Source of the DNA: Deltaproteobacteria bacterium | Lineage (GTDB): Bacteria; Myxococcota_A; Polyangia; Polyangiales; JADJMO01 | Reading direction: 5' to 3' | Assembly: GCA_022843175.1 (NCBI GenBank) | Contig: JALHOE010000001.1 | Location: 1-64,000 of the forward strand | DNA: 64,000 nucleotides | Position numbers and translations under genes: made by a program | Notes under the pieces: generated by a model | Databases searched by the model: none | What the model was told of the DNA's origin: nothing | Seen by the model: the letters and a program-made list of their open reading frames with translations, nothing else | In this document: in pieces, positions 1 to 64,000 of the stretch | Layout of the letters: every line of letters starts with the position of its first letter | Position numbering within the stretch: position 1 is the stretch's first letter

Positions 1-464
1 AGCCCGTCTCGTTCGTCAGCGACCCGAACGGCACGACCTATGGGAGCGGTGTCGTCGCGAAGGGCGGCACCGCGGACGTCGGAGCGAACGGCGCGAAGGC
101 CGGCGGCGTCGCCGGCGCGACCGGTACGTCGGCGGCGCCGACGGCCAAGGCGCTTTCGACGGGCGACGCGCTCGTGCCCGCGAGCGACCTGAGTCGAGCG
201 CCCTCGCTGCCCGGCGCAGACGCCTGCAAGGGGTTCTTCCCCGCGAGCGCCGACGACGACGTCGCGACGGTTTCGCTCATGGTCGTGGTCAAGCCGAACG
301 GCGCCGTCGCCTCGGCGTCGATCGCGTCGGAGGCGCCGAAGGCGCAGGGGTTCGGTCAGGCTGCGCGGTCGTGCCTGCTCACCAAGACGTTCCTCCCCGC
401 TCTCGACAAGAGCGGGAAGGCGGTGAGCACTGCGACCAAGGTGACGGTTCGATTCTCCCGGTAG
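1..464 (+). CDS. TonB-like C-terminal domain protein (partial, 5' end outside window)
   Basis: The reading frame is open from the window edge (first whole codon at base 3) to the stop at 464, so only the last ~153 residues are present. A Gly/Ala/Thr-rich low-complexity stretch is followed by a compact domain with VVVKPNGAVASASI, then SCLLTKTFLPALDKSGK and a beta-strand ending TVRFSR. This is the pattern of TonB-type C-terminal domains (a variable linker, then 'vdpdGrV...aCl...FlPAl..Gkpv...v.v.f'). In such families the domain contacts outer-membrane partners. The N-terminal region, which would show a membrane anchor, lies outside the window, so the exact family is open. Confidence 0.6.
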   Translation, partial: PVSFVSDPNGTTYGSGVVAKGGTADVGANGAKAGGVAGATGTSAAPTAKALSTGDALVPASDLSRAPSLPGADACKGFFPASADDDVATVSLMVVVKPNGAVASASIASEAPKAQGFGQAARSCLLTKTFLPALDKSGKAVSTATKVTVRFSR

Positions 465-595
465 CTCGGGGAGCGCGACGCGGAGCCCTCAGCATCTCCG
501 AGGACCGACCTCCGAAAGGACGATTGGATTCTCACGTCCCCTCCGAGGAAGGTCCTGCATCGCATTGCAGTCCTCTCTTCCCGCGAGGTGAAGCC

Positions 596-1096
596 GTGAA
601 CAAGACAACCGAGTTCGTCATCCGCAGCGTGTTGATCGGCGCTGGCGCCACGATGGTCATGGATCTCTGGGCCGCGGTGCTCAGACGGTTCGGCGTGCCC
701 TCGCTGAACTTCGCGTTCCTCGGCCGTTGGCTCGGGCACCTCCCGCAGGGGCGCTGGCTGCACGCGAAGATCGCCGAGTCGGCGCCGATTCGCGGAGAGC
801 TCTTCATCGGCTGGTGCGCGCACTACTCGATTGGGATCACCTTCGCCGCGCTCCTGCTCGCCGTGTTCGGCTTGCAGTGGGCGCGGTCGCCCACGCTCTC
901 GCCGGCTCTCTTGATCGGAGTCGCAACGGTCGTGGCGCCGCTGTTCATCCTGCAGCCCGCGCTCGGCGCAGGCGTCGCCTCGTTGAAGACCCCCACGCCG
1001 GTCTTCAACAGCCTCAAGAGCCTGCTCACGCACACCGTCTTCGGCGTCGGGCTCTTCCTCGCCGCGCGCGCGACGGCCTCGCTCATCGGTGACTGA
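596..1096 (+). CDS. DUF2938 family membrane protein
   Basis: A 166-residue hydrophobic protein with about four membrane segments. It matches the DUF2938 pattern: an N-terminal helix with GATMVMDLWA, then GRWLGHLPQGRW, a central GWCAHYSIGI, and a C-terminal FILQPALGAG followed by LLTHTVFG. I chose the GTG at 596 because GAGGTG lies about 7 bases upstream and the family homology starts here; the frame is open further upstream but reads as non-coding. Its function is unknown. It is first in a tight run with an MFS transporter and a DUF2306 protein (17 bp, then a 4-bp overlap), so it is probably co-transcribed with them. Confidence 0.85.
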   Translation: MNKTTEFVIRSVLIGAGATMVMDLWAAVLRRFGVPSLNFAFLGRWLGHLPQGRWLHAKIAESAPIRGELFIGWCAHYSIGITFAALLLAVFGLQWARSPTLSPALLIGVATVVAPLFILQPALGAGVASLKTPTPVFNSLKSLLTHTVFGVGLFLAARATASLIGD

Positions 1097-1113
1097 CGCG
1101 AGCAGGGACCAGC

Positions 1114-2373
1114 ATGACCACCCCCAACGATCCTCGGAGCCTCCTCGTGACCACGAACACCTCACCGCCCGTCCCTCGTACCGACCAGGCGAGCGCGCCC
1201 GCCTCGAACGCCGTTCCGCTGTGGAAATTGCTCGCGCCGATCTGCGCGCTCGTCTTCCTGGAGTTCCTCGCGATTGGCCTCCCGCTGCCCATCCTCCCCG
1301 TGCATGTTCACGGGACGCTTGGGTTCGGATCGTGGGTCGTCGGTCTCGCGATCGGGGCTCAATCGTTTGCCACCCTGCTGACGCGTCACGGAGCAGGGAC
1401 GTGGTCCGATCGACGCGGGCCGCGACGCGCCACGGTGCTCGGACTCGGCCTCTCTGCGCTGGCCGGCGCGATGTACGCGCTGTCGTACGCCGTGCCGTTG
1501 CCGTCGGCGAGCCTGGCCGTGCTGCTCGTCGGGCGGATCCTCCTCGGGCTCGGCGAGAGCTTCGTCATCACCGGTGCGCTGTCGTGGGGCGTCGCGCTCG
1601 CGGGTCGCGAGCGCTCGGGCGTGGTGATGTCGTGGGTCGGAATCGCCATGTACGGCGCGATCGCAGCGGGAGCCCCGTTGGGCGCGCTGCTCCATGCCCG
1701 TTACGGCTTCGCGGGCATGTCCTCCGCCTCGGCGTTGGCGCCGCTGTCGGCCCTGGGCGTCGTCGCCGTCGCCCGCGCCGTGCAACCGGTGGGCGGCGCG
1801 CGGGTGCCCTTTTACCGCGTGATCGGGTTGATCTGGTTGCCCGGGCTGGGGCTGATGCTGAGTGCGTTCGGTTTCGGTGCGATCGCCGCGTTCTCGACGC
1901 TCCGCTTCGCTTCGGAGGGCTGGTCCCACGCGGCGCTCGCGATGACCGCGTTCGGCTCGGCCTACGTGCTCGCTCGACTGCTCTTCGGCGGTCTCCCCGA
2001 CCGATTCGGCGGCGCGCGCATCGCGATGGCGTCCGCCGCGGTGGCCGCCATGGGCCAGCTCGGAATGTGGCTGGCGACCTCGGGAGCGATGGCCGTCGCG
2101 GCCGCGGCGCTCACCGGATTCGGCTTCTCGCTCGCCTTTCCGTCCTTCGGTGTCGAGGCCATTCGACGCGTTCCCCCGCAGAGTCGCGGCGTCGCGCTCG
2201 GCGCGTACACCGCCTGCTTCGACCTAACGATGGGCGTCGGCGTGCCGCTGCTCGGTTTCGTGGTGGGTATCTCGGGCTACGGCGCAGCCTTCGCGGTGAG
2301 CGCGCTCATGGCGCTGGCCTCGTTGGCGATCGCCGCCGTCCTCTCGTCCGGGATCGACAGGAGCGCACCATGA
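1114..2373 (+). CDS. MFS transporter, YhhS/YfcJ-like
   Basis: A 419-residue major facilitator transporter. About 45 residues of polar N-terminus precede roughly 12 hydrophobic helices. The loop between helices 2 and 3 carries GTWSDRRGPRRA, the usual MFS G-x-x-x-D-R-x-G-R-R motif, and a related GGLPDRFGGAR occurs in the second half. The sequence resembles the YhhS/YfcJ group of drug/arabinose-type exporters, but the substrate cannot be read from sequence. The stop overlaps the start of the next gene (ATGA at 2370-2373), indicating translational coupling. Confidence 0.85.
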   Translation: MTTPNDPRSLLVTTNTSPPVPRTDQASAPASNAVPLWKLLAPICALVFLEFLAIGLPLPILPVHVHGTLGFGSWVVGLAIGAQSFATLLTRHGAGTWSDRRGPRRATVLGLGLSALAGAMYALSYAVPLPSASLAVLLVGRILLGLGESFVITGALSWGVALAGRERSGVVMSWVGIAMYGAIAAGAPLGALLHARYGFAGMSSASALAPLSALGVVAVARAVQPVGGARVPFYRVIGLIWLPGLGLMLSAFGFGAIAAFSTLRFASEGWSHAALAMTAFGSAYVLARLLFGGLPDRFGGARIAMASAAVAAMGQLGMWLATSGAMAVAAAALTGFGFSLAFPSFGVEAIRRVPPQSRGVALGAYTACFDLTMGVGVPLLGFVVGISGYGAAFAVSALMALASLAIAAVLSSGIDRSAP

Positions 2374-3035
2374 AGAAGCTGACGAAGAAGGACCTCTTGG
2401 TTCCGGGGATGCTGCTCGCTCTGGGCATCGTGCCCATGCTCGGCGGGCTCGCACGTCTCGGGAGCCTGTCGGCGCCGACCACGGTCGAGAACGCGAGGTT
2501 CGTCGCCGCACCGACGCCGGTGGTTCTCCACATCGTCGCCGCGACTCTGTATGCCCTGCTCGGCGCGTTTCAGTTCTCGTCGGGCGTTCGTCGGCGCTGG
2601 CCCGGGTGGCACCGACGCGCGGGCATACTCCTCGCGCTGTGCGGCCTGCTCACCGGGCTCACCGGAATGTGGATGACGGCGCGGTACCGCATCCCGGCGG
2701 AGCTTCAGGGGTCCGTCCTCCTCGGCGTACGAATGCTGGTCGGCGCGGCGATGGTGACCGCGATCGTCCTCTCGTGGTCGAGCATTCGGCGGCGCGATGT
2801 CCCCCGCCACGAGGCCTGGATGATCCGCGCCTACGCGCTCGCGCAAGGCGCAGGCACGCAGGCTCTGGTCCTCGGGCCATGGATCCTGCTCACCGGCGAG
2901 GTCGTGGGATGGAAACGCGACCTGTTGATGACCCTGGCCTGGGCGCTCAACCTCGGCGTCGCCGAGTGGATCGTCCGGCGTCGCACGAGGGCCCCGCGCG
3001 CCAGCGCGACCGCGGTCAGTCCCTCGCGCGCATGA
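2370..3035 (+). CDS. DUF2306 family integral membrane protein
   Basis: A 221-residue membrane protein with about seven hydrophobic segments. Histidines in LHIVAATLYALLGAFQF and WPGWHRRAGI, and RHEAWMIRAYALAQGAGTQ near helix 6, match the DUF2306 family, a predicted membrane fold with conserved His residues that could bind heme. The ATG at 2370 overlaps the MFS stop. The last 20 bp overlap, tail to tail, the end of the LysR-type gene on the other strand. The function is unknown. Confidence 0.8.
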   Translation: MKKLTKKDLLVPGMLLALGIVPMLGGLARLGSLSAPTTVENARFVAAPTPVVLHIVAATLYALLGAFQFSSGVRRRWPGWHRRAGILLALCGLLTGLTGMWMTARYRIPAELQGSVLLGVRMLVGAAMVTAIVLSWSSIRRRDVPRHEAWMIRAYALAQGAGTQALVLGPWILLTGEVVGWKRDLLMTLAWALNLGVAEWIVRRRTRAPRASATAVSPSRA

Positions 3036-3912
3036 TCGACGAAGCCGCGATCAACACGGGATCCTCGGCTCGGCTCGCGAGATGGGCGAAGAGCACGCGC
3101 ACGCGCGTCTCGGCCTCGAAGAGGAGCTCGAGCTCGCCGCGGCGCTCGGCATCCCTCGCGGCGTCGGCGTGCAAAAGGCCAACGCCGATCCCGCTCACGA
3201 CCAGGGTCTTGGTCACCTCCTGGCGATCGGCGCTGATGATCCGCTTGGGCTTGATGCGCTGGGACGCGAACAGCCTCTCCGCGGTGCGGCTGCAGCAGGC
3301 GCTCTCGGTCGGGTAGATCCAGGGCAGCTCGGCGATCGCCCTCCAGTCCTCGCGACGCGAGACCACGCCGGGAGCGGCCACGAGATAGATCGCGAACTCT
3401 GCGACTTCGACCGTCGCGAGATCCGGCGGGGCTTCACCCGGCTCGTTGTAGAAGCCGGCGTCGAGGCTGCCGTTGCGGATGCCCGCGAGGATCTCCTGCG
3501 ACGAGCGGTGCTTGAGGATCACTTCGACGCCGGGGCATCGTTCGGAGAGCACCGTGAGCAGCCTGCCGATCGCCTCGTTGCTGGAGTTGCTCCCTGCGCC
3601 GAGGCGGAGCGTGCCGGAGAGCTCGCCCTTGCCGCGCCTGGCCTCGGCCATCAGCTCGTCGTGGGCCGCGAGCGTCTGCTCCGCCTTGAGGAGGAGTCTC
3701 TGCCCGTCGCGCGTGAGGCTCATGCCGCGCGGCGTCCGCTCGAAGAGGCTCACTCCGAGCGCGTCCTCCATCGCCTTGATGTGCGCGCTCACCGCCGGCT
3801 GGCTCAGGTGCAGCAGGCCCGAGGCGCGGGTGATGCTGCCCTCGCGCGCGACCGTGACGAAGGTCTTGAGCTGGTAGAGGTCCACTCGAGCGTTCGCGAG
3901 ACTATGCCACAC
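3016..3912 (-). CDS. LysR family transcriptional regulator
   Basis: A regulator of up to 298 residues. The N-terminal winged helix-turn-helix is clear (YQLKTFVTVAREGSITRASG, then LSQPAVSAHIKAMEDALG and LFERTPRGMSLT). It is followed by a periplasmic-binding-protein-like effector domain (GTLRLGAGSNSSNEA through GIGVGLLHADAA). Family members usually begin about five residues before YQLKTF, so a GTG at 3885 is an alternative to the ATG at 3912. It converges on the DUF2938/MFS/DUF2306 operon with a 20-bp overlap and might regulate it, although LysR regulators more often sit divergent from their targets. Confidence 0.9.
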   Translation of the reverse strand: MWHSLANARVDLYQLKTFVTVAREGSITRASGLLHLSQPAVSAHIKAMEDALGVSLFERTPRGMSLTRDGQRLLLKAEQTLAAHDELMAEARRGKGELSGTLRLGAGSNSSNEAIGRLLTVLSERCPGVEVILKHRSSQEILAGIRNGSLDAGFYNEPGEAPPDLATVEVAEFAIYLVAAPGVVSRREDWRAIAELPWIYPTESACCSRTAERLFASQRIKPKRIISADRQEVTKTLVVSGIGVGLLHADAARDAERRGELELLFEAETRVRVLFAHLASRAEDPVLIAASSIMRARD

Positions 3913-3967
3913 ACGCGGCGGCCGGCGCGTGTCGACCGGCTTCCGGCAAAGGGCCCAAAACGCGAAC

Positions 3968-4000
3968 GAGGGCGAAGCGTCCTGGAGACGCCCCGCCCTC
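3968..4000 (-). terminator. Stem-loop downstream of the secreted lipoprotein gene
   Basis: GAGGGCG (3968-3974) pairs with CGCCCTC (3994-4000), and GCGTC (3977-3981) pairs with GACGC (3987-3991) around a 5-base loop. On the minus strand the stem is followed by GTTCGCGTTTT, a modest T-run. It sits 29 bp past the stop of the gene at 4029-5306 and most likely terminates it. Confidence 0.55.
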
Positions 4001-4028
4001 TCGCACGCAACAGAGACTCAGCGCGCGA

Positions 4029-5306
4029 TCACTGCGGCTGATTCACCGTCGCGATACCGCCCGGCTTGGCCCCGCAATCCGTGTCGGCGCCGCACCACGT
4101 GCCGTCCGCCTGGCAGTCGCATCCGTCGCCGACGCCCATCCAGTTGGCAGAGCAGCCCAGGGTGTACGCGCACGCGGACGTCCCGTAGCCCTTGTTGTTG
4201 CTCGAGCTGTACTCGGGGTAGCCGTTTTGGTCGAGCTCGACGAGGAAGACATCGACGCTGATGTCGTGATCGTTGTCGCCGCCGTCGCACCAGCGTTGCG
4301 TCCCCCACATCCAGCTCTTGTACTTGAAGTTGTGCATCTGGATGCGCGAGTCGTCGTGGCAGTTGTGGCCGCGTGAGCCACCGTCCGAGTCCCACTTGTA
4401 CTCGCCGCTGCAGTGAAGCGCATAGAGCTCGTTGGCGGCGAATGCCTTGTAGCCGGACTCGGTCCGCTTGGTCATCCCAGAGGCGCAGCGGCCGTGGTTG
4501 CAGGTCGAGTGCGCCCAGTAGACGGAGCCGCCGTTCCACCCATGGCGTTGGGTCGCGCTGTGATAGCCACCCGCATAGCCCGGGATGCCATCCAGCTCGT
4601 CCGCGTGGAGAGCGATCTTGTACTGAGCCGCCGTCCCCACCTGGTAGTGGGCTTCGTCCGGACCGGGCGTGCCGTACGTGACCTCGTACGCGGAGCCCGG
4701 CACACGCGCCATCCCCGGGAGGCCCGCGCTCAACAAGGCCTGGTCGCGGAGCTTGAACTGCTCGCCAAACTGCGCGTGCAAGCGCGCCGCGTTGCCCACG
4801 AGGGAGTTCACCACGGGGGCCATCTCGGCGACCGCGGTGGTGCCGACCTTGAGCTCGAGGTCCGAACGCAAGGTCTTGGACATATCGGTCGCGAGGCGGA
4901 ACAGCACCTCATTCGAGCCCGTCAGGGGCTTCGGGAGGTTCATCTGGCGATCGAGATCTTCCTTCCAGGTCGGGTCGATCCAGTCGTCACCACCTTGTTC
5001 GGTGTAGAAAATGAACCCGTTGGCGTCCATGAAGCGAGCGTCGACCTCGTACTTCGGGAACTTCGGGTCCATCTGGTAACGCTCCGCCGTCGGACGACCG
5101 CGCTTGGCCTGCAGGAAGATGGTGATGTTCTTCTCTCGGAAGGCCACGCTGAGCGACGTGGGGCTCTGTTCGAGCACCGTGAGCCCCTGCGCCAGCTCCG
5201 CCGAGCGCTCGGCGGAGGTCGGAGCCTCGCCCGCGCAGCCGACGCCGAGCGCGCTGCCGACCAGGAGCCCAGACACACACAGAACCTTGATCAGCCCCTT
5301 GGTCAT
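4029..5306 (-). CDS. Secreted lipoprotein of unknown function
   Basis: A 425-residue protein beginning with a lipoprotein signal peptide (MTKGLIKVLCVSGLLVGSALGVGCAG written in short: hydrophobic core, then G-V-G-C). The middle is rich in charged helices with no family I recognise. The C-terminal ~200 residues are rich in Cys, Trp, Gly and His (for example STCNHGRCASG, HCSGEYKWDSDGG, CDGGDNDHD, CDCQADGTWCG), suggesting a disulphide-bonded extracellular domain. It stands alone between a downstream stem-loop and a divergent protease gene. I cannot assign a function. Confidence 0.75.
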   Translation of the reverse strand: MTKGLIKVLCVSGLLVGSALGVGCAGEAPTSAERSAELAQGLTVLEQSPTSLSVAFREKNITIFLQAKRGRPTAERYQMDPKFPKYEVDARFMDANGFIFYTEQGGDDWIDPTWKEDLDRQMNLPKPLTGSNEVLFRLATDMSKTLRSDLELKVGTTAVAEMAPVVNSLVGNAARLHAQFGEQFKLRDQALLSAGLPGMARVPGSAYEVTYGTPGPDEAHYQVGTAAQYKIALHADELDGIPGYAGGYHSATQRHGWNGGSVYWAHSTCNHGRCASGMTKRTESGYKAFAANELYALHCSGEYKWDSDGGSRGHNCHDDSRIQMHNFKYKSWMWGTQRWCDGGDNDHDISVDVFLVELDQNGYPEYSSSNNKGYGTSACAYTLGCSANWMGVGDGCDCQADGTWCGADTDCGAKPGGIATVNQPQ

Positions 5307-5423
5307 CGTCGTGCTCCTTGCCTGCGAACCGTGGCGTCGACCTATGCGGCCGGCATGCCAGGGGCGTCAGAGCCAGGAGATCGGGAAATCGCCGTGCTTT
5401 TGCCGCTGCAGTCTGTTGAGAAT

Positions 5424-5471
5424 CTGAACTGCGTAAGGAAACTGAACGTCCCTCGAATTAGGAGACTGAAC
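5424..5471. repeat. Three short direct repeats (CTGAAC boxes) between divergent genes
   Basis: CTGAAC occurs at 5424-5429, 5442-5447 and 5466-5471. The second and third copies share the longer unit GGARACTGAAC. They lie between the lipoprotein start (5306) and the protease start (about 5582-5606), where a regulator could bind. Spacing is uneven (18 and 24 bp), so this is only suggestive. Confidence 0.3.
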
Positions 5472-5581
5472 TCCCCCTCGGTCCGCCGAGGGTGCGGCGG
5501 TCCCGCCGGCGTTCGTTCAGACGCGCGGCACGGAGCGCGAGAGGCGCACGAGCAGACTTCGTTCAGAATGTGAATCTCGCG

Positions 5582-6832
5582 ATGTACGCTCGCGCAGCCC
5601 CCGCGATGCGAGCTCCCCACGCGCGGTTCGTCGTTGCTTCGGCGCTGCTGATCGCGATCGGCTGTAGCTCGGATCGGGACACGGGCTCGGTCGGCTCCCC
5701 GATCGTCAACGGTTCGACCGCGGATGGCGATCCGCAGGTCGTCGCCATCGTCCTGTCCAGCGATCGGTCCACGGTTCGCTGCAGCGGCACGCTCATCAGC
5801 GAGCGCGTGGTCATCACGGCCGCGCACTGCGGCGTCGCCGGGAGAGAGTCCTCGTTCGGGGTGTTCTTCGGCAACGACGTGAAGGCCGCGGGCGCGTTCG
5901 TTCCCATCCTCGAGGCCAGGCATCACCCCGAATACGACGAGACTGCGGCGCACGATCTCTCGCTCGTGCTCCTCGGCGCCGCGCCGCCGGCCGCGCCCGC
6001 GCCGATGCGGGCCGAGGCGACCGCGGTCTCGTCGTCGCTGCGACTCGTGGGCTTCGGGACCACGGAGGCGATGAAGGATCTCTGGGGGCGCAAGCGCGAG
6101 GGCACCTCCGTCGTGAGCGAGCTCGCGAGCACGAGCCTCGTGCTCAGGGCCAGCCCGTCGTTGCCGTGCAGCGGCGACTCGGGCGGTCCCGCATTCTTCG
6201 ACGGCGCGCTCGCCGCGGTGATCAGCCGCGGTGACGCGGCGTGCAGCGACTACGCAAGGGCAACCCGCATCGACGCGCACCTGGAGTCGTTCATCAAACC
6301 GTACGTCGCGGCCACGGCTCCACGCAGCGCGACGAATGGCGCACGCTGCATCTACGACGATCAGTGCGTCGCGGGGAGCTGCCTGCGCAGCGCCGACGAA
6401 CCGCTCGTTCGATACTGCAGCGGACCGTGCGCTCTCGACGCGCAGTGCGCTCCGGGGATGCGATGCGACGGCGGTTCCTGTCGTTACCCGTTGCCCACGC
6501 CCGGCGCGATCGGCTCGCGCTGCGCACGCGACTCCGACTGCGCGCGCGGCCTCTGTCTCGACGACGGCGTCTGCAGCGTGCGCTGCGTGGATTCGACAAC
6601 GTGTCCCGAGAACTTCTCCTGCACGCACCGCGGGGGCATCGACTTCTTCTGCATCGCCAACCCGAAGGTGACCGTTCGCGCCGCGGGCGGGGGATGTTCG
6701 ACGCCTCGCGCGAGCGCGACGCCGGCGAACGCCGGGGCGTTCCTCGCGGGCGTGATCGCGCTCGCGATGACACGTCGCGCGCGGCGCGCGGCGCGGCGCC
6801 TCACCAGGGAGTCGCGCAACCGTCGGGAGTGA
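5582..6832 (+). CDS. Trypsin-like serine protease with Cys-rich modules and MYXO-CTERM-like tail
   Basis: A secreted S1-family protease of about 416 residues. A hydrophobic leader ending LLIAIGC is a lipoprotein-type signal. The chymotrypsin fold follows: IVNGS at the activation site, TAAHCG (catalytic His), DLSLVLL (Asp) and PCSGDSGGPAFF (Ser). Two or three Cys-rich repeats come next (ARCIYDDQCVAGSC, SRCARDSDCARGLC), common in myxobacterial surface proteins. The C-terminus has GGGCSTP, a ~17-residue hydrophobic helix and an Arg-rich end, the layout of MYXO-CTERM sorting signals. The start is uncertain: GTG 5570, ATG 5582 and ATG 5606 are all possible, and 5606 gives the most typical leader. 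It is the last gene before the tRNA-fragment repeat. Confidence 0.85.
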   Translation: MYARAAPAMRAPHARFVVASALLIAIGCSSDRDTGSVGSPIVNGSTADGDPQVVAIVLSSDRSTVRCSGTLISERVVITAAHCGVAGRESSFGVFFGNDVKAAGAFVPILEARHHPEYDETAAHDLSLVLLGAAPPAAPAPMRAEATAVSSSLRLVGFGTTEAMKDLWGRKREGTSVVSELASTSLVLRASPSLPCSGDSGGPAFFDGALAAVISRGDAACSDYARATRIDAHLESFIKPYVAATAPRSATNGARCIYDDQCVAGSCLRSADEPLVRYCSGPCALDAQCAPGMRCDGGSCRYPLPTPGAIGSRCARDSDCARGLCLDDGVCSVRCVDSTTCPENFSCTHRGGIDFFCIANPKVTVRAAGGGCSTPRASATPANAGAFLAGVIALAMTRRARRAARRLTRESRNRRE

Positions 6833-6842
6833 ATACGACGAA

Positions 6843-6860
6843 GGGCCGCTCTCGCGACCC
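6843..6860 (-). terminator. Intrinsic terminator of the tRNA-Arg remnant (copy 1)
   Basis: GGGCCGC (6843-6849) and GCGACCC (6854-6860) form a 7-bp stem with a 4-base loop. Read on the minus strand it lies 21 bases beyond the tRNA 3' end and is followed by TTCGTCG. The same stem sequence, with a different loop and a better T-run, lies in the same place next to copy 2 at 20417-20434. It also marks the end of the protease gene. Confidence 0.6.
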
Positions 6861-6881
6861 CCGGGAACTTCGTCTGTCTTT

Positions 6882-6927
6882 GCGCGCCCAGGACGATTCG
6901 AACGTCCGACCACTGGTTCCGTAGACC
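6882..6927 (-). repeat. 3' half of tRNA-Arg(ACG): att-like direct repeat, copy 1
   Basis: Read on the minus strand, this segment contains an anticodon loop CTACGGA (anticodon ACG), the 3' side of the anticodon stem ACCAG, variable loop TGGTC, T-stem GGACG, T-loop TTCGAAT, T-stem CGTCC and acceptor strand TGGGCGC. The 5' half is missing: bases before the loop stop pairing after three positions. The 46 bp are identical to 20456-20501 in the same orientation. This is the usual footprint left by an element integrating into a tRNA gene from the anticodon loop to the 3' end. Confidence 0.8.
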
Positions 6928-7180
6928 TCCCGAAGGGGCCGAAAAGCCGCAGGATTGGGCCGTTTTCGGGCGGGGCTGCCGCGCCGGTGCCGGAAACGGT
7001 CCGGATCCCGGCGACGTAGCCGAGGACGAAGCCAGTAATGGAGACCGTCAGGAAGGAGAAGTTGGCGGGTGCCGCGCCGCTCTGGCAGAGGGTCGCGGCG
7101 GAGAGCCGCGCGAAGAAGCGGCAGCACGGGTCCTCCGAACCGAAGGCCACCATGGCCGACGATGACGTCGCGTCTTGATT
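6928..7180. repeat. Element-end sequence, conserved with 20502-20752
   Basis: About 250 bp next to the tRNA fragment are clearly related to the DNA beside copy 2. Read forward, both would encode PTTGSVD-PK-PK-R-IGP, then AAPVP-T-IP-T-PRTK, then PLW-VA-RAK-R, but this copy has a stop codon and several changes. I treat it as a conserved terminal region of an integrated element, not as a gene. It includes TGCCGCGCCGGTGCCG at 6977-6992, which recurs at 20356-20371 and, with one change, at 20551-20566. Confidence 0.55.
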
Positions 7181-7236
7181 GGGGTCCGTCGCACCCGGCT
7201 CTGCGATCGAGCGGAAAGTCACAATCACACGTACGG

Positions 7237-7968
7237 TCATCGTGACAGGAGTAGCGTCCGGATCTCGTTCAGGTTCCCGCTGGACGCGAGCTTCTCCGTG
7301 CGATGCCACGTGATCCACTCTTCCAGGAGCGCCATCGCATCGTCGGTCAGCTGGAACCCCGTCGCCTCGTACGAGTTCCCGTGGCGCCCGACCGGCTGAA
7401 GATGGTCGAGCCTGAGAATGGAGACGTCGCTGCTTCCGTTATCGATCGGCAGCTTGTCCCACAGGTACTGCGGGTATTCGCCGGCACGAATTCGGTCGAC
7501 GAGCCCCTTGTTCCAGCCCGCACGCTGCGCGGTCGTGTCGGCACCATAGAACGGCGCGACGGTGATCGCCGGCGCCGTTTGCCACTTGGGGTGCGAGCCG
7601 AGGGTCAGCGACTTCTCGACCTCGGCGCCGCCAACAGTCAGGACGATGCAGGGCCGGCACTTGGCACGGCTGACCACCAAGGTCTCGTTCGGGTACTGCG
7701 GGAGCGCTGCTACCGGCAGTTGCGGCTTGGCGATCGGCGCACGGATCCGGAGGGTCTCGATCTTGTAGGTCGCGGCCGTGTGGTCGGTCGGATTGTCGCG
7801 CCCCACCGCTGTGAGACGCCAGGGCTCGTGTTGTGTGTGCGGCACGAACGCCCAGACGAGCGCCCCTGGCCGCAGGGCCATGTCATCGGCGACACGCCAG
7901 AAGTCCCCGACGTATTCCTGGAAGCACTCGTCCTTCGGATACGTCCGTTGGCGTGGACTACGAGTCAT
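7237..7968 (-). CDS. Hypothetical protein, overlapping partner of a Panacea-domain gene
   Basis: A 243-residue soluble protein of no family I can name with confidence. It opens with RSPRQRTYPKDECFQEYVGDFW. Its middle part, RPGALVWAFVPH then LVVSRAKCRPCIVL, distantly recalls the SH3-like barrel of PemK/MazF-type toxins, but the match is too weak to assign. The ATG at 7968 lies 11 bp inside the upstream Panacea gene (stop at 7958), so the two are translationally coupled. Panacea genes often serve as the antitoxin beside very varied toxins, which makes this gene the candidate effector. Confidence 0.65.
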   Translation of the reverse strand: MTRSPRQRTYPKDECFQEYVGDFWRVADDMALRPGALVWAFVPHTQHEPWRLTAVGRDNPTDHTAATYKIETLRIRAPIAKPQLPVAALPQYPNETLVVSRAKCRPCIVLTVGGAEVEKSLTLGSHPKWQTAPAITVAPFYGADTTAQRAGWNKGLVDRIRAGEYPQYLWDKLPIDNGSSDVSILRLDHLQPVGRHGNSYEATGFQLTDDAMALLEEWITWHRTEKLASSGNLNEIRTLLLSR

Positions 7969-8737
7969 CGGGTTCCCGCGAGGGCGAGTGCCAAATGTCG
8001 TCACCGAACTCGATGCGTCCGTGCGCCGCGCCGATACCACCCTCGGTCCGATCGATCGCCGCAATCGACTCGAAGTAGAGGTCGTCGTACCTGGGTGCGA
8101 TCGTCGGCTTGACGAGCGCCCCCTCCTGCTTCGGGGCCTCCGCACGGGCAGCGATACGCGCACGAAGCGCGTTTGCGCGCTCCTTCAGGCGTTTCGCCTC
8201 CTTCGCGGTTCGTGCAGATGCACCCGCATCGTCTTGACTGCGCTTCAGCTTGGGGAGGTCGGCGAACGAGAGTGCGTCGCCAGGTCGTGCTCGGAGCATG
8301 GGCGGTGTGAGGTAGACGAAGTGAAGCAGCGACGCCGTATCGGCCTTGTACTTGTGGACGTACTGCCGGATCCACGCAGTGATCTCGGGCGGCAGTTCTT
8401 TGCGGATCGACTCCGCATCCGGCGAGTCATCGGTCGCGGCGTACCGGAGCGTGGTCTTTTCGTACTGGGTGTCGAGCTGACGTCCGTGCGCGTGGATCGC
8501 GTTCGCTGCGATCGCCACGCGGTCGTTCACCCCGATGTCGAACGGGCCGAACTTGTGGAAGATCCAAGCGACTCCAGTGAACGTCTCGCCGCGGTGGGCG
8601 CGCGCGTACTCCAGGTCCGCGAGATAGACGTACTTGATGAGGTGGATGGGCCCGAGTTCGCGCTCGAACGTGTTGTCCTCGTCGGCGGCGACCGCGAGGG
8701 CGTACTGGATGATGCGGTCGACCTTCGACGAGTCCAT
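7958..8737 (-). CDS. Panacea (DUF4065)-like domain protein
   Basis: A 259-residue protein whose first ~80 residues fit the Panacea/DUF4065 pattern: KVDRIIQYALAVAA, then HLIKYVYLADLEYARAHRGE, then FTGVAWIFHKFGPFD. The rest is a helical region with a Lys/Arg-rich coiled-coil-like stretch (ARTAKEAKRLKERANALRAR) and an acidic tail. Panacea domains act as antitoxins in many two-gene systems, some with a role in phage defence. ATG 8737 is preferred over the upstream ATG 8788 because the family homology starts there. It overlaps the next gene by 11 bp. Confidence 0.75.
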   Translation of the reverse strand: MDSSKVDRIIQYALAVAADEDNTFERELGPIHLIKYVYLADLEYARAHRGETFTGVAWIFHKFGPFDIGVNDRVAIAANAIHAHGRQLDTQYEKTTLRYAATDDSPDAESIRKELPPEITAWIRQYVHKYKADTASLLHFVYLTPPMLRARPGDALSFADLPKLKRSQDDAGASARTAKEAKRLKERANALRARIAARAEAPKQEGALVKPTIAPRYDDLYFESIAAIDRTEGGIGAAHGRIEFGDDIWHSPSREPDDS

Positions 8738-9209
8738 GGCGCGGGTAGTCGGTCCGAGAAGCCGCCCTGCATCAACGAAGCCGCCCATCGGCGGCCACGG
8801 TGTGCGCGGTTGACACTAGCAGAACTCTGCTGCGGGCGAGGCGGGTGCCCGCCGGCAGCGCCCTACAATGACACCGGTCTCGCATTCCGCGCGTCGACCG
8901 AAGCCAGGAAATGTCCGCGTCCGCCCCTCGCCAGTCGGCCGCACGTGGTCGTGCTGAACGTCGGACGACGGGTGGACCCCGAGCCGTCACGTATCGCGAG
9001 CGCATAAGTAGAATCGCGAGTGGGCTCGCGCGCCGACGTGAGGCTCGGGCTGGCGCGCTGCCCTGTCGTAGTCGGGCGCGACGGCCACGGACGGTGCAGC
9101 GACCGCGCGTTCACTCTTACGCGCTCGACCATGCAGGCCCAACCTTGTCCGCTACGCCCGCTGCGGAAGTAGAGCTTACCGTCCGCCGCCGGAGGAGATC
9201 TCGAACACA
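8738..9209. other. 472-bp stretch without a convincing gene
   Basis: Upstream of the Panacea gene I see only short frames without family resemblance. The segment presumably holds the Panacea promoter on the minus strand. I found no repeat, tRNA or clear hairpin here. Confidence 0.5.
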
Positions 9210-9626
9210 TCACGCGCGTCGTCGTGCGGATCCGGCCACGTTGAGAAGGAAGGTGCACTCACGCGGACGCCTTCCGACAACGCCATCCGCCGAACTGCTT
9301 CGATCGAGAGGATTCGGAGCACCGCGGCACACCAGGCCCACGACGGCGCGACTGACGCCGGTGAGATCCAGGTCGCAGTGTCTCGCGAGCAGGATCTGCT
9401 TCTCGGTTGCCGGTAGCTCGCGAAAGGTGCCGAGGGCGAGCTTGATGGTGTTCTCGATCCACTCTCGGACGACCAACTTGGGGATGCCCTTGCCGGGTCG
9501 GCCGAGCGCAGCGGCGAGGCGGACTTCGCGTGCGGACGGCGCCGGGAGCACGGAGAAGCGTTCCGACCGGAGCACGCCGGTGACGTCTTCCGGCACGATC
9601 AGCGCGTCGCGATACGGACGTTTCAT
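9210..9626 (-). CDS. Hypothetical protein
   Basis: A possible 138-residue protein. The first ~100 residues look like a real soluble fold (RPYRDALIVPEDVTGVL, KGIPKLVVREWIENTIKLAL, ELPATEKQILLARHCDLDL), while the Arg-rich end looks like read-through of non-coding DNA, so the natural end may have been lost. It lies 6 bp downstream of the zinc-binding gene at 9633-10136 and could share its transcript. I recognise no family. Confidence 0.4.
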   Translation of the reverse strand: MKRPYRDALIVPEDVTGVLRSERFSVLPAPSAREVRLAAALGRPGKGIPKLVVREWIENTIKLALGTFRELPATEKQILLARHCDLDLTGVSRAVVGLVCRGAPNPLDRSSSADGVVGRRPRECTFLLNVAGSARRRA

Positions 9627-9632
9627 CGATCT

Positions 9633-10136
9633 TTATTGTCCCGCGCCGACCGCGATCTTGTTGGGGAATGCGACGTCGAAGAGCGCGAGCTTAGCCTCGG
9701 CCTCGGTCGCGAACCTCGCCTTGTACTTGAAGTCGTCCGCGTCCGCGGGCTTGAGGAACGCCTCCCAGAACCTGCCCCGGTTGCACAAGATGAAGAGCCA
9801 CCCCTCGGCCTTCATCTTGACGTTGCCCTTCGAGCTCAGGGCCCACTTGCGGGTCAACCAGGTCCGGCGGCGACGGTCTCGGCGGACCAGCCGCTTCTCC
9901 AGCTCGCGTCCGATGTACTCGGCGCCCTCGTCGTGCTGCATCTTCGCCCCGCAGACGCATCCGACGCCCACCGTCCCGGCGTAGCTCGGATGCCGGAGGT
10001 GATGGACGTACCGCACGTGCTTTTTCCCGCACGCTTCGCACAACTTGAAGTCGCTCTCGTCGCAGCCGAGATCCTCGACGTCGATAAGCTCCCACCCACG
10101 CCGAGGAACGCTGAGATCAGACCAAAGCCCCACCAT
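9633..10136 (-). CDS. Small zinc-ribbon-like protein of mobile elements
   Basis: A 167-residue protein. The start MVGLWSDLSVPRRGWELIDVEDLG is followed by LCEACGKKHVRYVHHLRHP and VGVGCVCGAKM, which gives two paired-Cys knuckles (CEAC and CVCG) with His residues between them, consistent with one zinc site. A basic stretch follows (KRLVRRDRRRRTWLTRK). Proteins with this ACGKxxxRYVHxxxH...VGCxC pattern are familiar hypothetical proteins, often in accessory DNA; no function is established. ATG 10136 is chosen over 10226 because the upstream residues look non-coding. Confidence 0.6.
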   Translation of the reverse strand: MVGLWSDLSVPRRGWELIDVEDLGCDESDFKLCEACGKKHVRYVHHLRHPSYAGTVGVGCVCGAKMQHDEGAEYIGRELEKRLVRRDRRRRTWLTRKWALSSKGNVKMKAEGWLFILCNRGRFWEAFLKPADADDFKYKARFATEAEAKLALFDVAFPNKIAVGAGQ

Positions 10137-10201
10137 GCCCCTAGGGTAGCGGGCCGACGACTCTCTCGATTCGGGGGACCGTGCTGATCTGCGGGTCTCC
10201 G

Positions 10202-10243
10202 ATGAGGCATCACCCCGGAGGGGCATTGCTGTTAGCCGAAGAG
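10202..10243. repeat. Left terminal inverted repeat of the IS
   Basis: This repeat pairs with 11608-11649. The inner parts match well (CTGTTAGCCGAA). The mismatches cluster at the centre, where this end has CCCCGGAGGGG and the other has CCCCTCCGGGG. Confidence 0.8.
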
Positions 10244-10247
10244 TCGC

Positions 10248-11571
10248 TCATCGGCCGAGCGCATGCGAAACGACCGCGCGCCGAAACAGCTCAAGCTGCG
10301 TCGGCGCGCGATGCGTCATCAATGCGTCGTAGCTGCGCAGCCGCCGGCAGATGTGCGGCAGCCGCGCGACGATCTCATGCAGGCGAAGCGGCATGAGCGC
10401 GGCGACGACCGCCGGCCACACGATGCTTGCGATCTTCCACGGGTCGTCGGCTGCGGTCGGCGGCGGCGGCTCGCCCTTCTTGCGCCGGAGGGGGAAAAAG
10501 GACTGGTGCTGCCGCGGCCATGCGATCGACCAGAAGACCGAGAAGGATCTTCGCCGACAGCCACGACTCGATCGTGTCGGTGCGCGCGTTCGGCAATCGA
10601 TCGAAGCCGCATAGCGACTTCCACCGCTTGAAGAGCAGCTCGATCTGCCAGCGATTGCGGTACGCCTCGAGACACTGCTCGGCGCTCAATCGCTCCTTCG
10701 GGACCGTTGTGAAGAGCAGCACGTACGCGGCCATCTCGATGGTCTCTTCGGTGACGTTCCGGCCTTGCGACTCGAGCACGCGCCGCTCGGCGTCGGCGAT
10801 CTTGTCTTCAGGCAGCCGCGTCGCGATCAGACGTCCGGCGACCTCTTTGAGGTGACCGTCGATCCAAACGCGCACGCGGGCGAAGCGCTCCACGATGCGG
10901 TCGTTAGGGATCGAACGCGCCCAGCGCACCACGTCGATAACTTCGTCGCGTCGGTCGTGGAGCGGCATGGCGTTTCGATTGAGGCGCACGACGACGTCGG
11001 CGCCGTGCTCCTTCACCCAGACGACTCCATTTGCATGGCTGTAGCCGCGGTCCGCGATGACGAGCTGGTCGCGCTCCCAATGGAACCGACGCAGCGATTC
11101 GCCGACGGAGCGGTCAGTGCTGTGCGCGGCGACGATCGAGAGATCGCTCAAGCGGAGCGCAGCGTGAATCCGCGCGTCTGTTCCCGTGGCGCAGCGGCCG
11201 GCGAAGGAGCTCGCATCGACCGCGATGAGGTCGTACCCGGCCCACGTCATCGGCTCGATCGCGTGCGGCGAGCGAAGCCCCTTCACGAGCGCTTGCAGAT
11301 ACGGGGCTGCACGCCGCATCCGCATGTGGAGGCAGTACGGCGAAACGACGGGCCCGCCGCCTTCGGCGACGAGGGCGACCGTCTGCCGGAGCGGCATGTC
11401 CGCGCCGACGTGAAGGAGGATCATGCGAAGCAGCTCATCGGCGGATCGAATCCGTGTGTCCTTGTACTGCGGCCGGATCGCGCCGCACGTGATCGCCAGA
11501 GCCGGGTAGTCGGCGGGAAGGAACTGGCAGAGAGTCGACCAATCGCGCTGAACATCGAGCTTTTCGGCCAT
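10248..11571 (-). pseudogene. IS4-type DDE transposase, frameshifted near the C-terminus
   Basis: The N-terminal part reads MAEKLDVQRDWSTLCQFLP onward. The DDE residues are visible: DLIAVDASSF (first Asp), LVIADRGYSH (second Asp) and YRNRWQIELLFKRWK (the YREK-like motif with the Glu). At about 10490-10499 (TTTTTCCCCC on the minus strand) the first frame continues into an Ala/Arg-rich tail that stops at 10375. The +1 frame resumes a convincing IS4 tail (RRKKGEPPPP, then MPLRLHEIVARLPHICRRLR, then SHALGR) ending at 10248. One extra base in the homopolymer run explains this. It could be inactivation, programmed frameshifting or a sequencing error. Confidence 0.75.
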
Positions 11572-11607
11572 ACCGGGCTCTTCGCGGACGTCAGACCCAG
11601 GGGCCAA

Positions 11608-11649
11608 CTATTCGGCTAACAGCGATGCCCCGGAGGGGTGATGCCTCAT
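11608..11649. repeat. Right terminal inverted repeat of the IS
   Basis: The reverse complement matches 10202-10243 at 37 of 42 positions. The transposase start (11571) lies 37 bp inside this end. Confidence 0.8.
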
Positions 11650-11757
11650 GAGACGCGCACCCGTTCGCCGCCCAGACGAAGGCGACTGCCCGTCGATTTG
11701 GCACCGAGGTGTCGTGGCGCGACTGCCCTCTCGTCGTTACAGAGTCGAGCACTCCGA

Positions 11758-12555
11758 ATGGCACGTCACCCGCTCGACATCGTCGATTCTAGGCTCGAGC
11801 GCGATGGGAGCGTCGAGAAGCCTCTGTATGAGACCGCGCCACCCTTGGCCGATCTCTTGGAGTTTGCGTCGATGCGGTGGGACTGGTTCGGAACCAGGCA
11901 TGAGGAGCTGCTCGCGCGTGTTCCGATCGGCACGTTTGACGAGAAGTGGCTGCCCGAAGCAGGGGCCGGAATCGAACTGCGCGTGCCCGATGATCGCACG
12001 CGTGGGGTGCACTCGGTCCCGCGCATGAGCGCCGCCGGTTGGGAGGCGGGATCCTCGTTCGGCTTCTTCCAGGAGCGGTTCAAAAAGGCCTTGGTGGTGG
12101 GAGGCCTCCCGTCCGGATTCGCGAGCGGCTTGGTCGGCTGTCTCGTCGAAATGGCGGCGAATGCAGCGGAGCACGCGCGGTCTCCCGCGCCCCCCATGGC
12201 CGCCTACGAGGTCACGTCGTCGCGCTGGCAGTTCTGCGTCTGCGACGTGGGGGTCGGCATGCAGGGATCGCTTACGCGGAACCCGATCTACGCGGGCCTG
12301 AGAAACGACGTGCAGGCGCTTCAGGCAGCCGTAAAGGACGGCGTCTCCGCGACCGGTGATCCAGGTCGCGGGAAGGGCTTCACTGATCTCTTCCACCGCC
12401 TCGTGAATCGCAGCTGCAGCATCCGTCTGAGATCCGTCGGGGCGACGACCTCGTGGAGCGGAACAGCGCCGGGCGCGAGCGAGATGCGCATCTCCCCGGC
12501 ACGCCGCCGGGCCGGGTTCCACATCACCGTCAGCGGTGCCTTGACCGCGTCCTAG
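11758..12555 (+). CDS. HATPase-type ATP-binding protein
   Basis: A GHKL-type ATPase of about 265 residues. The N box is CLVEMAANAAEHA, the G1 box is CVCDVGVGMQGSL (D-x-G-x-G) and the G2 box is GRGKGFTDLFHR. No dimerisation His or receiver domain is present, so this is not an ordinary sensor kinase. It is closer to the ATP-binding partners of STAS-like (DUF4325) proteins. The start is uncertain: ATG 11758 lies inside the frame, which is open back into the IS end at 11638, so the IS may have removed the original start or promoter. The gene is followed by an inverted repeat and the STAS-like gene. Confidence 0.75.
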   Translation: MARHPLDIVDSRLERDGSVEKPLYETAPPLADLLEFASMRWDWFGTRHEELLARVPIGTFDEKWLPEAGAGIELRVPDDRTRGVHSVPRMSAAGWEAGSSFGFFQERFKKALVVGGLPSGFASGLVGCLVEMAANAAEHARSPAPPMAAYEVTSSRWQFCVCDVGVGMQGSLTRNPIYAGLRNDVQALQAAVKDGVSATGDPGRGKGFTDLFHRLVNRSCSIRLRSVGATTSWSGTAPGASEMRISPARRRAGFHITVSGALTAS

Positions 12556-12557
12556 AG

Positions 12558-12583
12558 AATCGTCACCATAACGTGTGACGATT
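12558..12583. promoter_or_regulatory. Perfect 9-bp inverted repeat abutting the STAS-like start codon
   Basis: AATCGTCAC (12558-12566) and GTGACGATT (12575-12583) are exact inverted copies separated by CATAACGT. The ATG at 12584 follows at once. It could be an operator or a hairpin hiding the ribosome site; no Shine-Dalgarno sequence is visible otherwise. No T-run follows, so it is not an obvious terminator for the upstream gene. Confidence 0.55.
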
Positions 12584-13141
12584 ATGACGGACATGACGAA
12601 GCGAGTTTTCCTACGTGAGGTCACCGACCGGGCGAGCCTGGCCGGCAGGCCGGCGGCACTGCTCGATAGGCCCAAGATCGAGGAGGCGGCGCTCGCCAAA
12701 GCCTCCGACGGCGGCTGGGTGGTCGTCGACTTCGAGGGCATCGCGGTCATGACGGCGTCCTACTTCGACGCCGGACTCTGGCCGCTCTGGGGGGTGGTCC
12801 CGCGCGACCGCGGGCTCGACGCCCTCCACCCGGTCCTGGCCAACATCGGGCAGGACGTCATCGACGACGTGGCGATCGGGCTCCGTGAGCACGGTGGTGC
12901 GGCTTGGGTCCTGACCGGGGACGCCCCGAGGCTGATTGGCAAGGTCGACGACGGAACGCGGAGGTTGCTGGCGGCGTTGGAGCAGCGCGAGCCCGCGACC
13001 GCGGCGGATCTTGAGGGTCTCGATTCGATCGTCCGGACCGCGTGGAGCAATCGACTCGCGGCTCTGTATGACCAGCGCCTCGTACGCCGTCAGAAGGACG
13101 GCAAGCGTCTCCTCTATTCCGTCTCGTGGAGGTCCTTCTGA
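12584..13141 (+). CDS. STAS-like domain protein (DUF4325)
   Basis: A 185-residue protein. The first half matches the STAS-like DUF4325 fold, with GWVVVDFEGIAVMTASYFDAGL, a hydrophobic strand and then the conserved S-Y-F around a helix. The second half looks like a small winged helix (DSIVRTAWSNRLAALYDQRLVRRQKDGKRLLYS). DUF4325 proteins often pair with GHKL ATPases, as here, by analogy with anti-sigma/anti-anti-sigma partner switching. ATG 12584 lies directly after the inverted repeat; an in-frame GTG at 12575 would place the start inside it. The stop overlaps the next ATG (TGATG). Confidence 0.75.
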   Translation: MTDMTKRVFLREVTDRASLAGRPAALLDRPKIEEAALAKASDGGWVVVDFEGIAVMTASYFDAGLWPLWGVVPRDRGLDALHPVLANIGQDVIDDVAIGLREHGGAAWVLTGDAPRLIGKVDDGTRRLLAALEQREPATAADLEGLDSIVRTAWSNRLAALYDQRLVRRQKDGKRLLYSVSWRSF

Positions 13142-13518
13142 TGGGCGAGAATTTCCTCAAGCGGCGCAACAGGCGCTTCTTCCAACAGCGAGACCGCAAC
13201 TTCGAGGCCCAAACGGCACGGGATCTTTTCTCGGTGTGCGCGCCCGAGACCGTCGTCGAGGTCCAAGCTCAGCGCGTGGCCGACCACGGGCAAGGCAACG
13301 CCGAGGTTCGGAAGGGCGACGAGGTGTGGTGCTCGGTCGGCGCCGACGGCGGCGAGATCACGTTCTACGGCGTCGGCGCGTCGCCGATCGCATTCGTCGA
13401 CGGAGCCGCCGCCGACCACCTCCGCGAGGCGCACTGCGATGAACAGATCGTCGGACGTATCGAGGACTTAGACGCGGACGACGTGACCATCCGTCTGGGG
13501 GTGAACCGTGAGCAGTAA
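13141..13518 (+). CDS. Hypothetical protein of the HATPase/STAS cluster
   Basis: A 125-residue protein that starts in a one-base overlap with the STAS-like stop and overlaps the next gene by 11 bp. The N-terminus is basic (MGENFLKRRNRRFFQQRDRNF). The remainder alternates short strands with acidic loops (VWCSVGADGGEITFYGVG, VGRIEDLDADDVTIRLGV). I recognise no family. Its place between overlapping genes says it works with the cluster. Confidence 0.6.
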   Translation: MGENFLKRRNRRFFQQRDRNFEAQTARDLFSVCAPETVVEVQAQRVADHGQGNAEVRKGDEVWCSVGADGGEITFYGVGASPIAFVDGAAADHLREAHCDEQIVGRIEDLDADDVTIRLGVNREQ

Positions 13519-14617
13519 GAAGGGAGGCGGCGCTCTCCGCCTGGACCTACTCCGCCTCGACGGCGAGGTCGTCAGCATGGGCTGCACCTCGTGCCCACTG
13601 CTCGCCGCGTGTGGCGGGCTCACCGCGCGCGGCGGCGGATGGAACTGCCTGGAGGCGTGCAAGGGCTGCGACCGTGCGACGTGCGACGTCGTATGCATGT
13701 CGAAGCCGACGTTCGGCCGCCGCCTGCTAGAGGTCCGCAACGATCTCGGCGCCAAGCACGTTGGGAGTCTGCAAGGGCCGCCGTCGGGTGAGATGCCGAA
13801 GTACGTTCCGGTGCTCCAGTACGCGCTGCCGAGCGACGCGCGGCTCCCCGTCGGGCCCATCGCGATCCCTCTCGCGTCGCTGATGCGATTCGACCGCCGA
13901 CGCGGCAGCTATGGACCGATCGCACGCACGCCCGATGAACTGCGTCAGCGGTTCGGTGTGACCCCCAACACGCCGGTCTTCATCCTGGGCACGGGACAGG
14001 ACGCGCCCATCGAGCGGTACTGGCACCTCCGGCGCGAGGGTGCGGCCGATGCGCTCTCGAAGCTGAACGTCACCGTGATCGCGCCCAACTACTCCGTCTT
14101 CCTCGACGACCCGCGTACGCAGCACCTCTACAACCGCAGGCGCTCGCTGATGTGCGCCGAGGAGCTCGGTGCTCGCGGTGTTCGCGTGATCCCGTACCTC
14201 CACGGGATCACGGGCTCCGACTACGCCTTCTGGGCGGACTTCCTCCGCGAGCACGAGGAGATCACGACGATGGCGAAGGAGTTCCAGACCGGAGCGCTCA
14301 CGAACGAGATCGCCGAACAAGTGCTGAACCGAATGAAGATGATCGAGGACCGCGTCGGGCGACGGATTCATCTCGTCGCGATCGGTGCGCACCGCCTCGC
14401 CAAGCGGATCGCCGCGCGATTCGATCACTGGACCGTGATGGACTCGTCCGCGTTCATGAAGGCGGTTCATCGCCGCATCGCGATTCGCCACGGAACCAAC
14501 ATCGAATGGGAGTTCGTTCGCGACGAGGACGTTGCGGACCTCTTCTTCAACAACATCCGCCGCGTCCGCGACGGACTGGATCTCGTCGCCGCGGAGACGC
14601 CCTCGCGAGCGAGGTAG
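13508..14617 (+). CDS. Cys-rich protein of unknown function, DUF4417-like in its second half
   Basis: A 369-residue protein starting at GTG 13508. A dense cysteine cluster occupies residues ~24-63 (GCTSCPLLAACGG, then NCLEACKGCDRATCDVVCMSKP), enough for one or two metal centres. The rest resembles a TIM-barrel-type alpha/beta domain: VTVIAPNYSVFLDDP, GVRVIPYLHGITGSDYAFW, AKEFQTG and LHLVAIGAHRLAKR. The middle recalls DUF4417 proteins, but the match is by eye and weak. The spacing CxxC...C...CxxC...C is not the CxxxCxxC of radical-SAM enzymes. It overlaps the previous gene by 11 bp and precedes the broken PIN gene by 22 bp. Confidence 0.6.
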   Translation: MSSKKGGGALRLDLLRLDGEVVSMGCTSCPLLAACGGLTARGGGWNCLEACKGCDRATCDVVCMSKPTFGRRLLEVRNDLGAKHVGSLQGPPSGEMPKYVPVLQYALPSDARLPVGPIAIPLASLMRFDRRRGSYGPIARTPDELRQRFGVTPNTPVFILGTGQDAPIERYWHLRREGAADALSKLNVTVIAPNYSVFLDDPRTQHLYNRRRSLMCAEELGARGVRVIPYLHGITGSDYAFWADFLREHEEITTMAKEFQTGALTNEIAEQVLNRMKMIEDRVGRRIHLVAIGAHRLAKRIAARFDHWTVMDSSAFMKAVHRRIAIRHGTNIEWEFVRDEDVADLFFNNIRRVRDGLDLVAAETPSRAR

Positions 14618-14639
14618 GCGACGCGGCGCTGACTGCGCG

Positions 14640-15731
14640 GTGTACGGAGCCTCCTTGGAAGAGAAACCGAAACACAGCGGGCTCGTTCTCGGCGCGCCGC
14701 TCACCGAACGCATCGACCCCGAGGTGGTCTACCGCGAGCGAATCGGCGACCGAGCGATCGTCTACCTCGATCACAACGCGTGGATCGAGCTGCGCGACGT
14801 ACGCACGCAGGTCGCGACGACCGCGGTAAAGCTGGCGCGCAACGCGGCTGCCGCAGGCCGCGCAGTCTTCCCGTGCTCGTAGGCGTCGATCAGCGAGCTG
14901 CTCCACGTCCCCGCCGCTGCGGATCGTGAGAAGCACGCGGACCTGATGGATCAACTCTCGAACGGCGTGTCCGTCCGCCAGCGCGCGTGGATGTTCGAGG
15001 AGGAAGGGCACGCGCTCTACCGGAACATCATCGGCGGCGAGGTCGCTCCACCTTCGCGGAGCCGCATCTTCACCCGGATCGTCGACTACTTCGGCCACGG
15101 CGTGCTGACCTTCCCGGCCGGTAGCCCGATCGAGGCCGTGCCGATGCTGACGAAGGTGCTCGAAGCGACGACCGTCCGGTGGTTGGTCGACCATCTCGAC
15201 GTCGACGAGATGGCGGCGAGGCATCGCGACAGCGACTACACGGCGAAGATGAACGCGCAACACGATGCCCGTTGGGCCGCAGCCGGGGAGAGGAAGCTCG
15301 AACGTGCCGCGGTCGTCACGACCGAGCGCGCGTTCCTCTTCAACGACTACGAACAACCGGCGATGGGACGCGCGATGCTGGCCGGGATCGGTCCGGTCGA
15401 GTTCATGCGTCGCAGCACGGAGTATCGCCAGAAGCACGGGGAGGGCAGTCCAAAGCGGCTCGGACAATGGTTCCGGCGACTCGCGCCCGCGCTTGAGATC
15501 TCTGCGCAGGTCTTCGCCGGACGGCAGATGCAGCGCGCCCGGCGAACCTCCCAGCAGGACTTCTGGGACATCGAGCACGCGGCCACGGGGTATGCCTACG
15601 CCGACGCGTTCGTCACGCTCGACGGCGGGCTCGCGGCCCTGCTCTGTCGGCCGTGGATCCCGCCGTCGGCGAAGGCGCGGCTCGTGACGACCATCGAAGG
15701 ACTCGTCGAACTGCTTCGCCGGTACGCCTGA
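14640..15731 (+). pseudogene. PIN-like ribonuclease with an in-frame TAG
   Basis: One continuous frame is interrupted only by TAG at 14880-14882. Before it: VYLDHNAWIELRD, with the first catalytic Asp typical of PIN domains. After it, the same frame continues as ASISELLHVP (the PIN S-x-x-x-E-L motif). Hundreds of residues follow, then DIEHAATGYAYADAFVTLDGGLAALL (later acidic residues). FPCS-stop-ASISELL sits exactly where PIN proteins read P-x-S-x-x-S-I-x-E-L, so one base change explains the break. The translated pieces are 80 and about 280 residues. The start is a GTG (14640) or TTG (14655). It may be a dead toxin of the cluster. Confidence 0.7.
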
Positions 15732-15972
15732 CCCGGGCGGCGGAGCCGCCTGGTCCCGGCGGTGGCCTGGCCGGTTCCGGGGCAGAGTCGGCCATTCTGG
15801 GGCAGGCCGGCCCAGGCCCTGCGTTTTAAGGCAAAGTCCTTCTTCATCAGTCGAGACGTTTCTGGCGCCTGCTCTCGCACCCAACCGACCGCGAAGAGAA
15901 CCGGAACCCAGAAGATGGTCGTGACCGTTTTCACCGCGCCCCACCATGGCAGCAGCCTGGCAAGCTACTGCG
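15732..15972. other. Intergenic region with 20-bp-period repeats, possible old IS end
   Basis: TTCCGGGGCAG (15775-15785) and TTCTGGGGCAG (15795-15805) lie 20 bp apart, each followed by a GGCC-containing stretch. Tandem repeats of this size at an edge are typical of IS21-family ends, but no transposase is nearby. A short GGCGGC/GCCGCC hairpin lies at 15736-15750, just after the PIN stop. Confidence 0.25.
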
Positions 15973-16704
15973 CTAGGAGTCGCGATTGCGCGAGCCGCCC
16001 GGAAGCGTCAGCTGCTCCTTGATCGATTTCGGGCCGCGCTTCTTCGGAGCGCGCGGTTTCATCTTCGTCGGCGCTCCATCGACTTCGATCTCATTGAGAG
16101 TGAGCGCGGAAGCCGCGATCTCGGCGCGCTGGCACGCCGAGAAGACCACGAGTTCGATTGGCCGATGAAGCCTGGCTAGAAACTCCACGAGGAGCTCGCG
16201 GTCGGCGCCGAAGTGACGTGCATCGCGTCCAAGCAGGAGGACGGTGCCCATGAGGAGCAGGTCAGCGATGCGGCGGATGGCATCGGTCGCATTCTCCTCC
16301 AGGTGCTGACGGTACTTTCGTTGCGACAGATGCTGGTTGAGCGAAGAGGATGAGTATGTGTTCGCTAGATCCTGGCAGCGAAAGTAAGTGACGCCCAGCT
16401 CACGAAATGTTCGCTCGACGATGTCCGGAGCGAAGCCTCGTCCGCGGAAGGATGCGAGCAATCGCACGTCGACGACGTGACGCACGCCAGCAGAAGCGAG
16501 CACGTGATGGAAGCCGTAGAAGTCGAGAACATCAAACCCCACGCTCAGCAGCCGCCCTGGCGCTCCACCATCTCGCCAGCCCGCGAGGTGAAGCTGCTCC
16601 TCGCGCGCAAGCGCGCGCGGTACCGAAAGAAGCTCGCCACGCGCGCTGGTGCGCGCCTGGCCACCACCGGAAATAACGTGCAGGCGCGGGCGCTTCTCGA
16701 TCAC
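15973..16704 (-). CDS. DUF488 family protein coupled to an AvcD-like deaminase
   Basis: A 243-residue protein with the DUF488 layout: LLSVGFDVLDFYGFHHVLASAG, GVRHVVDVRLLASFRGRGF, LGVTYFRCQDLANTY, YRQHLEENATDAIRRIADLL, then VLLLGRDAR. The usual C-E-...-C-H-R signature near the end is replaced by GRDARHFGADRELL, so the typical site is missing. The tail is very basic (KMKPRAPKKRGPKSIKEQL). The ATG at 16704 overlaps the deaminase stop (ATGA, 16701-16704), so both proteins come from one transcript. DUF488 proteins have no settled biochemical role; coupling suggests a part in the same defence or nucleotide process. Confidence 0.7.
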   Translation of the reverse strand: MIEKRPRLHVISGGGQARTSARGELLSVPRALAREEQLHLAGWRDGGAPGRLLSVGFDVLDFYGFHHVLASAGVRHVVDVRLLASFRGRGFAPDIVERTFRELGVTYFRCQDLANTYSSSSLNQHLSQRKYRQHLEENATDAIRRIADLLLMGTVLLLGRDARHFGADRELLVEFLARLHRPIELVVFSACQRAEIAASALTLNEIEVDGAPTKMKPRAPKKRGPKSIKEQLTLPGGSRNRDS

Positions 16705-18287
16705 TTTCCCACCGCCGTGATTTGTTCGACGTGGTTGGCGATGGCCTGTTCGAAGTCGAGGTGTGACTTGGTGAAGATCGGGTCCGTGTGGAGCGCATCC
16801 GCCGGGTCGCGGAGAGACAGCCGCCCGTCGCGCTTCAGCTCGTCACGCTTCTCGAAGAGAGCTGCATATCTGCGAGGCGCGACGCCTGTGAAGAGTCGAA
16901 AATGCACGCGCCTCGCCTCCGCGGAGGGCGCCCTCGTGGCCTCGACGATCGCGTCATCGTGGAGTGCGACCGCCCTACTTTTCACGTATGGCTCGATGTA
17001 GACGACGTCGCGGATGCCGGCGGCGACGATGAGGCGCGCGCAGCTGTGGCACGGGTAGGTCGTGCAGTACAAGGTCCCGCCTTGAGTCGAGGGACCGCCC
17101 GAGCGCGCGAGGCTCACGATGGCGTCGGTTTCCGCGTGAACCGCACGCGAGAACTCGATCAAATCGTTCACCGGCGTCAGCCGCAGCGCCCCGATGATGT
17201 CACCATCCGCTACTGAATCTCTGATCACGTTGGCTTCGCGGAGTTGCTCCACGGCCTGCTTCAGAATGTCCTTCTTCACCTTGTCGTTGCGACAAAATCC
17301 CTTCGGCTCATTCTCCTCGATCTTGGGGTATCTGAAGCACCGGTGGTCTTCGCCGGCGCCGGCTTCGTCCTCCTCGTAGAGGCCGCCTCCGAAACGCGGA
17401 ACATCGTTGGTACCGCTGGCGATCAACTGGCCGGACGGATCGAGGATCGCGGCGCCAACCTGCCGCGACATGCAGGAGGACCGGAGCGCTGCACTCCATG
17501 CCGCGAACATCCCGCGTTCGTCGCGAGTCGGGCGAACGACCTCGCTCGCGAAAACCACCTCGAGGAAACGCGCGAGTGCCTGATCGACAGGGCCGGTGCC
17601 TTCCGCCTTGGGAGAGATCTCGTTGTTGACGAAGAAGTCTCCGAGGTGGAGTGTCTTGCGCACTTGCTGCCCGAAGAGAGCCTCTTGCGCCTCGTCGCGT
17701 TCCATCACGACAGAGACCTTGTCCCGATCGTTCTTGTACTTGACGAGCAGACGAGACTTTCGCGTCGAGGGCCCGCAGACAACGCTCACAAGGTAGAACG
17801 ATCGACCGTAGACCTTGCGCAGGGCGTAGACTTCTTCTGGGTTCTTGAGGCTGTCGAGAAGGAACGCGACGGGCTTTGCGCCGACCGAGCGCTTCTGCCG
17901 TTCTTCATGCATCCGACGCACGGCGAGCGCCGCAGTGAACGTCCGGCCGTACTTCTCCCGGAGCCAATTGCCTGCCTCTTGAAGCAGCAAGGTTCGCTCG
18001 CCCGAAGGCGGGGTCATCGTGGCGAGCGCGCCGAACCGCTCGGAGTCCGCGCCTCGCGCTGCCACCGCGATCAAATCGCTGACGGCAACCATGGTCGGCT
18101 CGTAGTTGTGCGACTTCAAACCATCGGCGAGCAAGCGCGCGACCCATCCCGGCCCCGCGCCCACCTGACCGACGACTGCGAAGACAAGGTCGTGCGATGT
18201 TGCCTTGCCGAGCGTGTCATTGACCCCGTCCGCGTTGGTCGAGTTTGCGGCGGGCGCGAGCGGGAGGTGTCGAGCGGCATTCGACAT
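16701..18287 (-). CDS. AvcD/DCD-like anti-phage deoxycytidylate deaminase
   Basis: A 528-residue protein. The N-terminal ~200 residues form a kinase-like P-loop fold with a degenerate loop (VFAVVGQVGAGPGWVARLL). The C-terminal half is a zinc-dependent deoxycytidylate deaminase: SCMSRQVGAAILD, the HAE active site in AVHAETDAIVSLAR near residue 384, and the zinc pair in TTYPCHSCARLIVAAGI near 410. An inserted Cys/His segment (EDHRCFRYPKIEENEPKGFC) matches this group. The architecture is that of AvcD/DCD proteins, which deplete dCTP or dCMP during phage infection. ATG 18287 is preferred; the frame extends upstream to 18434 without family resemblance. A DUF488 gene overlaps its stop. Confidence 0.85.
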   Translation of the reverse strand: MSNAARHLPLAPAANSTNADGVNDTLGKATSHDLVFAVVGQVGAGPGWVARLLADGLKSHNYEPTMVAVSDLIAVAARGADSERFGALATMTPPSGERTLLLQEAGNWLREKYGRTFTAALAVRRMHEERQKRSVGAKPVAFLLDSLKNPEEVYALRKVYGRSFYLVSVVCGPSTRKSRLLVKYKNDRDKVSVVMERDEAQEALFGQQVRKTLHLGDFFVNNEISPKAEGTGPVDQALARFLEVVFASEVVRPTRDERGMFAAWSAALRSSCMSRQVGAAILDPSGQLIASGTNDVPRFGGGLYEEDEAGAGEDHRCFRYPKIEENEPKGFCRNDKVKKDILKQAVEQLREANVIRDSVADGDIIGALRLTPVNDLIEFSRAVHAETDAIVSLARSGGPSTQGGTLYCTTYPCHSCARLIVAAGIRDVVYIEPYVKSRAVALHDDAIVEATRAPSAEARRVHFRLFTGVAPRRYAALFEKRDELKRDGRLSLRDPADALHTDPIFTKSHLDFEQAIANHVEQITAVGK

Positions 18288-18787
18288 GCGTGGGTTCCCG
18301 CTTCGTTGTGGGGGTCCCAGGGAGTATAGGCCGAGCGCGGTCGATGTCACCCGCGGACAGCGCGAAAATGTCCGCGTCCCGATTGAGCTCAGGCCCGGAG
18401 GCCAAAGTGCTCGGACCACGCACCGGGGTGCCATGCTTGGGTGCGCGTACGAGCGCGCGAGCTACGGAGTCGCGCGACGAGTGTGCCGCGGCATCCCGTC
18501 CGCGCGTGCTGTGCCAACGGTCTCGGCTCGTGTAGCGCCTCAACGGTGGGCGCTGGGCGATACCCTCCCGCCCGGTCGGCGTGCGAGTTCGAACGAAGCG
18601 TCGCCGCCCCCGAGCGCCGGTCGTGGCAACGCCCGTTTCGTTCGCGATGCAGTGCGCTTCATGCGGGGCCGAACCAACCAACCCCGCCGCCCTCGACCGA
18701 TCGTGTTCGCGCCGCAGCCGACCCGTCATCCTGTGCGCGCGCGGCCGACGAGGCGCCTGACCGACGCGGGCACGCTATGATGGGCGC
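18288..18787. other. 500-bp gap between divergent genes; possible site of an AvcI-like RNA
   Basis: No protein gene is convincing here. The segment must carry the promoters of the deaminase (minus) and the kinase (plus). In described AvcID systems a small inhibitory RNA, AvcI, is encoded just upstream of avcD, so this is where to look for one. I cannot identify its structure by eye. Confidence 0.3.
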
Positions 18788-19993
18788 GTGCCGAGCGCTG
18801 CTCCGCCGGACGGGTACGTCGACGCGTTCGAGAAGCGAGGGTTCACCCTCGGCGACGTGATCGGCGGCGGCCTCTCCGGAACCGTCTACAAGGCGCGCCA
18901 GCGAAGCCTGGAGCGCGACGTCGCCATCAAGATCTTCGACAACCCGGCGAGCCTTCGCGACGATCGACTGCGCAAGCGGTTCAAGCACGAGGCGCTGCTG
19001 CTCGCACGGATGCAGCATCCCTCTCTCCCGGTGGTCCTCACGCACGGCGAGATCGCTGGTCTGCATGACGCGCCGCTGCTGTACACGGTCCTCGAGTTCA
19101 TCAATGGGTCCACGCTCGACGCAGAGATCAAGAACCGCGGCCGGCTCGATGCGGCCGTCGCGGCGCGCACGATCCTTCACGTCCTCTCCGCGCTCTCCTG
19201 CGCACACGCCCAGAGCGTCGTTCATCGTGACGTGAAGCCGTCGAACATCATCGTGCAGGACGGCGGACACGCCTACCTGATCGACTTCTCGATCGGCGTG
19301 AGCCTCGAGAAGATCTCTGGGCTGACGCGCGTGACCGGCGATAACAACCAGCCCGGGACGTATGACTACATGGCGCCCGAGCAGTTGGCGGGACATGATG
19401 TCGATCACCGCGCCGACATCTACTCGGCCGGGTTGGTGCTGTTCGAGATGCTGAGCGGTCAGAACCGGCTGCGTCATCAGTCGATCCACACCGATCTCCG
19501 TGACGTGACGATCGGAGTTCGGCAGGCAATCGAGCGCGCGTGCCAGCCCAAGCGCGAGGACAGATTCGAGACCGCCGAGGCATTCCGGCGCGCACTTGCG
19601 CGTTTCGAGAACGCTCCCGCGTCGACTTCCAAAAACGCCGTCGCGATCTGTCGCAACCTGAAGTGCCCGCAAGCAGAGTGGACCGAGCGCGGGTACTACG
19701 AAGGCCCGCGCATCATCAAGGAGACGCAGGACTCGTTCTGCGATGGCTGTGGCGGCCAGCTCGTCTACCCGTGCGACCGGTGTGGCGCTCCGTTCAAGGA
19801 CACGCGCTTTTGCGGGAGCTGCGGCGCGCCACATTACGAGGTTCCCGAGTGCAAGCAGTGCGGCTCGTGGCTGCAAAGCGAGGAGATGGATGCCGACACC
19901 GCGGCGAACGGCTGCACGAAGTGTCGCTCGAAGCGCGCGGTGGCGGCAGCGCCGTCGTTCGGAGCGCCCGGCGACGACGACATCCCGTTCTGA
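18788..19993 (+). CDS. Serine/threonine protein kinase with C-terminal zinc ribbons
   Basis: A 401-residue soluble kinase starting at GTG 18788. Glycine loop GGGLSGTVYKARQ, catalytic Lys in DVAIKIF, HRDVKPSNIIV (active HRD), then IDFSIG where kinases usually have DFG, followed by MAPEQ and DIYSAGLVLFE. After residue ~290 come paired-Cys zinc knuckles (CRNLKCPQ, FCDGCGGQ, PCDRCGAPF, FCGSCGAPH, ECKQCGSW, CTKCRSK). No membrane segment is seen, so it acts in the cytoplasm. Being next to defence genes and inside the repeat-bounded element, it may take part in defence signalling; that is inference. Confidence 0.85.
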   Translation: MPSAAPPDGYVDAFEKRGFTLGDVIGGGLSGTVYKARQRSLERDVAIKIFDNPASLRDDRLRKRFKHEALLLARMQHPSLPVVLTHGEIAGLHDAPLLYTVLEFINGSTLDAEIKNRGRLDAAVAARTILHVLSALSCAHAQSVVHRDVKPSNIIVQDGGHAYLIDFSIGVSLEKISGLTRVTGDNNQPGTYDYMAPEQLAGHDVDHRADIYSAGLVLFEMLSGQNRLRHQSIHTDLRDVTIGVRQAIERACQPKREDRFETAEAFRRALARFENAPASTSKNAVAICRNLKCPQAEWTERGYYEGPRIIKETQDSFCDGCGGQLVYPCDRCGAPFKDTRFCGSCGAPHYEVPECKQCGSWLQSEEMDADTAANGCTKCRSKRAVAAAPSFGAPGDDDIPF

Positions 19994-20416
19994 CCCTGCG
20001 CTTAATTCGACGTAGCACCTGACTCTCGAGACTCAGGGGAGCGACGTCGAAACCCTAGGTGTTTGCTCGTCTCTCCTGGACGCGCGATCCTGTCTCGAAG
20101 TGGCTCACACCTCAACGAGCGAGCTGATTCTCGACTCTGCACATAAGTCGGGCGGCTGGTTGGTGGCCGCGGTCGGTCTCCTGACTCCCAAACGATGTCG
20201 GTTGTCGTCGCGAAGGACTGTATCCTTCGGTACCTGCCAGCTAGGCGTGACGCCGCTGCTGTCACGTGCGGAGCCTCGATGGAGCAGGCCCTCGGGCGCG
20301 GCCACGGCACCCGCGGAAAACCCGTGGAAGTTGGGTCGTCGATCGTTCGAATCACTGCCGCGCCGGTGCCGAGGACACAGACGACTCGCAGGCACTCAGT
20401 GGACGAAAACGAAGAA
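19994..20416. other. Intergenic right part of element A
   Basis: No convincing gene. TGCCGCGCCGGTGCCG at 20356-20371 repeats the motif found within both element ends (6977-6992; 20551-20566 with one change). This may be the other end of element A, next to the second tRNA fragment. Confidence 0.35.
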
Positions 20417-20434
20417 GGGCCGCCAGCGCGACCC
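20417..20434 (-). terminator. Intrinsic terminator of the tRNA-Arg remnant (copy 2)
   Basis: GGGCCGC (20417-20423) and GCGACCC (20428-20434) form a 7-bp stem with a 4-base loop. On the minus strand it is followed by TTCTTCGTTTTC, a good T-run. The stem is identical to that at 6843-6860, but loop and flanks differ. Confidence 0.7.
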
Positions 20435-20455
20435 GTTGAGAACCAGCAGATTTCA

Positions 20456-20501
20456 GCGCGCCCAGGACGATTCGAACGTCCGACCACTGGTTCCGTAGAC
20501 C
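20456..20501 (-). repeat. 3' half of tRNA-Arg(ACG): att-like direct repeat, copy 2
   Basis: Identical over 46 bp to 6882-6927 and in the same orientation. It runs from the anticodon loop (anticodon ACG) through the T-arm to the acceptor 3' strand. It lacks the 5' half of a tRNA. It would be the junction between two tandemly integrated elements. Confidence 0.8.
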
Positions 20502-20752
20502 GCCCGAAGACCCCGAAAACCCGCAAGATCGGGCCACTGGCGGGTCGGTCTGCCGCACCGGTGCCGCAGACGGTGCCGATCCCGACCACGCAGCCCCGGA
20601 CCAAGCGAGCGAGCGAATCCACGTCGCAGCCTCGACGTGAGGTCCCGACCGGCACTCCGCTGTGGCAGAAGGTCGTCGCCGCGAACCGCGCGAAGAGGAA
20701 GCGCACCCCGGACGCCTATGAGGTCATCGCCGGGGAGGACGACCTCGTGTGA
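20502..20752. repeat. Element-end sequence, conserved with 6928-7180
   Basis: Left end of element B, related over ~250 bp to the DNA beside copy 1. Its forward frame is open here (ending VIAGEDDLV at 20752) and holds PLWQKVVAANRAKRKR, which is PLWQRVAAESRAKKR in copy 1. A small DNA-binding protein is conceivable, but the frame has no convincing start because it runs back through the tRNA fragment. I treat it as a conserved end. Confidence 0.5.
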
Positions 20753-20804
20753 GCAGCGGCGAGGGAGCATCCCGCTGGAGCGCACTCCTCATGCGCGCCG
20801 AGTC

Positions 20805-22211
20805 TCAGACGATCATGCGAACGCCGTACTCCTTGAAGAGGCGCTGGAAGAACGCGCGAACGATGTGACGCGGACGCTCCTGCCCATCCGGCCGGGCCGG
20901 ATCTGCCCTCAGCTCGTCGGCGCCGAAGCGGAAGACCTCGTAGCCCGAGAGCTTGAGGTCGCGATCTGCGGCGACCATCCTGGCGTACCTCTCGGTTTCG
21001 GCCCGCATCTGCGCGTCGGCGTAGTGCTGAGCGCCGTCGACTTCGATCACGACGCGCGCGCCACCCTTCAGCAGCATCAGAAAATCCATTCGCTGCCGGG
21101 TCAGCGCGTCGAACCCACGCTCCTGGACCGTCCGTTGGTCGTAGTGCAACCAGACCTCGGGTAGCAGCGCAGGAACCAGCTCGAGGACATCGCGATGCAT
21201 GGCGTGGTACTCGCGGAACAAGAGCCGCTGCCCAGGAGAGCCGGGCGGCAGGCTCTCCGACAGCCGCCTGTACAGCGACCGCGCCGCCGTGCCCCGATCG
21301 CCGATTCGCGATGACTCGCACCACCAGTCGAGGAGATCCTTCCAACCGAGGCCGTCGACGCCGATCGGACGGTCGTAGACCAGGACCTCGTCCTCGTGCT
21401 TGAGGATGCGGATGTCCATCGTGATCGCGTCCTGTAGAACGATGTCGGGCTTGTTCTTCGACGCGAAGATCACGTACTTCGGCTTCCCCGCAAGTGCGCC
21501 CCCCTTCCTGACCAGCGCGTACATGGGGTAGCCGCCATCGTCGCCGCTATGTCGGAGCTCGATGCCATATCTGCCGAGGAGCTCGTTTGCGACCCCGACG
21601 GCCTTCATTTGGGACGCGGCGTCGGGCCGCACGCGCGGGTTCAGCAGAGCCTCGAGAAGCAGGGCAAACCGCCGATCGGAGAGATCTTCGTGCTTCAATT
21701 CGTTGAAGAACAGCTCCCATTGCCAGTCGGCGTTGCGGAACATGTGCTGCACGATCTTGGGCCGCAGACCAAACCATTCCCCGGCCACCGTGTGCGTGGG
21801 CGCCAGGAATCCAAGGCGTTCGAGGGCATCGAGCAGCGCCCCGTCGCGCTCGAACACGCTGACTTCGTGATCGTCGAGGTGCCGAACGAGCTCGTTTCGC
21901 ACGCGTCGCGGGATCTTGATCGCTGCTGGATCGTCCTCCCACAATGCCTCCTCGAGCACGAAGGCGACGTCGAGGAACATCGCCGGGTACTTCCGCCTGA
22001 CGACCTCGATGAACCGAGCGGCGAGCACGCCGACCTTGGCGTCGTCGATCCGTGCGCACCGAGCAGCTAGCTCCTGCCGTTTGACCGGCACCTCGCCGGC
22101 GGGGTGGTCGACGGTCGGAACGCCGACTTCGTCGAGCACCTCCGTGAACTTCGCCAGGGAGAGCTGACCGAGCGACTCGATCGCCGAGACGAGATGCGTC
22201 CGCGTGATCAT
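20805..22211 (-). CDS. AbiJ-like protein with C-terminal PD-(D/E)XK-type nuclease domain
   Basis: A 468-residue protein. The N-terminal part is helical (HLVSAIESLGQLSLAKFTEVL, later KIPRRVRNELVRHLDDHEV). The C-terminal ~120 residues hold a Vsr/DUF559-like nuclease core: RQRMDFLMLL, then RVVIEVDGAQHYADAQMRAE, then LSGYEVFRFGADEL, which gives the D...E-x-D pattern of PD-(D/E)XK enzymes. Such N-terminal helical plus C-terminal nuclease proteins are annotated as AbiJ-related abortive-infection proteins. It is the first gene of element B, and its start lies 114 bp from a divergent HNH gene. Confidence 0.6.
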   Translation of the reverse strand: MITRTHLVSAIESLGQLSLAKFTEVLDEVGVPTVDHPAGEVPVKRQELAARCARIDDAKVGVLAARFIEVVRRKYPAMFLDVAFVLEEALWEDDPAAIKIPRRVRNELVRHLDDHEVSVFERDGALLDALERLGFLAPTHTVAGEWFGLRPKIVQHMFRNADWQWELFFNELKHEDLSDRRFALLLEALLNPRVRPDAASQMKAVGVANELLGRYGIELRHSGDDGGYPMYALVRKGGALAGKPKYVIFASKNKPDIVLQDAITMDIRILKHEDEVLVYDRPIGVDGLGWKDLLDWWCESSRIGDRGTAARSLYRRLSESLPPGSPGQRLLFREYHAMHRDVLELVPALLPEVWLHYDQRTVQERGFDALTRQRMDFLMLLKGGARVVIEVDGAQHYADAQMRAETERYARMVAADRDLKLSGYEVFRFGADELRADPARPDGQERPRHIVRAFFQRLFKEYGVRMIV

Positions 22212-22325
22212 CGATGGCCATCGTTGTACCCGATCGAATCCCTAGGGCGAGCCTGGCGCGGTGTCGTACCTGACCAGAACGCGAAAAGTGCATCACCAAA
22301 CGAGGGTCACCGACATCAAACGGAC

Positions 22326-23096
22326 ATGCCTACTCTCGATCGACCGACGACCCCCTGCGCGTATTGCGAGCGCGAGAGCAAGCCGACCAGGGAGCACCTC
22401 TGGCCCAACGGCTTCATCGAACGCGTACCGTCGTACAACCTCCGCTTCTCACGTCGCGCGAACAAGGTCTTCGCCGGCGACCTGACGATCAAGGACGTCT
22501 GCGCGACGTGCAACAACGAGGTCCTCGGCGGTCTGGATGCGTACGCGTGCGAGATGTTCGATCGCTACTTCCGCGACTTCGCGGTGGCCGGGACGGAGGT
22601 CCTCTTCGAGTACGACTTCGACGGCCTCCTGCGCTGGCTGCTGAAAATGTCGTTCAACACGGCGCGGACGCTCCGCCCGGACACGCCGCTGGCGATGCTC
22701 AGACCATACATCCTCGGCGGAGCACCGTTTCCCTCGGAACTCTTGTCGCTGACGCTCGACATCGCGCCGCCGGTGACGCCGTCGGGGGGGCAGCGTGAGC
22801 TGCGACCGAGTTGGGTGCGATGCGGCGAGGCGAAACTCAGGAACAGCGTGGACTGGTGCATCATCCGCGTCGTCACGATCAAGAGCTTCAACTTCTTCGT
22901 CCTGTTCACGCCGGACCCCGAGGTGGCCGCTCCGCAGGAGGAACTGCTACGGGTACGGCACGCCATCCCAGGGCAGCCAGTTTGGCCCGATAGCCGGCCG
23001 GTTCGGATTCCCGTCGGGCAGCCCTCTGTCGCGCGCCTGCACCTGCATCACTACTTCGCTGAGGGTCACCTCTACGACGCGGCTCGACGGCGGTAG
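22326..23096 (+). CDS. HNH-type endonuclease-like protein
   Basis: A 256-residue protein. The N-terminal ~65 residues show an HNH zinc scaffold: PCAYCERESKPTREHLWPNGF (first Cys pair, then the Glu-His of the motif), followed by KDVCATCNNEVLGGLD (second Cys pair with Asn-Asn). The remainder is an alpha/beta region ending LHLHHYFAEGHLYDAARRR. HNH nucleases with this REH...CxxCNN form are frequent in mobile and defence loci. ATG 22326 lies directly before the homology, and the upstream frame is read-through of the divergent promoter. It is probably a single-gene unit. Confidence 0.75.
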   Translation: MPTLDRPTTPCAYCERESKPTREHLWPNGFIERVPSYNLRFSRRANKVFAGDLTIKDVCATCNNEVLGGLDAYACEMFDRYFRDFAVAGTEVLFEYDFDGLLRWLLKMSFNTARTLRPDTPLAMLRPYILGGAPFPSELLSLTLDIAPPVTPSGGQRELRPSWVRCGEAKLRNSVDWCIIRVVTIKSFNFFVLFTPDPEVAAPQEELLRVRHAIPGQPVWPDSRPVRIPVGQPSVARLHLHHYFAEGHLYDAARRR

Positions 23097-23273
23097 GTTG
23101 CGCCGCCGAATTCCGCAAGACCGGCTGCCACGCCACTGCACCATCTCCAACGAAGAGACGATGCCGGTTGAGAGAGCGACAGTGCCTTGAGCTCGGCGAG
23201 AAGAGTGTCGACGGTGCGGTCCGAGGTGTTCTCGAGCCACCAGAGCGAAACTCGGGACTCGCCGCGATCGCAA

Positions 23274-23882
23274 TCATCGACGCGGTGTACGCGGGCTGGG
23301 CGAAGCACTTCGTCGAGTCTTCAGCGACGGGCAGCGGCTTGCGCGCTCGGGGCCCAGCCGGTGACGAACCCACGCATCGTGCTCATGCGGGACGCGCATG
23401 CGCCCCTCCGTAAGAGCAAGCAGGAGTGCCTCGTCGAAGCCATCGCCGAGGGCTGCCTGGACCTCCGCACGGCGCAGTAACTCGACGGTCCAGACGACGT
23501 TTACGCTCGGGAACCGTGAGCGGGTGATCCGAATCGCCTTGCCGTCGTCGACGACAACTGTCGCACCCCGGTGGTGGCCGCAAGCGAGCGCCGCGGCCTC
23601 ACCATCGCCGAGGTCATCGGGTTGGTCGGCGCTCACCAACGCGAGGAACGTCTCCTGCTCGTCCGCGGAGAGTTCAACGCGCTCGAGGCTGCCGCCGGCG
23701 AAGTACGGATCGAGCGGCGGAGCCTTCGAGTGCGGTGCCGACGGATCGCGCAAGACCTCCTTCGCTGCCGGATGCGGCACGAGCTTCCTGCCGGGAAGCG
23801 CGTGGAGGATCTTCGCCTTCGCACGAGTAGCGAGGAGGCTGATGCACGCGCTCGCATCAAGAACGATCTGCTGCGCGCTCAC
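23274..23882 (-). CDS. PIN-domain ribonuclease, predicted toxin
   Basis: A 202-residue protein. IVLDASACISLLA at the N-terminus carries the first PIN Asp. Later acidic residues follow at LGDGEAAALA (Asp/Glu in a helix) and ATVVVDDGKAIR (VxDDxxxR), the order typical of DUF3368-like PIN proteins. The Arg/Ser-rich last ~30 residues look degenerate. It overlaps the XRE-ImmA gene by 4 bp, a common arrangement for a PIN toxin with an Xre-COG2856 antitoxin, and it ends the four-gene operon beginning at 26920. Confidence 0.75.
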   Translation of the reverse strand: MSAQQIVLDASACISLLATRAKAKILHALPGRKLVPHPAAKEVLRDPSAPHSKAPPLDPYFAGGSLERVELSADEQETFLALVSADQPDDLGDGEAAALACGHHRGATVVVDDGKAIRITRSRFPSVNVVWTVELLRRAEVQAALGDGFDEALLLALTEGRMRVPHEHDAWVRHRLGPERASRCPSLKTRRSASPSPRTPRR

Positions 23883-25018
23883 GATGCCTCCTCCGACGCG
23901 GCGTCGAGTGCATCGAGAATCTCGCGCGCCTCGATCCGATCGACGGCCAGCATGTCCGCCACTTGGCCCTCGGACAGCAGACCGGCAGAGAACGCGTCGG
24001 CTGCGAGAAGCGTCAGCCGGGACGGTGGTGCGAAGGCCGACTGCTCATCGTCTTCGCCCGTGACCGCGCGAACGGTCTTCGCACTGAGACCGCGATCGCG
24101 AAGCGCTTCGTACGTACCCTGCGGCAACAGATCGAGTTGTTCGAGCCGACGGCACATGGCCTCGACGGACACGTGAAACTTCTGCGCGAGGAGGATCAGA
24201 TGTCGCGAGGAGAAGCGGGTCTCGGCCGCAACCGTGTCTGCAAATGCGCGTCGGATCACCGCCGAGGGCATGAGCAACGCCGGGGCGAAGTAGTCGGCGA
24301 ACGACTCCGTTGCCGGCTTCGCGGCTTTCGGTAGAAGGACCACGTCGGGAACGTGCCGCTTGGTAAGGAAGTGCCCGATTTCGTGCGCGAGGGTCCACGC
24401 CCTGCGTTTGCGCGGGTGCTTGGCATTGAGGACGACACAGGCACCGACCTCCGGGTGGAACGCGAACACCCCTGCGATCTTCGACGGCAGTCCGCGGATG
24501 AAGATACGGATGCACAGCTCCAGTTCGACGAGACCGACGAGATCGGGGATCGGCGCCATGCCGAGTCCGAGGCGCGATCGTAGTTCGGCAGCGAGGTCCT
24601 CCGCCTGAGCATCGAGTCTGCCACGCGTTAGTGCGCGCTCCGGCGGGTAGTCGACGACGAGCGGGCGTCGCAGCCGGCGCTCGAGTTCGACGCTCGACGC
24701 CGCGAGTCGGTTCAGTAGCTTCATCGCCTCGGCGGACTCCTCGTCCGTCGTCCCGGCGGCGCGCCGGAACTGCCCGGTCAGATCGACGTGCACCGCGCTC
24801 TTGCGCACCAACGCGTGCACGCTCGTCCCATAGAGTTCGGCGAGTGCGATGAGCTCGTCGGGGCGCACCGCTCGATCGCCACGCTCGATCGCGACGACCG
24901 TGGTTCTAGCGACATTCAGCTTCTGCGCGACCTGCTCCTGCGTGAGCCCCGTGCCGTTCCTCGCAACACGAAGCCTCTCGCCGAAGGCAACAGCGTCGGG
25001 ACTATCAGGTGCCGGCAT
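23879..25018 (-). CDS. XRE helix-turn-helix / ImmA-IrrE metallopeptidase fusion
   Basis: A 379-residue protein. Residues ~10-70 form an XRE-type HTH (GERLRVARNGTGLTQEQVAQ, then ARTTVVAIERGDRAVRPDEL). The middle carries the zinc-peptidase motif HEIGH (AWTLAHEIGHFLTKRH), followed by TESFADYFAPALLMP with the third ligand Glu. This is the Xre-COG2856 type known as an antitoxin or as a regulator whose protease relieves repression. It overlaps the upstream QueC-like gene by 14 bp and the downstream PIN gene by 4 bp. Confidence 0.85.
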   Translation of the reverse strand: MPAPDSPDAVAFGERLRVARNGTGLTQEQVAQKLNVARTTVVAIERGDRAVRPDELIALAELYGTSVHALVRKSAVHVDLTGQFRRAAGTTDEESAEAMKLLNRLAASSVELERRLRRPLVVDYPPERALTRGRLDAQAEDLAAELRSRLGLGMAPIPDLVGLVELELCIRIFIRGLPSKIAGVFAFHPEVGACVVLNAKHPRKRRAWTLAHEIGHFLTKRHVPDVVLLPKAAKPATESFADYFAPALLMPSAVIRRAFADTVAAETRFSSRHLILLAQKFHVSVEAMCRRLEQLDLLPQGTYEALRDRGLSAKTVRAVTGEDDEQSAFAPPSRLTLLAADAFSAGLLSEGQVADMLAVDRIEAREILDALDAASEEAS

Positions 25019-26366
25019 GGTGGCATCCTCCTTCCATCAGCGCAAACCATCCACGGCGGTCCTGCGCGCTCACAAAGTCCACCCACTCGCCGCGATGCGA
25101 CGCGAGCATCGCAACAAGCCGCGCGTGCACCACGCTGCGGGCTTCGCCAGAAACTGCACCGAGCTCGAACGACGCTGCCTGTGCCGACGGAGAGTCGACT
25201 GCGAGATCGGCAAGTGCACAATGGGTGAGGATCGCGTGACGTGCGATGTCCTCGTCGTTGTTGGTCGTCGGACGGCGCGCTTTTCGCGAGGTGGCCTCAC
25301 CCATCGTGTGCGCTCCAAGATCTTGCCAGAAGTAGGGGCCGTGCTCGCTGCTTGCACCGAACCCTTGTAGAGCCACGCGGCGGTGCAAGCACCCGCCACA
25401 GACACCGCACTGCACACGACCGGAGACTCCCTTCACACGGCGAAGATCGCGACTGCACGAGACGGTCGTCGCCCAGCCCGTCGCCCCATCGGCAATGAGC
25501 GACGCCAAGACCTGCCGCTTGGTCCGCCAGACGAAGGGGTGCTCGAAGACCGGCGCATCGCCCCAGAGGCGGTGGATGAACGCGCGCAGCCGATGAGTAA
25601 ACGCCGGATGCGATCCAACGTACGCAGGTTCGTCGCCGAAGGGCACGAGGGCAGCACCGATCGCTCCCTGACCCGCCTCGCCGATCACGATGCGGTTGGT
25701 CTTCGCGAGTTTCGACGCGATCGCGGCGACAATGAAGAAGAGGAACGTGCGCGAGCGATACGTGGGCTCCGCGTGGCTACCAGCGCCGATTCGGATCGGT
25801 ACACCCACGTGGTCTTCGTACTTCCCCCGGAGTGATCCTCGTGCCCTCGATCCGTGCTCCGTCGTTACGAGGAACGGCGTGGCCATCGGTTCCGAGCGAC
25901 GCAGCCACTCGACGGCGGCGTACGAGTCAAGGCCACCGCTATAGGGCACGACGACGAACTCGTGACCGGTCGGCGGTTCGAAGAACCGTTGATCGGCCTC
26001 GAAATCGCGATGCTCGCGGCGGTAGAACTCGAAGTCCCAGTAGTCACCCGTGACAAACTCCACCGCTTCGCGAAGAGCCGTCCGGAGCGACGTGTCGTCC
26101 CACCGATCGGACGTCACGGGCACCCGCAGCGTCAGGCGCCGCGGCCAACCCTCCTCCGGCCGACGACGGACCGTGCGATCGGCGTAGGCGATCCCGCCCG
26201 CAAGCACGAGCAGGTCGACGTCGATCTGTTGGAGGTTTCGCCAGCAGAAGTTCGCGAGATGCTTGTGCGCGAGCCGGAGGTCGCGGCCGAGCAAGCACAC
26301 AAGCTCACCGCGGTGCACCTCGCTCCGTACGGACTCGGCGACGACGACGACGGCAGCAGTGGTCAT
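25005..26366 (-). CDS. QueC-like PP-loop ATPase, defence-associated
   Basis: A 453-residue protein. The PP-loop is VPYSGGLDSYAAVEWL (SGGLDS at residues 143-148). A four-Cys zinc site follows at VSCSRDLRR (C304) and VQCGVCGGCLHRR (C320, C323, C326), as in QueC, which makes 7-cyano-7-deazaguanine. At about twice QueC's length, it has an extra ~130-residue N-terminal domain and a C-terminal extension. No other queuosine genes are present. QueC-like proteins recur in defence systems (Qat, type IV CBASS). The ATG overlaps the upstream stop (ATGA, 26363-26366). Confidence 0.75.
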   Translation of the reverse strand: MTTAAVVVVAESVRSEVHRGELVCLLGRDLRLAHKHLANFCWRNLQQIDVDLLVLAGGIAYADRTVRRRPEEGWPRRLTLRVPVTSDRWDDTSLRTALREAVEFVTGDYWDFEFYRREHRDFEADQRFFEPPTGHEFVVVPYSGGLDSYAAVEWLRRSEPMATPFLVTTEHGSRARGSLRGKYEDHVGVPIRIGAGSHAEPTYRSRTFLFFIVAAIASKLAKTNRIVIGEAGQGAIGAALVPFGDEPAYVGSHPAFTHRLRAFIHRLWGDAPVFEHPFVWRTKRQVLASLIADGATGWATTVSCSRDLRRVKGVSGRVQCGVCGGCLHRRVALQGFGASSEHGPYFWQDLGAHTMGEATSRKARRPTTNNDEDIARHAILTHCALADLAVDSPSAQAASFELGAVSGEARSVVHARLVAMLASHRGEWVDFVSAQDRRGWFALMEGGCHHAGT

Positions 26367-26920
26367 CGCTTCCCTCCGCGAAGGTCATCTTCGAGATCGA
26401 GGCTCGGCTTATCAGCGCGTTCCGCGAGCGGTGCACCGACCGCTGCACGTCGTGCGAAGTCGGCGATGTCGCTCGCGGTAACGACACGCGACACCCGCCG
26501 CATCATCTCCTCGCGGTCACGGGGGAATTTCTTGGCGAGGTGGACGTCGAGCTGTCGTTGTCGAGCGGCGCTCGCCTCCTGTACACCTCGGCGCAGCGCC
26601 TCGTCGACCACGGCGACGCCCGACACGCCCGCACTCATGAGCAGCTTCGCGTGGAGGAGCACTCGCCGCTCGAACGCCCCGCGCGCAGCGGCCCCGGCGT
26701 TGGCGAGATTCTCGGACGGAAAGATCGCTGGCTGCCTCGCTGAGCAGTCGTCCCGTAGCGCCTCGAGAAACGCGGGCGACGCGGCCGCCCTGAACTCTGC
26801 TGCCTGCGCTCGGCGCACGAGGAGTGATGCGGTCTGCCAGTCAGCCTCGCGCTGACAGCGCTTCACGACGGCGCGCCAAGCTCGCGGGAGCGGAGCCGAC
26901 TTGTGAATGTCGTCGCGCAT
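26363..26920 (-). CDS. Hypothetical protein, first gene of the QueC-like operon
   Basis: A 185-residue, mostly helical and charged protein (AWRAVVKRCQREADWQTASLL, then GAAARGAFERRVLLHAKLL, then FPRDREEMMRRVSRVV). I recognise no family. No membrane segment, signal or metal motif is visible. It is coupled by ATGA overlap to the QueC-like gene and so should be treated as part of that four-gene system. Its promoter must lie between 26921 and the divergent gene at 27113. Confidence 0.65.
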   Translation of the reverse strand: MRDDIHKSAPLPRAWRAVVKRCQREADWQTASLLVRRAQAAEFRAAASPAFLEALRDDCSARQPAIFPSENLANAGAAARGAFERRVLLHAKLLMSAGVSGVAVVDEALRRGVQEASAARQRQLDVHLAKKFPRDREEMMRRVSRVVTASDIADFARRAAVGAPLAERADKPSLDLEDDLRGGKR

Positions 26921-27112
26921 GGAGGCTGAGCGAATGTATCGCCAGTTCTGACACTGTCAAGCGAATGTGCGTTTATGAACCTGACATGTCATTCACCGAG
27001 CGGTAGCAGGAATGGAGGCGAAGGCCCGAGTTTCCCGCATGTTGCCCGAGGCAACGCACCGTGCATCGGCCGAGGCCCTTGCGACGTGCCCGACGCATCC
27101 TATTTTCGGTCG

Positions 27113-27835
27113 ATGCCCGACGAGGCCGTCCCCTTCGCTCACCGGCTCAGCACCCTGCTCGCTTCCGAGCGGCCGGTCGGAGGACAGGCCTGGCTCGCCA
27201 AGGCGACCGGAGTCGAGGCCTCCACCGTATCGCGTCTCCTTAAAGGAGGTCGGGTTCCAACGCTCGAGACGCTGGAACTCATTGCGACCGTGTTCAACGT
27301 CACGGTCGAAGAGCTCGTCGAAGGGACCGACGCCGCCGTCCGCCTGCGCCCCGGGCCCGACTTCGTCAGCCGCCACCACTTCCAGGATGCCGTCCAGAAG
27401 ATGCTCGAGTTCGAGCGCAGAGCCAACGATGCAGAGGCGCTCGCTCGACAGCACGAACAGGCGCGCACCGACGAGCACTCGCGTCGTCGTCACGCTGAAG
27501 ATGACCTCGCGGGTGCCGAACGCGCGAACCGACTGCTCCGCGACGAGCTCGAGGAAGCCCGCGCTCAGATACAGCGTTTGCAGCTCAGCGTCCGGCAGCG
27601 AACGCGAGCCCTCGAGCGCGCGGTGAAGGAGATGAACGAGTTGCGCGAGCGGGTCGGCGAGCTCGCGAAGCTCGTCGAGGCTGGAAAGCAAACGGGGCGA
27701 GCAGCTGCCGTCCTCGCCGGCATCGCCGCATTCACGGGAGTCGTCACGTTGGCCAGCTATTTGGGCAATCGCGACAGGGACGAGGCCGACGACGGAGCGG
27801 CGGAAAGAGGAGTGGGAAATCATGAGAATTCTTGA
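27113..27835 (+). CDS. XRE-type HTH / coiled-coil / membrane-anchored protein
   Basis: A 240-residue protein. An XRE HTH at residues ~10-65 (GGQAWLAKATGVEASTVSRLLKG, then PTLETLELIATVFNVTVEEL) is followed by a long heptad-like coiled coil (ARQHEQARTDEHSRRRHAED onward, ~100 residues) and one C-terminal hydrophobic helix (AAAVLAGIAAFTGVVTLASYL) with a short acidic tail. A DNA-binding head tethered to the membrane is unusual and could sense envelope events. It overlaps the GTPase gene by 14 bp. ATG 27113 is chosen since homology begins there. Confidence 0.75.
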   Translation: MPDEAVPFAHRLSTLLASERPVGGQAWLAKATGVEASTVSRLLKGGRVPTLETLELIATVFNVTVEELVEGTDAAVRLRPGPDFVSRHHFQDAVQKMLEFERRANDAEALARQHEQARTDEHSRRRHAEDDLAGAERANRLLRDELEEARAQIQRLQLSVRQRTRALERAVKEMNELRERVGELAKLVEAGKQTGRAAAVLAGIAAFTGVVTLASYLGNRDRDEADDGAAERGVGNHENS

Positions 27836-28613
27836 TCGACTGCGCGGACTCCTGCGGGGGAGCGTTCCCGACGAATTGCGAGCAGCGGGGCTATCCGAGG
27901 CCGATCTCCGTGGCCTGGATGCCGCGATCGAGGCAGAGGCGGCGCGGCCCCCGGTCATCGTCCTGATCGGCGAGACCGGTGTCGGCAAGACCTCGACGCT
28001 CAACGCGCTCTTCAACAAGGGCCTCGAGATCAGTCACGCCAAAGCGTGTACGCAGATCGAGACCGAGGTCGTCGGAGATAGGGGCGGGCCGATCACCGTA
28101 TTCGACATGCCGGGCGTCGGCGAGGACGTCGACGCCGACGAGCAGCACATCGAAACGTACCGCCGCGTGCTGCCGAAGGCCGACGTCGTCCTGTTGATCC
28201 TCAAGGCCGACAACCGTGCGATGACCCACGTTCAGACGACGCTCCGTCGGTTGACGAGCGAGGGGATGCTCGATCCGAACCGGCTCGTCGTCGCCCTCAA
28301 CCAGGTCGATCTCCTCCAGCCCGGGAGCTGGGACCCGATGATCAATCTGCCGTCTCCCGAACAGGAGCAAACGATCGATGCCCGGCGCAGCGATGTGGCC
28401 GAGAAGCTGCGAAAGATCGCGAGCTTCCCGGATCGTCAGATCGTCGCGTACTCCGCGCGTACGTTCTACAACGTCGAGGTCCTCTTCGAGGCGATGGTGC
28501 TGGCCTGCGGCGAGTCGCGCGCGTGGTTGCTTGCGGACCGAGCGAGCTACGCCGACTTCAATCAACTCGTCGACCCGGTCGTCGCCGATGCCAACGTGGA
28601 GTGCGCGCAATGA
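27822..28613 (+). CDS. Small GTPase of the YfjP/YeeP type
   Basis: A 263-residue GTPase. G1 LIGETGVGKTSTLNALF, G3 VFDMPGVGEDV, G4 ALNQVDLL and G5 YSAR are all present. A Thr in the C-T-Q-I region (KACTQIETEV) is a G2 candidate. The group is that of GTPases often found in prophages and defence islands. It overlaps both neighbours (14 bp before, ATGA after), so it is co-translated with the coiled-coil regulator and the small membrane protein. Confidence 0.8.
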   Translation: MRILDRLRGLLRGSVPDELRAAGLSEADLRGLDAAIEAEAARPPVIVLIGETGVGKTSTLNALFNKGLEISHAKACTQIETEVVGDRGGPITVFDMPGVGEDVDADEQHIETYRRVLPKADVVLLILKADNRAMTHVQTTLRRLTSEGMLDPNRLVVALNQVDLLQPGSWDPMINLPSPEQEQTIDARRSDVAEKLRKIASFPDRQIVAYSARTFYNVEVLFEAMVLACGESRAWLLADRASYADFNQLVDPVVADANVECAQ

Positions 28614-28807
28614 GTGAGAAGCCCTCGAAGGAACAACTGGCCCGCCTCCAGCAGGCGAGGCTGCGCCAGCAGCAGACGCAGGCGAGGATCGAGTCCGCGG
28701 TCACGGAATCGCTCCTTGGTTGGATCACGCGATTCATCCGCCCGATCGTCGGCGGCGCGGTCAGCGCAGTGTTTGGGTGGTTCGCTCGGCTGTTCCGCGG
28801 GTCATGA
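28610..28807 (+). CDS. Small amphipathic/membrane protein (65 aa)
   Basis: The ATG at 28610 overlaps the GTPase stop (ATGA). The N-terminal half is Gln/Arg-rich and helical (QLARLQQARLRQQQTQARI). The C-terminal half is hydrophobic with Trp and Phe (WITRFIRPIVGGAVSAVFGWF). The coupling supports it as a real gene despite its size. It could be a membrane effector or anchor of the GTPase; the role is unknown. Confidence 0.65.
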   Translation: MSEKPSKEQLARLQQARLRQQQTQARIESAVTESLLGWITRFIRPIVGGAVSAVFGWFARLFRGS

Positions 28808-28844
28808 ACGCGCGGCCGGGACACACGCGAGTCGGAGATCGAGG

Positions 28845-31800
28845 ATGACGTCGTCGTCCTTGCGCGACCGATTCGCATTCCACGGCGACGCCCTCGACGG
28901 CGGCGACGCTCGCGTGCTCCGCGGAGCGATCTACGAGGTCGAGGAGATCGCGAGCGGCGTCGAGCGCACCCTCAAGCTGTGGCGCAAGACGGGTACGGGG
29001 CTCGATCGGGATCTGCGCGAGCTCTGGCTTCACGAGATGCGACAACTGCAACGTGTGATGGCGTACTCGGGCGCACGGCGACTGATCGTCGACGTCCTCG
29101 AGCTCATCGAGGACGATGACCACTTCGGGGTCGTCCTCGAGCGTGTTGGCCAGCCACTCGAGACCCGTCGGCGCAACGCTCCACGGCAGCATTGGCTCAA
29201 GAACCTGACGGCACCGCGGCCCCGTGCGTTGTTCTGGAAGAACATCCGCCGTCTCGCCGATGGGCTCGGAATCGTGCACGGCCAGGGCCTCGTGCACGGC
29301 TCCCTTTCCACGACGACGGTGATGACGGAGGGCGCGGACGAGCCGGACTTCCTCCTGGGCGGCTTCGAGTGGAGCTTGCGCGTCAGCGTCGACGGCATCG
29401 CGGGTCCGCGCCTCGGGCCGGCTGCAGAGGCGCAGCGCGCCGAGCGCTATTCCTTCGCGGAGGACTGGCGAGCGCTCGGCATGCTGATCGCGGAGTGCCT
29501 CGGGCTCGTGGTGCTCCCGTCCGGAGACGTCAGCGTGCGGGAAAGCAATGATGCGATGTCGCTCACGGTGACCGAGCGATTGCTCGTGCGCCGTCTCGTC
29601 ATGCCCGCACGCCTCGAAGTGCTCGAAGCGCAGTCGATCGTGCGCACGATCGACGACATCGTGTCGACCATCGCGAAGTCCGTGTCGCTCCGAACGGGGG
29701 CGTTCATCCTCATGTTCGCCGAGCAGTCGGGGGTGGGCGGAGTGGCCAGCACCAGTATGGGCGGCGCATTCGACGCCGACGACTGGCCTCGCGCTCTCGA
29801 CTGGGCGCGCGCTGACCTTCGCACCGGTGCGCGTCTGCTCGTCCCGCGTCGACCGGCTGTGGCGCAGGCACGGCTGCACCTTGTCAGCGGGAACGCCGTT
29901 TACGATCTACGTCCATTCCGTGACGAGGGCGGCTCCGCGTGGGATATCGCCGTCTGCGATCACGTGCGATCGCGCGGTGAACGCCTCGACGTCTACGACT
30001 ACGACGACCATCCGCTCAACCAACCCATTGTTGCCGTTCGTGGCACCCGCTCAGCACGTGAGGAGCGCAGCAGGCGCGGATCGGATGTTCTCGACTGGGG
30101 GGCCTTCGTGCGTGACGAGCCGGCGCCGCACACGAGCGCGCTAGACCGCGTCCGGAAGGCTCTATTGCTCGTTCAGTGCGTCGAGGCCGTGATCAAATCG
30201 CTCGAAATTCTGCCCGTTCGGATCGTTCAGCGCGAGGAAACCGATGGTGGCACCACGCTGCAGCTTCGCGCGGCGCCCGCGTCGCAGAACGTGCGCGATG
30301 ACCTCGCGAAAAAGATGGGCGTGGCGGACACGGCTGACACTCTTCGGCGCCTCTTCGAGGATGACGACCGGGAATCGGATCGCCGCTGGCGTCTCGGGCA
30401 AGCAACAAGTCTCGGTTCGTCGGCGTCACGCGACACGATCGTGACCTTCATCGACGTCGCCGACCGCGGAGGCGGATACCTGTTCGACGCTGACGGCGAA
30501 GTGCCGGATGCGCCCGTCCACTTTTTGCGGCCGGACGGCGACGGCGGAACCGAGCAAGTCATTCGTCGGCGTCTTCGACACATCGGCGCGCTCGACACGC
30601 GCGTCGACGTAGCCGAGACGCTCGACAACCCCTGGCTGCAGCGGCGTTCGAGCCGCGAGGCGCTTGACGAATCGGACGAACATTTCAACCAGCTCGATCG
30701 TCCGAAGCGTGACGCGCTGCGGCTGCTCTGGGGCACGCTGCCTACGTTCTTTGTCGTGGGTCCGCCGGGAGTCGGCAAGACACGGCTTGCGACCGAGGTC
30801 GTCCGCCGCCGCTTCAGGCAGGAGCCGTCGACGCGAATGCTCGTTTGCGCGCAGGGGCATGACGCACTCGAACACCTGCAACAGCAGATGAAGACCACCC
30901 TCTTCGAAGAGGGAATGCGCGACCTGCTCATCGTGCGGTCCACGACGCCCGAACGACACAAGACAACGGACGACGAGGTGCCGAGAGTCGTCGAGCGCTG
31001 CCTACAGCAACTCAAAGATAGCGCGTGGTGCAAGGATGCCCCTGGTCCGCTCGCCGAGCGCGTCGCGGAGCTCCAGGCGGCTGCCGTGCGATCGCGAGAG
31101 GACCCGGGGCGGGCCGATCGCCTCGAGCGCGTCGGGCTGAGCGCCGTCGGAAGCCTGGTACTCGATGGCGCGAACGTCGTGATCTCGACGGCCAATTCTG
31201 CGGATGTGGAGCGCCTTGGCGAAGACCGCAGTCAGTTTGATTGGGTCGTGGTCGAAGAGGCGGCGAAGGCGACGGGACCAGAGCTCGTCGGACCGATGAT
31301 GCTCTCGGGACGCCACCTGCTGATCGGTGACCACCACCAGCTCCCGCCCTTTGATAGTGACCGCCTCGCCCGCGTGCTCGCGGACCAGGCCACAGTCCGC
31401 GAAGCGCTGGCGGCTGCGGAGCGCCGCATCGGCGCGTTGCTCACCGAAAACGAAGTCGACGACGTCAATCAGCTGCTCGACGATGCGGAGTCGCTGAAGT
31501 CGACCGCGGGGCTCGCACTGCGCCTCCTTCAGCCATTCCGCACATTTGTCGAGGACGACGAGCGTCGCAGACGCGACGGAGCCCGTCCCATCGCGGCGAC
31601 GCTCACGGAGCAGCGCCGGATGGACCCGGCGATCGCCCGGATCGTTTCCAATGCATTCTATAACCGCGAGCTCACGACCGAGCCCGGGAGAGCGGCGGCG
31701 GCGCGGACTTCGTGCTCACCGATCGTGCAGCGCAGTCCGTTGCCGGCCAGTCCCGTTGTCGTGGTCGCGTTCCCGCATGTGAGCGCCAGCGGCACGGCTG

Positions 31801-32369
31801 CGCCGGCGGAGTCAGCGCGACCTCGTTGGCGAAATCGAGAAGAAGCGCGCAGCGTGATGGACGTCTTGCGGCACGTGCGGCCGGCAGTTGGTTGTCGGCC
31901 GACTCTCGCGGTGCTGTCTCCGTACGCCGCGCAGGTCGCGCTGATCAAGGACTCGATTCGTCGTGCGCCGCGAGGAGATCTCGCGCACCTGCGTGACTTC
32001 GCGACTGCCCGCGAGGGCGGCGAGCTCGTGGGTACCGTCGACGCCTTTCAGGGGTCCGAGGCCGACATTGTCATCGTGTCGCTCGTTCGGAACAACGCCC
32101 GCGCGGGGGGAAGCGCCCTCGGCTTCCTCCGAGATCGCCGACGCATGAACGTGCTCCTGAGTCGTGCAAGATCGCAGCTGATCATCATCGGAAGCCTCGC
32201 CTTCCTGCACGAGGCAGTGCGTGGTGTGAATCCAAAGAACGAGCTGGACCACGACCTCTCGTTCCTCACGACCATCCTCGCGACGATCGAAGAGTTGTCC
32301 GGGGAGACCCGCGATGGTGTCGCTCTGGCGAGCATCATTCGGCCGGCGGACCTTCGGGGGCGCTCGTGA
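28845..32369 (+). CDS. mkoA: Kinase-like/superfamily 1 helicase fusion, Mokosh type I MkoA-like
   Basis: An 1174-residue protein. The N-terminal ~230 residues have a protein-kinase fold (Lys in RTLKLWRK; GLVHGSLSTTTV at the catalytic loop; FLLGGFEWS at the DFG position), with HRD and DFG both changed. A COG1112-type SF1 helicase fills the C-terminal half: Walker A GPPGVGKTRLA near residue 638, VVEEAAKA near 802, HHQLPPF, LTEQRRMDP and DAFQGSEADIVIVSLVR near 1065. Kinase plus RNA-helicase followed by a PLD gene is the layout of Mokosh type I. It begins 37 bp after the small membrane gene and its stop overlaps the PLD start. Confidence 0.75.
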   Translation: MTSSSLRDRFAFHGDALDGGDARVLRGAIYEVEEIASGVERTLKLWRKTGTGLDRDLRELWLHEMRQLQRVMAYSGARRLIVDVLELIEDDDHFGVVLERVGQPLETRRRNAPRQHWLKNLTAPRPRALFWKNIRRLADGLGIVHGQGLVHGSLSTTTVMTEGADEPDFLLGGFEWSLRVSVDGIAGPRLGPAAEAQRAERYSFAEDWRALGMLIAECLGLVVLPSGDVSVRESNDAMSLTVTERLLVRRLVMPARLEVLEAQSIVRTIDDIVSTIAKSVSLRTGAFILMFAEQSGVGGVASTSMGGAFDADDWPRALDWARADLRTGARLLVPRRPAVAQARLHLVSGNAVYDLRPFRDEGGSAWDIAVCDHVRSRGERLDVYDYDDHPLNQPIVAVRGTRSAREERSRRGSDVLDWGAFVRDEPAPHTSALDRVRKALLLVQCVEAVIKSLEILPVRIVQREETDGGTTLQLRAAPASQNVRDDLAKKMGVADTADTLRRLFEDDDRESDRRWRLGQATSLGSSASRDTIVTFIDVADRGGGYLFDADGEVPDAPVHFLRPDGDGGTEQVIRRRLRHIGALDTRVDVAETLDNPWLQRRSSREALDESDEHFNQLDRPKRDALRLLWGTLPTFFVVGPPGVGKTRLATEVVRRRFRQEPSTRMLVCAQGHDALEHLQQQMKTTLFEEGMRDLLIVRSTTPERHKTTDDEVPRVVERCLQQLKDSAWCKDAPGPLAERVAELQAAAVRSREDPGRADRLERVGLSAVGSLVLDGANVVISTANSADVERLGEDRSQFDWVVVEEAAKATGPELVGPMMLSGRHLLIGDHHQLPPFDSDRLARVLADQATVREALAAAERRIGALLTENEVDDVNQLLDDAESLKSTAGLALRLLQPFRTFVEDDERRRRDGARPIAATLTEQRRMDPAIARIVSNAFYNRELTTEPGRAAAARTSCSPIVQRSPLPASPVVVVAFPHVSASGTAAPAESARPRWRNREEARSVMDVLRHVRPAVGCRPTLAVLSPYAAQVALIKDSIRRAPRGDLAHLRDFATAREGGELVGTVDAFQGSEADIVIVSLVRNNARAGGSALGFLRDRRRMNVLLSRARSQLIIIGSLAFLHEAVRGVNPKNELDHDLSFLTTILATIEELSGETRDGVALASIIRPADLRGRS

Positions 32370-34126
32370 TTACCGTCGCAGTTCCCGCCTTCCGTGTGAC
32401 CTGCAGGGTCGGAATCGAGAAGGGACGGCCATGGAGCGTGGTCGATGAGCTCGTGCTGTGGGCCACGACGCGCGCGCCGCGGACGGTCGCGCAGCTCGCC
32501 GGCGAGGCGTCATTGCCGCATCAGCTCATCGTTGCGTCTCTTGCGCGCCTGATGCGTTTTCGACTCATCGAAGTTGCACTCGGCGAGGGCGGCGCTGCAT
32601 TCAGGTCGAGCGAGCTCGGGGCGAAGATCGTAACGAGCGGTGAGGTGCTGCCGTTCTTCGGCAAGCGCTATACGCGACGGGTGAGCTTCGTCGTCGAGCG
32701 TGTTAGCGGACAGGTATTCGGACCGCGACAGGCCGACTTCGTACCGGCTAAGCGCGTTGAGGGAATGATCACCCGAGGGGCTGTGCGTGTCATCGCCGTG
32801 GAGGATGGCGAGCCACCGATGTCGCACCATGCGAACTTCGCCCGACTCGCCGACGTTGCGGTCCGGGGACCCGACGAGCAACTCGTCGGCATCGATGACA
32901 AGACCCCCAACACCTCGCGCGGTTATTTGATCGTCAAGGTCGCGGACGGCGACGCGGAGGGACTGCCGCGGACGGCGAGCGAGGCGCTCCGAGAAGCGAT
33001 TCGCAACGCCGCCGGTGGAGTCGGTGACGGCGAACACGTCGTCAGGTATTCCGGCCCAGAGGAGCCGTCGACCTTCGAACCGACGTACGTCGATTGCGGC
33101 ATCGACGACGGTGACATCCTGCTGGGCGGCTCGGTTCACAAGAGCGCCTTCGTCGACCTTCTCGGTTCCGCATGCCGCCGAGCGATCATCCACTCGACGT
33201 TCTTGCAAGCCCCTCGCTTCGACGAGCTCTTCGACGTCATTCGGATGGCCTGCCGCCGGGGCGTGGTTGTCGATGTCTTGTGGGGCGCGGAGCATGGTGA
33301 CACCACCGAGCAGAAGAACGCGTTGGCCGCGCTCGAGATCGCGAAGAGGGTCCGCGACGATGCGGACACCGACGGGCGAGTCCATGTGCGGCTCTCCTCG
33401 ACAGGCTCCCATGCCAAGATCCTCCTCGTCGACAACGCCGACGGCGGGTGGGCCGGCGTGGTGGGTTCATGCAACTGGTTGAGCTCGCCCTTCCAGGCAG
33501 CGGAGCTCTCGGTTGTTCTTCGCGATCCGGCCGCGGTGAGCCAGGTCGTCGACGTGGTGCAGCGGATAGTGGGTCGGCGAGGTCTCTCCGATGAGCTCGC
33601 GACCGAGTTGGCCGTAGTGGCTGACGACCTACGTGCCCGCCCCTCGCGGGGAGGGGCCGCACGGGTCGCCGTTGTTGTCGGCGACGCACACGACGCGCTG
33701 ATGCGCGCCGCGAGTGGCAGCGCCAGCGAGCGACTCGTCGTCGGCAGCAACCGCTTGGGCGCGACCGCGCGATCGGGCGCCATCATCCCCGGCGAGGTCG
33801 CAGCCGCACGGCCCGACGTGCGAGTGGCACTCCTCTATCGGTCGCCGTCCGGTCCGGTGAAGCGTCCGGACGCGCGCGCATTGGCGGAGGAGGCCGCTGG
33901 TCGAGACGTTCGCGTGATCCGGACCGATCCGGTTCCACTACACGGGAAGTTCCTCGCATGGGACGACGACGACCTTGTCATCACGAGTCTCAACTGGGCA
34001 TCGGCCGCGGTGAACCCCGACTTCCCGTATGGCGAGGTTGGTGTCCACATCCGCGGCGCGAAGATCGCGTCGGACCTTCTCGCCCGCCTCACCGCAATCT
34101 ACCCGGCACTCGGCGAGCCCGGTTGA
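32366..34126 (+). CDS. mkoB: Phospholipase-D family nuclease, Mokosh type I MkoB-like
   Basis: A 586-residue protein starting at GTG 32366 in a GTGA overlap with the helicase stop. The first ~100 residues include a winged-helix-like region (TVAQLAGEASLPHQLIVASL). The PLD part has both catalytic motifs: GSHAKILLVDN near residue 348, with GSCNWLSS after it, and LHGKFLAWDDDD near 526, with SLNWASAA after it. Two HxK motifs make it a complete single-chain PLD nuclease. In Mokosh type I the PLD protein is the partner of the kinase-helicase. Confidence 0.8.
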   Translation: MITVAVPAFRVTCRVGIEKGRPWSVVDELVLWATTRAPRTVAQLAGEASLPHQLIVASLARLMRFRLIEVALGEGGAAFRSSELGAKIVTSGEVLPFFGKRYTRRVSFVVERVSGQVFGPRQADFVPAKRVEGMITRGAVRVIAVEDGEPPMSHHANFARLADVAVRGPDEQLVGIDDKTPNTSRGYLIVKVADGDAEGLPRTASEALREAIRNAAGGVGDGEHVVRYSGPEEPSTFEPTYVDCGIDDGDILLGGSVHKSAFVDLLGSACRRAIIHSTFLQAPRFDELFDVIRMACRRGVVVDVLWGAEHGDTTEQKNALAALEIAKRVRDDADTDGRVHVRLSSTGSHAKILLVDNADGGWAGVVGSCNWLSSPFQAAELSVVLRDPAAVSQVVDVVQRIVGRRGLSDELATELAVVADDLRARPSRGGAARVAVVVGDAHDALMRAASGSASERLVVGSNRLGATARSGAIIPGEVAAARPDVRVALLYRSPSGPVKRPDARALAEEAAGRDVRVIRTDPVPLHGKFLAWDDDDLVITSLNWASAAVNPDFPYGEVGVHIRGAKIASDLLARLTAIYPALGEPG

Positions 34127-34311
34127 ACAAGTCCTTCCGTTCCGTCTGCTACACGTACCTGCCGCTCGTCGGATCTCCGGCTGTTGCGAGCCGCGTCTAT
34201 CTACGGCGCCCGAACTCGCCGGTTCCCGTCGCCGTCCCTCGCATCAGAATCTCCCGTTCTTCGAACATGGTCCCCCGTTCGCGAGGTGCCGACGCAGCGG
34301 GACTCCGACCA

Positions 34312-36759
34312 TTACACGGCGGGCCGGCCGCGAAATCGGCGCAGCCGGAGGCTATTGCCAAGGACGAAGAGGCTGCTCAGGCTCATGGCCGCCGCCGCGA
34401 GCACGGGCGATAGGGTCAGCCGCAGCAACGGATAGAGAGCGCCCGCTGCAAGCGGCACGAGCAGCATGTTGTATCCGTACGCCCAGAAGAAATTCTGACG
34501 GATGGTACGCAGCGTACGTTGCGCGAGGCTGAGGGCATGCCCGAGCGCTCGGAGATCGCCGCGCATGAGCACCACGTCGCCCGCCTCGATGGCGATGTCG
34601 GTCCCGGTGCCGATCGCGATGCCGGTGTTCGCTGTTGCGAGTGCGGGCGCGTCGTTGATGCCGTCGCCGACGAACGCGACGCGCCGCCCGCGAGCCTGCA
34701 GCTCCACGATCCTCTCGGCCTTGTGGTGCGGGAGCTGCTCCGCGAAGACGGTTTTGATACCGACCCGAGACGCGACGGCCTCGGCGGTGGACCGGGCGTC
34801 GCCGGTCACCATCGCGACCTCGATTCCACGTGCCCGGAGCGATGCGATGGCACCTAGGCTCGTGTCTCGGATCGGATCGCTGACGGCGATGACCGCAGCA
34901 ACCCGCCCGTCGATAGCGGCGACGATCGGGGTCTTCGCTTCGGACGCCAACACATCGAGATCTTCCACGACCGCGTCGAGCGAGATCCCGAGCTTCGCGA
35001 AGTAACGCGCAGCGCCGACGAGAACGGTTCGACCCGAAACGCGCGCCGACAGGCCGTAACCCGGCTCGCTCTCGAACGAATCCGGCGCCTGCAAAGATAG
35101 ACCGCGGCGCGCTGCCTCCTCGACGATTGCGCGGCCGAGCGGATGCTCGCTACGCGTCTCCGCGGAGGCGACCAGCGAGAGCACGTCCGCCTCCTGGCCA
35201 TCGACGACGCGGAAGTCGGTTACAGCCGGTTTACCGCGGGTGATCGTGCCGGTCTTGTCGAGCAGCACGGTCGTCGTCGCCGCGAGTGACTCGAGCGCCG
35301 TGCCGCGTCGGAAGAGGATCCCGAGCTCCGCGGCTCGCCCGGTCGCGACCATCACCGCGGTTGGCGTCGCGAGGCCCATCGCGCAGGGGCATGCGACGAC
35401 AAGCACCGCGACGGCGGAGACGAACGCGAAGTTGAACGCTGCCGCCGGAGCGAAGAGCATCCACATTGCGAACGTCAGCGCGGAAGCGAGGAGCACGAGC
35501 GGCACGAAGATGCTCGCGATCTTGTCCGCGAGGGCCTGGATGGCTGGTTTCGAGGCCTGCGCGTCCTCGACGAGACGAATGATCTGTTGGAGCATCGTCT
35601 CCGCTCCCACGCGCGTCGCACGCACCGTCAGGCCACTGGCGCCGTTGACGGTTCCGCCGATGACGCCGCTGCTCTCCTCTTTGCGAACGGGGATCGGCTC
35701 GCCTGTGATCATCGACTCGTCGACGAACGAGACGCCATTGACGACCACGCCATCGACCGCGATTCGCTCGCCCGGCCGGACGATGACCGCGTCACCAATG
35801 ACAACGCTGGCAACGTCGATCTCGAGCTCGGCGCCGTCGCGCAGCACACGCGCCGCGCGCGGCTGCAGACCCATCAAGCTCTTGATGGCGCGCGAGGTGC
35901 GGCCGCGAGCGAGGGCCTCTAGATACTTGCCGAGGAGGATGAGCGCGATGATCGACGCGGACGCCTCGAAGTACGTATGCGCCGTGCCCGCGGGGAACCA
36001 CGACGGCGCTACCATGACCGCGATCGAGTAAAGAAACGCCGCAGAGCTACCGAGCATCACGAGCGTGTTCATGCCGAGCGTGAGGTGCCGAATCTCGGCG
36101 AAGCCGAGCCGGTAAAACCTGCGCCCCGCCCACAGCTGCACCGGCGCGGCGAGCAAAAGCCCGCCCTGGCCCATGAAGAAGTGCACGAAGCGCGGGAACA
36201 TCGCGTGAAGTGCCGGCACAAGCATGGGCGCCATCGAGAGCAGCACGAGCGGCACGGTGAAGATCGCCGCGACGATTAGATCGCGACGAGCGCGGCGCAG
36301 CTCCTCGTAGGAGGCGCGATCGGAAGCCCCGCCGTCGTCGACGACGCCCGGCGTGTACCCGGCGTCCTCGATCGCCTTCCGCAGGTCCGCGACGGAGCTG
36401 GCGAGCGGCAGATGCACGACCGTAGCGCGCTCGGTCGCGAGGTTGACGGTCGCCTCGACGACGCCGGGCAGCGCGTGCAGCGCGCGCTCGACATGACGAA
36501 CGCAGCTCGCGCAGGTCATGCCCCCGACGGCGATGTCGGTCCGCTCGGAGACCGGCGTGTAACCGGCGTCGCGCACGGCGGCGAGGATGGCGGGCCCTGC
36601 GCCGGGCGAGGATATCGACGCGCTTGCGCGCTCGGTCGCGAGATTGACCGTCGCGTTCGCGACGCCGTCGACGCTCCGCACCGCGCGTTCGACGTGCGCG
36701 ACGCAGCTCGCGCACGTCATGCCCTGGACCGAGAAGGTGAGCTTGGCTTCGTTCGACAT
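34312..36759 (-). CDS. copA: Copper-exporting P1B-type ATPase, CopA-like
   Basis: An 815-residue Cu+ ATPase. Two N-terminal heavy-metal domains each carry GMTCASC (residues ~14 and ~80). About eight membrane helices surround the P1B signature [11 protein letters not shown]. Soluble motifs are in order: TGEP actuator loop, DKTGTITRG phosphorylation Asp, [16 protein letters not shown] and [11 protein letters not shown]. It pumps Cu+ out of the cytoplasm. It lies 97 bp downstream of copZ, with a terminator-like hairpin between, so expression relative to copZ may be attenuated. Confidence 0.93.
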
Positions 36760-36800
36760 TTCGACCGAGCAGACGCAGTTCCCGCCGCTCCATTACAGCG

Positions 36801-36840
36801 ACAAAACACGACGCGCCACCCAGGGTCGGCGGCGCGTCGT
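36801..36840 (-). terminator. Hairpin between copZ and copA
   Basis: A perfect 10-bp stem, ACGACGCGCC (36808-36817) and GGCGCGTCGT (36831-36840), with a 13-base loop. On the minus strand it is followed by GTTTTGTCG. It starts 17 bp after the copZ stop and could be a partial terminator that makes more copZ than copA message. Confidence 0.6.
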
Positions 36841-36856
36841 TGCATTGGAGTTGTCC

Positions 36857-37075
36857 TCACGAACGCGGTGACGACTCGTAACCGGCCTCGCGCAACGCGT
36901 CGACGAGCGCGTCGACCGGCGCGGACGTCTCGTGCCTCACGATGACGGTACCCTCGCGGAGGCGCACGTCGACGCTCGCGATGCCGTCGAGATCGCGGAG
37001 GGCGCGATTCACGTGAGCGGCGCATGACGGGCAGGTCATGCCCTCGACGGCGAGAGTGGTGGTCTTGGTTTCCAT
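36857..37075 (-). CDS. copZ: CopZ-type copper chaperone
   Basis: A 72-residue single heavy-metal-associated domain. Residues METKTTTLAVEGMTCPSCAAHV hold the GMTCxxC copper site (given in part), followed by the ferredoxin-like fold through DALREAGYESSPRS. It delivers Cu+ to CopA. It is the first gene of the copZ-copA unit, with a MerR-like dyad 34 bp upstream of its ATG. Confidence 0.9.
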   Translation of the reverse strand: METKTTTLAVEGMTCPSCAAHVNRALRDLDGIASVDVRLREGTVIVRHETSAPVDALVDALREAGYESSPRS

Positions 37076-37108
37076 ATACGTTCATCCTTTCGCGTGGCAG
37101 TCCCGCCA

Positions 37109-37129
37109 CTTGCATGGAAGACGCAAGTC
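37109..37129 (-). promoter_or_regulatory. MerR/CueR-like 21-bp dyad upstream of copZ
   Basis: ACTTGC (37109-37114) and GCAAGT (37124-37129) are exact inverted copies 9 bp apart. CueR-type operators are similarly spaced dyads (for instance ACCTTGC...GCAAGGT) lying between -35 and -10. I see no strong -10 box and no merR gene in the window, so the regulator is unproven. Confidence 0.4.
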
Positions 37130-37445
37130 GGCGCGAACTATTACGACGCGCCTTCGTCGAGCTCGTCGGAGCAGAGGAACCGGGGATCTCGACGGCTCCG
37201 TCATTGCGCAACTTCTGCCCCCGACGGACCGCCGTGCCTTGCCGGTATCCCAGCGAATCCGTGCAATGTCCTTGAACCCGGCGATGTCGAGCATTGCGAC
37301 GGCGCCGTGAACGCTCGTCGGTAGATCGTTGGCCGACGTGGTCGGTCTCGTACCACGGGTCGGCCCCTGTAATGGTCGGCGGGGGGTTGCGTCTGCGGTG
37401 TTCGAGGGCGCCGATGCCCTCGCGAAAACACGAACGAGGAGACCG
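37130..37445. other. Intergenic region between copZ and the first cupredoxin gene
   Basis: No gene is convincing here. A stem-loop (CGAGGGC at 37403-37409 with GCCCTCG at 37416-37422) lies in the probable 5' leader of the cupredoxin message, 13 bases before the GAGGAG ribosome site. Confidence 0.35.
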
Positions 37446-37790
37446 ATGAGCTCGATGAAATCACTTTTCGCCGCCGCTGTTGCGACCGTCCTCGGTGCGC
37501 CGAGCGCCGCCTCCGCCGAGACCAAGCCGCGCGTCGTCAACATCAGCGTCAGCGGCGGCGGCTTCTCGCCCATGGAGATTCGCGTCGCGAAGGACGAGCC
37601 AACGACGCTCGTGTTCAAGCGGACGACCGACGGCACGTGCGCAAGGGAGGTCGCGTTCCCCGAGCTCGGGCTGAAGAAGGCACTCCCGCTGAACGAGAGC
37701 GTGCCGATCGAAGTGCCCGCCGCGACCGCGCGCACCCTCACGTTCCAGTGCGGGATGGGGATGTTCAAGAGCGCGCTGATCATTCAGTGA
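37446..37790 (+). CDS. Periplasmic cupredoxin-domain protein
   Basis: A 114-residue secreted protein with a cleavable signal ([19 protein letters not shown]). The mature part is a small cupredoxin: [39 protein letters not shown] and the C-terminal [15 protein letters not shown]. The CGMGM loop supplies Cys and Met ligands without the usual nearby His, as in the Cupredoxin_1-type proteins of copper loci. GAGGAG precedes ATG 37446. It is likely a periplasmic copper carrier or buffer. Paralogues are at 55040 and, broken, at 48167. Confidence 0.8.
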
Positions 37791-37800
37791 GGTTTGCACC

Positions 37801-37817
37801 GTGACCGATCGGGTCAC
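37801..37817. promoter_or_regulatory. Dyad GTGACC-N5-GGTCAC, site 1
   Basis: A perfect 6+5+6 inverted repeat (spacer GATCG), 70 bp upstream of the lipoprotein that opens the efflux/oxidase operon. The same dyad with the same spacing occurs at 47555, 54902 and 63268, and with one change at 59374. Confidence 0.65.
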
Positions 37818-37887
37818 CGACAGCGCGCGCATCCTTGCGCCCGATCCCGCACCCAACGTGCTTCAACCTCAGTCCAGGAGTGGTCAC

Positions 37888-38199
37888 ATGCGACTTCCCA
37901 TGCTCTGCCTCGCGCTCGGTCTCGTCGTCGGCTGCGCGGACGGTACCGTCCCGCCCCCGAACACAGCTCACCCGGCGAGTCCAAACGCCGCCGAGGGCAC
38001 GGCCTATGTGCCGCCCGCGCCCGCGCCGGGCTCTTCGGCAGCGGCGGGAGATCACAGCGGTCACGCCGGTCACGCGGCTCCGGCCGACGAGAAGGTCACC
38101 TATACGTGCCCGATGCATCCGGAAGTCGTCTCCGACAAGCCGGGCAGCTGTCCGAAGTGCGGAATGACATTGGTCCCGAAGAAGAAGGACACCCCATGA
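37888..38199 (+). CDS. Lipoprotein with heavy-metal-binding (CPMHP) domain
   Basis: A 103-residue protein. Lipobox ALGLVVGC at residues ~12-19, a Pro/Ala/Ser linker with His pairs (DHSGHAGHA), then [26 protein letters not shown], the heavy-metal-binding domain that recurs in Cus/Czc proteins (shown in part here). It is expected in the periplasm, anchored by lipid. It is the first gene of a coupled run: its stop overlaps the next ATG (38196). The dyad at 37801 is upstream. Confidence 0.8.
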
Positions 38200-39572
38200 G
38201 ACTTGGTTGGCTTGCCCTCGCAGTATCCGCGCTCACGCTGTCCGCGTGCGCGTCGACCAACGCGAGCGGCGCGTTTCGTGACGCGAGCGGTCTGGCCGAG
38301 AGCCGCACCGGCTACCGCGCGGTGTGGCGCATCGGCGGCCCGGAGGACGCTGAGGCGGACAAGAAGCTCGCGGAGCTCCTCTCGAAGGAGCTGACGGTCG
38401 ACGCTGCCGTTCAGATCGCGCTGCTCAACAACCGTACGCTGCAGTCGGAGTACGAGGAGCTCGGGATCGCGCAGGCGGAGCTCGTGCAGGCGGGCCTCCT
38501 AAAGAACCCCGTCTTTGGTGGGACGTATCGGTTCCCCCTCGATCCGGGGCACCTCGCCGGCATCGAGGCCGATCTCGTGACCGACTTCGTGCAACTCCTC
38601 ACGCGCGGTGCTGCGAAGAAAATCGCCTCGCTCAACCTGGAAGCGACGATCTTTCGCGTCGGCAACTCGGTGGTGAAGCACGCCTACGAGACGAAGAAGG
38701 CCTGGTACACGGTCGTTGCCGCCGAGCAGATGCTCGCGATGCGCAGGATCATCACCGAGGCCGCCCAGGCCGCGGTCGAGGTCGCGCAGAAGCAGTACGA
38801 CGCCGGCACGATCAACGAGCTCGAGCTCGCGAACGAACAGAGCCTCTACGCGCAGGTCACGCTCGATCTGCGCCGCAGCGAGGGCAACGTCGTCACGGCG
38901 CGCGAGCACCTGAATCGTCTGATGGGCACGTTCGGGAACCAGACAAAGTGGAAGACGCCGGGGAAGCTCCCCGAGCTTCCGAAGACCGACCCGTCGCTCG
39001 AGCATCTCGAACCGCTCGCGGTGAAGCGACGACTCGATCTGCTCGCCGCTCGCCGCGACATTGAGGTGCTCTCGTATGGACTCGCGCTCGCGAGGAACAC
39101 AAGGTGGACGGGCTTCATCGACGCCGGCGTGAGCTTCGAGCGCAAGCCGGAGGGTATCCGGCTGCTCGGACCGACGGTCTCATTCGAGATCCCCATCTTC
39201 GACCAGCGGCAGGCCGCGATCGCCAAGATCGAGGCCATGCTCCGGCAAGCGAAGGCGCGCGAGTACGCGCTTGCTGTCGACATCCGTTCCGAGGTCCGCG
39301 AGACGCGCAACGACGTACTCGTCGCGCGCTCGGTCGCTGAGACGTACGGCAACAGCCTCGTCCCGCTCCGCGTCAAGGTCGTGGAGCTGTCACAGCAGTA
39401 CTACGACGCGATGCTGCTGGGCGTCTTCCAGCTCCTTCTTGCGAAGCAGCAGGAGATCGAGGCCTTCCGTTCCTACATCGACGCCGCGCGCGACTACTGG
39501 ATCGCGCGTGCCGAGCTTGATTACGCGACTGGCGGCGCACTGCCCGTCGCCAAGACCGCGGAGAAGAAGTAA
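38196..39572 (+). CDS. TolC-family outer-membrane efflux protein
   Basis: A 458-residue lipoprotein ([13 protein letters not shown]) with the two long helical repeats of outer-membrane factors: [22 protein letters not shown] (first repeat opening), [35 protein letters not shown], then [18 protein letters not shown] and the final coil [22 protein letters not shown]. It forms the exit duct of a metal efflux pump. The pump partner is not adjacent: it precedes a multicopper oxidase, with 1-bp and 4-bp overlaps at its ends. Confidence 0.85.
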
Positions 39573-40783
39573 TGAGCGAGATGAACCGCAGGACGATGCT
39601 GACGGCGACCGCGATCGGCGCCGCCGTGATGACCGCGAAGAACGCAAGCGCACAGGCGAAGCCGAACTACACGCCGGTGGTCACGCCCAATGGCTCGACG
39701 CTCCCCTATACCGTCGCCGCCGACGGCGCGAAGGAATGGCACCTCACCGCGGAGCCCGTGAAGCGCGAGTTCGCGAAGGGCATGATCGTGAACGCGTGGG
39801 GCTACAACGGCTCCACGCCCGGCCCGACGATCGAGGCTGTCGAGGGGGATCGCGTCCGCATCTTCGTGCACAACAAGCTGCCCGAGCGAACGAGCGTGCA
39901 CTGGCACGGCATCCTCCTTCCCAACGGAATGGACGGCGTCGCGGGTCTCAATCAGCCGCACATCGAGCCGGGTGAAACCTACGTTTACGAGTTCACGCTC
40001 AAGCAACACGGCGTGTTCATGTACCACCCGCACTCCGACGAGATGGTGCAGATGGCGATGGGCATGATGGGCTTCTTCGTCATCCATCCGAAGGCCCCCG
40101 AGGCCAAGATCGACCGCCACTTCCTCATCATGCTCCACACGTGGTTCGTCGCTCCCGGCACCGCGACGCCGAACCCGAACATCATGAACGACTTCAACCT
40201 CTTCACCTTCAACAGCCGCGTGTGGCCGGGCACCGACCCACTCGTGATCAAGAAGGGCGAGCGTGTGCGGATCAGTCTCGGAAACCTATCGATGGACAGC
40301 CACCCGATCCACATCCACGGCTACAACTACGAGCTCGTTGGCACCGACGGCGGCATGATCCCGAAGAGCGCGCGCTACCGGGTCACCACCGAGAACGTTC
40401 CGGTCGGCACGACACGCACCCTCGAGTTCGTCGCCGATGAACCCGGTGACTGGGCGTTCCATTGCCACAAGTCGCACCACACGATGAACGCGATGAACCA
40501 TGACATTCCGAACATGATGGGTGTGAAGCAGGGGAAGACCGAGGAGAAGGTGAAGAAGGTGCTCCCCGGCTACATGGCGATGGGCGAGACGGGCATGGGC
40601 GGCATGCAGATGACGACGCCCGCGAACACGCTGCCGATGATGACCGGCAAGGGTCCGTTCGGCGACGTCGAGATGGGTGGGATGTTCACCGTCATCAAGG
40701 TGCGCGACGGGATCACCAGCTACAACGATCCGGGGTGGTACAAACACCCGGCAGGAACGGTGGCGCGCAAGGTGTCGAAGTAG
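39572..40783 (+). CDS. Multicopper oxidase
   Basis: A 403-residue periplasmic oxidase, shorter than CueO or CopA (about 500-600). The leader NRRTMLTATAIGAAVMTAKNASA is Tat-like. All four copper-binding segments are present: HWHGILLPNG, MYHPHSDEM, HPIHIHGYNY and HCHKSHHTMNAM. The last, with Met-rich tails, fits a Cu+ oxidase. It detoxifies copper by oxidising Cu+ in the periplasm. Its ATG overlaps the stop of the outer-membrane factor, and a 16-bp palindrome spans its end. Confidence 0.9.
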   Translation: MSEMNRRTMLTATAIGAAVMTAKNASAQAKPNYTPVVTPNGSTLPYTVAADGAKEWHLTAEPVKREFAKGMIVNAWGYNGSTPGPTIEAVEGDRVRIFVHNKLPERTSVHWHGILLPNGMDGVAGLNQPHIEPGETYVYEFTLKQHGVFMYHPHSDEMVQMAMGMMGFFVIHPKAPEAKIDRHFLIMLHTWFVAPGTATPNPNIMNDFNLFTFNSRVWPGTDPLVIKKGERVRISLGNLSMDSHPIHIHGYNYELVGTDGGMIPKSARYRVTTENVPVGTTRTLEFVADEPGDWAFHCHKSHHTMNAMNHDIPNMMGVKQGKTEEKVKKVLPGYMAMGETGMGGMQMTTPANTLPMMTGKGPFGDVEMGGMFTVIKVRDGITSYNDPGWYKHPAGTVARKVSK

Positions 40784-40798
40784 ACATCGCGCGATGTC
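40783..40798. repeat. Perfect 16-bp palindrome at the oxidase stop
   Basis: GACATCGC followed directly by its inverse GCGATGTC. It has no loop and no T-run, so it looks more like a protein-binding site than a terminator. Chance is possible. Confidence 0.3.
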
Positions 40799-40909
40799 GC
40801 ATCGCGACGCGCCAGAGCCGGGGGCACTTCGGGGCACCAAGGCCTGCAGTTCGCGCTGAACAAAGGCGGGCCCGATCTCGACCGGAAGGCATCCGCTACA
40901 CGCCCTGAT

Positions 40910-42268
40910 CTACTGCGCGATCGCGATGGGCAGTGGGTGCGCGCGGCCGGGGAACATCCTTCGAGCGCGCGCCTGTCGATCCGTCAACCTTCGCTCGAGC
41001 AACGCGCGATCGCTGAAGGTCGCTTCGACGCGGGTCCAGAGCGCCGCGAAGTAGGCGTCGCGGCCGTCCTCGCGATCCTCGAGCAGGGCGAGGGCGTAAG
41101 GGTCGGATAGGGACGAGCGAACGACCGAACGCACATGCGCGTCGATGTTCACGGTCGGGAGCTTTTCGAGCACACGTGACAGCAGCGCGCAGCGTCTATC
41201 CGAGAAGATGTCGTTCTCGTCGTCGACAAGCCGAATCGCTCTCAAGGTGTTCGCCGTCAGCACGCCGCTCATGACGAGCGACTCCTCGATTCGGAGATCG
41301 ATCTCCGAGCGGATCGGGAGGAGCTGGGGAAATGTGTCGGTGGCGATCGGCCGCGTGAGGCCCGACCCGACGGCTGCGGCCGGATCAACGGCGATCTGTA
41401 GCGGGACGGTGTCGAAGGTCGACGCGAACTGCAGCTCGGTCTCACAGAAGACCGAGCGAAGCTTCTGCCGGACGTCGATGGACCTCGCCAGGCCGTCAAC
41501 GACGAACGCGCGGATGCCGTTGCGCATCACGCCCTCGAGCGCGTTCGCGAACGACGCACGTTTCAGCGTCTTGAGCTGATTGCTTTCGGCGACCAGCGAT
41601 GCACTTTCGCCGACGTAGACAGCGGGATTCTCGCTGCGTGTGCTCACCCACGAAGTCCAGGGATCTGCGAGGGATGCCATCAGCGGACCGCCGTTGACGT
41701 GGCAGCCGAAGCACCGTGGCGTCGTCTCCATGCGTGTCGAGATCGTTCCATCGCGCCGACCGATGATTGTGTGAACGCCGGCCGCATCCCGAACGATCTG
41801 CTGCACGCCGTCGTCGTCGAAGACGTAGAACGAGTAGAGACCGGTCGTTCGATCGAGCGCCATCACCTCGATCGGCGTCGGCGCGAGAGGATCATCCGTC
41901 GGACGTTTCGGATCCGTCGGAACCACGGTCATTAGGCCGAACGAGACGGCAACGCCGTCGAGCGATTCCGGATTTGGATTGCAGCCGGTGATGATCGCCC
42001 GCGGTACCGGCATGGGCGTCGGGATCATCACCTCCGCAAACCGCGTCGCTCGCTCCTCGATAACGAAGACCTCGTGCGAGTCCGCTCGCTTGCACTGGCG
42101 CCCGATACCGAACAGCGCCTCGTGCTCCGCGATTGTGCGTGGCGCGCGCGCCGGGTCGCGCTGCAGTGCGTCGGCGACGCGATCGTCCCCAAACACCTGC
42201 GGCGCTATGGACGGTTCTGCAGGCGTGCTGCACCCGAGAGCCACCAGCGCCGCCACGACGATCCGCAC
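40910..42268 (-). CDS. Lipoprotein with one c-type heme motif, unknown function
   Basis: A ~452-residue lipoprotein. The leader RIVVAALVALGC ends in a lipobox. A single CFGCHVNGG (CxxCH) at mid-protein is a c-type heme site like those of cytochrome-c-like lipoproteins. Other parts are unrecognised (SFGLMTVVPTDPKRPTDDP, LYSFYVFDDDG). The GTG at 42268 fits the leader and avoids overlap with the divergent gene; the ATG at 42310 would overlap it by 20 bp. It may take part in periplasmic electron transfer near the oxidase. Confidence 0.65.
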   Translation of the reverse strand: MRIVVAALVALGCSTPAEPSIAPQVFGDDRVADALQRDPARAPRTIAEHEALFGIGRQCKRADSHEVFVIEERATRFAEVMIPTPMPVPRAIITGCNPNPESLDGVAVSFGLMTVVPTDPKRPTDDPLAPTPIEVMALDRTTGLYSFYVFDDDGVQQIVRDAAGVHTIIGRRDGTISTRMETTPRCFGCHVNGGPLMASLADPWTSWVSTRSENPAVYVGESASLVAESNQLKTLKRASFANALEGVMRNGIRAFVVDGLARSIDVRQKLRSVFCETELQFASTFDTVPLQIAVDPAAAVGSGLTRPIATDTFPQLLPIRSEIDLRIEESLVMSGVLTANTLRAIRLVDDENDIFSDRRCALLSRVLEKLPTVNIDAHVRSVVRSSLSDPYALALLEDREDGRDAYFAALWTRVEATFSDRALLERRLTDRQARARRMFPGRAHPLPIAIAQ

Positions 42269-42290
42269 GATCTGCGGTATACCTCGCGGA

Positions 42291-42686
42291 ATGCATCGGT
42301 GCGCGTTCATTCTCCTCTTTTTCGGGTGCGCGAGCTCCTCCACCCCGACGACGACCGACACGGGCGTCGACACCGAGACGACGCCCGAGGACACCGCCGT
42401 CGCCGACAGCGCGACGCCGATGGATACGTTGCCCGATCCCTGGGAGGGCGGCGCGCCGAGTGCCGAGTGCATGACGCACTGCGACTGCATGGCCACGAAC
42501 TGCGCGGCTGGAACTCCATACAAGACCACCACGGACTGTACGGACCACTGCGGTCGCTTCGCCGCCGCCGAGATGAAGTGCTGGACGTACTGGTGCACCG
42601 AAGCGGCGAAGTCTTCGGGCTCGACCAAGACGCATCTCTGCCAGCATGCGTGGGGAACCTGGGGTCTCGAGGAGTGTCCGAAATGA
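42291..42686 (+). CDS. Small Cys-rich lipoprotein
   Basis: A 131-residue protein. Leader CAFILLFFGC is a lipobox type. An acidic Thr/Asp linker (TTDTGVDTETTPEDTAV) precedes a domain with about ten cysteines (AECMTHCDCMATNCAAG, TTDCTDHCGR, KCWTYWCTEA, HLCQHAW). It may bind metal or be disulphide-rich. Its stop overlaps the next ATG, so the pair is co-translated. Family unknown. Confidence 0.65.
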   Translation: MHRCAFILLFFGCASSSTPTTTDTGVDTETTPEDTAVADSATPMDTLPDPWEGGAPSAECMTHCDCMATNCAAGTPYKTTTDCTDHCGRFAAAEMKCWTYWCTEAAKSSGSTKTHLCQHAWGTWGLEECPK

Positions 42687-43192
42687 GGCGCGCGTGGATC
42701 GCAGTGTTGATCACGGGGTGCAGCAGCAGCGAGCCGGCGGCGACTGCGTCGGACGCGCTCACGTTCGAAAAGGACATCGTGCCGCTCTTCAACCGCTCAT
42801 GCGGTTCGTCGGACAACGAGTGCCACTCGCGGGTCGCGTTCCATCCGAACAAGGAGCAGGACTGCCGCGGATGGCTCTCGCTGGAGAACGCGGCGATCGG
42901 CGACACGATCTACGCCGGACCAGATCAGGGAAAGGCTACGGGCTGCGTCGCGATGGGACTCTACGATCGGCTCACCAAGCTCGATGCGTGGGAGTGCGGG
43001 GCGCCGTACTTCGTGATGTTCCCGCGAAAGAAGTATGTTGAGCCCGGTAAGCCCGAAGCGAGTCACCTGCTGAACAAGATGAACGGCGGCCCTCAGTGCG
43101 GCGTCCCGAACGCGATGCCGAAGGGCACGAAGGCCAGTGCTGCGGACATCGAGCTGCTGACACGTTGGATCAAAACGGGCGCGCCGCGCTAG
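42683..43192 (+). CDS. Lipoprotein with cytochrome-like Cys/His pattern
   Basis: A 169-residue lipoprotein (AVLITGCSSS). LTFEKDIVPLFNRSCGSSDNECHS resembles the opening of the many myxobacterial 'FxxDIxPLFxxxCxxCH' heme proteins, but the second Cys and His read NECH rather than CxxCH. The end, IELLTRWIKTGAP, matches the conserved last helix of such domains. It is coupled to the gene before it and meets the membrane gene at 43189 tail to tail. Confidence 0.7.
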   Translation: MRRAWIAVLITGCSSSEPAATASDALTFEKDIVPLFNRSCGSSDNECHSRVAFHPNKEQDCRGWLSLENAAIGDTIYAGPDQGKATGCVAMGLYDRLTKLDAWECGAPYFVMFPRKKYVEPGKPEASHLLNKMNGGPQCGVPNAMPKGTKASAADIELLTRWIKTGAPR

Positions 43193-43809
43193 TGGTGTCG
43201 CACGCCGCCGTCGTGCAGGTGGAGCGCGATCATGATGGCAACCATCGCGAGGACGATCGCACCGGTGATGTAGAGAAGACGGCGTCCGTTGGGGTTCGCC
43301 TGCGCAGGAGGATTGCGGAGCGATCGCTCGCCGTACGCGGTTCTTCCCCACGGTTTGTAGAATGAAAGCGCGGTTGCCACGAGAAGAACGACAAGGCCGC
43401 CAACTGCGTGCGCAACCATCTGCACGCGGAGGCCACGAACGTCATCGAGGCTCGGGAGATGCGCGACGGTCGATACATAGCGCACCGTCCGCATGTGGAC
43501 GAAGAGGACGACTGTCGCGACTACGGTGAGCGCGAACTTCGTTCGCACCCAGTGGTGCTTGAACAGTCCCCACTCCGTGCCGAGCGACTCGACGAGCCCA
43601 GTAGCGAGCGACGCGACGCTGAATGGGACGATCACGAACCATCCCACAAGCTCCATGGAGAAGTACGCGGCGCGCATCTTCCCCGGGTCGTGACCGATCA
43701 GACCGACGATCGCGAGCGCCAGGTAGGCAACGAGTGCCCCGGTCCAACCGACCGAGGAGGTCACGTGTGTCGTGAGCGCAAGGCGTCGGAGCCGGGGACT
43801 CATCGGCAT
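43189..43809 (-). CDS. Integral membrane protein of unknown function
   Basis: A 206-residue protein with four or five hydrophobic helices (SSVGWTGALVAYLALAIVGL, WFVIVPFSVASLATGLV, TKFALTVVATVVLFV, AVGGLVVLLVATALSFY, GAIVLAMVAIMIALHLHD). Its first helix (LALTTHVTSSVGWTGAL) and the later HAVGG resemble DUF2269-type predicted membrane proteins. It ends His-rich (ALHLHDGGVRHH), in keeping with a metal locus. Its gene overlaps the tail of the lipoprotein gene by 4 bp. Confidence 0.7.
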   Translation of the reverse strand: MPMSPRLRRLALTTHVTSSVGWTGALVAYLALAIVGLIGHDPGKMRAAYFSMELVGWFVIVPFSVASLATGLVESLGTEWGLFKHHWVRTKFALTVVATVVLFVHMRTVRYVSTVAHLPSLDDVRGLRVQMVAHAVGGLVVLLVATALSFYKPWGRTAYGERSLRNPPAQANPNGRRLLYITGAIVLAMVAIMIALHLHDGGVRHH

Positions 43810-43888
43810 GGGGAAGCGATGCCGGGTTTCGGTCCGGGTGTCACGTCGGGCTGCGATTCGAGATGCGGCAGCCCAAGGACGACCGCGC

Positions 43889-46270
43889 TCATGCGTCTCG
43901 ACGATTGGCCAGCTCGACGCGGCGCAGTCGGAGTGCGTTCCCGATCACCGAGACCGAGCTCAGGCTCATCGCCGCGCTCGCGATCATCGGCGACAACACC
44001 CAACCAGTGACCGGATAGAGCAGACCCGTCGCGATCGGCACGCCAACAGCGTTATAGACGAAGGCGAAGAACAGGTTCTGCCGAATGTTCCGAAGCGTCG
44101 CGAGACTCAGCTCGCGTGCGCGCACGACACCGCGCAAGTCACCTCGGACGAGCGTGATGCCGGCGCTCTCGATCGCGACGTCGGTGCCGGTACCCATCGC
44201 GATGCCGACATCGGCGCGTGCGAGCGCGGGAGCGTCGTTCACGCCGTCGCCGGCCATGGCGACGACCCGACCCTCGGAGCGGAATCGCGCGACGACCTCG
44301 CTCTTCTGGTCGGGAAGAACCTCCGCCTCGACGTCGGTGATCCCGAGGCGTGAAGCTACGGCCAGAGCGGTCTTTCGGCTGTCGCCTGTGAGCATCACGA
44401 CCCTGATGCCAGCCGCGCGGAGCGCATCGAGCGCAGTGGGGGTGGTTTCCTTGATCGGATCGGCGATTCCGAGGATAGCCACCGCGGTGTTGTCGACTCC
44501 GAGATACATCGCCGTTTGCCCCTCGGCACGAAGCTGGTCGGCTCGCTCCTCAAGCTTCGCGATGTCGATCTCGGCGGCCGCAAACATCGCCGCGTTGCCG
44601 AGCATGACCCGGCGGCCCTCCACCACGCCGCTCACGCCCTTGCCTGTGAGCGACTGGAACTCGGAGGCCTCCGTCAGCTGTACGCCATCAGTCCGAGCGC
44701 CCTCGACGATCGCGGTTGCAAGCGGGTGTTCGCTCCCGACCTCGAGAGACGCGGCGAGGCGCAGAGCCGTCGCGCGATCGATACCGAACGGTTCAACGGA
44801 GACCAGCTTTGGCTTCCCAACCGTTAGCGTGCCGGTCTTGTCCAAGACGATCGTGTCGACCTTTGCAAGACGCTCCAACGCCTCGGCGTTCTTGACGAGC
44901 ACTCCGGCTGTCGCGCCGCGTCCCGTGGCGACCATGATGGAGATCGGCGTTGCCAAACCGAGCGCGCAAGGGCAGGCAATGATCAACACGGCAATCGCAT
45001 TCACGACGGCGTACGAGAAACGCGGCTCCGGGCCGAGGAGCGACCACGCAATGAACGTGACGACCGCGACCGCGACGACTGCCGGAACGAACCACGCTGA
45101 CACCTTGTCGGCGAGCGCTTGGATGGGGGCGCGGCTCCTCTGCGCCTCGCCAACCATTCGTACGATCTGCGCCAGCATCGAGTCCGCGGAGAGCTTTTCG
45201 GCCTCAACGATGAGTGCACCCGTGCCATTGACGGTACCGCCCGTGACCTTGCTGCCGGGACTCTTCTCCACCGGCAACGGTTCTCCGGTCAGCATCGACT
45301 CGTCGACCGGCGAGGCACCATCAACCACCCGTCCGTCGACCGGCACGCGCTCACCCGGGCGAACTCGCACGCGGTCACCGACAAAGATCGCGTCGAGCGG
45401 CACGTCCTCCTCTTCGCCGGTGGAGGTGATCCGCCGTGCCTGCTTCGGGGTGAGTCGTAGGAGCGAGCGGATGGCGCTACTCGTGCTGCTGCGCGCGCGC
45501 AGCTCGAGGACCTGGCCCAGGATCACGAGCGTCGTAATGACGGCCGCCGCCTCGAAGTACACGTGCGGCACGCCGCCGTGTCCGCGGTACTCCGGGGGGA
45601 TCACGCTCGGCGCAATGATCGCGGCGCCGAGCATCGCGACGCTGTACAGCCACGCTGCGCCTATGCCGATGGCGATCAGCGTGAACATGTTCAGGCTGCG
45701 GTTGACGACCGAGCGGTACCCGCGCTCGAAAAACGGAGCGCCACCCCAGAGCACCACGGGCGTGGCGAGAACGAGCTGCGCGACGACGAGCGTCCACGGG
45801 CTCAGCGCGTGTTGCAGTGGTTGACCGGGCAACATCTCCGACATTGCGATTGCGAGGACGGGGAGTGCGAGCGCAGCCCCAACCCACAGCCGCTTGGTCA
45901 TCGAGACGAGCTCCGGATCGGTTACGTCGGTGAGCGACGCAACGCGTGGCTCGAGCGCCATCCCGCAGATCGGGCAGCTTCCCGGCCCGGGGCGGACGAT
46001 CTGCGGATGCATCGGACAAACCCAGTCGCCGCCTTTCACTGCGACAGTCGGCTCCTTGGGCGTCGCCGAGCGTGATGCGTAACGTTGGGGCTCCGCGACG
46101 AACTTCTCCTTGCAACGTGCGCTGCAGAAGAAGAGCTCGCGCCCGTCATGCTCGTGGCGGTGTTTGGCCGTCACCGGATCGACTGTCATCCCGCAGACCG
46201 GGTCGGTCACCTCGGGCGCGCCGCCCGGGCCGCGGTGGTGGTGCTCGTGCGTGTTCGTACCGGCCGCCAT
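43889..46270 (-). CDS. Copper-type P1B ATPase with YHS and heavy-metal-binding domains
   Basis: A ~793-residue ATPase. The N-terminus is a His-rich stretch (HEHHHRGP), a YHS domain ([10 protein letters not shown]...[11 protein letters not shown]) and a CPMHP domain ([22 protein letters not shown], in part), in place of the HMA domains of CopA. The membrane signature is [11 protein letters not shown], followed by [19 protein letters not shown] and [14 protein letters not shown] suggests Cu+ rather than the CPH of CopB types. It should export copper (or silver). The ATG at 46270 starts the His-rich region; an in-frame ATG at 46300 is possible. Confidence 0.9.
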
Positions 46271-46328
46271 GCTGTTATGACGCACGCCGGCGGGGAGCAT
46301 TACAGGGGCGGCGCATATTCGGCTCGTG

Positions 46329-47135
46329 TTACTCCGCGGCCGTCGGAGCGCCGAGCTCGAGCCATCGCCGGAGCTCAACCGTCGACAGCCCGAGCCGATC
46401 GAAGCCCGGAATGATCAGGTCGCGGATCGCGCCGAGCAGTGTCGCCTCGGTACGATCGGCCGGAAGCGCCCCCTGCTCGACGACGGCAATGCTTGTGGCG
46501 TACAGCCGCGGCGTCTCGCGCCACATCTTCAGATTGCCGCGCGCGATCGCCGGCAGCCACAGCTCGATCTTCCCCCGAAGCTCGCTGCGCACGGTCGCGA
46601 GGTATGCCCATCCGAGCCGACCGTGATCGATCTCGTCGGAGAGCAACTCGCGAAGTGCCGCCGCGACGAGAGCGCCGCGGGCGTTCACGATCGACGCTTC
46701 GAGGACTGCGCTTGCGATCGTCTCGTTGAGGCAGCACTGCCCGACAACGTGCAGCGTGTGCCGTAGTTCCTCCGACGCGGTGGCATGTGGCGGCACCGCG
46801 AGCGGTAGCCGCGCCGGGGTGGGTACGTCGGCTCCGGCAAACCTTGAGGCGACATACCGACAGATCTCTGCGTGGCGCAGCTCATCGTCGACGGCCCGCC
46901 GCGCAAGGTCGATCAGTCCGGGCGCGGCATTCAGCGCAAGGAGCGCGTTCACGACCACCGCAAACGAATCGGAAACGCGGCGTTCGTTGGCCGCTCGGGC
47001 GAGCCAGACCTGCATCACCGTCGCGCGGTCTTCGTCGGTGAGACGCTCGATCGACGGATCCACCTCCGGCAGCGGGCGACTCGTCAGACGTCCGCTCCAC
47101 CGGCCGGCCGGCGAGATCACTTCGTCGGGTGCCAT
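46329..47135 (-). CDS. Ferritin-like diiron protein
   Basis: A 268-residue helical protein with ferritin-like iron ligands: [12 protein letters not shown] (first helix), [13 protein letters not shown] (E-x-x-H), [10 protein letters not shown] and [11 protein letters not shown] (second E-x-x-H). No membrane segment is seen. The reaction is unknown; such proteins can be oxygenases or metal-storage-like. It is in the copper locus between an ATPase and an Asp-rich lipoprotein, whose stop overlaps its start by 19 bp. Confidence 0.7.
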
Positions 47136-47515
47136 CCGGCTTCCGCGTCAGCATCCGTGGGAACGTCGGTCACGGCATCGGCGACGTCGGCCGCGGCGTC
47201 GCTATCGCTGGAGGCATCGGCGTCGGCGCGTGCATCCACACCGACATCCGCCTTCGGGGCAGAGTCGACGCGCACCGTTGTGTCCTCGACCTCGAAGCCG
47301 GCGTCGACGACGCCGCTCTCGACCGCCTCCGACGCGTCGTCCCCGGGCTCGGCGGCGATCGAGTCGGCGGGCGGCGGGTCGACGATGGCGTCACTTCGTG
47401 CCGGATCGCTGCACCCGATCGAGCTCGGCCCGGCGACGGAGACGGCGACACCGACGATGGCGTGGAACAGGCGACTGCGCACGGGGACCCCCAAGTGGAA
47501 GGCGTGGTGTAGCAC
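47117..47515 (-). CDS. Asp/Ala-rich lipoprotein
   Basis: A ~132-residue protein with a leader around FHAIVGVAVSVAGPSSIGCSD and then almost only Asp, Ala, Val and Ser (for example DADASSDSDAAADVADAV). Low-complexity acidic lipoproteins are common in myxobacteria. It may bind metal weakly or be a surface linker. It overlaps the ferritin-like start by 19 bp. The composition alone makes the frame convincing only on this strand. Confidence 0.5.
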   Translation of the reverse strand: MLHHAFHLGVPVRSRLFHAIVGVAVSVAGPSSIGCSDPARSDAIVDPPPADSIAAEPGDDASEAVESGVVDAGFEVEDTTVRVDSAPKADVGVDARADADASSDSDAAADVADAVTDVPTDADAEAGWHPTK

Positions 47516-47554
47516 AGCGGATCGCTCGTGAACGCTGCTCCGTCACCCACGACC

Positions 47555-47571
47555 GTGACCGGTTCGGTCAC
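47555..47571. promoter_or_regulatory. Dyad GTGACC-N5-GGTCAC, site 2
   Basis: Spacer GGTTC. The dyad is extended here to CCGTGACC...GGTCACGG (47553-47573, 8 bp each side). It lies 50 bp upstream of the plus-strand gene at 47622 and 40 bp from the divergent lipoprotein start at 47515, so it could serve both. Confidence 0.7.
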
Positions 47572-47621
47572 GGTCGAAACGCAATCGCGAGTCAGCTACT
47601 TTGTCAGCCAACTCGGTGAAC

Positions 47622-48023
47622 ATGAAGGTACGCGAACAACGTCGAGCGGAGCGAGTGCGGCGATGGCTGCGACGCGTTGCTCGCGTTGTCATCGCCGTCA
47701 CCGCTCTCATCGCGTTGCTCGGCGGAGCTGTCGGCCCGGCGGTGGCCGCGATCGCCGCCACGGCCGCAGCGCCGACGTGTCACTGTCCGCACGCCGACGA
47801 AGGTCGTCGAGCGTGCCCCTGCTGCAACCACGACGACAGCGACAAGGGTGGCTGCCTGCCGGTCGCCGATGGGTGCTCGTCGGTTGCTGCACTCGCACCC
47901 GCTATCTGGGGTGGCGATCTCATCCCGCTCCCCGCACTCGTGGGCATCGTCGATGTTGATGACATTCCGGCGATGCGGGGGCGCTCGCTGCAGCTGAGGA
48001 TTGAGCGACCACCGCGAGGCTGA
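47622..48023 (+). CDS. Small secreted Cys-rich protein
   Basis: A 133-residue protein. A basic N-terminus (RRAERVRRWLRRVAR) leads into a hydrophobic signal or anchor (VVIAVTALIALLGGAVGPAVAA). A cysteine cluster follows (TCHCPHADEGRRACPCCNHDD, then GGCLPVADGC), which could bind copper. The rest is unremarkable. It is preceded by the dyad at 47555 and lies upstream of the broken cupredoxin and the CusCBA-type pump, so it is a likely copper-responsive gene. Confidence 0.65.
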   Translation: MKVREQRRAERVRRWLRRVARVVIAVTALIALLGGAVGPAVAAIAATAAAPTCHCPHADEGRRACPCCNHDDSDKGGCLPVADGCSSVAALAPAIWGGDLIPLPALVGIVDVDDIPAMRGRSLQLRIERPPRG

Positions 48024-48166
48024 CCGATGCGATCGCGGGATCCGGCGCTTCGGATGCCCGTTCGTTTGTTGGTTGGTCTGATCGTCGCACGTCGGCGCTG
48101 GCCGGTCGCGGGGTGACTCAACCTCGCGGCCTGGTCATCGCCACGAACGTGCGCCGCGGAGGTTCT

Positions 48167-48531
48167 ATGACTGTGACTCACCGGCTCTCTGCTGCGGTGG
48201 TCGCGGCGATCCTGTCGGGATGCTTCGGCGCGTCGATGCCGCCGGAGTACCCCACGGTCGTTCGCGCTGCCGACGCCCCATCGGCGCCTCCATGGACGTC
48301 GTCGTCCACGGCGAGCGCCACCTGTCGAACAGGACGAGGCCACGCTGCCCAAGGAAGCGCGCGGGTCGCTGTGACTACCCACGTGCGCTCGCACGGAGCC
48401 CCGTCGTGAAGGAGGCGCGCGCACGCACGCGGGCAGCGCTTCCACGGTGGAGATTCCGACCCACGAGGGCCGCACGCTGACGTTCCAGTGCGGCATGGGC
48501 ATGTACAAGAGCTCGTCGTCATCCAGTAGTC
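48167..48531 (+). pseudogene. Decayed cupredoxin gene
   Basis: The start is intact: MTVTHRLSAAVVAAILSGCFG, a lipoprotein leader. The matching end is in another frame: [19 protein letters not shown], followed by a run that would read V-V-I-Q-stop if two bases were removed near 48512. This corresponds to [19 protein letters not shown] of the intact gene at 55040. At least two frameshifts separate the parts, and the middle of the cupredoxin domain is not recoverable in one frame. It lies just before the outer-membrane factor gene. Confidence 0.65.
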
Positions 48532-48558
48532 GTCGTCTCGGGAGAGGAGAAACCGTTC

Positions 48559-49845
48559 ATGCGAACACTTCACGTCTCGTTGCTGCGAGCGCCGCTCGTT
48601 GCAGGACTGCTCGCGGTCGCGGCGATGTCAGGGGTGCCTCGCTCGGTGCGCGCCTCGGACGCGGAGACACCGCTCCCATCGCCGCTTCGGCCGGACGACG
48701 TCCTCGCGTACGCGCGGGGTCATCGGGCCGAGATCAAGGCGGCGAAGGCGAAGGCGGCCGCGGCCGGCGTCGCGCCGAAGATCGTTACAGCTCTGCCCCA
48801 ACCGATGGTCATGGCTTCGATCGATCACCTTCCGTTGAAGCTTCAAGGCGCCGACTGGAGCGTGCTCGTGCAGCAGGACTTCCCGCTCGGGAAGACGCTG
48901 GGCGCCAAGGGCAAGGCCGCCGAAGCCGAGGCGCGCGCCGTCTCGGCCGACGCGCAGACCGTCCAGCTCGACGTTGAGTACGAGGCGCTCGGGGCCTATT
49001 TGATGTGGCTCGAGCTGCAGCGAATGACGACGGTGATCGACGAGCAGCTCGTCATCGAGCGACAGGTGCTGTCGGTGACCAACATCCGCTTGGCGGTCTC
49101 GCAGGCAGCATCGGCCGACGTGGTCCGCGCGTTGACCGAGATCGCGCGGCTCGAGAGCGAGCGGACGGCGCTCAGCGCCGAGATCGCTGCGGCGAGGTCG
49201 ACGCTGAACGCCGCGCTGGCACGGAGCGTGACCGCCGAGCTGCCGCCCGCGGAGCTGACGATTCCCGCCAACGATCCTGCCCCGACTTCGGAGCTCGCGA
49301 AGGTCGCGTTCGAGAAACGCCCGGAGCTCGCGGCCGCGAGGGCACGGGCCGACAAGGCCGGCGCGGACGTAGACGTCATGCTGTCGATGTACAAGCCCAT
49401 GGCGTTCGTTCGCGGCGGCTATTCGCAGACGATGGCCGGAGGTCCCGGCATCATGTTCATGGTCGGCGTGAGCCTGCCCATCTGGCGCGAAAAGTTGGAA
49501 GCGGGGGTGACCGAAGCCAAGTCGACGAAGTCCATGGCGGAGGCCGACATCGCAGCGGTGAAGAAAGTGATCGAAGGGGAGGTCGGTGCAGCGCGCGAGC
49601 AGGTGGTCGCCGCGCGGATCCGACTCGCGACGACGCGCGAGAAAGTCCTCCCTCTCGCGAAGCAGGCGTTCACGCTTAACCTGGCGAGCTACGGCACGGG
49701 CCAGGTGCCACTCGTCTCCGTGCTCGACGCGGCGCGCATGATCCGCGAAGCGCGGCTGGACGAAGTCGTCGCCGAGGTGAAGCTGGCGGCGACCTGGGCA
49801 AGACTTGGTCGCACCATTGGAGTGGTCAAAGTCGGTGCGCCGTGA
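48559..49845 (+). CDS. CusC/CzcC-like outer-membrane factor
   Basis: A 428-residue TolC-family protein with a signal peptide (APLVAGLLAVAAMSGVPRSVRA). Helical repeats include VLAYARGHRAEIKAAKAKAA, IARLESERTALSAEIAAARSTLNAALAR and the final VLDAARMIREARLDEVVAEV. The strand region YSQTMAGGPGIMFMVGVSLPIW matches outer-membrane-factor barrel parts. GGAGAG precedes ATG 48559. It is the duct of the RND pump encoded next (37-bp gap). Confidence 0.9.
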   Translation: MRTLHVSLLRAPLVAGLLAVAAMSGVPRSVRASDAETPLPSPLRPDDVLAYARGHRAEIKAAKAKAAAAGVAPKIVTALPQPMVMASIDHLPLKLQGADWSVLVQQDFPLGKTLGAKGKAAEAEARAVSADAQTVQLDVEYEALGAYLMWLELQRMTTVIDEQLVIERQVLSVTNIRLAVSQAASADVVRALTEIARLESERTALSAEIAAARSTLNAALARSVTAELPPAELTIPANDPAPTSELAKVAFEKRPELAAARARADKAGADVDVMLSMYKPMAFVRGGYSQTMAGGPGIMFMVGVSLPIWREKLEAGVTEAKSTKSMAEADIAAVKKVIEGEVGAAREQVVAARIRLATTREKVLPLAKQAFTLNLASYGTGQVPLVSVLDAARMIREARLDEVVAEVKLAATWARLGRTIGVVKVGAP

Positions 49846-49882
49846 TCGCGAGCGCGATTGAACGAATCGTTCGGAGCGAACC

Positions 49883-51601
49883 ATGAGCGACGAAAATCCA
49901 TCTGCCTCCGATCCCGAGTCCAGCAAAGCTGCGCCAGAGCCAGAGCGGGCATCTCCGCCGGCGCGCGCCGAACACCCACGCGGCCGTTTCGGTTGTTTCA
50001 GCGTGGTGCTCATCTCCGCGATCGTCGCGATCGCCGCGGGGGGAGGCGGGTATTACCTCGCCACCAAGCAGCGCTCCTCGCAGCAGACCGCCGCCGTCAA
50101 ATATCAATGCCCGATGCATCCAACGATCGTGCAGGACCATCCTGGCGAGTGCCCGATCTGCGGAATGAAGCTCGTCAAGGTCGGCGGCGGACCGGAGGCG
50201 AAGGAGCGGAAGATCAAGTTCTATCGCTCGCCGATGGATCCGAAGCAGACCTCGCCGACGCCTCGGAAGGACGAGATGGGCATGGATTACGTTCCGGTGT
50301 ACGAGGACGAGGTCGACACGACGGCCTCGGGCGTGCCCGGCCTCGCAACAGTCGAAATCGATCCTGCACGCCAGCAGTTGATCGGTTTGAAGACCGCGCC
50401 GGTCACCCGCGGCAAGGTGACCGGCGCCTGGCGCACCTTCAGCAAGATCTCGGTCGACGAACAGCGGGTCAGACACGTCAACGTCAAGGTGCCCGTGTTC
50501 GTCGAGCACGTGTACGTCAACTTCGTCGGGAAGCCCGTGCGCAAGGGGGAGGCGCTCTTCTCGGGATACAGCCCGGAGCTCCTCGCGGCACAGGCGGAAT
50601 ACCAGGTCGCGTTGTCCACGCAGCAGACCCTCGCGGGAGCGACAGGGAGCGCGACCGACAATAGTTCGTTTCTCAAGGCGTCGCGACGCAGGCTCGAGCT
50701 GTGGGACATGTCCGAGGCCGCCATCCGCAAGCTGGAGCGGGGCGGCGAGCCGCTGCGAACCCTCACCTTCAGCTCACCAATCGAGGGGGTGGTGACGAAG
50801 AAAGACGTCGTCGATGGGATGAAGATCGACGCTGGTTCAATGCCGTACGAGGTCGTCGACCTCTCGAAGGTATGGGTTCTTGCTGACGTCTACGAGTCGG
50901 ACATCCATCGTGTGCGCGTGGGCATGAAGGGCACCCTCAAGCTCAAGGCGTACCCGAACCGAAGCTTCGAGGGCGTGTCCACGTTCATCGATCCGGTCCT
51001 CGATCCTGCGGCGCGAACGGTGAAGATGCGTTTGGAGTTCGCGAACCCGAGCGGAGAGCTGAAGCCGGGCATGTTCGGTGAGATCACTCTGGAGACCGTG
51101 GCGCGCGAGGGATTGCGCATTGCGGAGGACGCGGTGATCAACTCCGGCACACGCAAGGTCGTCTTCGTTGCTCTCGGCCAGGGCAAGCTGCAGCCGCGTG
51201 AGGTCGTGCTCGGCGATTCGAGCGATGGCAACGTGGAGGTCATCTCCGGGGTGAGCGAGGGCGAGATGGTCGTCGTTCGCGCCAACTTCCTCGTGGATTC
51301 CGAGTCGCAACTTCGGGCCTCGCTTGCCGCACTCATGGACTCGACGCCGGCGCCGAGCACCTTGGCATCGGGCGTGCCGAGCGCTTCGGCGAGTATCGCC
51401 CCTCCGACCGCGTCGTCATCGGCCCCAGCGCCGAAGGGAACCGCGCCGCCCAAGCCCACCGCGTCGACCAGCATCAGCGGTGCCGCATCGGGATCGGCGA
51501 CGCCGGCGACGATCTACTCGTGTCCGATGCACCCCGAAGTCACCGACACGAAGCCCTCGCGGTGCCCGAAATGCGGAATGTACCTAACCCCGAAGCAGTG
51601 A
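49883..51601 (+). CDS. cusB: CusB-like RND periplasmic adaptor with several metal-binding domains
   Basis: A 572-residue adaptor. One N-terminal membrane anchor (VVLISAIVAIAAGGGGYYLA) is followed by YQCPMHPTIV...ECPICGMKL, a second degenerate copy (YRSPMDPKQ) and the hairpin/lipoyl/barrel body (SKISVDEQRVRHVNVKVPVFV, TFSSPIEGVVTKKDVVDG, VWVLADVYESDI). A C-terminal Ser/Ala/Pro linker leads to a last YSCPMHPEVTDTKPSRCPKCGM domain (in part). Three metal-domain copies are more than the usual one. It links the inner pump to the outer duct and probably hands metal over. Confidence 0.9.
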   Translation: MSDENPSASDPESSKAAPEPERASPPARAEHPRGRFGCFSVVLISAIVAIAAGGGGYYLATKQRSSQQTAAVKYQCPMHPTIVQDHPGECPICGMKLVKVGGGPEAKERKIKFYRSPMDPKQTSPTPRKDEMGMDYVPVYEDEVDTTASGVPGLATVEIDPARQQLIGLKTAPVTRGKVTGAWRTFSKISVDEQRVRHVNVKVPVFVEHVYVNFVGKPVRKGEALFSGYSPELLAAQAEYQVALSTQQTLAGATGSATDNSSFLKASRRRLELWDMSEAAIRKLERGGEPLRTLTFSSPIEGVVTKKDVVDGMKIDAGSMPYEVVDLSKVWVLADVYESDIHRVRVGMKGTLKLKAYPNRSFEGVSTFIDPVLDPAARTVKMRLEFANPSGELKPGMFGEITLETVAREGLRIAEDAVINSGTRKVVFVALGQGKLQPREVVLGDSSDGNVEVISGVSEGEMVVVRANFLVDSESQLRASLAALMDSTPAPSTLASGVPSASASIAPPTASSSAPAPKGTAPPKPTASTSISGAASGSATPATIYSCPMHPEVTDTKPSRCPKCGMYLTPKQ

Positions 51602-51617
51602 ACCGGAGCCAGGCATC

Positions 51618-54600
51618 ATGATCAAGGCCATCATCCGATTCTCCGCCGAGAGGACGTACCTGGTCATCGCGGCGACGATCATGTTGCTGTTCGGCTCGTA
51701 CTACTCGATGCGCAACATCCCGCTCGACGCGTTGCCCGACCTCTCGGACACGCAGGTCATCGTGTATTCGCGCTGGGACCGCAGCCCGGACATCATCGAG
51801 GACCAGGTCACCTACCCCATCATCACGTCGCTCCTCGGTGCGCCGAAGGTCAAGGCGATACGCGGGTTCTCCGACTTTGGATTCAGCTACGTATATGTCA
51901 TCTTCGAAGACGGCACTGACATGTACTGGGCGCGCACGCGCGTACTTGAATATCTATCGAAGATAACTCCGCAGCTACCCAAAGACGTGAAGACCGAGCT
52001 CGGTCCCGATGCGACGAGCGTCGGCTGGGTGTACCAATACGCGTTGGTCGACAAGTCGGGCCTGCACTCCTCGGACGAGTTGCGTTCTTATCAGGACTGG
52101 TACTTGCGATACGCCCTGCAGAGCGTGTCCGGTGTGTCCGAGGTCGCGACGGTCGGAGGCCAGGTACGTCAGTACCAGGTGACGGTCGATCCGAACGCGC
52201 TCGCCACGTACAAGATGCCGCTCGAGACGGTGATCAACGCGGTCAAGACGGGAAACAACGACGTCGGCGGGCGACTCATCGAGATCAGCGGCCGCGAGTA
52301 CATGGTCCGCGGTCGCGGCTACGTCAAAGGCATCGGCGACATCGAGCAGTTGGTCCTCCGTTCGGAGCAGGGCACGCCCATCCTCGTGAAAGACGTCGCC
52401 CGCGTCTCCCTTGGTCCCGAGCTACGCCGAGGAATCGCCGACTTCGACGGCAAGGGTGACGTGGTAGGCGGGATCGTCGTGATGCGTGCCGGGGAGAACG
52501 CGCTCAACGTCATCAACCGCGTAAAGGCCAGGCTGGAGGAGCTCAAGCCATCGCTGCCGCCTGGCGTCGAGGTGGTCCCCACCTACGATCGATCGGAGCT
52601 GATCGACGCAGCGATCGAAACGGTGAAGGAGAAGCTGATCGAGGAGATCATCGTCGTCTCGATCATCATCCTCATCTTCCTCTGGCACGTTCCGTCCGCG
52701 ATCATCCCCATCATCACGATCCCGGTGTCGGTCGCGCTGGCCTTCATTCCCATGTACGCGATGGGACTGAACGCGAATCTGATGTCACTCGCCGGCATCG
52801 CTATCTCGATCGGCGTGCTCGTCGACGGGGCGATCGTCGAGGTCGAGAACGCGTACAACAAGATTTATCTATGGATCAAGAACGGTAAGAACGGTGACTT
52901 CCACCATGTGCGGCTCGAGGCGCTGCTCGAAGTCGGGCCCGGCGTGTTCTTTTCGCTCCTGGTCATTGCCGTCGCCTTCATGCCGGTGTTCACGCTGGTG
53001 GATCAGGAGGGCCGGTTGTTCCGGCCTCTCGCCTTCTCCAAGAACCTGGCGATGGCCATCGCGGCCCTGCTCGCGGTGACGCTCGATCCGGCCATGCGCA
53101 TGTTGTTTGCGCGAATTGAGGACTTCAAGTTTCGGCCACGGTGGCTGGCCTGGGTCGCGACGCAGCTCTTCGTCGGGAAGTACTACTCGGAAGAGAGGCA
53201 CCCGATCTCGAAGGCGTTGCACAGGGTCTACGAGGGACCGTGCCGGATGGTCCTGCGGCACCCGAGGACCACGATCGCGCTCAGTATCGTCGCGATCGCG
53301 TTGACCATTCCGGTCTACCTGCGCCTCGGGTCGGAGTTCATGCCCCCCCTTCGGGAGGGCACGCTCCTCTACATGCCGTCGGCGGTGCAGCCGGGCATGT
53401 CGGTCGCGGAAGCCCAGCGCGCGCTCCAGCTCCAGGACAAGATCCTGATGCGCTTTCCCGAGATCAAGCGCGTCTTCGGGAAGGCCGGACGTGCAAACAC
53501 GTCGACCGATCCGGCGCCGTTCACCATGATGGAAACGACCATCATGCTCAAGCCGGAGCGCGAGTGGCGGGCGAAGCCACGGTGGTACTCGAGCTGGTCG
53601 CCGGAGTGGCTGAAGCCCGTCTTCCGCCCCTTCTGGCGCGACCGAATCTCCCAGGAAGAGCTGGAGAACGAGCTCAATCAGGCGTTGCAGCTTCCCGGCA
53701 TCTCGAACGCCTGGACGATGCCGATCAAGGGCCGACTCGATATGCTGTCGACTGGCATCCGGACCCCGATCGGCATCAAGGTCAGCGGCGCCGACCTCGC
53801 GACCATCGAGCGCGTCGCCGCAGAGACCGAGAGCGCGATCAAGGCCCTCCCCGGCACGCGTAGCGTGTACGCAGAACGAGTGGCCGGGGGCTACTTCGTC
53901 GACTTCAAGCTGAGGCGCGAACAGCTGGCGCGGTACGGGCTAAGCGTCGACGACGCGAACATGATGGTGATGACCGCCGTCGGTGGCGACAATCAGTCGG
54001 TCACCGTCGAGGGACGGGAACGTTACGGCATCAACGTCCGATACGCGCGTGATTGGCGCGAGGACCTCTCGAGCCTGCGACGCGTCCTCCTGCCGCTCCC
54101 CAACGGGGGCGGACAGATCCCGGTGAGCGAGATCGCCGACGTCGTGCTGGCGACCGGTCCGGCCATGATTCGGGATGAGAACGGTCTTCTCGCCGGCTAC
54201 GTCTACGTCGACTTCGATACCTCCAAGTACGACGTCGGCGGCTACGTCGCCGAGGCGAAGAAGGCTGTCGCGGCCACGGTGAGCCTGCCGACGGGCTACA
54301 ACATGGTCTGGAGCGGCCAGTACGAGAACATGATCCGTGTGAAGGAGCGGCTGAAGCTGATCATCCCGATCACGTTGGTGCTGATCTTCGCGCTGCTCTA
54401 CATGAACACCAAATCCACGGTGAAGACCCTGATCGTGATGCTGGCGGTGCCCTTCTCTGCGATCGGCGCGGTCTGGCTGCTGTACGCACTCGGTTACAAC
54501 ATCTCGATCGCGGTGTGGGTCGGGATGATTGCCCTGATGGGCCTCGATGCCGAGACGGGGGTGTTCATGCTGTTGTTCCTCGATCTCTCGTACGACGAGG

Positions 54601-54905
54601 CCAAGGCGAGAGGCGAGCTGAACACGCGGGACGATCTGATCGAGGCCATCATCCATGGGGCCGTGAAGCGCGTCCGACCGAAGGCGATGACCGTGAGCGC
54701 GGCGATGATCGGCCTCCTGCCGATCATGTGGTCGACCGGCATTGGCTCGGACCTGATGAAGCGAATCGCCGCGCCGATGATCGGCGGCCTGGCGACGTCC
54801 TTTCTGATGGAGCTGCTCGTCTACCCGGCGGTTTACTACCTGTGGCGCAAAAGGCAGCTTCCCGCGGCATCCACGGTCAACGCAGCCGACGCGCTCGCAC
54901 CGTGA
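51618..54905 (+). CDS. cusA: CusA/CzcA-like heavy-metal RND pump
   Basis: A 1095-residue heavy-metal efflux RND transporter with twelve membrane helices and two large periplasmic loops. Family segments: NIPLDALPDLSDTQVIVYS near the start, DVGGRLIEISGREYMVRGRGYV, PTYDRSELI, GILVDGAIVEVENAYNK-type GVLVDGAIVEVENAY, and MALMGLDAETGVFMLLFLDL (helix 10 with the proton-relay acidic residue). This is the Cus/Czc type, most likely for Cu+ or Ag+ given its neighbours. It is translated from ATG 51618, 16 bp after the adaptor. A dyad overlaps its stop. Confidence 0.93.
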   Translation: MIKAIIRFSAERTYLVIAATIMLLFGSYYSMRNIPLDALPDLSDTQVIVYSRWDRSPDIIEDQVTYPIITSLLGAPKVKAIRGFSDFGFSYVYVIFEDGTDMYWARTRVLEYLSKITPQLPKDVKTELGPDATSVGWVYQYALVDKSGLHSSDELRSYQDWYLRYALQSVSGVSEVATVGGQVRQYQVTVDPNALATYKMPLETVINAVKTGNNDVGGRLIEISGREYMVRGRGYVKGIGDIEQLVLRSEQGTPILVKDVARVSLGPELRRGIADFDGKGDVVGGIVVMRAGENALNVINRVKARLEELKPSLPPGVEVVPTYDRSELIDAAIETVKEKLIEEIIVVSIIILIFLWHVPSAIIPIITIPVSVALAFIPMYAMGLNANLMSLAGIAISIGVLVDGAIVEVENAYNKIYLWIKNGKNGDFHHVRLEALLEVGPGVFFSLLVIAVAFMPVFTLVDQEGRLFRPLAFSKNLAMAIAALLAVTLDPAMRMLFARIEDFKFRPRWLAWVATQLFVGKYYSEERHPISKALHRVYEGPCRMVLRHPRTTIALSIVAIALTIPVYLRLGSEFMPPLREGTLLYMPSAVQPGMSVAEAQRALQLQDKILMRFPEIKRVFGKAGRANTSTDPAPFTMMETTIMLKPEREWRAKPRWYSSWSPEWLKPVFRPFWRDRISQEELENELNQALQLPGISNAWTMPIKGRLDMLSTGIRTPIGIKVSGADLATIERVAAETESAIKALPGTRSVYAERVAGGYFVDFKLRREQLARYGLSVDDANMMVMTAVGGDNQSVTVEGRERYGINVRYARDWREDLSSLRRVLLPLPNGGGQIPVSEIADVVLATGPAMIRDENGLLAGYVYVDFDTSKYDVGGYVAEAKKAVAATVSLPTGYNMVWSGQYENMIRVKERLKLIIPITLVLIFALLYMNTKSTVKTLIVMLAVPFSAIGAVWLLYALGYNISIAVWVGMIALMGLDAETGVFMLLFLDLSYDEAKARGELNTRDDLIEAIIHGAVKRVRPKAMTVSAAMIGLLPIMWSTGIGSDLMKRIAAPMIGGLATSFLMELLVYPAVYYLWRKRQLPAASTVNAADALAP

Positions 54906-54918
54906 CCGCAGCGGTCAC
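54902..54918. promoter_or_regulatory. Dyad GTGACC-N5-GGTCAC, site 3
   Basis: Spacer GCAGC. It overlaps the pump stop codon and lies 121 bp upstream of the cupredoxin at 55040, which starts the sensor/regulator operon. Confidence 0.65.
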
Positions 54919-55039
54919 TCCTCACCTGCCCGTGAAACGCGGATGCTACGCGCATGCTGAGGGCGCCCCTCGTTTCGCGCATGGTGTGAGCGGAGTCTTC
55001 TTTCCCGGGCAACGTCATGAAACGAGAAGGAGCGTCACT

Positions 55040-55438
55040 ATGCGATTCGTCTTCACCACCACCACCATTCTTTGTGTGCTCTTTGCTGTCGGCTGCGACA
55101 AGAAGGCATCGGATGCGCCCGCGGCTGCGAGTGACAAGGCCGGTGCCGCTCCATCCGCGCCGCCGCCAGTGACGGGTAAGCCCATCCCGATCACGGTCGG
55201 CGAGGACGGCTTCGCTCCGAACGAAGTGAAGGTCGCGAAGGGCGAGCAGACGACACTCGTGTTCACTCGGACGACGGACAAGACCTGCGCGAAGGACGTC
55301 GACTTTCCCGAGCTGAAGATCACCAAGGCCCTGCCGCTGAACCAGCCCGTCGCCGTCGTCGTGCCGAGTGGCGAGGCGCGCACGCTGACGTTCCAGTGCG
55401 GAATGGGGATGTACAAGAGCAAGGTCGTCGTGCAGTGA
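55040..55438 (+). CDS. Cupredoxin-domain lipoprotein
   Basis: A 132-residue lipoprotein (LCVLFAVGC). After an Ala/Pro linker comes a cupredoxin: IPITVGEDGFAPNEVKVAKG, TTLVFTRTTDKTCAKDVDFP and [15 protein letters not shown]. It is about 60% alike by eye to the protein at 37446, with the same CGMGM loop. GAAGGAG precedes ATG 55040. Its stop overlaps the kinase GTG (55435), linking a periplasmic copper binder to its likely sensor. Confidence 0.85.
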   Translation: MRFVFTTTTILCVLFAVGCDKKASDAPAAASDKAGAAPSAPPPVTGKPIPITVGEDGFAPNEVKVAKGEQTTLVFTRTTDKTCAKDVDFPELKITKALPLNQPVAVVVPSGEARTLTFQCGMGMYKSKVVVQ

Positions 55439-56925
55439 GCGTTGAAGAAGCACCGTCGTCCTCTCCGGGGCAGCCAGTTCGCGCCCGCGAACGCCTCGCG
55501 GTTCGCATCTGGCTTGGCATCGGTGCTCTCTTCGGTGTGCTCGCGCTCGCCGTCGCGCTCTGCATCAGCGCGCTCGTCGGTGCATACCGCGCGATCGAAC
55601 ACACCTCGGCGCTCGCCGCGGCAGAGCGCCACGCCGTCGCAATCGGCGTCGCGGCGCGCGAGCAGTACATGCACGATTCGCACGGCGTCCTCCTGCGCGA
55701 TGTGAAACACCTCGGGCACGAGCGGCACTGGGCCGAGATGCTCTCGCAGCACATCGAGCACCTGCGGCCGCTCGTGAACGGACCAGAGCGACAGCGCCTC
55801 GAGACGATCCAGTCGGACAGCGCGGCTCTGAGCAAGGTCTTCGCCGAGGAGATCTTTCCCGCTGCGCTCGCAAACGACGACACGCGGATGCGCAAAGCGC
55901 ACATCGCTGCCGAAAGTCGCGTCGACGCGATGATCAGCGCGTCCGACGCATCGGTCGCCCAGCTCTCAATGCGGACGAGGGAGGCCTCTTCCGTCGCTAT
56001 CGTGCAGGTTCGCCGAGCGGTCACGGTTGCCACGGTAGCGACGGCGATCGCCGGCGTAGTAGCGCTGCTCCTCGCAGTCGGCTTCGCGCGGCAGATCGTG
56101 ACTCCGGTTCGCGCTCTGAACGCTGCGGCGGCGCGGATCGGCCATGGGGACTTCAACGCCACCGTGTTTCGCCTCGGCACCTGGGAGTTCGATCAGCTGG
56201 GCCGCGGCCTGCGTCAGATGGCGGAGCGCCTGCGCGAACGCGAGGCACGCGTGCTTCAGGCGGAGCGCCTCGCGACGATCGGCGCAATCGCGGCCGGTGT
56301 CGCACATGAGCTCAACAATCCGCTCGGGGTCATCCTTGGTTACCTCAAGCGATTGCACAGGCACGCGTTGCCCGGAGAGGTCGAGGAGGAACTCCGGATC
56401 GTCGACGACGAGGCGCACCAGTGCAGGCGCATCGTCGAAGATCTCGTCTCCTACGCGCGTGAACCGCGCCTCGACAAGGTCGAGACGGACGTAGGCGCCC
56501 TGGTGCGTGACGTCTGTGAGCGGATGCGGTCTATCCCGGAGATGGAGGGGCACGAGGTGACCGTGCTCGTCGAGGGGAGCGCGCGCGCCCCCGTCGACCC
56601 GACCCGGATTGCACAGGTAACTCGCAATCTCGTGCTCAATGCGGTGATGGCCTCGCCGCGAGACGCGGGCGTCGGCGTGCGCGTGAGCGGCGACGAACGC
56701 GAGGTTGTCGTTGCGGTTTCCGATCACGGTGCCGGCATTGAGGCAGCCGACCTGCCGCACATCTTCGAGCCGTTCTACTCGCGTCGCTCCGGCGGAACGG
56801 GGCTGGGGCTCGCCGTGTCTCAGGGGATCGTGCGCACCCACGGCGGCTCGATCGAGATCGAGAGTGTGCGCGGCACCGGCACTTCGGTGGTTGTTCGTCT
56901 TCCGCGTGGAGGAGCATCGTCATGA
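55435..56925 (+). CDS. Membrane sensor histidine kinase
   Basis: A 496-residue kinase starting at GTG 55435. Two membrane helices (IGALFGVLALAVALCISALV and ATAIAGVVALLLAVGFA) enclose a ~150-residue periplasmic sensor with several His and Met residues. A HAMP domain (VTPVRALNAAAARIGHGDF) and the catalytic core follow: H box GVAHELNNPLGVILGY, N box QVTRNLVLNAVMA, then SDHGAGIEAADLPHIFEPFYSRRS-type and GGTGLGLAVSQGIV. It should phosphorylate the NtrC-type regulator that overlaps its stop, likely in response to periplasmic copper. Confidence 0.9.
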   Translation: MSVEEAPSSSPGQPVRARERLAVRIWLGIGALFGVLALAVALCISALVGAYRAIEHTSALAAAERHAVAIGVAAREQYMHDSHGVLLRDVKHLGHERHWAEMLSQHIEHLRPLVNGPERQRLETIQSDSAALSKVFAEEIFPAALANDDTRMRKAHIAAESRVDAMISASDASVAQLSMRTREASSVAIVQVRRAVTVATVATAIAGVVALLLAVGFARQIVTPVRALNAAAARIGHGDFNATVFRLGTWEFDQLGRGLRQMAERLREREARVLQAERLATIGAIAAGVAHELNNPLGVILGYLKRLHRHALPGEVEEELRIVDDEAHQCRRIVEDLVSYAREPRLDKVETDVGALVRDVCERMRSIPEMEGHEVTVLVEGSARAPVDPTRIAQVTRNLVLNAVMASPRDAGVGVRVSGDEREVVVAVSDHGAGIEAADLPHIFEPFYSRRSGGTGLGLAVSQGIVRTHGGSIEIESVRGTGTSVVVRLPRGGASS

Positions 56926-58295
56926 GCGCGAGGATCTTGGTCGTCGACGACAAGCCGAACATGCGACGTCTGCTCGCGAGTACGTTGCACGATCTCGGCG
57001 AGGTCGTGCAGGCCGACGGTGGTCGCCGCGCGATCGAGCTGATCGGTCAGACGAGATTCGACGTTGTCGTTACCGACATCAAGATGCCCGATGTTGATGG
57101 TCACGAGGTCCTGCGCGCCTCCCGCAAGCTCGACCGGCCCCCGGAAGTCATCTTGATGACGGGACACGGCACTCTCGAGAGCGCGATCGAGGCGCTCCGA
57201 GACGGTGCGTTCGACTACGTGAAGAAGCCCTTCGATCCCGATCGGATCCGCGAGGTCGTCGAGCGTGCCCTCGCCAAGCACGCACCACGTGCGGCGGTGC
57301 CCGAGGGCGCGGTATGGCACGGCATCGTTGGTCGGTCCGCGGCGATAAACGACGTTGTCCGACTGGTGGAGAAGGTCGCGAAGTCCGACGCGACGGTGCT
57401 GATCCTCGGCGAGAGCGGTACCGGCAAGGAGCTTCTTGCGCGTGCGATCCATGACGTCAGCGCGCGGGCTGCGCGACCGTTCGTTGCGGTTAACTGCGCA
57501 GCGATCCCTGGTTCTCTCATGGAGGCCGAGCTGTTTGGTCACGCGCGCGGCGCCTTCACGGGCGCGGCCGCACAGCGAGCCGGACTCTTCGAGGAGGCCA
57601 ACGGCGGCACGCTGTTCCTCGACGAGATCGGAGAGATGCGGCGCGCACTGCAGGCGAAGCTGACTCGCGCGCTCGAAGCGCGCGCCGTTCGTCGCGTCGG
57701 GGAGAGCCACGAGCGGCCTGTCGACGTGCGGGTCGTCGCGGCGACACACCGCGATCTGCCGTCGCTGGTCGCGCAAGGTGCCTTCCGCGAAGATCTCTTC
57801 TATCGGCTGAACACCTGCGTGGTGCGCGTGCCCGCGCTGCGCGAACGAATCGAGGACCTGCCGTTGCTCGTCGAGCACTTCCTCGCTCAACGAACCACGT
57901 CGAGCGGCGTCGCCTACCGCGTCGGCGCGGACGCGATGGCAGCTTTGACCGCACACCGTTGGCCGGGAAACGTTCGTGAGCTGAGGAGTGCCATCGAGAG
58001 AGCGGCGCTTGTCGCGGAGAACGGCGTGATCGCGCGTGATGATCTCCCGCCGGAGATCACCGGGCTCGCTCCGGAGCACGTCGAGCCGCCGATCGATCTT
58101 GCGACGCTGACGTATCGAGAGGCGCTGGATCGCGGGCGAGCGGACAGCATCAAGCGTTACCTGGAGGCGTTGCTTGCCCGGTTCGGCGGCAACGTTGTTG
58201 CGGCGGCGGAGCATGCCGACGTCGAGCGCGAGAGCTTCTATCGACTGTGTCGAAAGCACGGGATCAACCCCGGCGAGTACCGGGGGAAGTCGTGA
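56922..58295 (+). CDS. NtrC-type sigma-54-dependent response regulator
   Basis: A 457-residue regulator. Receiver domain with [12 protein letters not shown] and the phospho-acceptor Asp in [15 protein letters not shown] (~residue 51). The AAA+ domain has [15 protein letters not shown] (Walker A), the sigma-54 loop GAFTGA, and [12 protein letters not shown] (Walker B). The C-terminus has a Fis-type HTH ([26 protein letters not shown]). It activates sigma-54 promoters and binds upstream dyads, so it is one candidate reader of the GTGACC-N5-GGTCAC sites. I did not find convincing -24/-12 promoters beside them. Confidence 0.92.
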
Positions 58296-59053
58296 AGCGA
58301 CCGCGGAGCCTGCGCGCCTGGTTCTACGCCGCGCACCGGTGGGTGGGACTCGTAATCAGTGTCCAGCTCCTCGCGTGGAGCGTTGGCGGTTTCGCGTTCA
58401 CCTTGCTGGTCCTCGACAACGTGCGTGGCGAGCGAGAACGTCGGCGCGATCCGCGCTCGATCGTTCGGCCAACGGATGTCGCGATCGAGGTGCGCGCCGC
58501 ACTCGCACGCGGTTCCGAGTGCGGGGGAGAGGCAGCGCGGGCGGTGCTGCAGATGCGGCTCGGTCGCGCCGTCTACGATCTCTACGACGCCAGGGACAAG
58601 CCCTTGTGTACCGTTGATGCAACAAGCGGCGCGGTGCGAAAGGAAATCACGTCCGACGAGGCGGTCGCACTGGCGAAGCTGGACTTCGCTCCCGACGCGG
58701 CGGTGGTTTCAGTGCGCCGAATCGATCGAGACGCGCCGATCGAGTATCGCGGCAAGCCGCTGCCGGCATTTCAGGTGACGTTCGATCATCCGAAGGTGCC
58801 GCATGTCTACGTCGCGGCGGCGACCGGCGAGATCACGGCTCGTCGGAACGCGCGCTGGCGCCTGCACGACTTCTTCTGGATGTTGCACGTGATGGACTAC
58901 AAGGAACGCGAGAGCTACAACCATGCGCTCATCACGGTCGCGAGCGTGATGGCGATCGCGACAGCGCTGACGGGACTGATCCTGCAGACGTATCGTCTCG
59001 GTCGACGGAAACCACGACGCCCGTCCGGGGCTGTCGCCGAGGATCCTACGTAA
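58292..59053 (+). CDS. PepSY-type membrane protein
   Basis: A 253-residue protein starting at GTG 58292, overlapping the regulator stop. First helix with HRWVGLVISVQLLAWSVGGFAF, a periplasmic region with a PepSY-like TSDEAVALAKLDF and PAFQVTFDHPKVPHVYVAAATGEIT, then a second helix near ITVASVMAIATALTGLILQTY. HDFFWMLHVMDY carries conserved His. PepSY membrane proteins often sit with metal uptake or redox proteins. It may modulate the sensor or periplasmic redox state. Confidence 0.8.
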   Translation: MKRPRSLRAWFYAAHRWVGLVISVQLLAWSVGGFAFTLLVLDNVRGERERRRDPRSIVRPTDVAIEVRAALARGSECGGEAARAVLQMRLGRAVYDLYDARDKPLCTVDATSGAVRKEITSDEAVALAKLDFAPDAAVVSVRRIDRDAPIEYRGKPLPAFQVTFDHPKVPHVYVAAATGEITARRNARWRLHDFFWMLHVMDYKERESYNHALITVASVMAIATALTGLILQTYRLGRRKPRRPSGAVAEDPT

Positions 59054-59068
59054 GCGTATGGTGCCGCT

Positions 59069-59275
59069 TCAGTGCGAGCCGCCGCAACTCGGATCACGAG
59101 GCGGTGCAGGCGGTTCCTTCGGGTTCGCTATCGTGGGTTGCTTCGACGCAGCCGTCTCCGTCGCAGTTATTGCCGGCTTCTTGGCGCCGTTCCCGCAAGA
59201 GGAGGCCGCCACGCCGAACGCCGCCGCGGCCAGGGCAACGAGCTCGGAACGGCTGATGATCAACTTCACGCTCAC
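59069..59275 (-). CDS. Small secreted protein (68 aa)
   Basis: A short protein with a signal-like start (SELVALAAAAFGVAASSCG, possible lipobox), then a Lys/Thr/Pro linker and a C-terminal PSCGGSH. It is preceded on its strand, 98 bp upstream, by the imperfect dyad at 59374, which supports it as a real member of the copper regulon. Family unknown. Confidence 0.5.
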   Translation of the reverse strand: MSVKLIISRSELVALAAAAFGVAASSCGNGAKKPAITATETAASKQPTIANPKEPPAPPRDPSCGGSH

Positions 59276-59373
59276 GATCCTTTCGGCGGCCCGTGCTCGG
59301 GTCCGCGGTGAGGCGCAAGCACGAGCGATGCCGTGGCGCAGGCGCGTGCATTGAGCACATTCCAGTTCCGGGC

Positions 59374-59390
59374 GTGCCCGAGTCGGTCAC
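59374..59390. promoter_or_regulatory. Dyad GTGCCC-N5-GGTCAC, imperfect site 4
   Basis: Differs from the others by one base (GTGCCC for GTGACC). Spacer GAGTC. It lies between the small secreted protein (minus) and the MFS gene (plus) and could serve either. Confidence 0.45.
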
Positions 59391-60689
59391 GTGATTCGTT
59401 TTCGGCGCCCGAAAAGTAGCCGCGCCGGTCACAGCGTCGCCGCACGCATCCGGGCGGCCGGCGTGCTACGCGTCGTCTCGTTGCCGCAGCTCGGTCGCGC
59501 AGTCGGGAATACGTCCGCCGCAGTTCGCTCGCTGCTGTTCGCGACGCTGCTCCTCGGCGCCGCACAGCAGATCTTCGTTGTAGCTCGCAACCCGTTGCTC
59601 TCGGAGCTCGGTTGGCGAACGGCGTCGATTCCCGCCGTCCAGGCGATCGGTGCGATGGCTGGGGTGCTGTCGGGTGCGCTCGCGACGTTCGTCGCACCGC
59701 GGCTACCTCTCCACATTGCCTTCGCCACGTGCGCACTCATGCAGGCGATCGGGTTCGCGCTGCAGGCGTTCTCGTACGCACCCGGCGCGTTCTTCTCCGG
59801 CGCGGCGGTGGCCGGACTAGCCATTCAGCTGAACTCCGCGCTCGCTCCGCCGGCACTCAAGACGTTGACGAGAGACGATGAGCGGGTCGCGGTCTTCTCT
59901 CTCCACGCGATCGCCCTCACGCCTCTCGCCGGATTGATTGCGGCGGCGGTCATCTTCGGCGTCACCGTGTGTGTCGGCGGGGCGTTGTTCGGGCATCGCG
60001 TCTCGCTGGCGATCGCTGCGGCGATCAGCGCGCTCGCCGCGGCGGCCTTCCTTTCCATGCGAGGCGGACGGGTGCAGCCTCGCGGTCCGAGCGGACGTAT
60101 GGCGCGTCCCCGACGCGTCGCGTTCTGCGTCGGGTTCCAGGGACTCTTGGGGCTCGCTGGGGGAATCACGGTTCCGTTCCTCCAGCTCTACTTCAAAGTG
60201 ACCTTCGGCGTTCCGCTGCAGGGGATCGCCTTCCTTTATGGTGCGACGATGGTCGTTGGGACCGTCGCCTACGCACTCGCCCCTTGGGTCTCGCAACGGA
60301 TCGGCCTACCGCGGGCGATCGTGCTGCTGCAGCTGTTGACGCTGCCCTTCTTCTTCGAGCTGGCTCGCGCAACGAACGTCTATCTCGCGGCGTCCGCGTT
60401 CGTCGCCAGGTACACGTTGGCGTCGACCGCGAGCCCGCTGCTCAACGCGTTCTTCCAAGAAGTGTCGTTCGACCGTGACGGCGAGGCCGTCGCCGGCCTC
60501 GGGATCGTCATCAGCTCCGTCACCTGGGCAACGGGAACGTGGCTCGCGTCGCCACTGCTCGCCGCGGGCGGCGGTCGCTTCGGCTACGCGATCGCCGTGT
60601 CGGCACTGCTCTACGTGATCATCGCTGCGTGCGCGGCCGCCGTGTTCCCTCGCCTCTGGCGCGGGCGTCCGCGTGGTTTGCCGTCCTAG
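59391..60689 (+). CDS. MFS transporter
   Basis: A ~432-residue protein with about twelve hydrophobic helices (LLLGAAQQIFVVARNPLL, AIGAMAGVLSGALATFVA, then FCVGFQGLLGLAGGITVPFLQLY, ALAPWVSQRIGLPRAIVL, SSVTWATGTWLASPLL). The N-terminal ~35 residues before the first helix are basic, so the GTG at 59391 may be too early and a GTG near 59463 is possible. The substrate is unknown; its place in the metal island suggests efflux. Its end overlaps the DUF2231 gene tail to tail by 4 bp. Confidence 0.8.
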   Translation: MIRFRRPKSSRAGHSVAARIRAAGVLRVVSLPQLGRAVGNTSAAVRSLLFATLLLGAAQQIFVVARNPLLSELGWRTASIPAVQAIGAMAGVLSGALATFVAPRLPLHIAFATCALMQAIGFALQAFSYAPGAFFSGAAVAGLAIQLNSALAPPALKTLTRDDERVAVFSLHAIALTPLAGLIAAAVIFGVTVCVGGALFGHRVSLAIAAAISALAAAAFLSMRGGRVQPRGPSGRMARPRRVAFCVGFQGLLGLAGGITVPFLQLYFKVTFGVPLQGIAFLYGATMVVGTVAYALAPWVSQRIGLPRAIVLLQLLTLPFFFELARATNVYLAASAFVARYTLASTASPLLNAFFQEVSFDRDGEAVAGLGIVISSVTWATGTWLASPLLAAGGGRFGYAIAVSALLYVIIAACAAAVFPRLWRGRPRGLPS

Positions 60690-61174
60690 TCCGAGTGCTT
60701 GTGATCGTGCTGCGAGTCATCGTGGGAGTGCGCCGAGCGAACCTCCGGCCCGAGCAGCGTCGGATCGACACCAGCACCGCCGCGAAGGATCAGCGATCCG
60801 CCGACGTACCCCGTGGCGCTTAGAACGAGCGCACCCATGACGCCGCCGACGCGCACGGCCAACGCGGCGGCGTGGCCGCGCCACCGCGCGAACGCCACGA
60901 TGCCGAAGACCACGATGGCCAACGAGCCGAGCCCGAGGTGCCAGTACATCATCATGTGCGCCCATCGGGTGTGCGCGGGCACGGTCGCGAATGCGAGGAC
61001 TCCCGCCGCTGCCGCCACGACTCCCGACGCAACACCTCCGATCATCAGCCACGTCACTGGCGCGACAAGGTCGGTGCGCCGCCGGATCGCCGCGTAGAGA
61101 TCGAGCGCGACCGCCGTCAGCAACAAGGCCAGCGGGAAGTGCACGAGTGCCGGGTGGATCTCCCAGGGGCGCAT
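60686..61174 (-). CDS. DUF2231 family membrane protein
   Basis: A 162-residue protein with four helices. The start MRPWEIHPALVHFPLALLLTAVALD is the DUF2231 signature (IHPxxVHFP, given in part), with His residues that may bind heme or metal, followed by MMMYWHLGLGSLAIVV. The tail is His/Asp-rich (HSHDDSQHDHKHSD), as in metal-binding proteins. It is separated by 6 bp from the beta-barrel gene upstream and is probably in the same operon. Confidence 0.85.
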   Translation of the reverse strand: MRPWEIHPALVHFPLALLLTAVALDLYAAIRRRTDLVAPVTWLMIGGVASGVVAAAAGVLAFATVPAHTRWAHMMMYWHLGLGSLAIVVFGIVAFARWRGHAAALAVRVGGVMGALVLSATGYVGGSLILRGGAGVDPTLLGPEVRSAHSHDDSQHDHKHSD

Positions 61175-61180
61175 CGTCGG

Positions 61181-61969
61181 TCAGAGTCCGAACGCCCCGG
61201 GGTTTGCGGTGACGCCGACCGTGACAGTCAGCTCATTGCCGTCCGGTCGCCATCCGCGACCGACCCCGGCATCGAGCACCCATCGCGGGCTGACCTGCCA
61301 GCGGAAGCCCATGAGCGAGTTCACGTCGACCCTCGGTGCATCGGCATAACGAATTGCGTACGTCTCGAGAAGCCACAGGAAGTTGAATGTCAACGGGTAG
61401 TCGAACACCGCTCCTGCCCACCAGCGCGCGGTGAGGTCCGTGGCGAACGACGTCTTCGGCCCCGGTCCCACGCCGTACGCAGCGTTGCCGTGGACCCGCA
61501 GTCGCCCGAAGGAGCGAGTCACCATCAGTTTGAGGATCCCGCGTGTCTTCTGCGCGCTGTACGGACCCGTCGGGAACGCCGCATCGGTGCGCACGGCGAA
61601 CGCGGGGAGGTACGGACTCTCGCGATTGAAGTTGTAGAGCGCGAACGCCGATGAATCGGAGAAGCCGCTGATTGCCGTGCCCTCGAGCTGACCGACCACC
61701 GCGCGACCCGCTGCACCGATCTGCAGGTTGTACCAAGCTCCGTAGTTCACCTCGCTGTGAAGCAACACCGTGTTGTCGCGTCGGCCGTGGCGTTCGAATC
61801 GGGCGAGCCCTTGTTGCACCTCGATGCCGCCGCGGCTCGTGACGTAAGCATCCTCGATGAGCGTCGGACGGTCGTCGTCGAGGTCGTAGAAGTTGGCCTG
61901 CGCGCGGGCGATCGAGGGCACGAACGCGAGGGCACACGCGGCAACGAGGGCGAGAGCTCGCAAGCGCAT
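61181..61969 (-). CDS. Predicted outer-membrane beta-barrel protein
   Basis: A 262-residue protein with a cleavable signal peptide (RALALVAACALAFVPSIARA). The mature part has alternating strands rich in aromatic residues (AWYNLQIGAAGRAVVG, LMVTRSFGRLRVHGNAAYGVG, WWAGAVFDYPLTFNFLWLL, LTVTVGVTANPGAFGL ending in a Phe-x-Leu), typical of a barrel. The ATG overlaps the stop of the upstream His/Met-rich lipoprotein gene, so the two are linked. The transported substance is unknown. Confidence 0.7.
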   Translation of the reverse strand: MRLRALALVAACALAFVPSIARAQANFYDLDDDRPTLIEDAYVTSRGGIEVQQGLARFERHGRRDNTVLLHSEVNYGAWYNLQIGAAGRAVVGQLEGTAISGFSDSSAFALYNFNRESPYLPAFAVRTDAAFPTGPYSAQKTRGILKLMVTRSFGRLRVHGNAAYGVGPGPKTSFATDLTARWWAGAVFDYPLTFNFLWLLETYAIRYADAPRVDVNSLMGFRWQVSPRWVLDAGVGRGWRPDGNELTVTVGVTANPGAFGL

Positions 61970-63165
61970 CAGTGCACCGGAATGTAGGCTGGCGGGATCG
62001 ACTTCAGACCGTCGGCGCACGACGCTCCCGGACCGCCGGCAAAGTTGTTCGTCGACGCCGCGGGTGGTGGGGGCATCGCGTGCTCCGCAGATGCAGACGC
62101 GGACGCGGACGCGCTCGGCGCCGTCCCACTGCCGTGATCCATGCCGCCGTGCTCCTTGTGCTCTTCGTGCTTCATCGGCATGTCGTGCTTCATCGGCGCC
62201 GCGGGTCCGTCCCCATCCTTCTTCGGTTCATCGTGTTTCATCCCGGCCATGCCCGGACCCATCCCGCGTCCGACTTCATCGATGTACGACGTCGAGTCCT
62301 GGAGCAGCGCGATCATGCGGAGCAGCTCGCCGCGCTTGTCCTTCACCTTCTCGGACACGAGAACGTCCGCGACGATGTCGTGCAACATGTGGAGGTTGTC
62401 GAAGATCGCTGCTGCGCGCGGGTGCTGCTTCGCGAACGTCGGCGCGGCCTCCCACGACATCGGCATGTGCGGCGGGAACTTCGTCGGCGGCGCGTGACGA
62501 CTGCACTGAAAGAGCGCGGCGGCGGCCGTGACGCCGATCGCCTTCTCGCTCTCGTTGCGGCCGAGATGGAGCGGCTCGTACACGCCGTTCTGGAACCAGT
62601 GGTAGGCCCAGATGATCCCGTTCCACTTCGGGTAGCGCGTTCGGAACTCCTTCGAGTACGGCTGCCCGTCCATCAAGATGTCCATCCGCTTCCACCGCGG
62701 GTGGAGCGCGTGCTTGTGGCGCAGGTAGTAGTCGGTGGCTTCCTCGATGGCCGCGTGTTTGTCGGTGATGTCCGGGTCGGCGAGGATGTCGTTCAGCTGA
62801 CGGTGCAGACCGTGCGCCCAGTCGAAGACGTTCTGCACCGGCCAGTACGCCTTGGTGAAGTTTGGTGCGATCGCTTCTTCGGCTGGCTGCAGACGCGGTG
62901 GGTCGTCGTTGACGCCCATGATGTAGTCGAACAGCTCGCCCTCGATATACGCGATGTCATCCTTGCGTTTGACCAGCGCCTCGTACGCGGTGGCGTGGCC
63001 GTAGTCGAAGCCGTTGAAGAGGGTCTCGCCGTAGTAGTGTCGGTTCCGGAACGCGTAGTTGTGCGTCGCGAGCCGCACGGGCATCAGCTCGTCACGCTGC
63101 TGGAATTGACTACAGCCGACGGCCACGGCGATGACCGCGAGGAAACGAACGCTAGAGCGCAGCAT
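61969..63165 (-). CDS. His/Met-rich lipoprotein of the copper island
   Basis: A 398-residue lipoprotein (VRFLAVIAVAVGC). The body is helical and His/Tyr/Trp-rich (ATHNYAFRNRHYYGETLFNG, QNVFDWAHGLHRQLNDIL, PKWNGIIWAYHWFQNGVYEP). A Met/His/Lys segment, GMAGMKHDEPKKDGDGPAAP and MKHDMPMKHEEHKEHGGMDHG, looks made for copper binding. No family is recognised. ATG 63165 follows the leader; ATG 63186 is also in frame. The dyad at 63268 is about 100 bp upstream. Confidence 0.75.
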   Translation of the reverse strand: MLRSSVRFLAVIAVAVGCSQFQQRDELMPVRLATHNYAFRNRHYYGETLFNGFDYGHATAYEALVKRKDDIAYIEGELFDYIMGVNDDPPRLQPAEEAIAPNFTKAYWPVQNVFDWAHGLHRQLNDILADPDITDKHAAIEEATDYYLRHKHALHPRWKRMDILMDGQPYSKEFRTRYPKWNGIIWAYHWFQNGVYEPLHLGRNESEKAIGVTAAAALFQCSRHAPPTKFPPHMPMSWEAAPTFAKQHPRAAAIFDNLHMLHDIVADVLVSEKVKDKRGELLRMIALLQDSTSYIDEVGRGMGPGMAGMKHDEPKKDGDGPAAPMKHDMPMKHEEHKEHGGMDHGSGTAPSASASASASAEHAMPPPPAASTNNFAGGPGASCADGLKSIPPAYIPVH

Positions 63166-63267
63166 GGGAGTCCCGGTCGATCGCACGGATGACGTCGATC
63201 GGCTCGGCTCGGATGCGGGCGGCGCCGAGCTCGTTGCTCGTGATCGGCGATCCCGTTCGGTTACGGC

Positions 63268-63284
63268 GTGACCGAATGGGTCAC
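63268..63284. promoter_or_regulatory. Dyad GTGACC-N5-GGTCAC, site 5
   Basis: Spacer GAATG. It lies 102 bp upstream of the His/Met-rich lipoprotein start (minus strand) and overlaps the stop of the FHA gene. Confidence 0.65.
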
Positions 63285-63790
63285 GTCGGCGACCCCTCTT
63301 GATGGATCGCGCGCCACACGGTTCGTGCGTCGGTGAGCGTCAGTTCCACGTCCGCGAACCGGACGCGCTCGCCCAGCGAGATCGCGGCGCGCTCACTGCG
63401 ATCGAGACGTCTCGAACCCGCGTACGTACCGTGCTGCGAACCCAGGTCGCAGACCTCGATGAACCCTTCTCCTGGCCAGACCGCGGCGTGGCGGCGCGAG
63501 ATCGTGGGGTGCAGCAACACGAGATCGGCATCCGGCGAACGACCGAGTGAAAGTGGTAGGCGCGCCACAGCGGATGCAGCAGGGAGAGCGACCCACAACC
63601 TTGCCTCCTCTTGCGCCATCCAGGGCGCCGTCTCGTCGACTGGGCTCCGCGCGCTCGGCGTGGCGCGCGCTGTCGCGTGTCCATCCGTCGCGACGATGCG
63701 CGCCGGAACGAGCAACAGACCGCGATGCGCGGCGGCGAACGCTTCAGCCGTCATCGACAATGCAGCCGCTAAGACAGCGGGGTCTTTCAT
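63281..63790 (-). CDS. FHA-domain protein
   Basis: A 169-residue protein. The second half is an FHA phosphothreonine-binding domain: LSLGRSPDADLVLLHPTISRRHAAV (GRxxxxD...SRRHA, given in part), then CDLGSQHGTYAGSRRL and LGERVRFADVELTL. The first half is Ala-rich. It overlaps the upstream cyclase/YHS gene by ATGA (63787-63790), so it may read phosphorylation events in a signalling pair. ATG 63790 is preferred. Confidence 0.85.
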   Translation of the reverse strand: MKDPAVLAAALSMTAEAFAAAHRGLLLVPARIVATDGHATARATPSARSPVDETAPWMAQEEARLWVALPAASAVARLPLSLGRSPDADLVLLHPTISRRHAAVWPGEGFIEVCDLGSQHGTYAGSRRLDRSERAAISLGERVRFADVELTLTDARTVWRAIHQEGSPT

Positions 63791-64000
63791 CGACCGTAGC
63801 GCTCCGGCGCGTCCGCGAACAACCGCGAGCAACCCTCGGAGCAGAAGACGACCCGACGCCCGTCGACTTCGATGGTGAATGCATTTGCGTCGTCGACGCG
63901 CATCCGACAGACCGGGTCGATCGCGGCGGCGCCGGCGTCGGGGAGCAACAACTCGAAGACGCGCACGGGCATGGCGACGTTCTTGAAAGGGACGTCGCCG
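63787..64000 (-). CDS. Cyclase-like tail fused to a YHS domain (partial)
   Basis: The frame is open to the window edge, so the start is outside. Visible first: DVPFKNVAMPVRVFELLLP, the typical end of class III adenylate/guanylate cyclase proteins ('g.h.lKnv..pv.vyeL'). A YHS metal-binding domain follows: AIDPVCRMRVDD, then VVFCSEGCSRLFADAPERYG. The YHS part continues directly from the cyclase-like tail. It hints at a metal-controlled cyclase next to an FHA gene; only the end is seen. Confidence 0.6.
   Translation of the reverse strand, partial: GDVPFKNVAMPVRVFELLLPDAGAAAIDPVCRMRVDDANAFTIEVDGRRVVFCSEGCSRLFADAPERYGR

Follow-up and report, generated by a model that had tools for sequence, protein, structure and literature searches.

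One clade of AvcD anti-phage deaminases is accompanied by a DUF488-type protein with a clamp-like motif

INTRODUCTION

Proteins of the AvcD family act as effectors that deaminate dCTP and dCMP, so that DNA synthesis is starved. This type of nucleotide-depletion defence is widespread; its control is known for a few RNA-regulated members only. In the AvcID systems of Vibrio and ETEC, the AvcD deaminase is combined with the AvcI RNA in a type III-like toxin–antitoxin system (PMC10511110).

The window analysed here, a 64,000-nt stretch of contig JALHOE010000001.1 from a Myxococcota genome, contains an avcD gene followed immediately by a gene of the DUF488 family. Is the DUF488 protein a component of the AvcD system and, if so, which role may it have? 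A preliminary description made from the sequence had suggested a variant of AvcD with a second protein component.

RESULTS AND DISCUSSION

The avcD gene and the overlapping DUF488 gene

The avcD gene (16701-18287, minus strand, ATG at 18287) encodes an anti-phage dCTP/dCMP deaminase of 528 aa. The protein passes the curated cut-off of the model NF041025, ‘anti-phage dCTP deaminase’ (435 bits; cut-off 400), and matches PADLOC dCTPase (1.7e-147). Both models, to which the DCD systems belong, describe a single protein, and in this respect the locus differs from them. In an alignment, the protein is ∼46–50% identical to four Myxococcota homologues. The cytidine/deoxycytidylate deaminase zinc-binding domain (PF00383, 60 bits) takes up aa 255-431 (16995-17525, minus strand) and includes the catalytic HAE motif, aa 384-386 (17130-17138, minus strand), as well as the zinc-binding PCHSC of the PCxxC type, aa 412-416 (17040-17054, minus strand). 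Both motifs, with residues H384, E386, C413 and C416, are invariant in a five-sequence alignment of the clade. Judged by sequence, the protein is an AvcD-family anti-phage dCTP deaminase; given the two model matches and the presence of HAE and PCxxC, its earlier naming as AvcD-like holds. The deaminase itself is of a kind already known, and the form with a DUF488 partner appears to be the new part.

The partner gene (15973-16704, minus strand) starts with GTG and encodes a DUF488-type protein of 243 aa, assigned by PF04343 and by alignment of the partner family. As the preliminary description had it, the deaminase stop overlaps the DUF488 start: the two codons share 4 nt in GTGA (16701-16704, minus strand), an arrangement of translational coupling that can be read directly in the sequence. 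Across phyla, an overlap with the avcD stop is the rule (30 of 36 partner genes), at −4 in 11 genes and at −8 in 10.

The partner core is homologous to canonical DUF488 proteins; PF04343 matches aa 66-176 with 41.1 bits, above the gathering score of 22.2, and the protein is the sole DUF488 match within its 9.75-Mb genome. This core (16177-16509, minus strand), an alpha/beta fold according to PF04343 and AlphaFold2, is nevertheless degenerate. Canonical DUF488 proteins fetched from other genomes terminate in CLLCYERDHTHCHRQMIAE (C-x-x-C-Y-E-R...C-H-R), whereas the window partner has VLLLGRDARHFGADRELLVEFL at the corresponding position. The lack of the usual end motif, already claimed for the window protein, extends to the whole partner family alignment, in which C...CHR is missing. 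Pfam matches partners at E < 0.01 in only 7 of 35 cases, and an NCBIfam search with the window partner gave no convincing model match. AlphaFold2, run with 35 partner sequences, predicts the core with pLDDT ∼90 over aa 51-160 and disordered tails, the N-terminal one with pLDDT < 50. The partner core may thus be pictured as an alpha/beta domain of DUF488 descent from which C...CHR was lost.

Three core residues are near-invariant among the 35 partners: D79 (in 32), R81 (in 35) and Y107 (in 34). A Foldseek search of the partner model against PDB had no match below 1e-3; weak resemblances were to dual-specificity and DUF442 phosphatases, and we do not claim a fold family on such weak similarity. 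Could the DUF488 protein be a second enzyme of nucleotide metabolism, e.g. phosphatase- or rhodanese-like and acting on dUMP or dUTP, that makes dCTP depletion irreversible? The nearest folds, though weak, would suit this idea, and D79, R81 and Y107 could make a ligand site. On the other hand, the canonical Cys, Glu and CHR of DUF488 are missing across the partner family, the Pfam ‘inactive’ DUF488 subclade is matched, weakly, by one partner, and the best-conserved part outside the core is of a docking-like rather than catalytic kind (see below). We find a second enzyme quite improbable and take the partner to be probably non-catalytic.

Distribution of the partner gene

Ten AvcDs above the cut-off were found among 379 Myxococcota genomes; for the four nearest to the AvcD of the window (46–49% identity), the next gene downstream is in each case a DUF488 homologue, which is missing there for those that are more distant. 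When 84,980 species genomes were scanned with the clade alignment, 80 AvcD loci were obtained. Since these rank as the best matches to the clade of the window, the share of DUF488 among them is biased upward. These loci were pooled with samples of plasmids, E. coli and Pseudomonadota, giving 121 loci with some duplicates and 109 distinct rows in the AvcD tree. In this tree, built by a quick method without bootstrap, loci with a DUF488 partner make up exactly one clade (38 of 38 inside, 0 outside). The clade has SH-aLRT 98, and one change accounts for the presence of the partner, as compared with 31.5 changes in shuffles. According to the record titles, its members come from Myxococcota, Alpha-, Beta- and Gammaproteobacteria, Magnetococcales, Acidobacteria and Nitrospira.

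Searches in the reverse direction, with a profile of the partner, led to the same pairs. Matches were found in 5 of the 379 Myxococcota genomes, exactly those with an AvcD of the clade, and five strong matches in 398 Pseudomonadota genomes all adjoin avcD; thus, 10 of 10 strong matches in the 777 sampled genomes are neighbours of avcD. Among the remaining matches, those inspected are canonical DUF488 proteins with CHR, from which the partner differs by its occurrence only beside avcD in the sampled genomes. A tblastn search of plasmids and phages with the window partner found none, and no relative was found in IMG/VR with either the window partner or the AvcD alignment as query; divergent members of the partner family adjoin avcD on plasmids (L118 and L142).

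The trivial explanation would be chance adjacency within a defence island, other defence-like genes being nearby. Against it, adjacency, gene order and mostly the overlap are kept in 38 AvcD loci of several phyla, the DUF488 gene tracks the AvcD tree, and the strong partner matches all adjoin avcD; an artefact of this kind can be considered ruled out for practical purposes. Because of the frequent overlaps across phyla and the exact agreement with the AvcD tree, the pairing is beyond chance, and we hold the DUF488 protein to be, very probably, a dedicated functional partner of AvcD. The survey of AvcD loci for coupled DUF488 genes, a check proposed at the outset, places the adjacency in a whole AvcD clade rather than in this genome alone. 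The suggested second protein component is supported at the genome level, with a partner present throughout the clade and none found without AvcD.

Several loci deserve separate mention. In one genome (G474, contig C120; locus L175), a second copy of the partner lies directly behind a diverged avcD that is cut by the contig end and has 67% identity to the AvcD of L061. The avcD genes of L009, L012, L066 and G353:C137 are apparently decayed copies, with stop codons or frameshifts that split or interrupt them. A 751-aa ORF in L085 resembles an AvcD-DUF488 fusion; it is a frame shadow and was rejected.

A clamp-like motif in the partner tail

The best-kept short motif of the partner family is a near-invariant QxxL in the N-terminal tail. 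Despite the predicted disorder of this tail, Q37 is present in 33 of 35 partners, and so is L40 (33 of 35). Typical versions are QLSLF, QLDLF, QLTLF, QLELF, QLSLPF and QLALPF. Of 36 partner tails, 19 contain the strict pattern QLxL[FP]; shuffled tails had it 0.24 times on average and at most four times in 2000 shuffles. The partner family departs from canonical DUF488 proteins twice, by the loss of C...CHR and by the gain of a disordered tail with QLxL[F/P].

In the window partner, the family motif is represented by a degenerate copy in the N-terminal tail predicted to be disordered, QLHLAG (aa 37-42; 16579-16596, minus strand), recognized by the conservation of Q37 and L40 and by the motif statistics. 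It has no F or P in the fifth position and fails both motif patterns used. Only a second clamp-like motif, QLTLPG (aa 231-236; 15997-16014, minus strand), seen in the translation of the protein's own C-terminal tail, fits; AlphaFold2 predicts this region with low confidence and no secondary structure. Since its own copy is degenerate, the window protein is not the best family member for testing the clamp idea.

The published consensus for binding to the bacterial clamp is QL[S/D]LF or QxxLF; the peptide QLSLPL binds tightly (PMC12309361). The SocB toxin binds the DnaN sliding clamp via such a motif (PMC9690074). The match of the partner tail to this consensus predicts DnaN binding, and we lean towards the tail being a DnaN ligand; the QLxL motif could also bind AvcD itself instead. 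The likeness to SocAB lies in a toxin-type module with a motif of the clamp-binding type. The proteins are unrelated, however; in the present system it is the partner that carries the motif, and clamp binding is a prediction.

Another candidate, a C-terminal QxxLF of the AvcD proteins of L039, L051 and L063, was dropped as a clamp motif; in L063 it consists of the QLSL codons of an overlapping small ORF read in another frame.

Small ORFs and AvcI RNA in other AvcD clades

Outside the DUF488 clade, AvcD loci mostly carry a same-strand ORF of 50–80 aa with a conserved C-terminus. A first profile was built from 17 examples. Because the seeds had been chosen by eye among the very loci under study, only held-out matches and controls are a real test of the small-ORF profiles. 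Profile 1 identified small ORFs next to avcD in 43 loci, and others were added by profile 2; 25 of all matches were not seeds. Profile 1 had 0 matches among 2440 more remote small ORFs and 0 among 460 antisense ones. A DUF488 partner and a small-ORF partner never occur together (0 of 42).

The downstream small ORFs have a clamp-like motif in 16 of 19 cases (QLSLPL, QLTLPL, QLSLDF; shuffled mean 1.6), the upstream ones in 6 of 36. As 30 of the 36 upstream small partners have no QLxL, clamp docking is not common to all AvcD systems. Upstream small ORFs mostly end in a conserved A..xLxW and are located where the AvcI RNA is described; the authors who discovered AvcI reportedly considered an ORF there. 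Examples at the AvcI site include L117:1225-1410, L043:4691-4852, L178-L180 and ∼30 further loci. An upstream small ORF is present in three of four further Vibrio loci. The small ORF of ETEC H10407 p58 (WP_000070788.1) has a clear ribosome-binding site and a different ending, and is below the profile threshold. For informative pairs of small ORFs, dN/dS was 0.11-0.39, with one value of 0.62 derived from few changes; such low values indicate selection on a protein.

The preliminary description had set the DUF488 locus against AvcD systems with an RNA inhibitor. While the RNA is indeed described, the contrast is too simple, as loci of the RNA type, ETEC H10407 among them, carry a conserved small ORF. 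It is worth re-examining, given this ORF at the AvcI site, whether both a protein and an RNA are made from the locus. In experiments with spectinomycin, a block of translation left AvcI unaffected, and a block of transcription activated AvcD (PMC10511110); this result speaks against a role of the upstream small protein as a labile antitoxin.

An RNA of the AvcI type might still control AvcD in the window as well, with the DUF488 protein a minor accessory. Those AvcD systems for which our literature search found experimental work are regulated by RNA (PMC10511110), the window avcD is preceded by 500 nt of intergenic sequence, and the upstream regions of some loci are structured (e.g. L034, z = -4.6). 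Yet the mean folding z of upstream regions is an unremarkable -0.64 in the DUF488 clade, weaker than the -1.13 of the group with upstream small ORFs; an Rfam search, made without a dedicated AvcI model, had no match to an AvcI-like RNA; and the DUF488 partner is never lost within the clade. RNA control with a DUF488 protein of minor role seems to us improbable.

Downstream of distant AvcDs (L009, L010, L011 and L140; L007 and L008 are perhaps related), there is a small ORF of yet another, third type, marked by a W-rich ‘SWPxWK’-like motif; it is too thinly sampled for a claim. An AvcD with an upstream small ORF was also seen on 4.6-kb Klebsiella/E. coli plasmids and on a short scaffold deposited as bacteriophage (L137, L138, L149 and L148).

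Fusion of the partner to TIR-APAZ

The partner is fused to TIR-APAZ in four loci: L075 (Bradyrhizobium), L089 (Sphingomonas), L095 and L108. The fusion gene is downstream of avcD and encodes 634-663 aa (the open frames reach 703 aa) in the order DUF488-like part, TIR domain, TIR-APAZ region. The PADLOC model Aga_TIR-PNTD1-PNTD2 matched with values down to 4.5e-136 in the three loci scanned (L075, L095 and L108), and L089 was aligned with them. The next gene overlaps the fusion gene and encodes a class I short pAgo (∼1e-194 to 1e-207); this assignment was given by PADLOC, as Pfam had no match on these short Argonautes. The gene order is thus avcD - DUF488::TIR-APAZ - pAgo, and the four loci group together in the AvcD tree.

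The continuation of these partner loci into TIR-APAZ and then a class I short pAgo is what they share with SPARTA. They differ from TIR-APAZ genes elsewhere in Alphaproteobacteria, 6 of 7 of which match from the TIR domain onward only and have no DUF488 part. TIR-APAZ and short pAgo are no part of the avcD locus of the window and are confined to the four loci named. A literature search for SPARTA or TIR-APAZ joined to a dCTP deaminase found no paper. In this AvcD-SPARTA sub-clade, the fused DUF488 domain would connect AvcD with a sensor based on Argonaute.

A TIR-APAZ gene is also present on a contig catalogued as viral (L189, IMGVR_UViG_3300022743_000233); its match starts at the TIR domain, and no DUF488 part is seen.

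Possible role of the partner

The window locus shares the deaminase family and the catalytic motifs with AvcID, and the AvcD of ETEC H10407 is placed in the same tree. It differs in having avcD followed by an overlapping DUF488 gene rather than merely an RNA upstream, and in that its AvcD belongs to a separate clade with a DUF488 partner in every member. Our literature search, in which few subscription journals were covered, found neither the clade-defining DUF488 partner nor the clamp-like motif shared with small partners nor an AvcD-SPARTA operon.

The DUF488 protein is probably an obligate, and probably non-catalytic, regulatory or targeting subunit of AvcD. With moderate confidence, we favour a two-protein AvcD module in which it is the obligate partner subunit that docks AvcD to DnaN. 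The AvcD of the window would be the effector that deaminates dCTP or dCMP and starves DNA synthesis, and overlapping translation would probably yield AvcD and partner at matched levels. The folded DUF488 domain is presumed to bind AvcD, and the flexible tail, which carries an LxLV motif in addition to QLxL[F/P], is presumed to dock on the DnaN sliding clamp. AvcD would thereby be held in place, kept inactive or directed to the replication fork, and a phage that disturbs or takes over replication would unleash it. Whether the partner inhibits or holds AvcD, rather than purely targeting it, we consider an even call. Clamp docking, if true, would let AvcD sense or act at the replisome.

Alternatively, the DUF488 protein might be an antitoxin, a protein replacement of AvcI that inhibits AvcD directly; QLxL would then dock on AvcD, and the clamp would be irrelevant. 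The strict one-to-one co-occurrence, with no orphan AvcD or partner in the clade, and the overlap of the two genes agree with such a role, and the small ORFs or AvcI RNA of other AvcD clades are maybe equivalent to it. That every AvcD of the clade has a partner fits an antitoxin or an essential subunit alike. However, an antitoxin gene usually precedes its toxin gene, and here the partner gene is downstream of avcD, unlike the classical order; in many members, every letter of the motif agrees with the well-characterized clamp motif (QLSLF, QLDLF, QLSLPL); and the same QLxL motif recurs in otherwise unrelated small partners. We judge an antitoxin of this kind unlikely.

The docking-subunit reading can be extended, tentatively and with more doubt than trust, to AvcD systems in general. 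They would be two-protein modules with clade-specific partners (upstream small, downstream small and DUF488-like), two of these types would dock on the clamp, and one sub-clade would be wired to a SPARTA Argonaute sensor. If this were true, the upstream small partner would be encoded in or beside the AvcI region. The combination of a clade-defining partner, a clamp-type motif and an occasional Argonaute-linked TIR fusion offers a testable route for the sensing of phage replication.

Genes around the window locus

Four co-directional genes at 11638-15731 (plus strand) converge on the DUF488 gene. Their products are a weak match to HATPase (DrmA-like), a protein with a winged-helix-like end, a weak match to DUF4417 and a weak PIN-like match. 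On the other side, a gene for a Ser/Thr kinase with a zinc-ribbon tail (18788-19993, plus strand) is divergent from avcD and is PD-T4-6-like by PADLOC (2e-63). Further on, the gene at 20805-22211 (minus strand) encodes an abortive-infection-like protein, which has AbiJ N-terminal domain 3 (2e-32) and whose C-terminus resembles a DUF559 nuclease.
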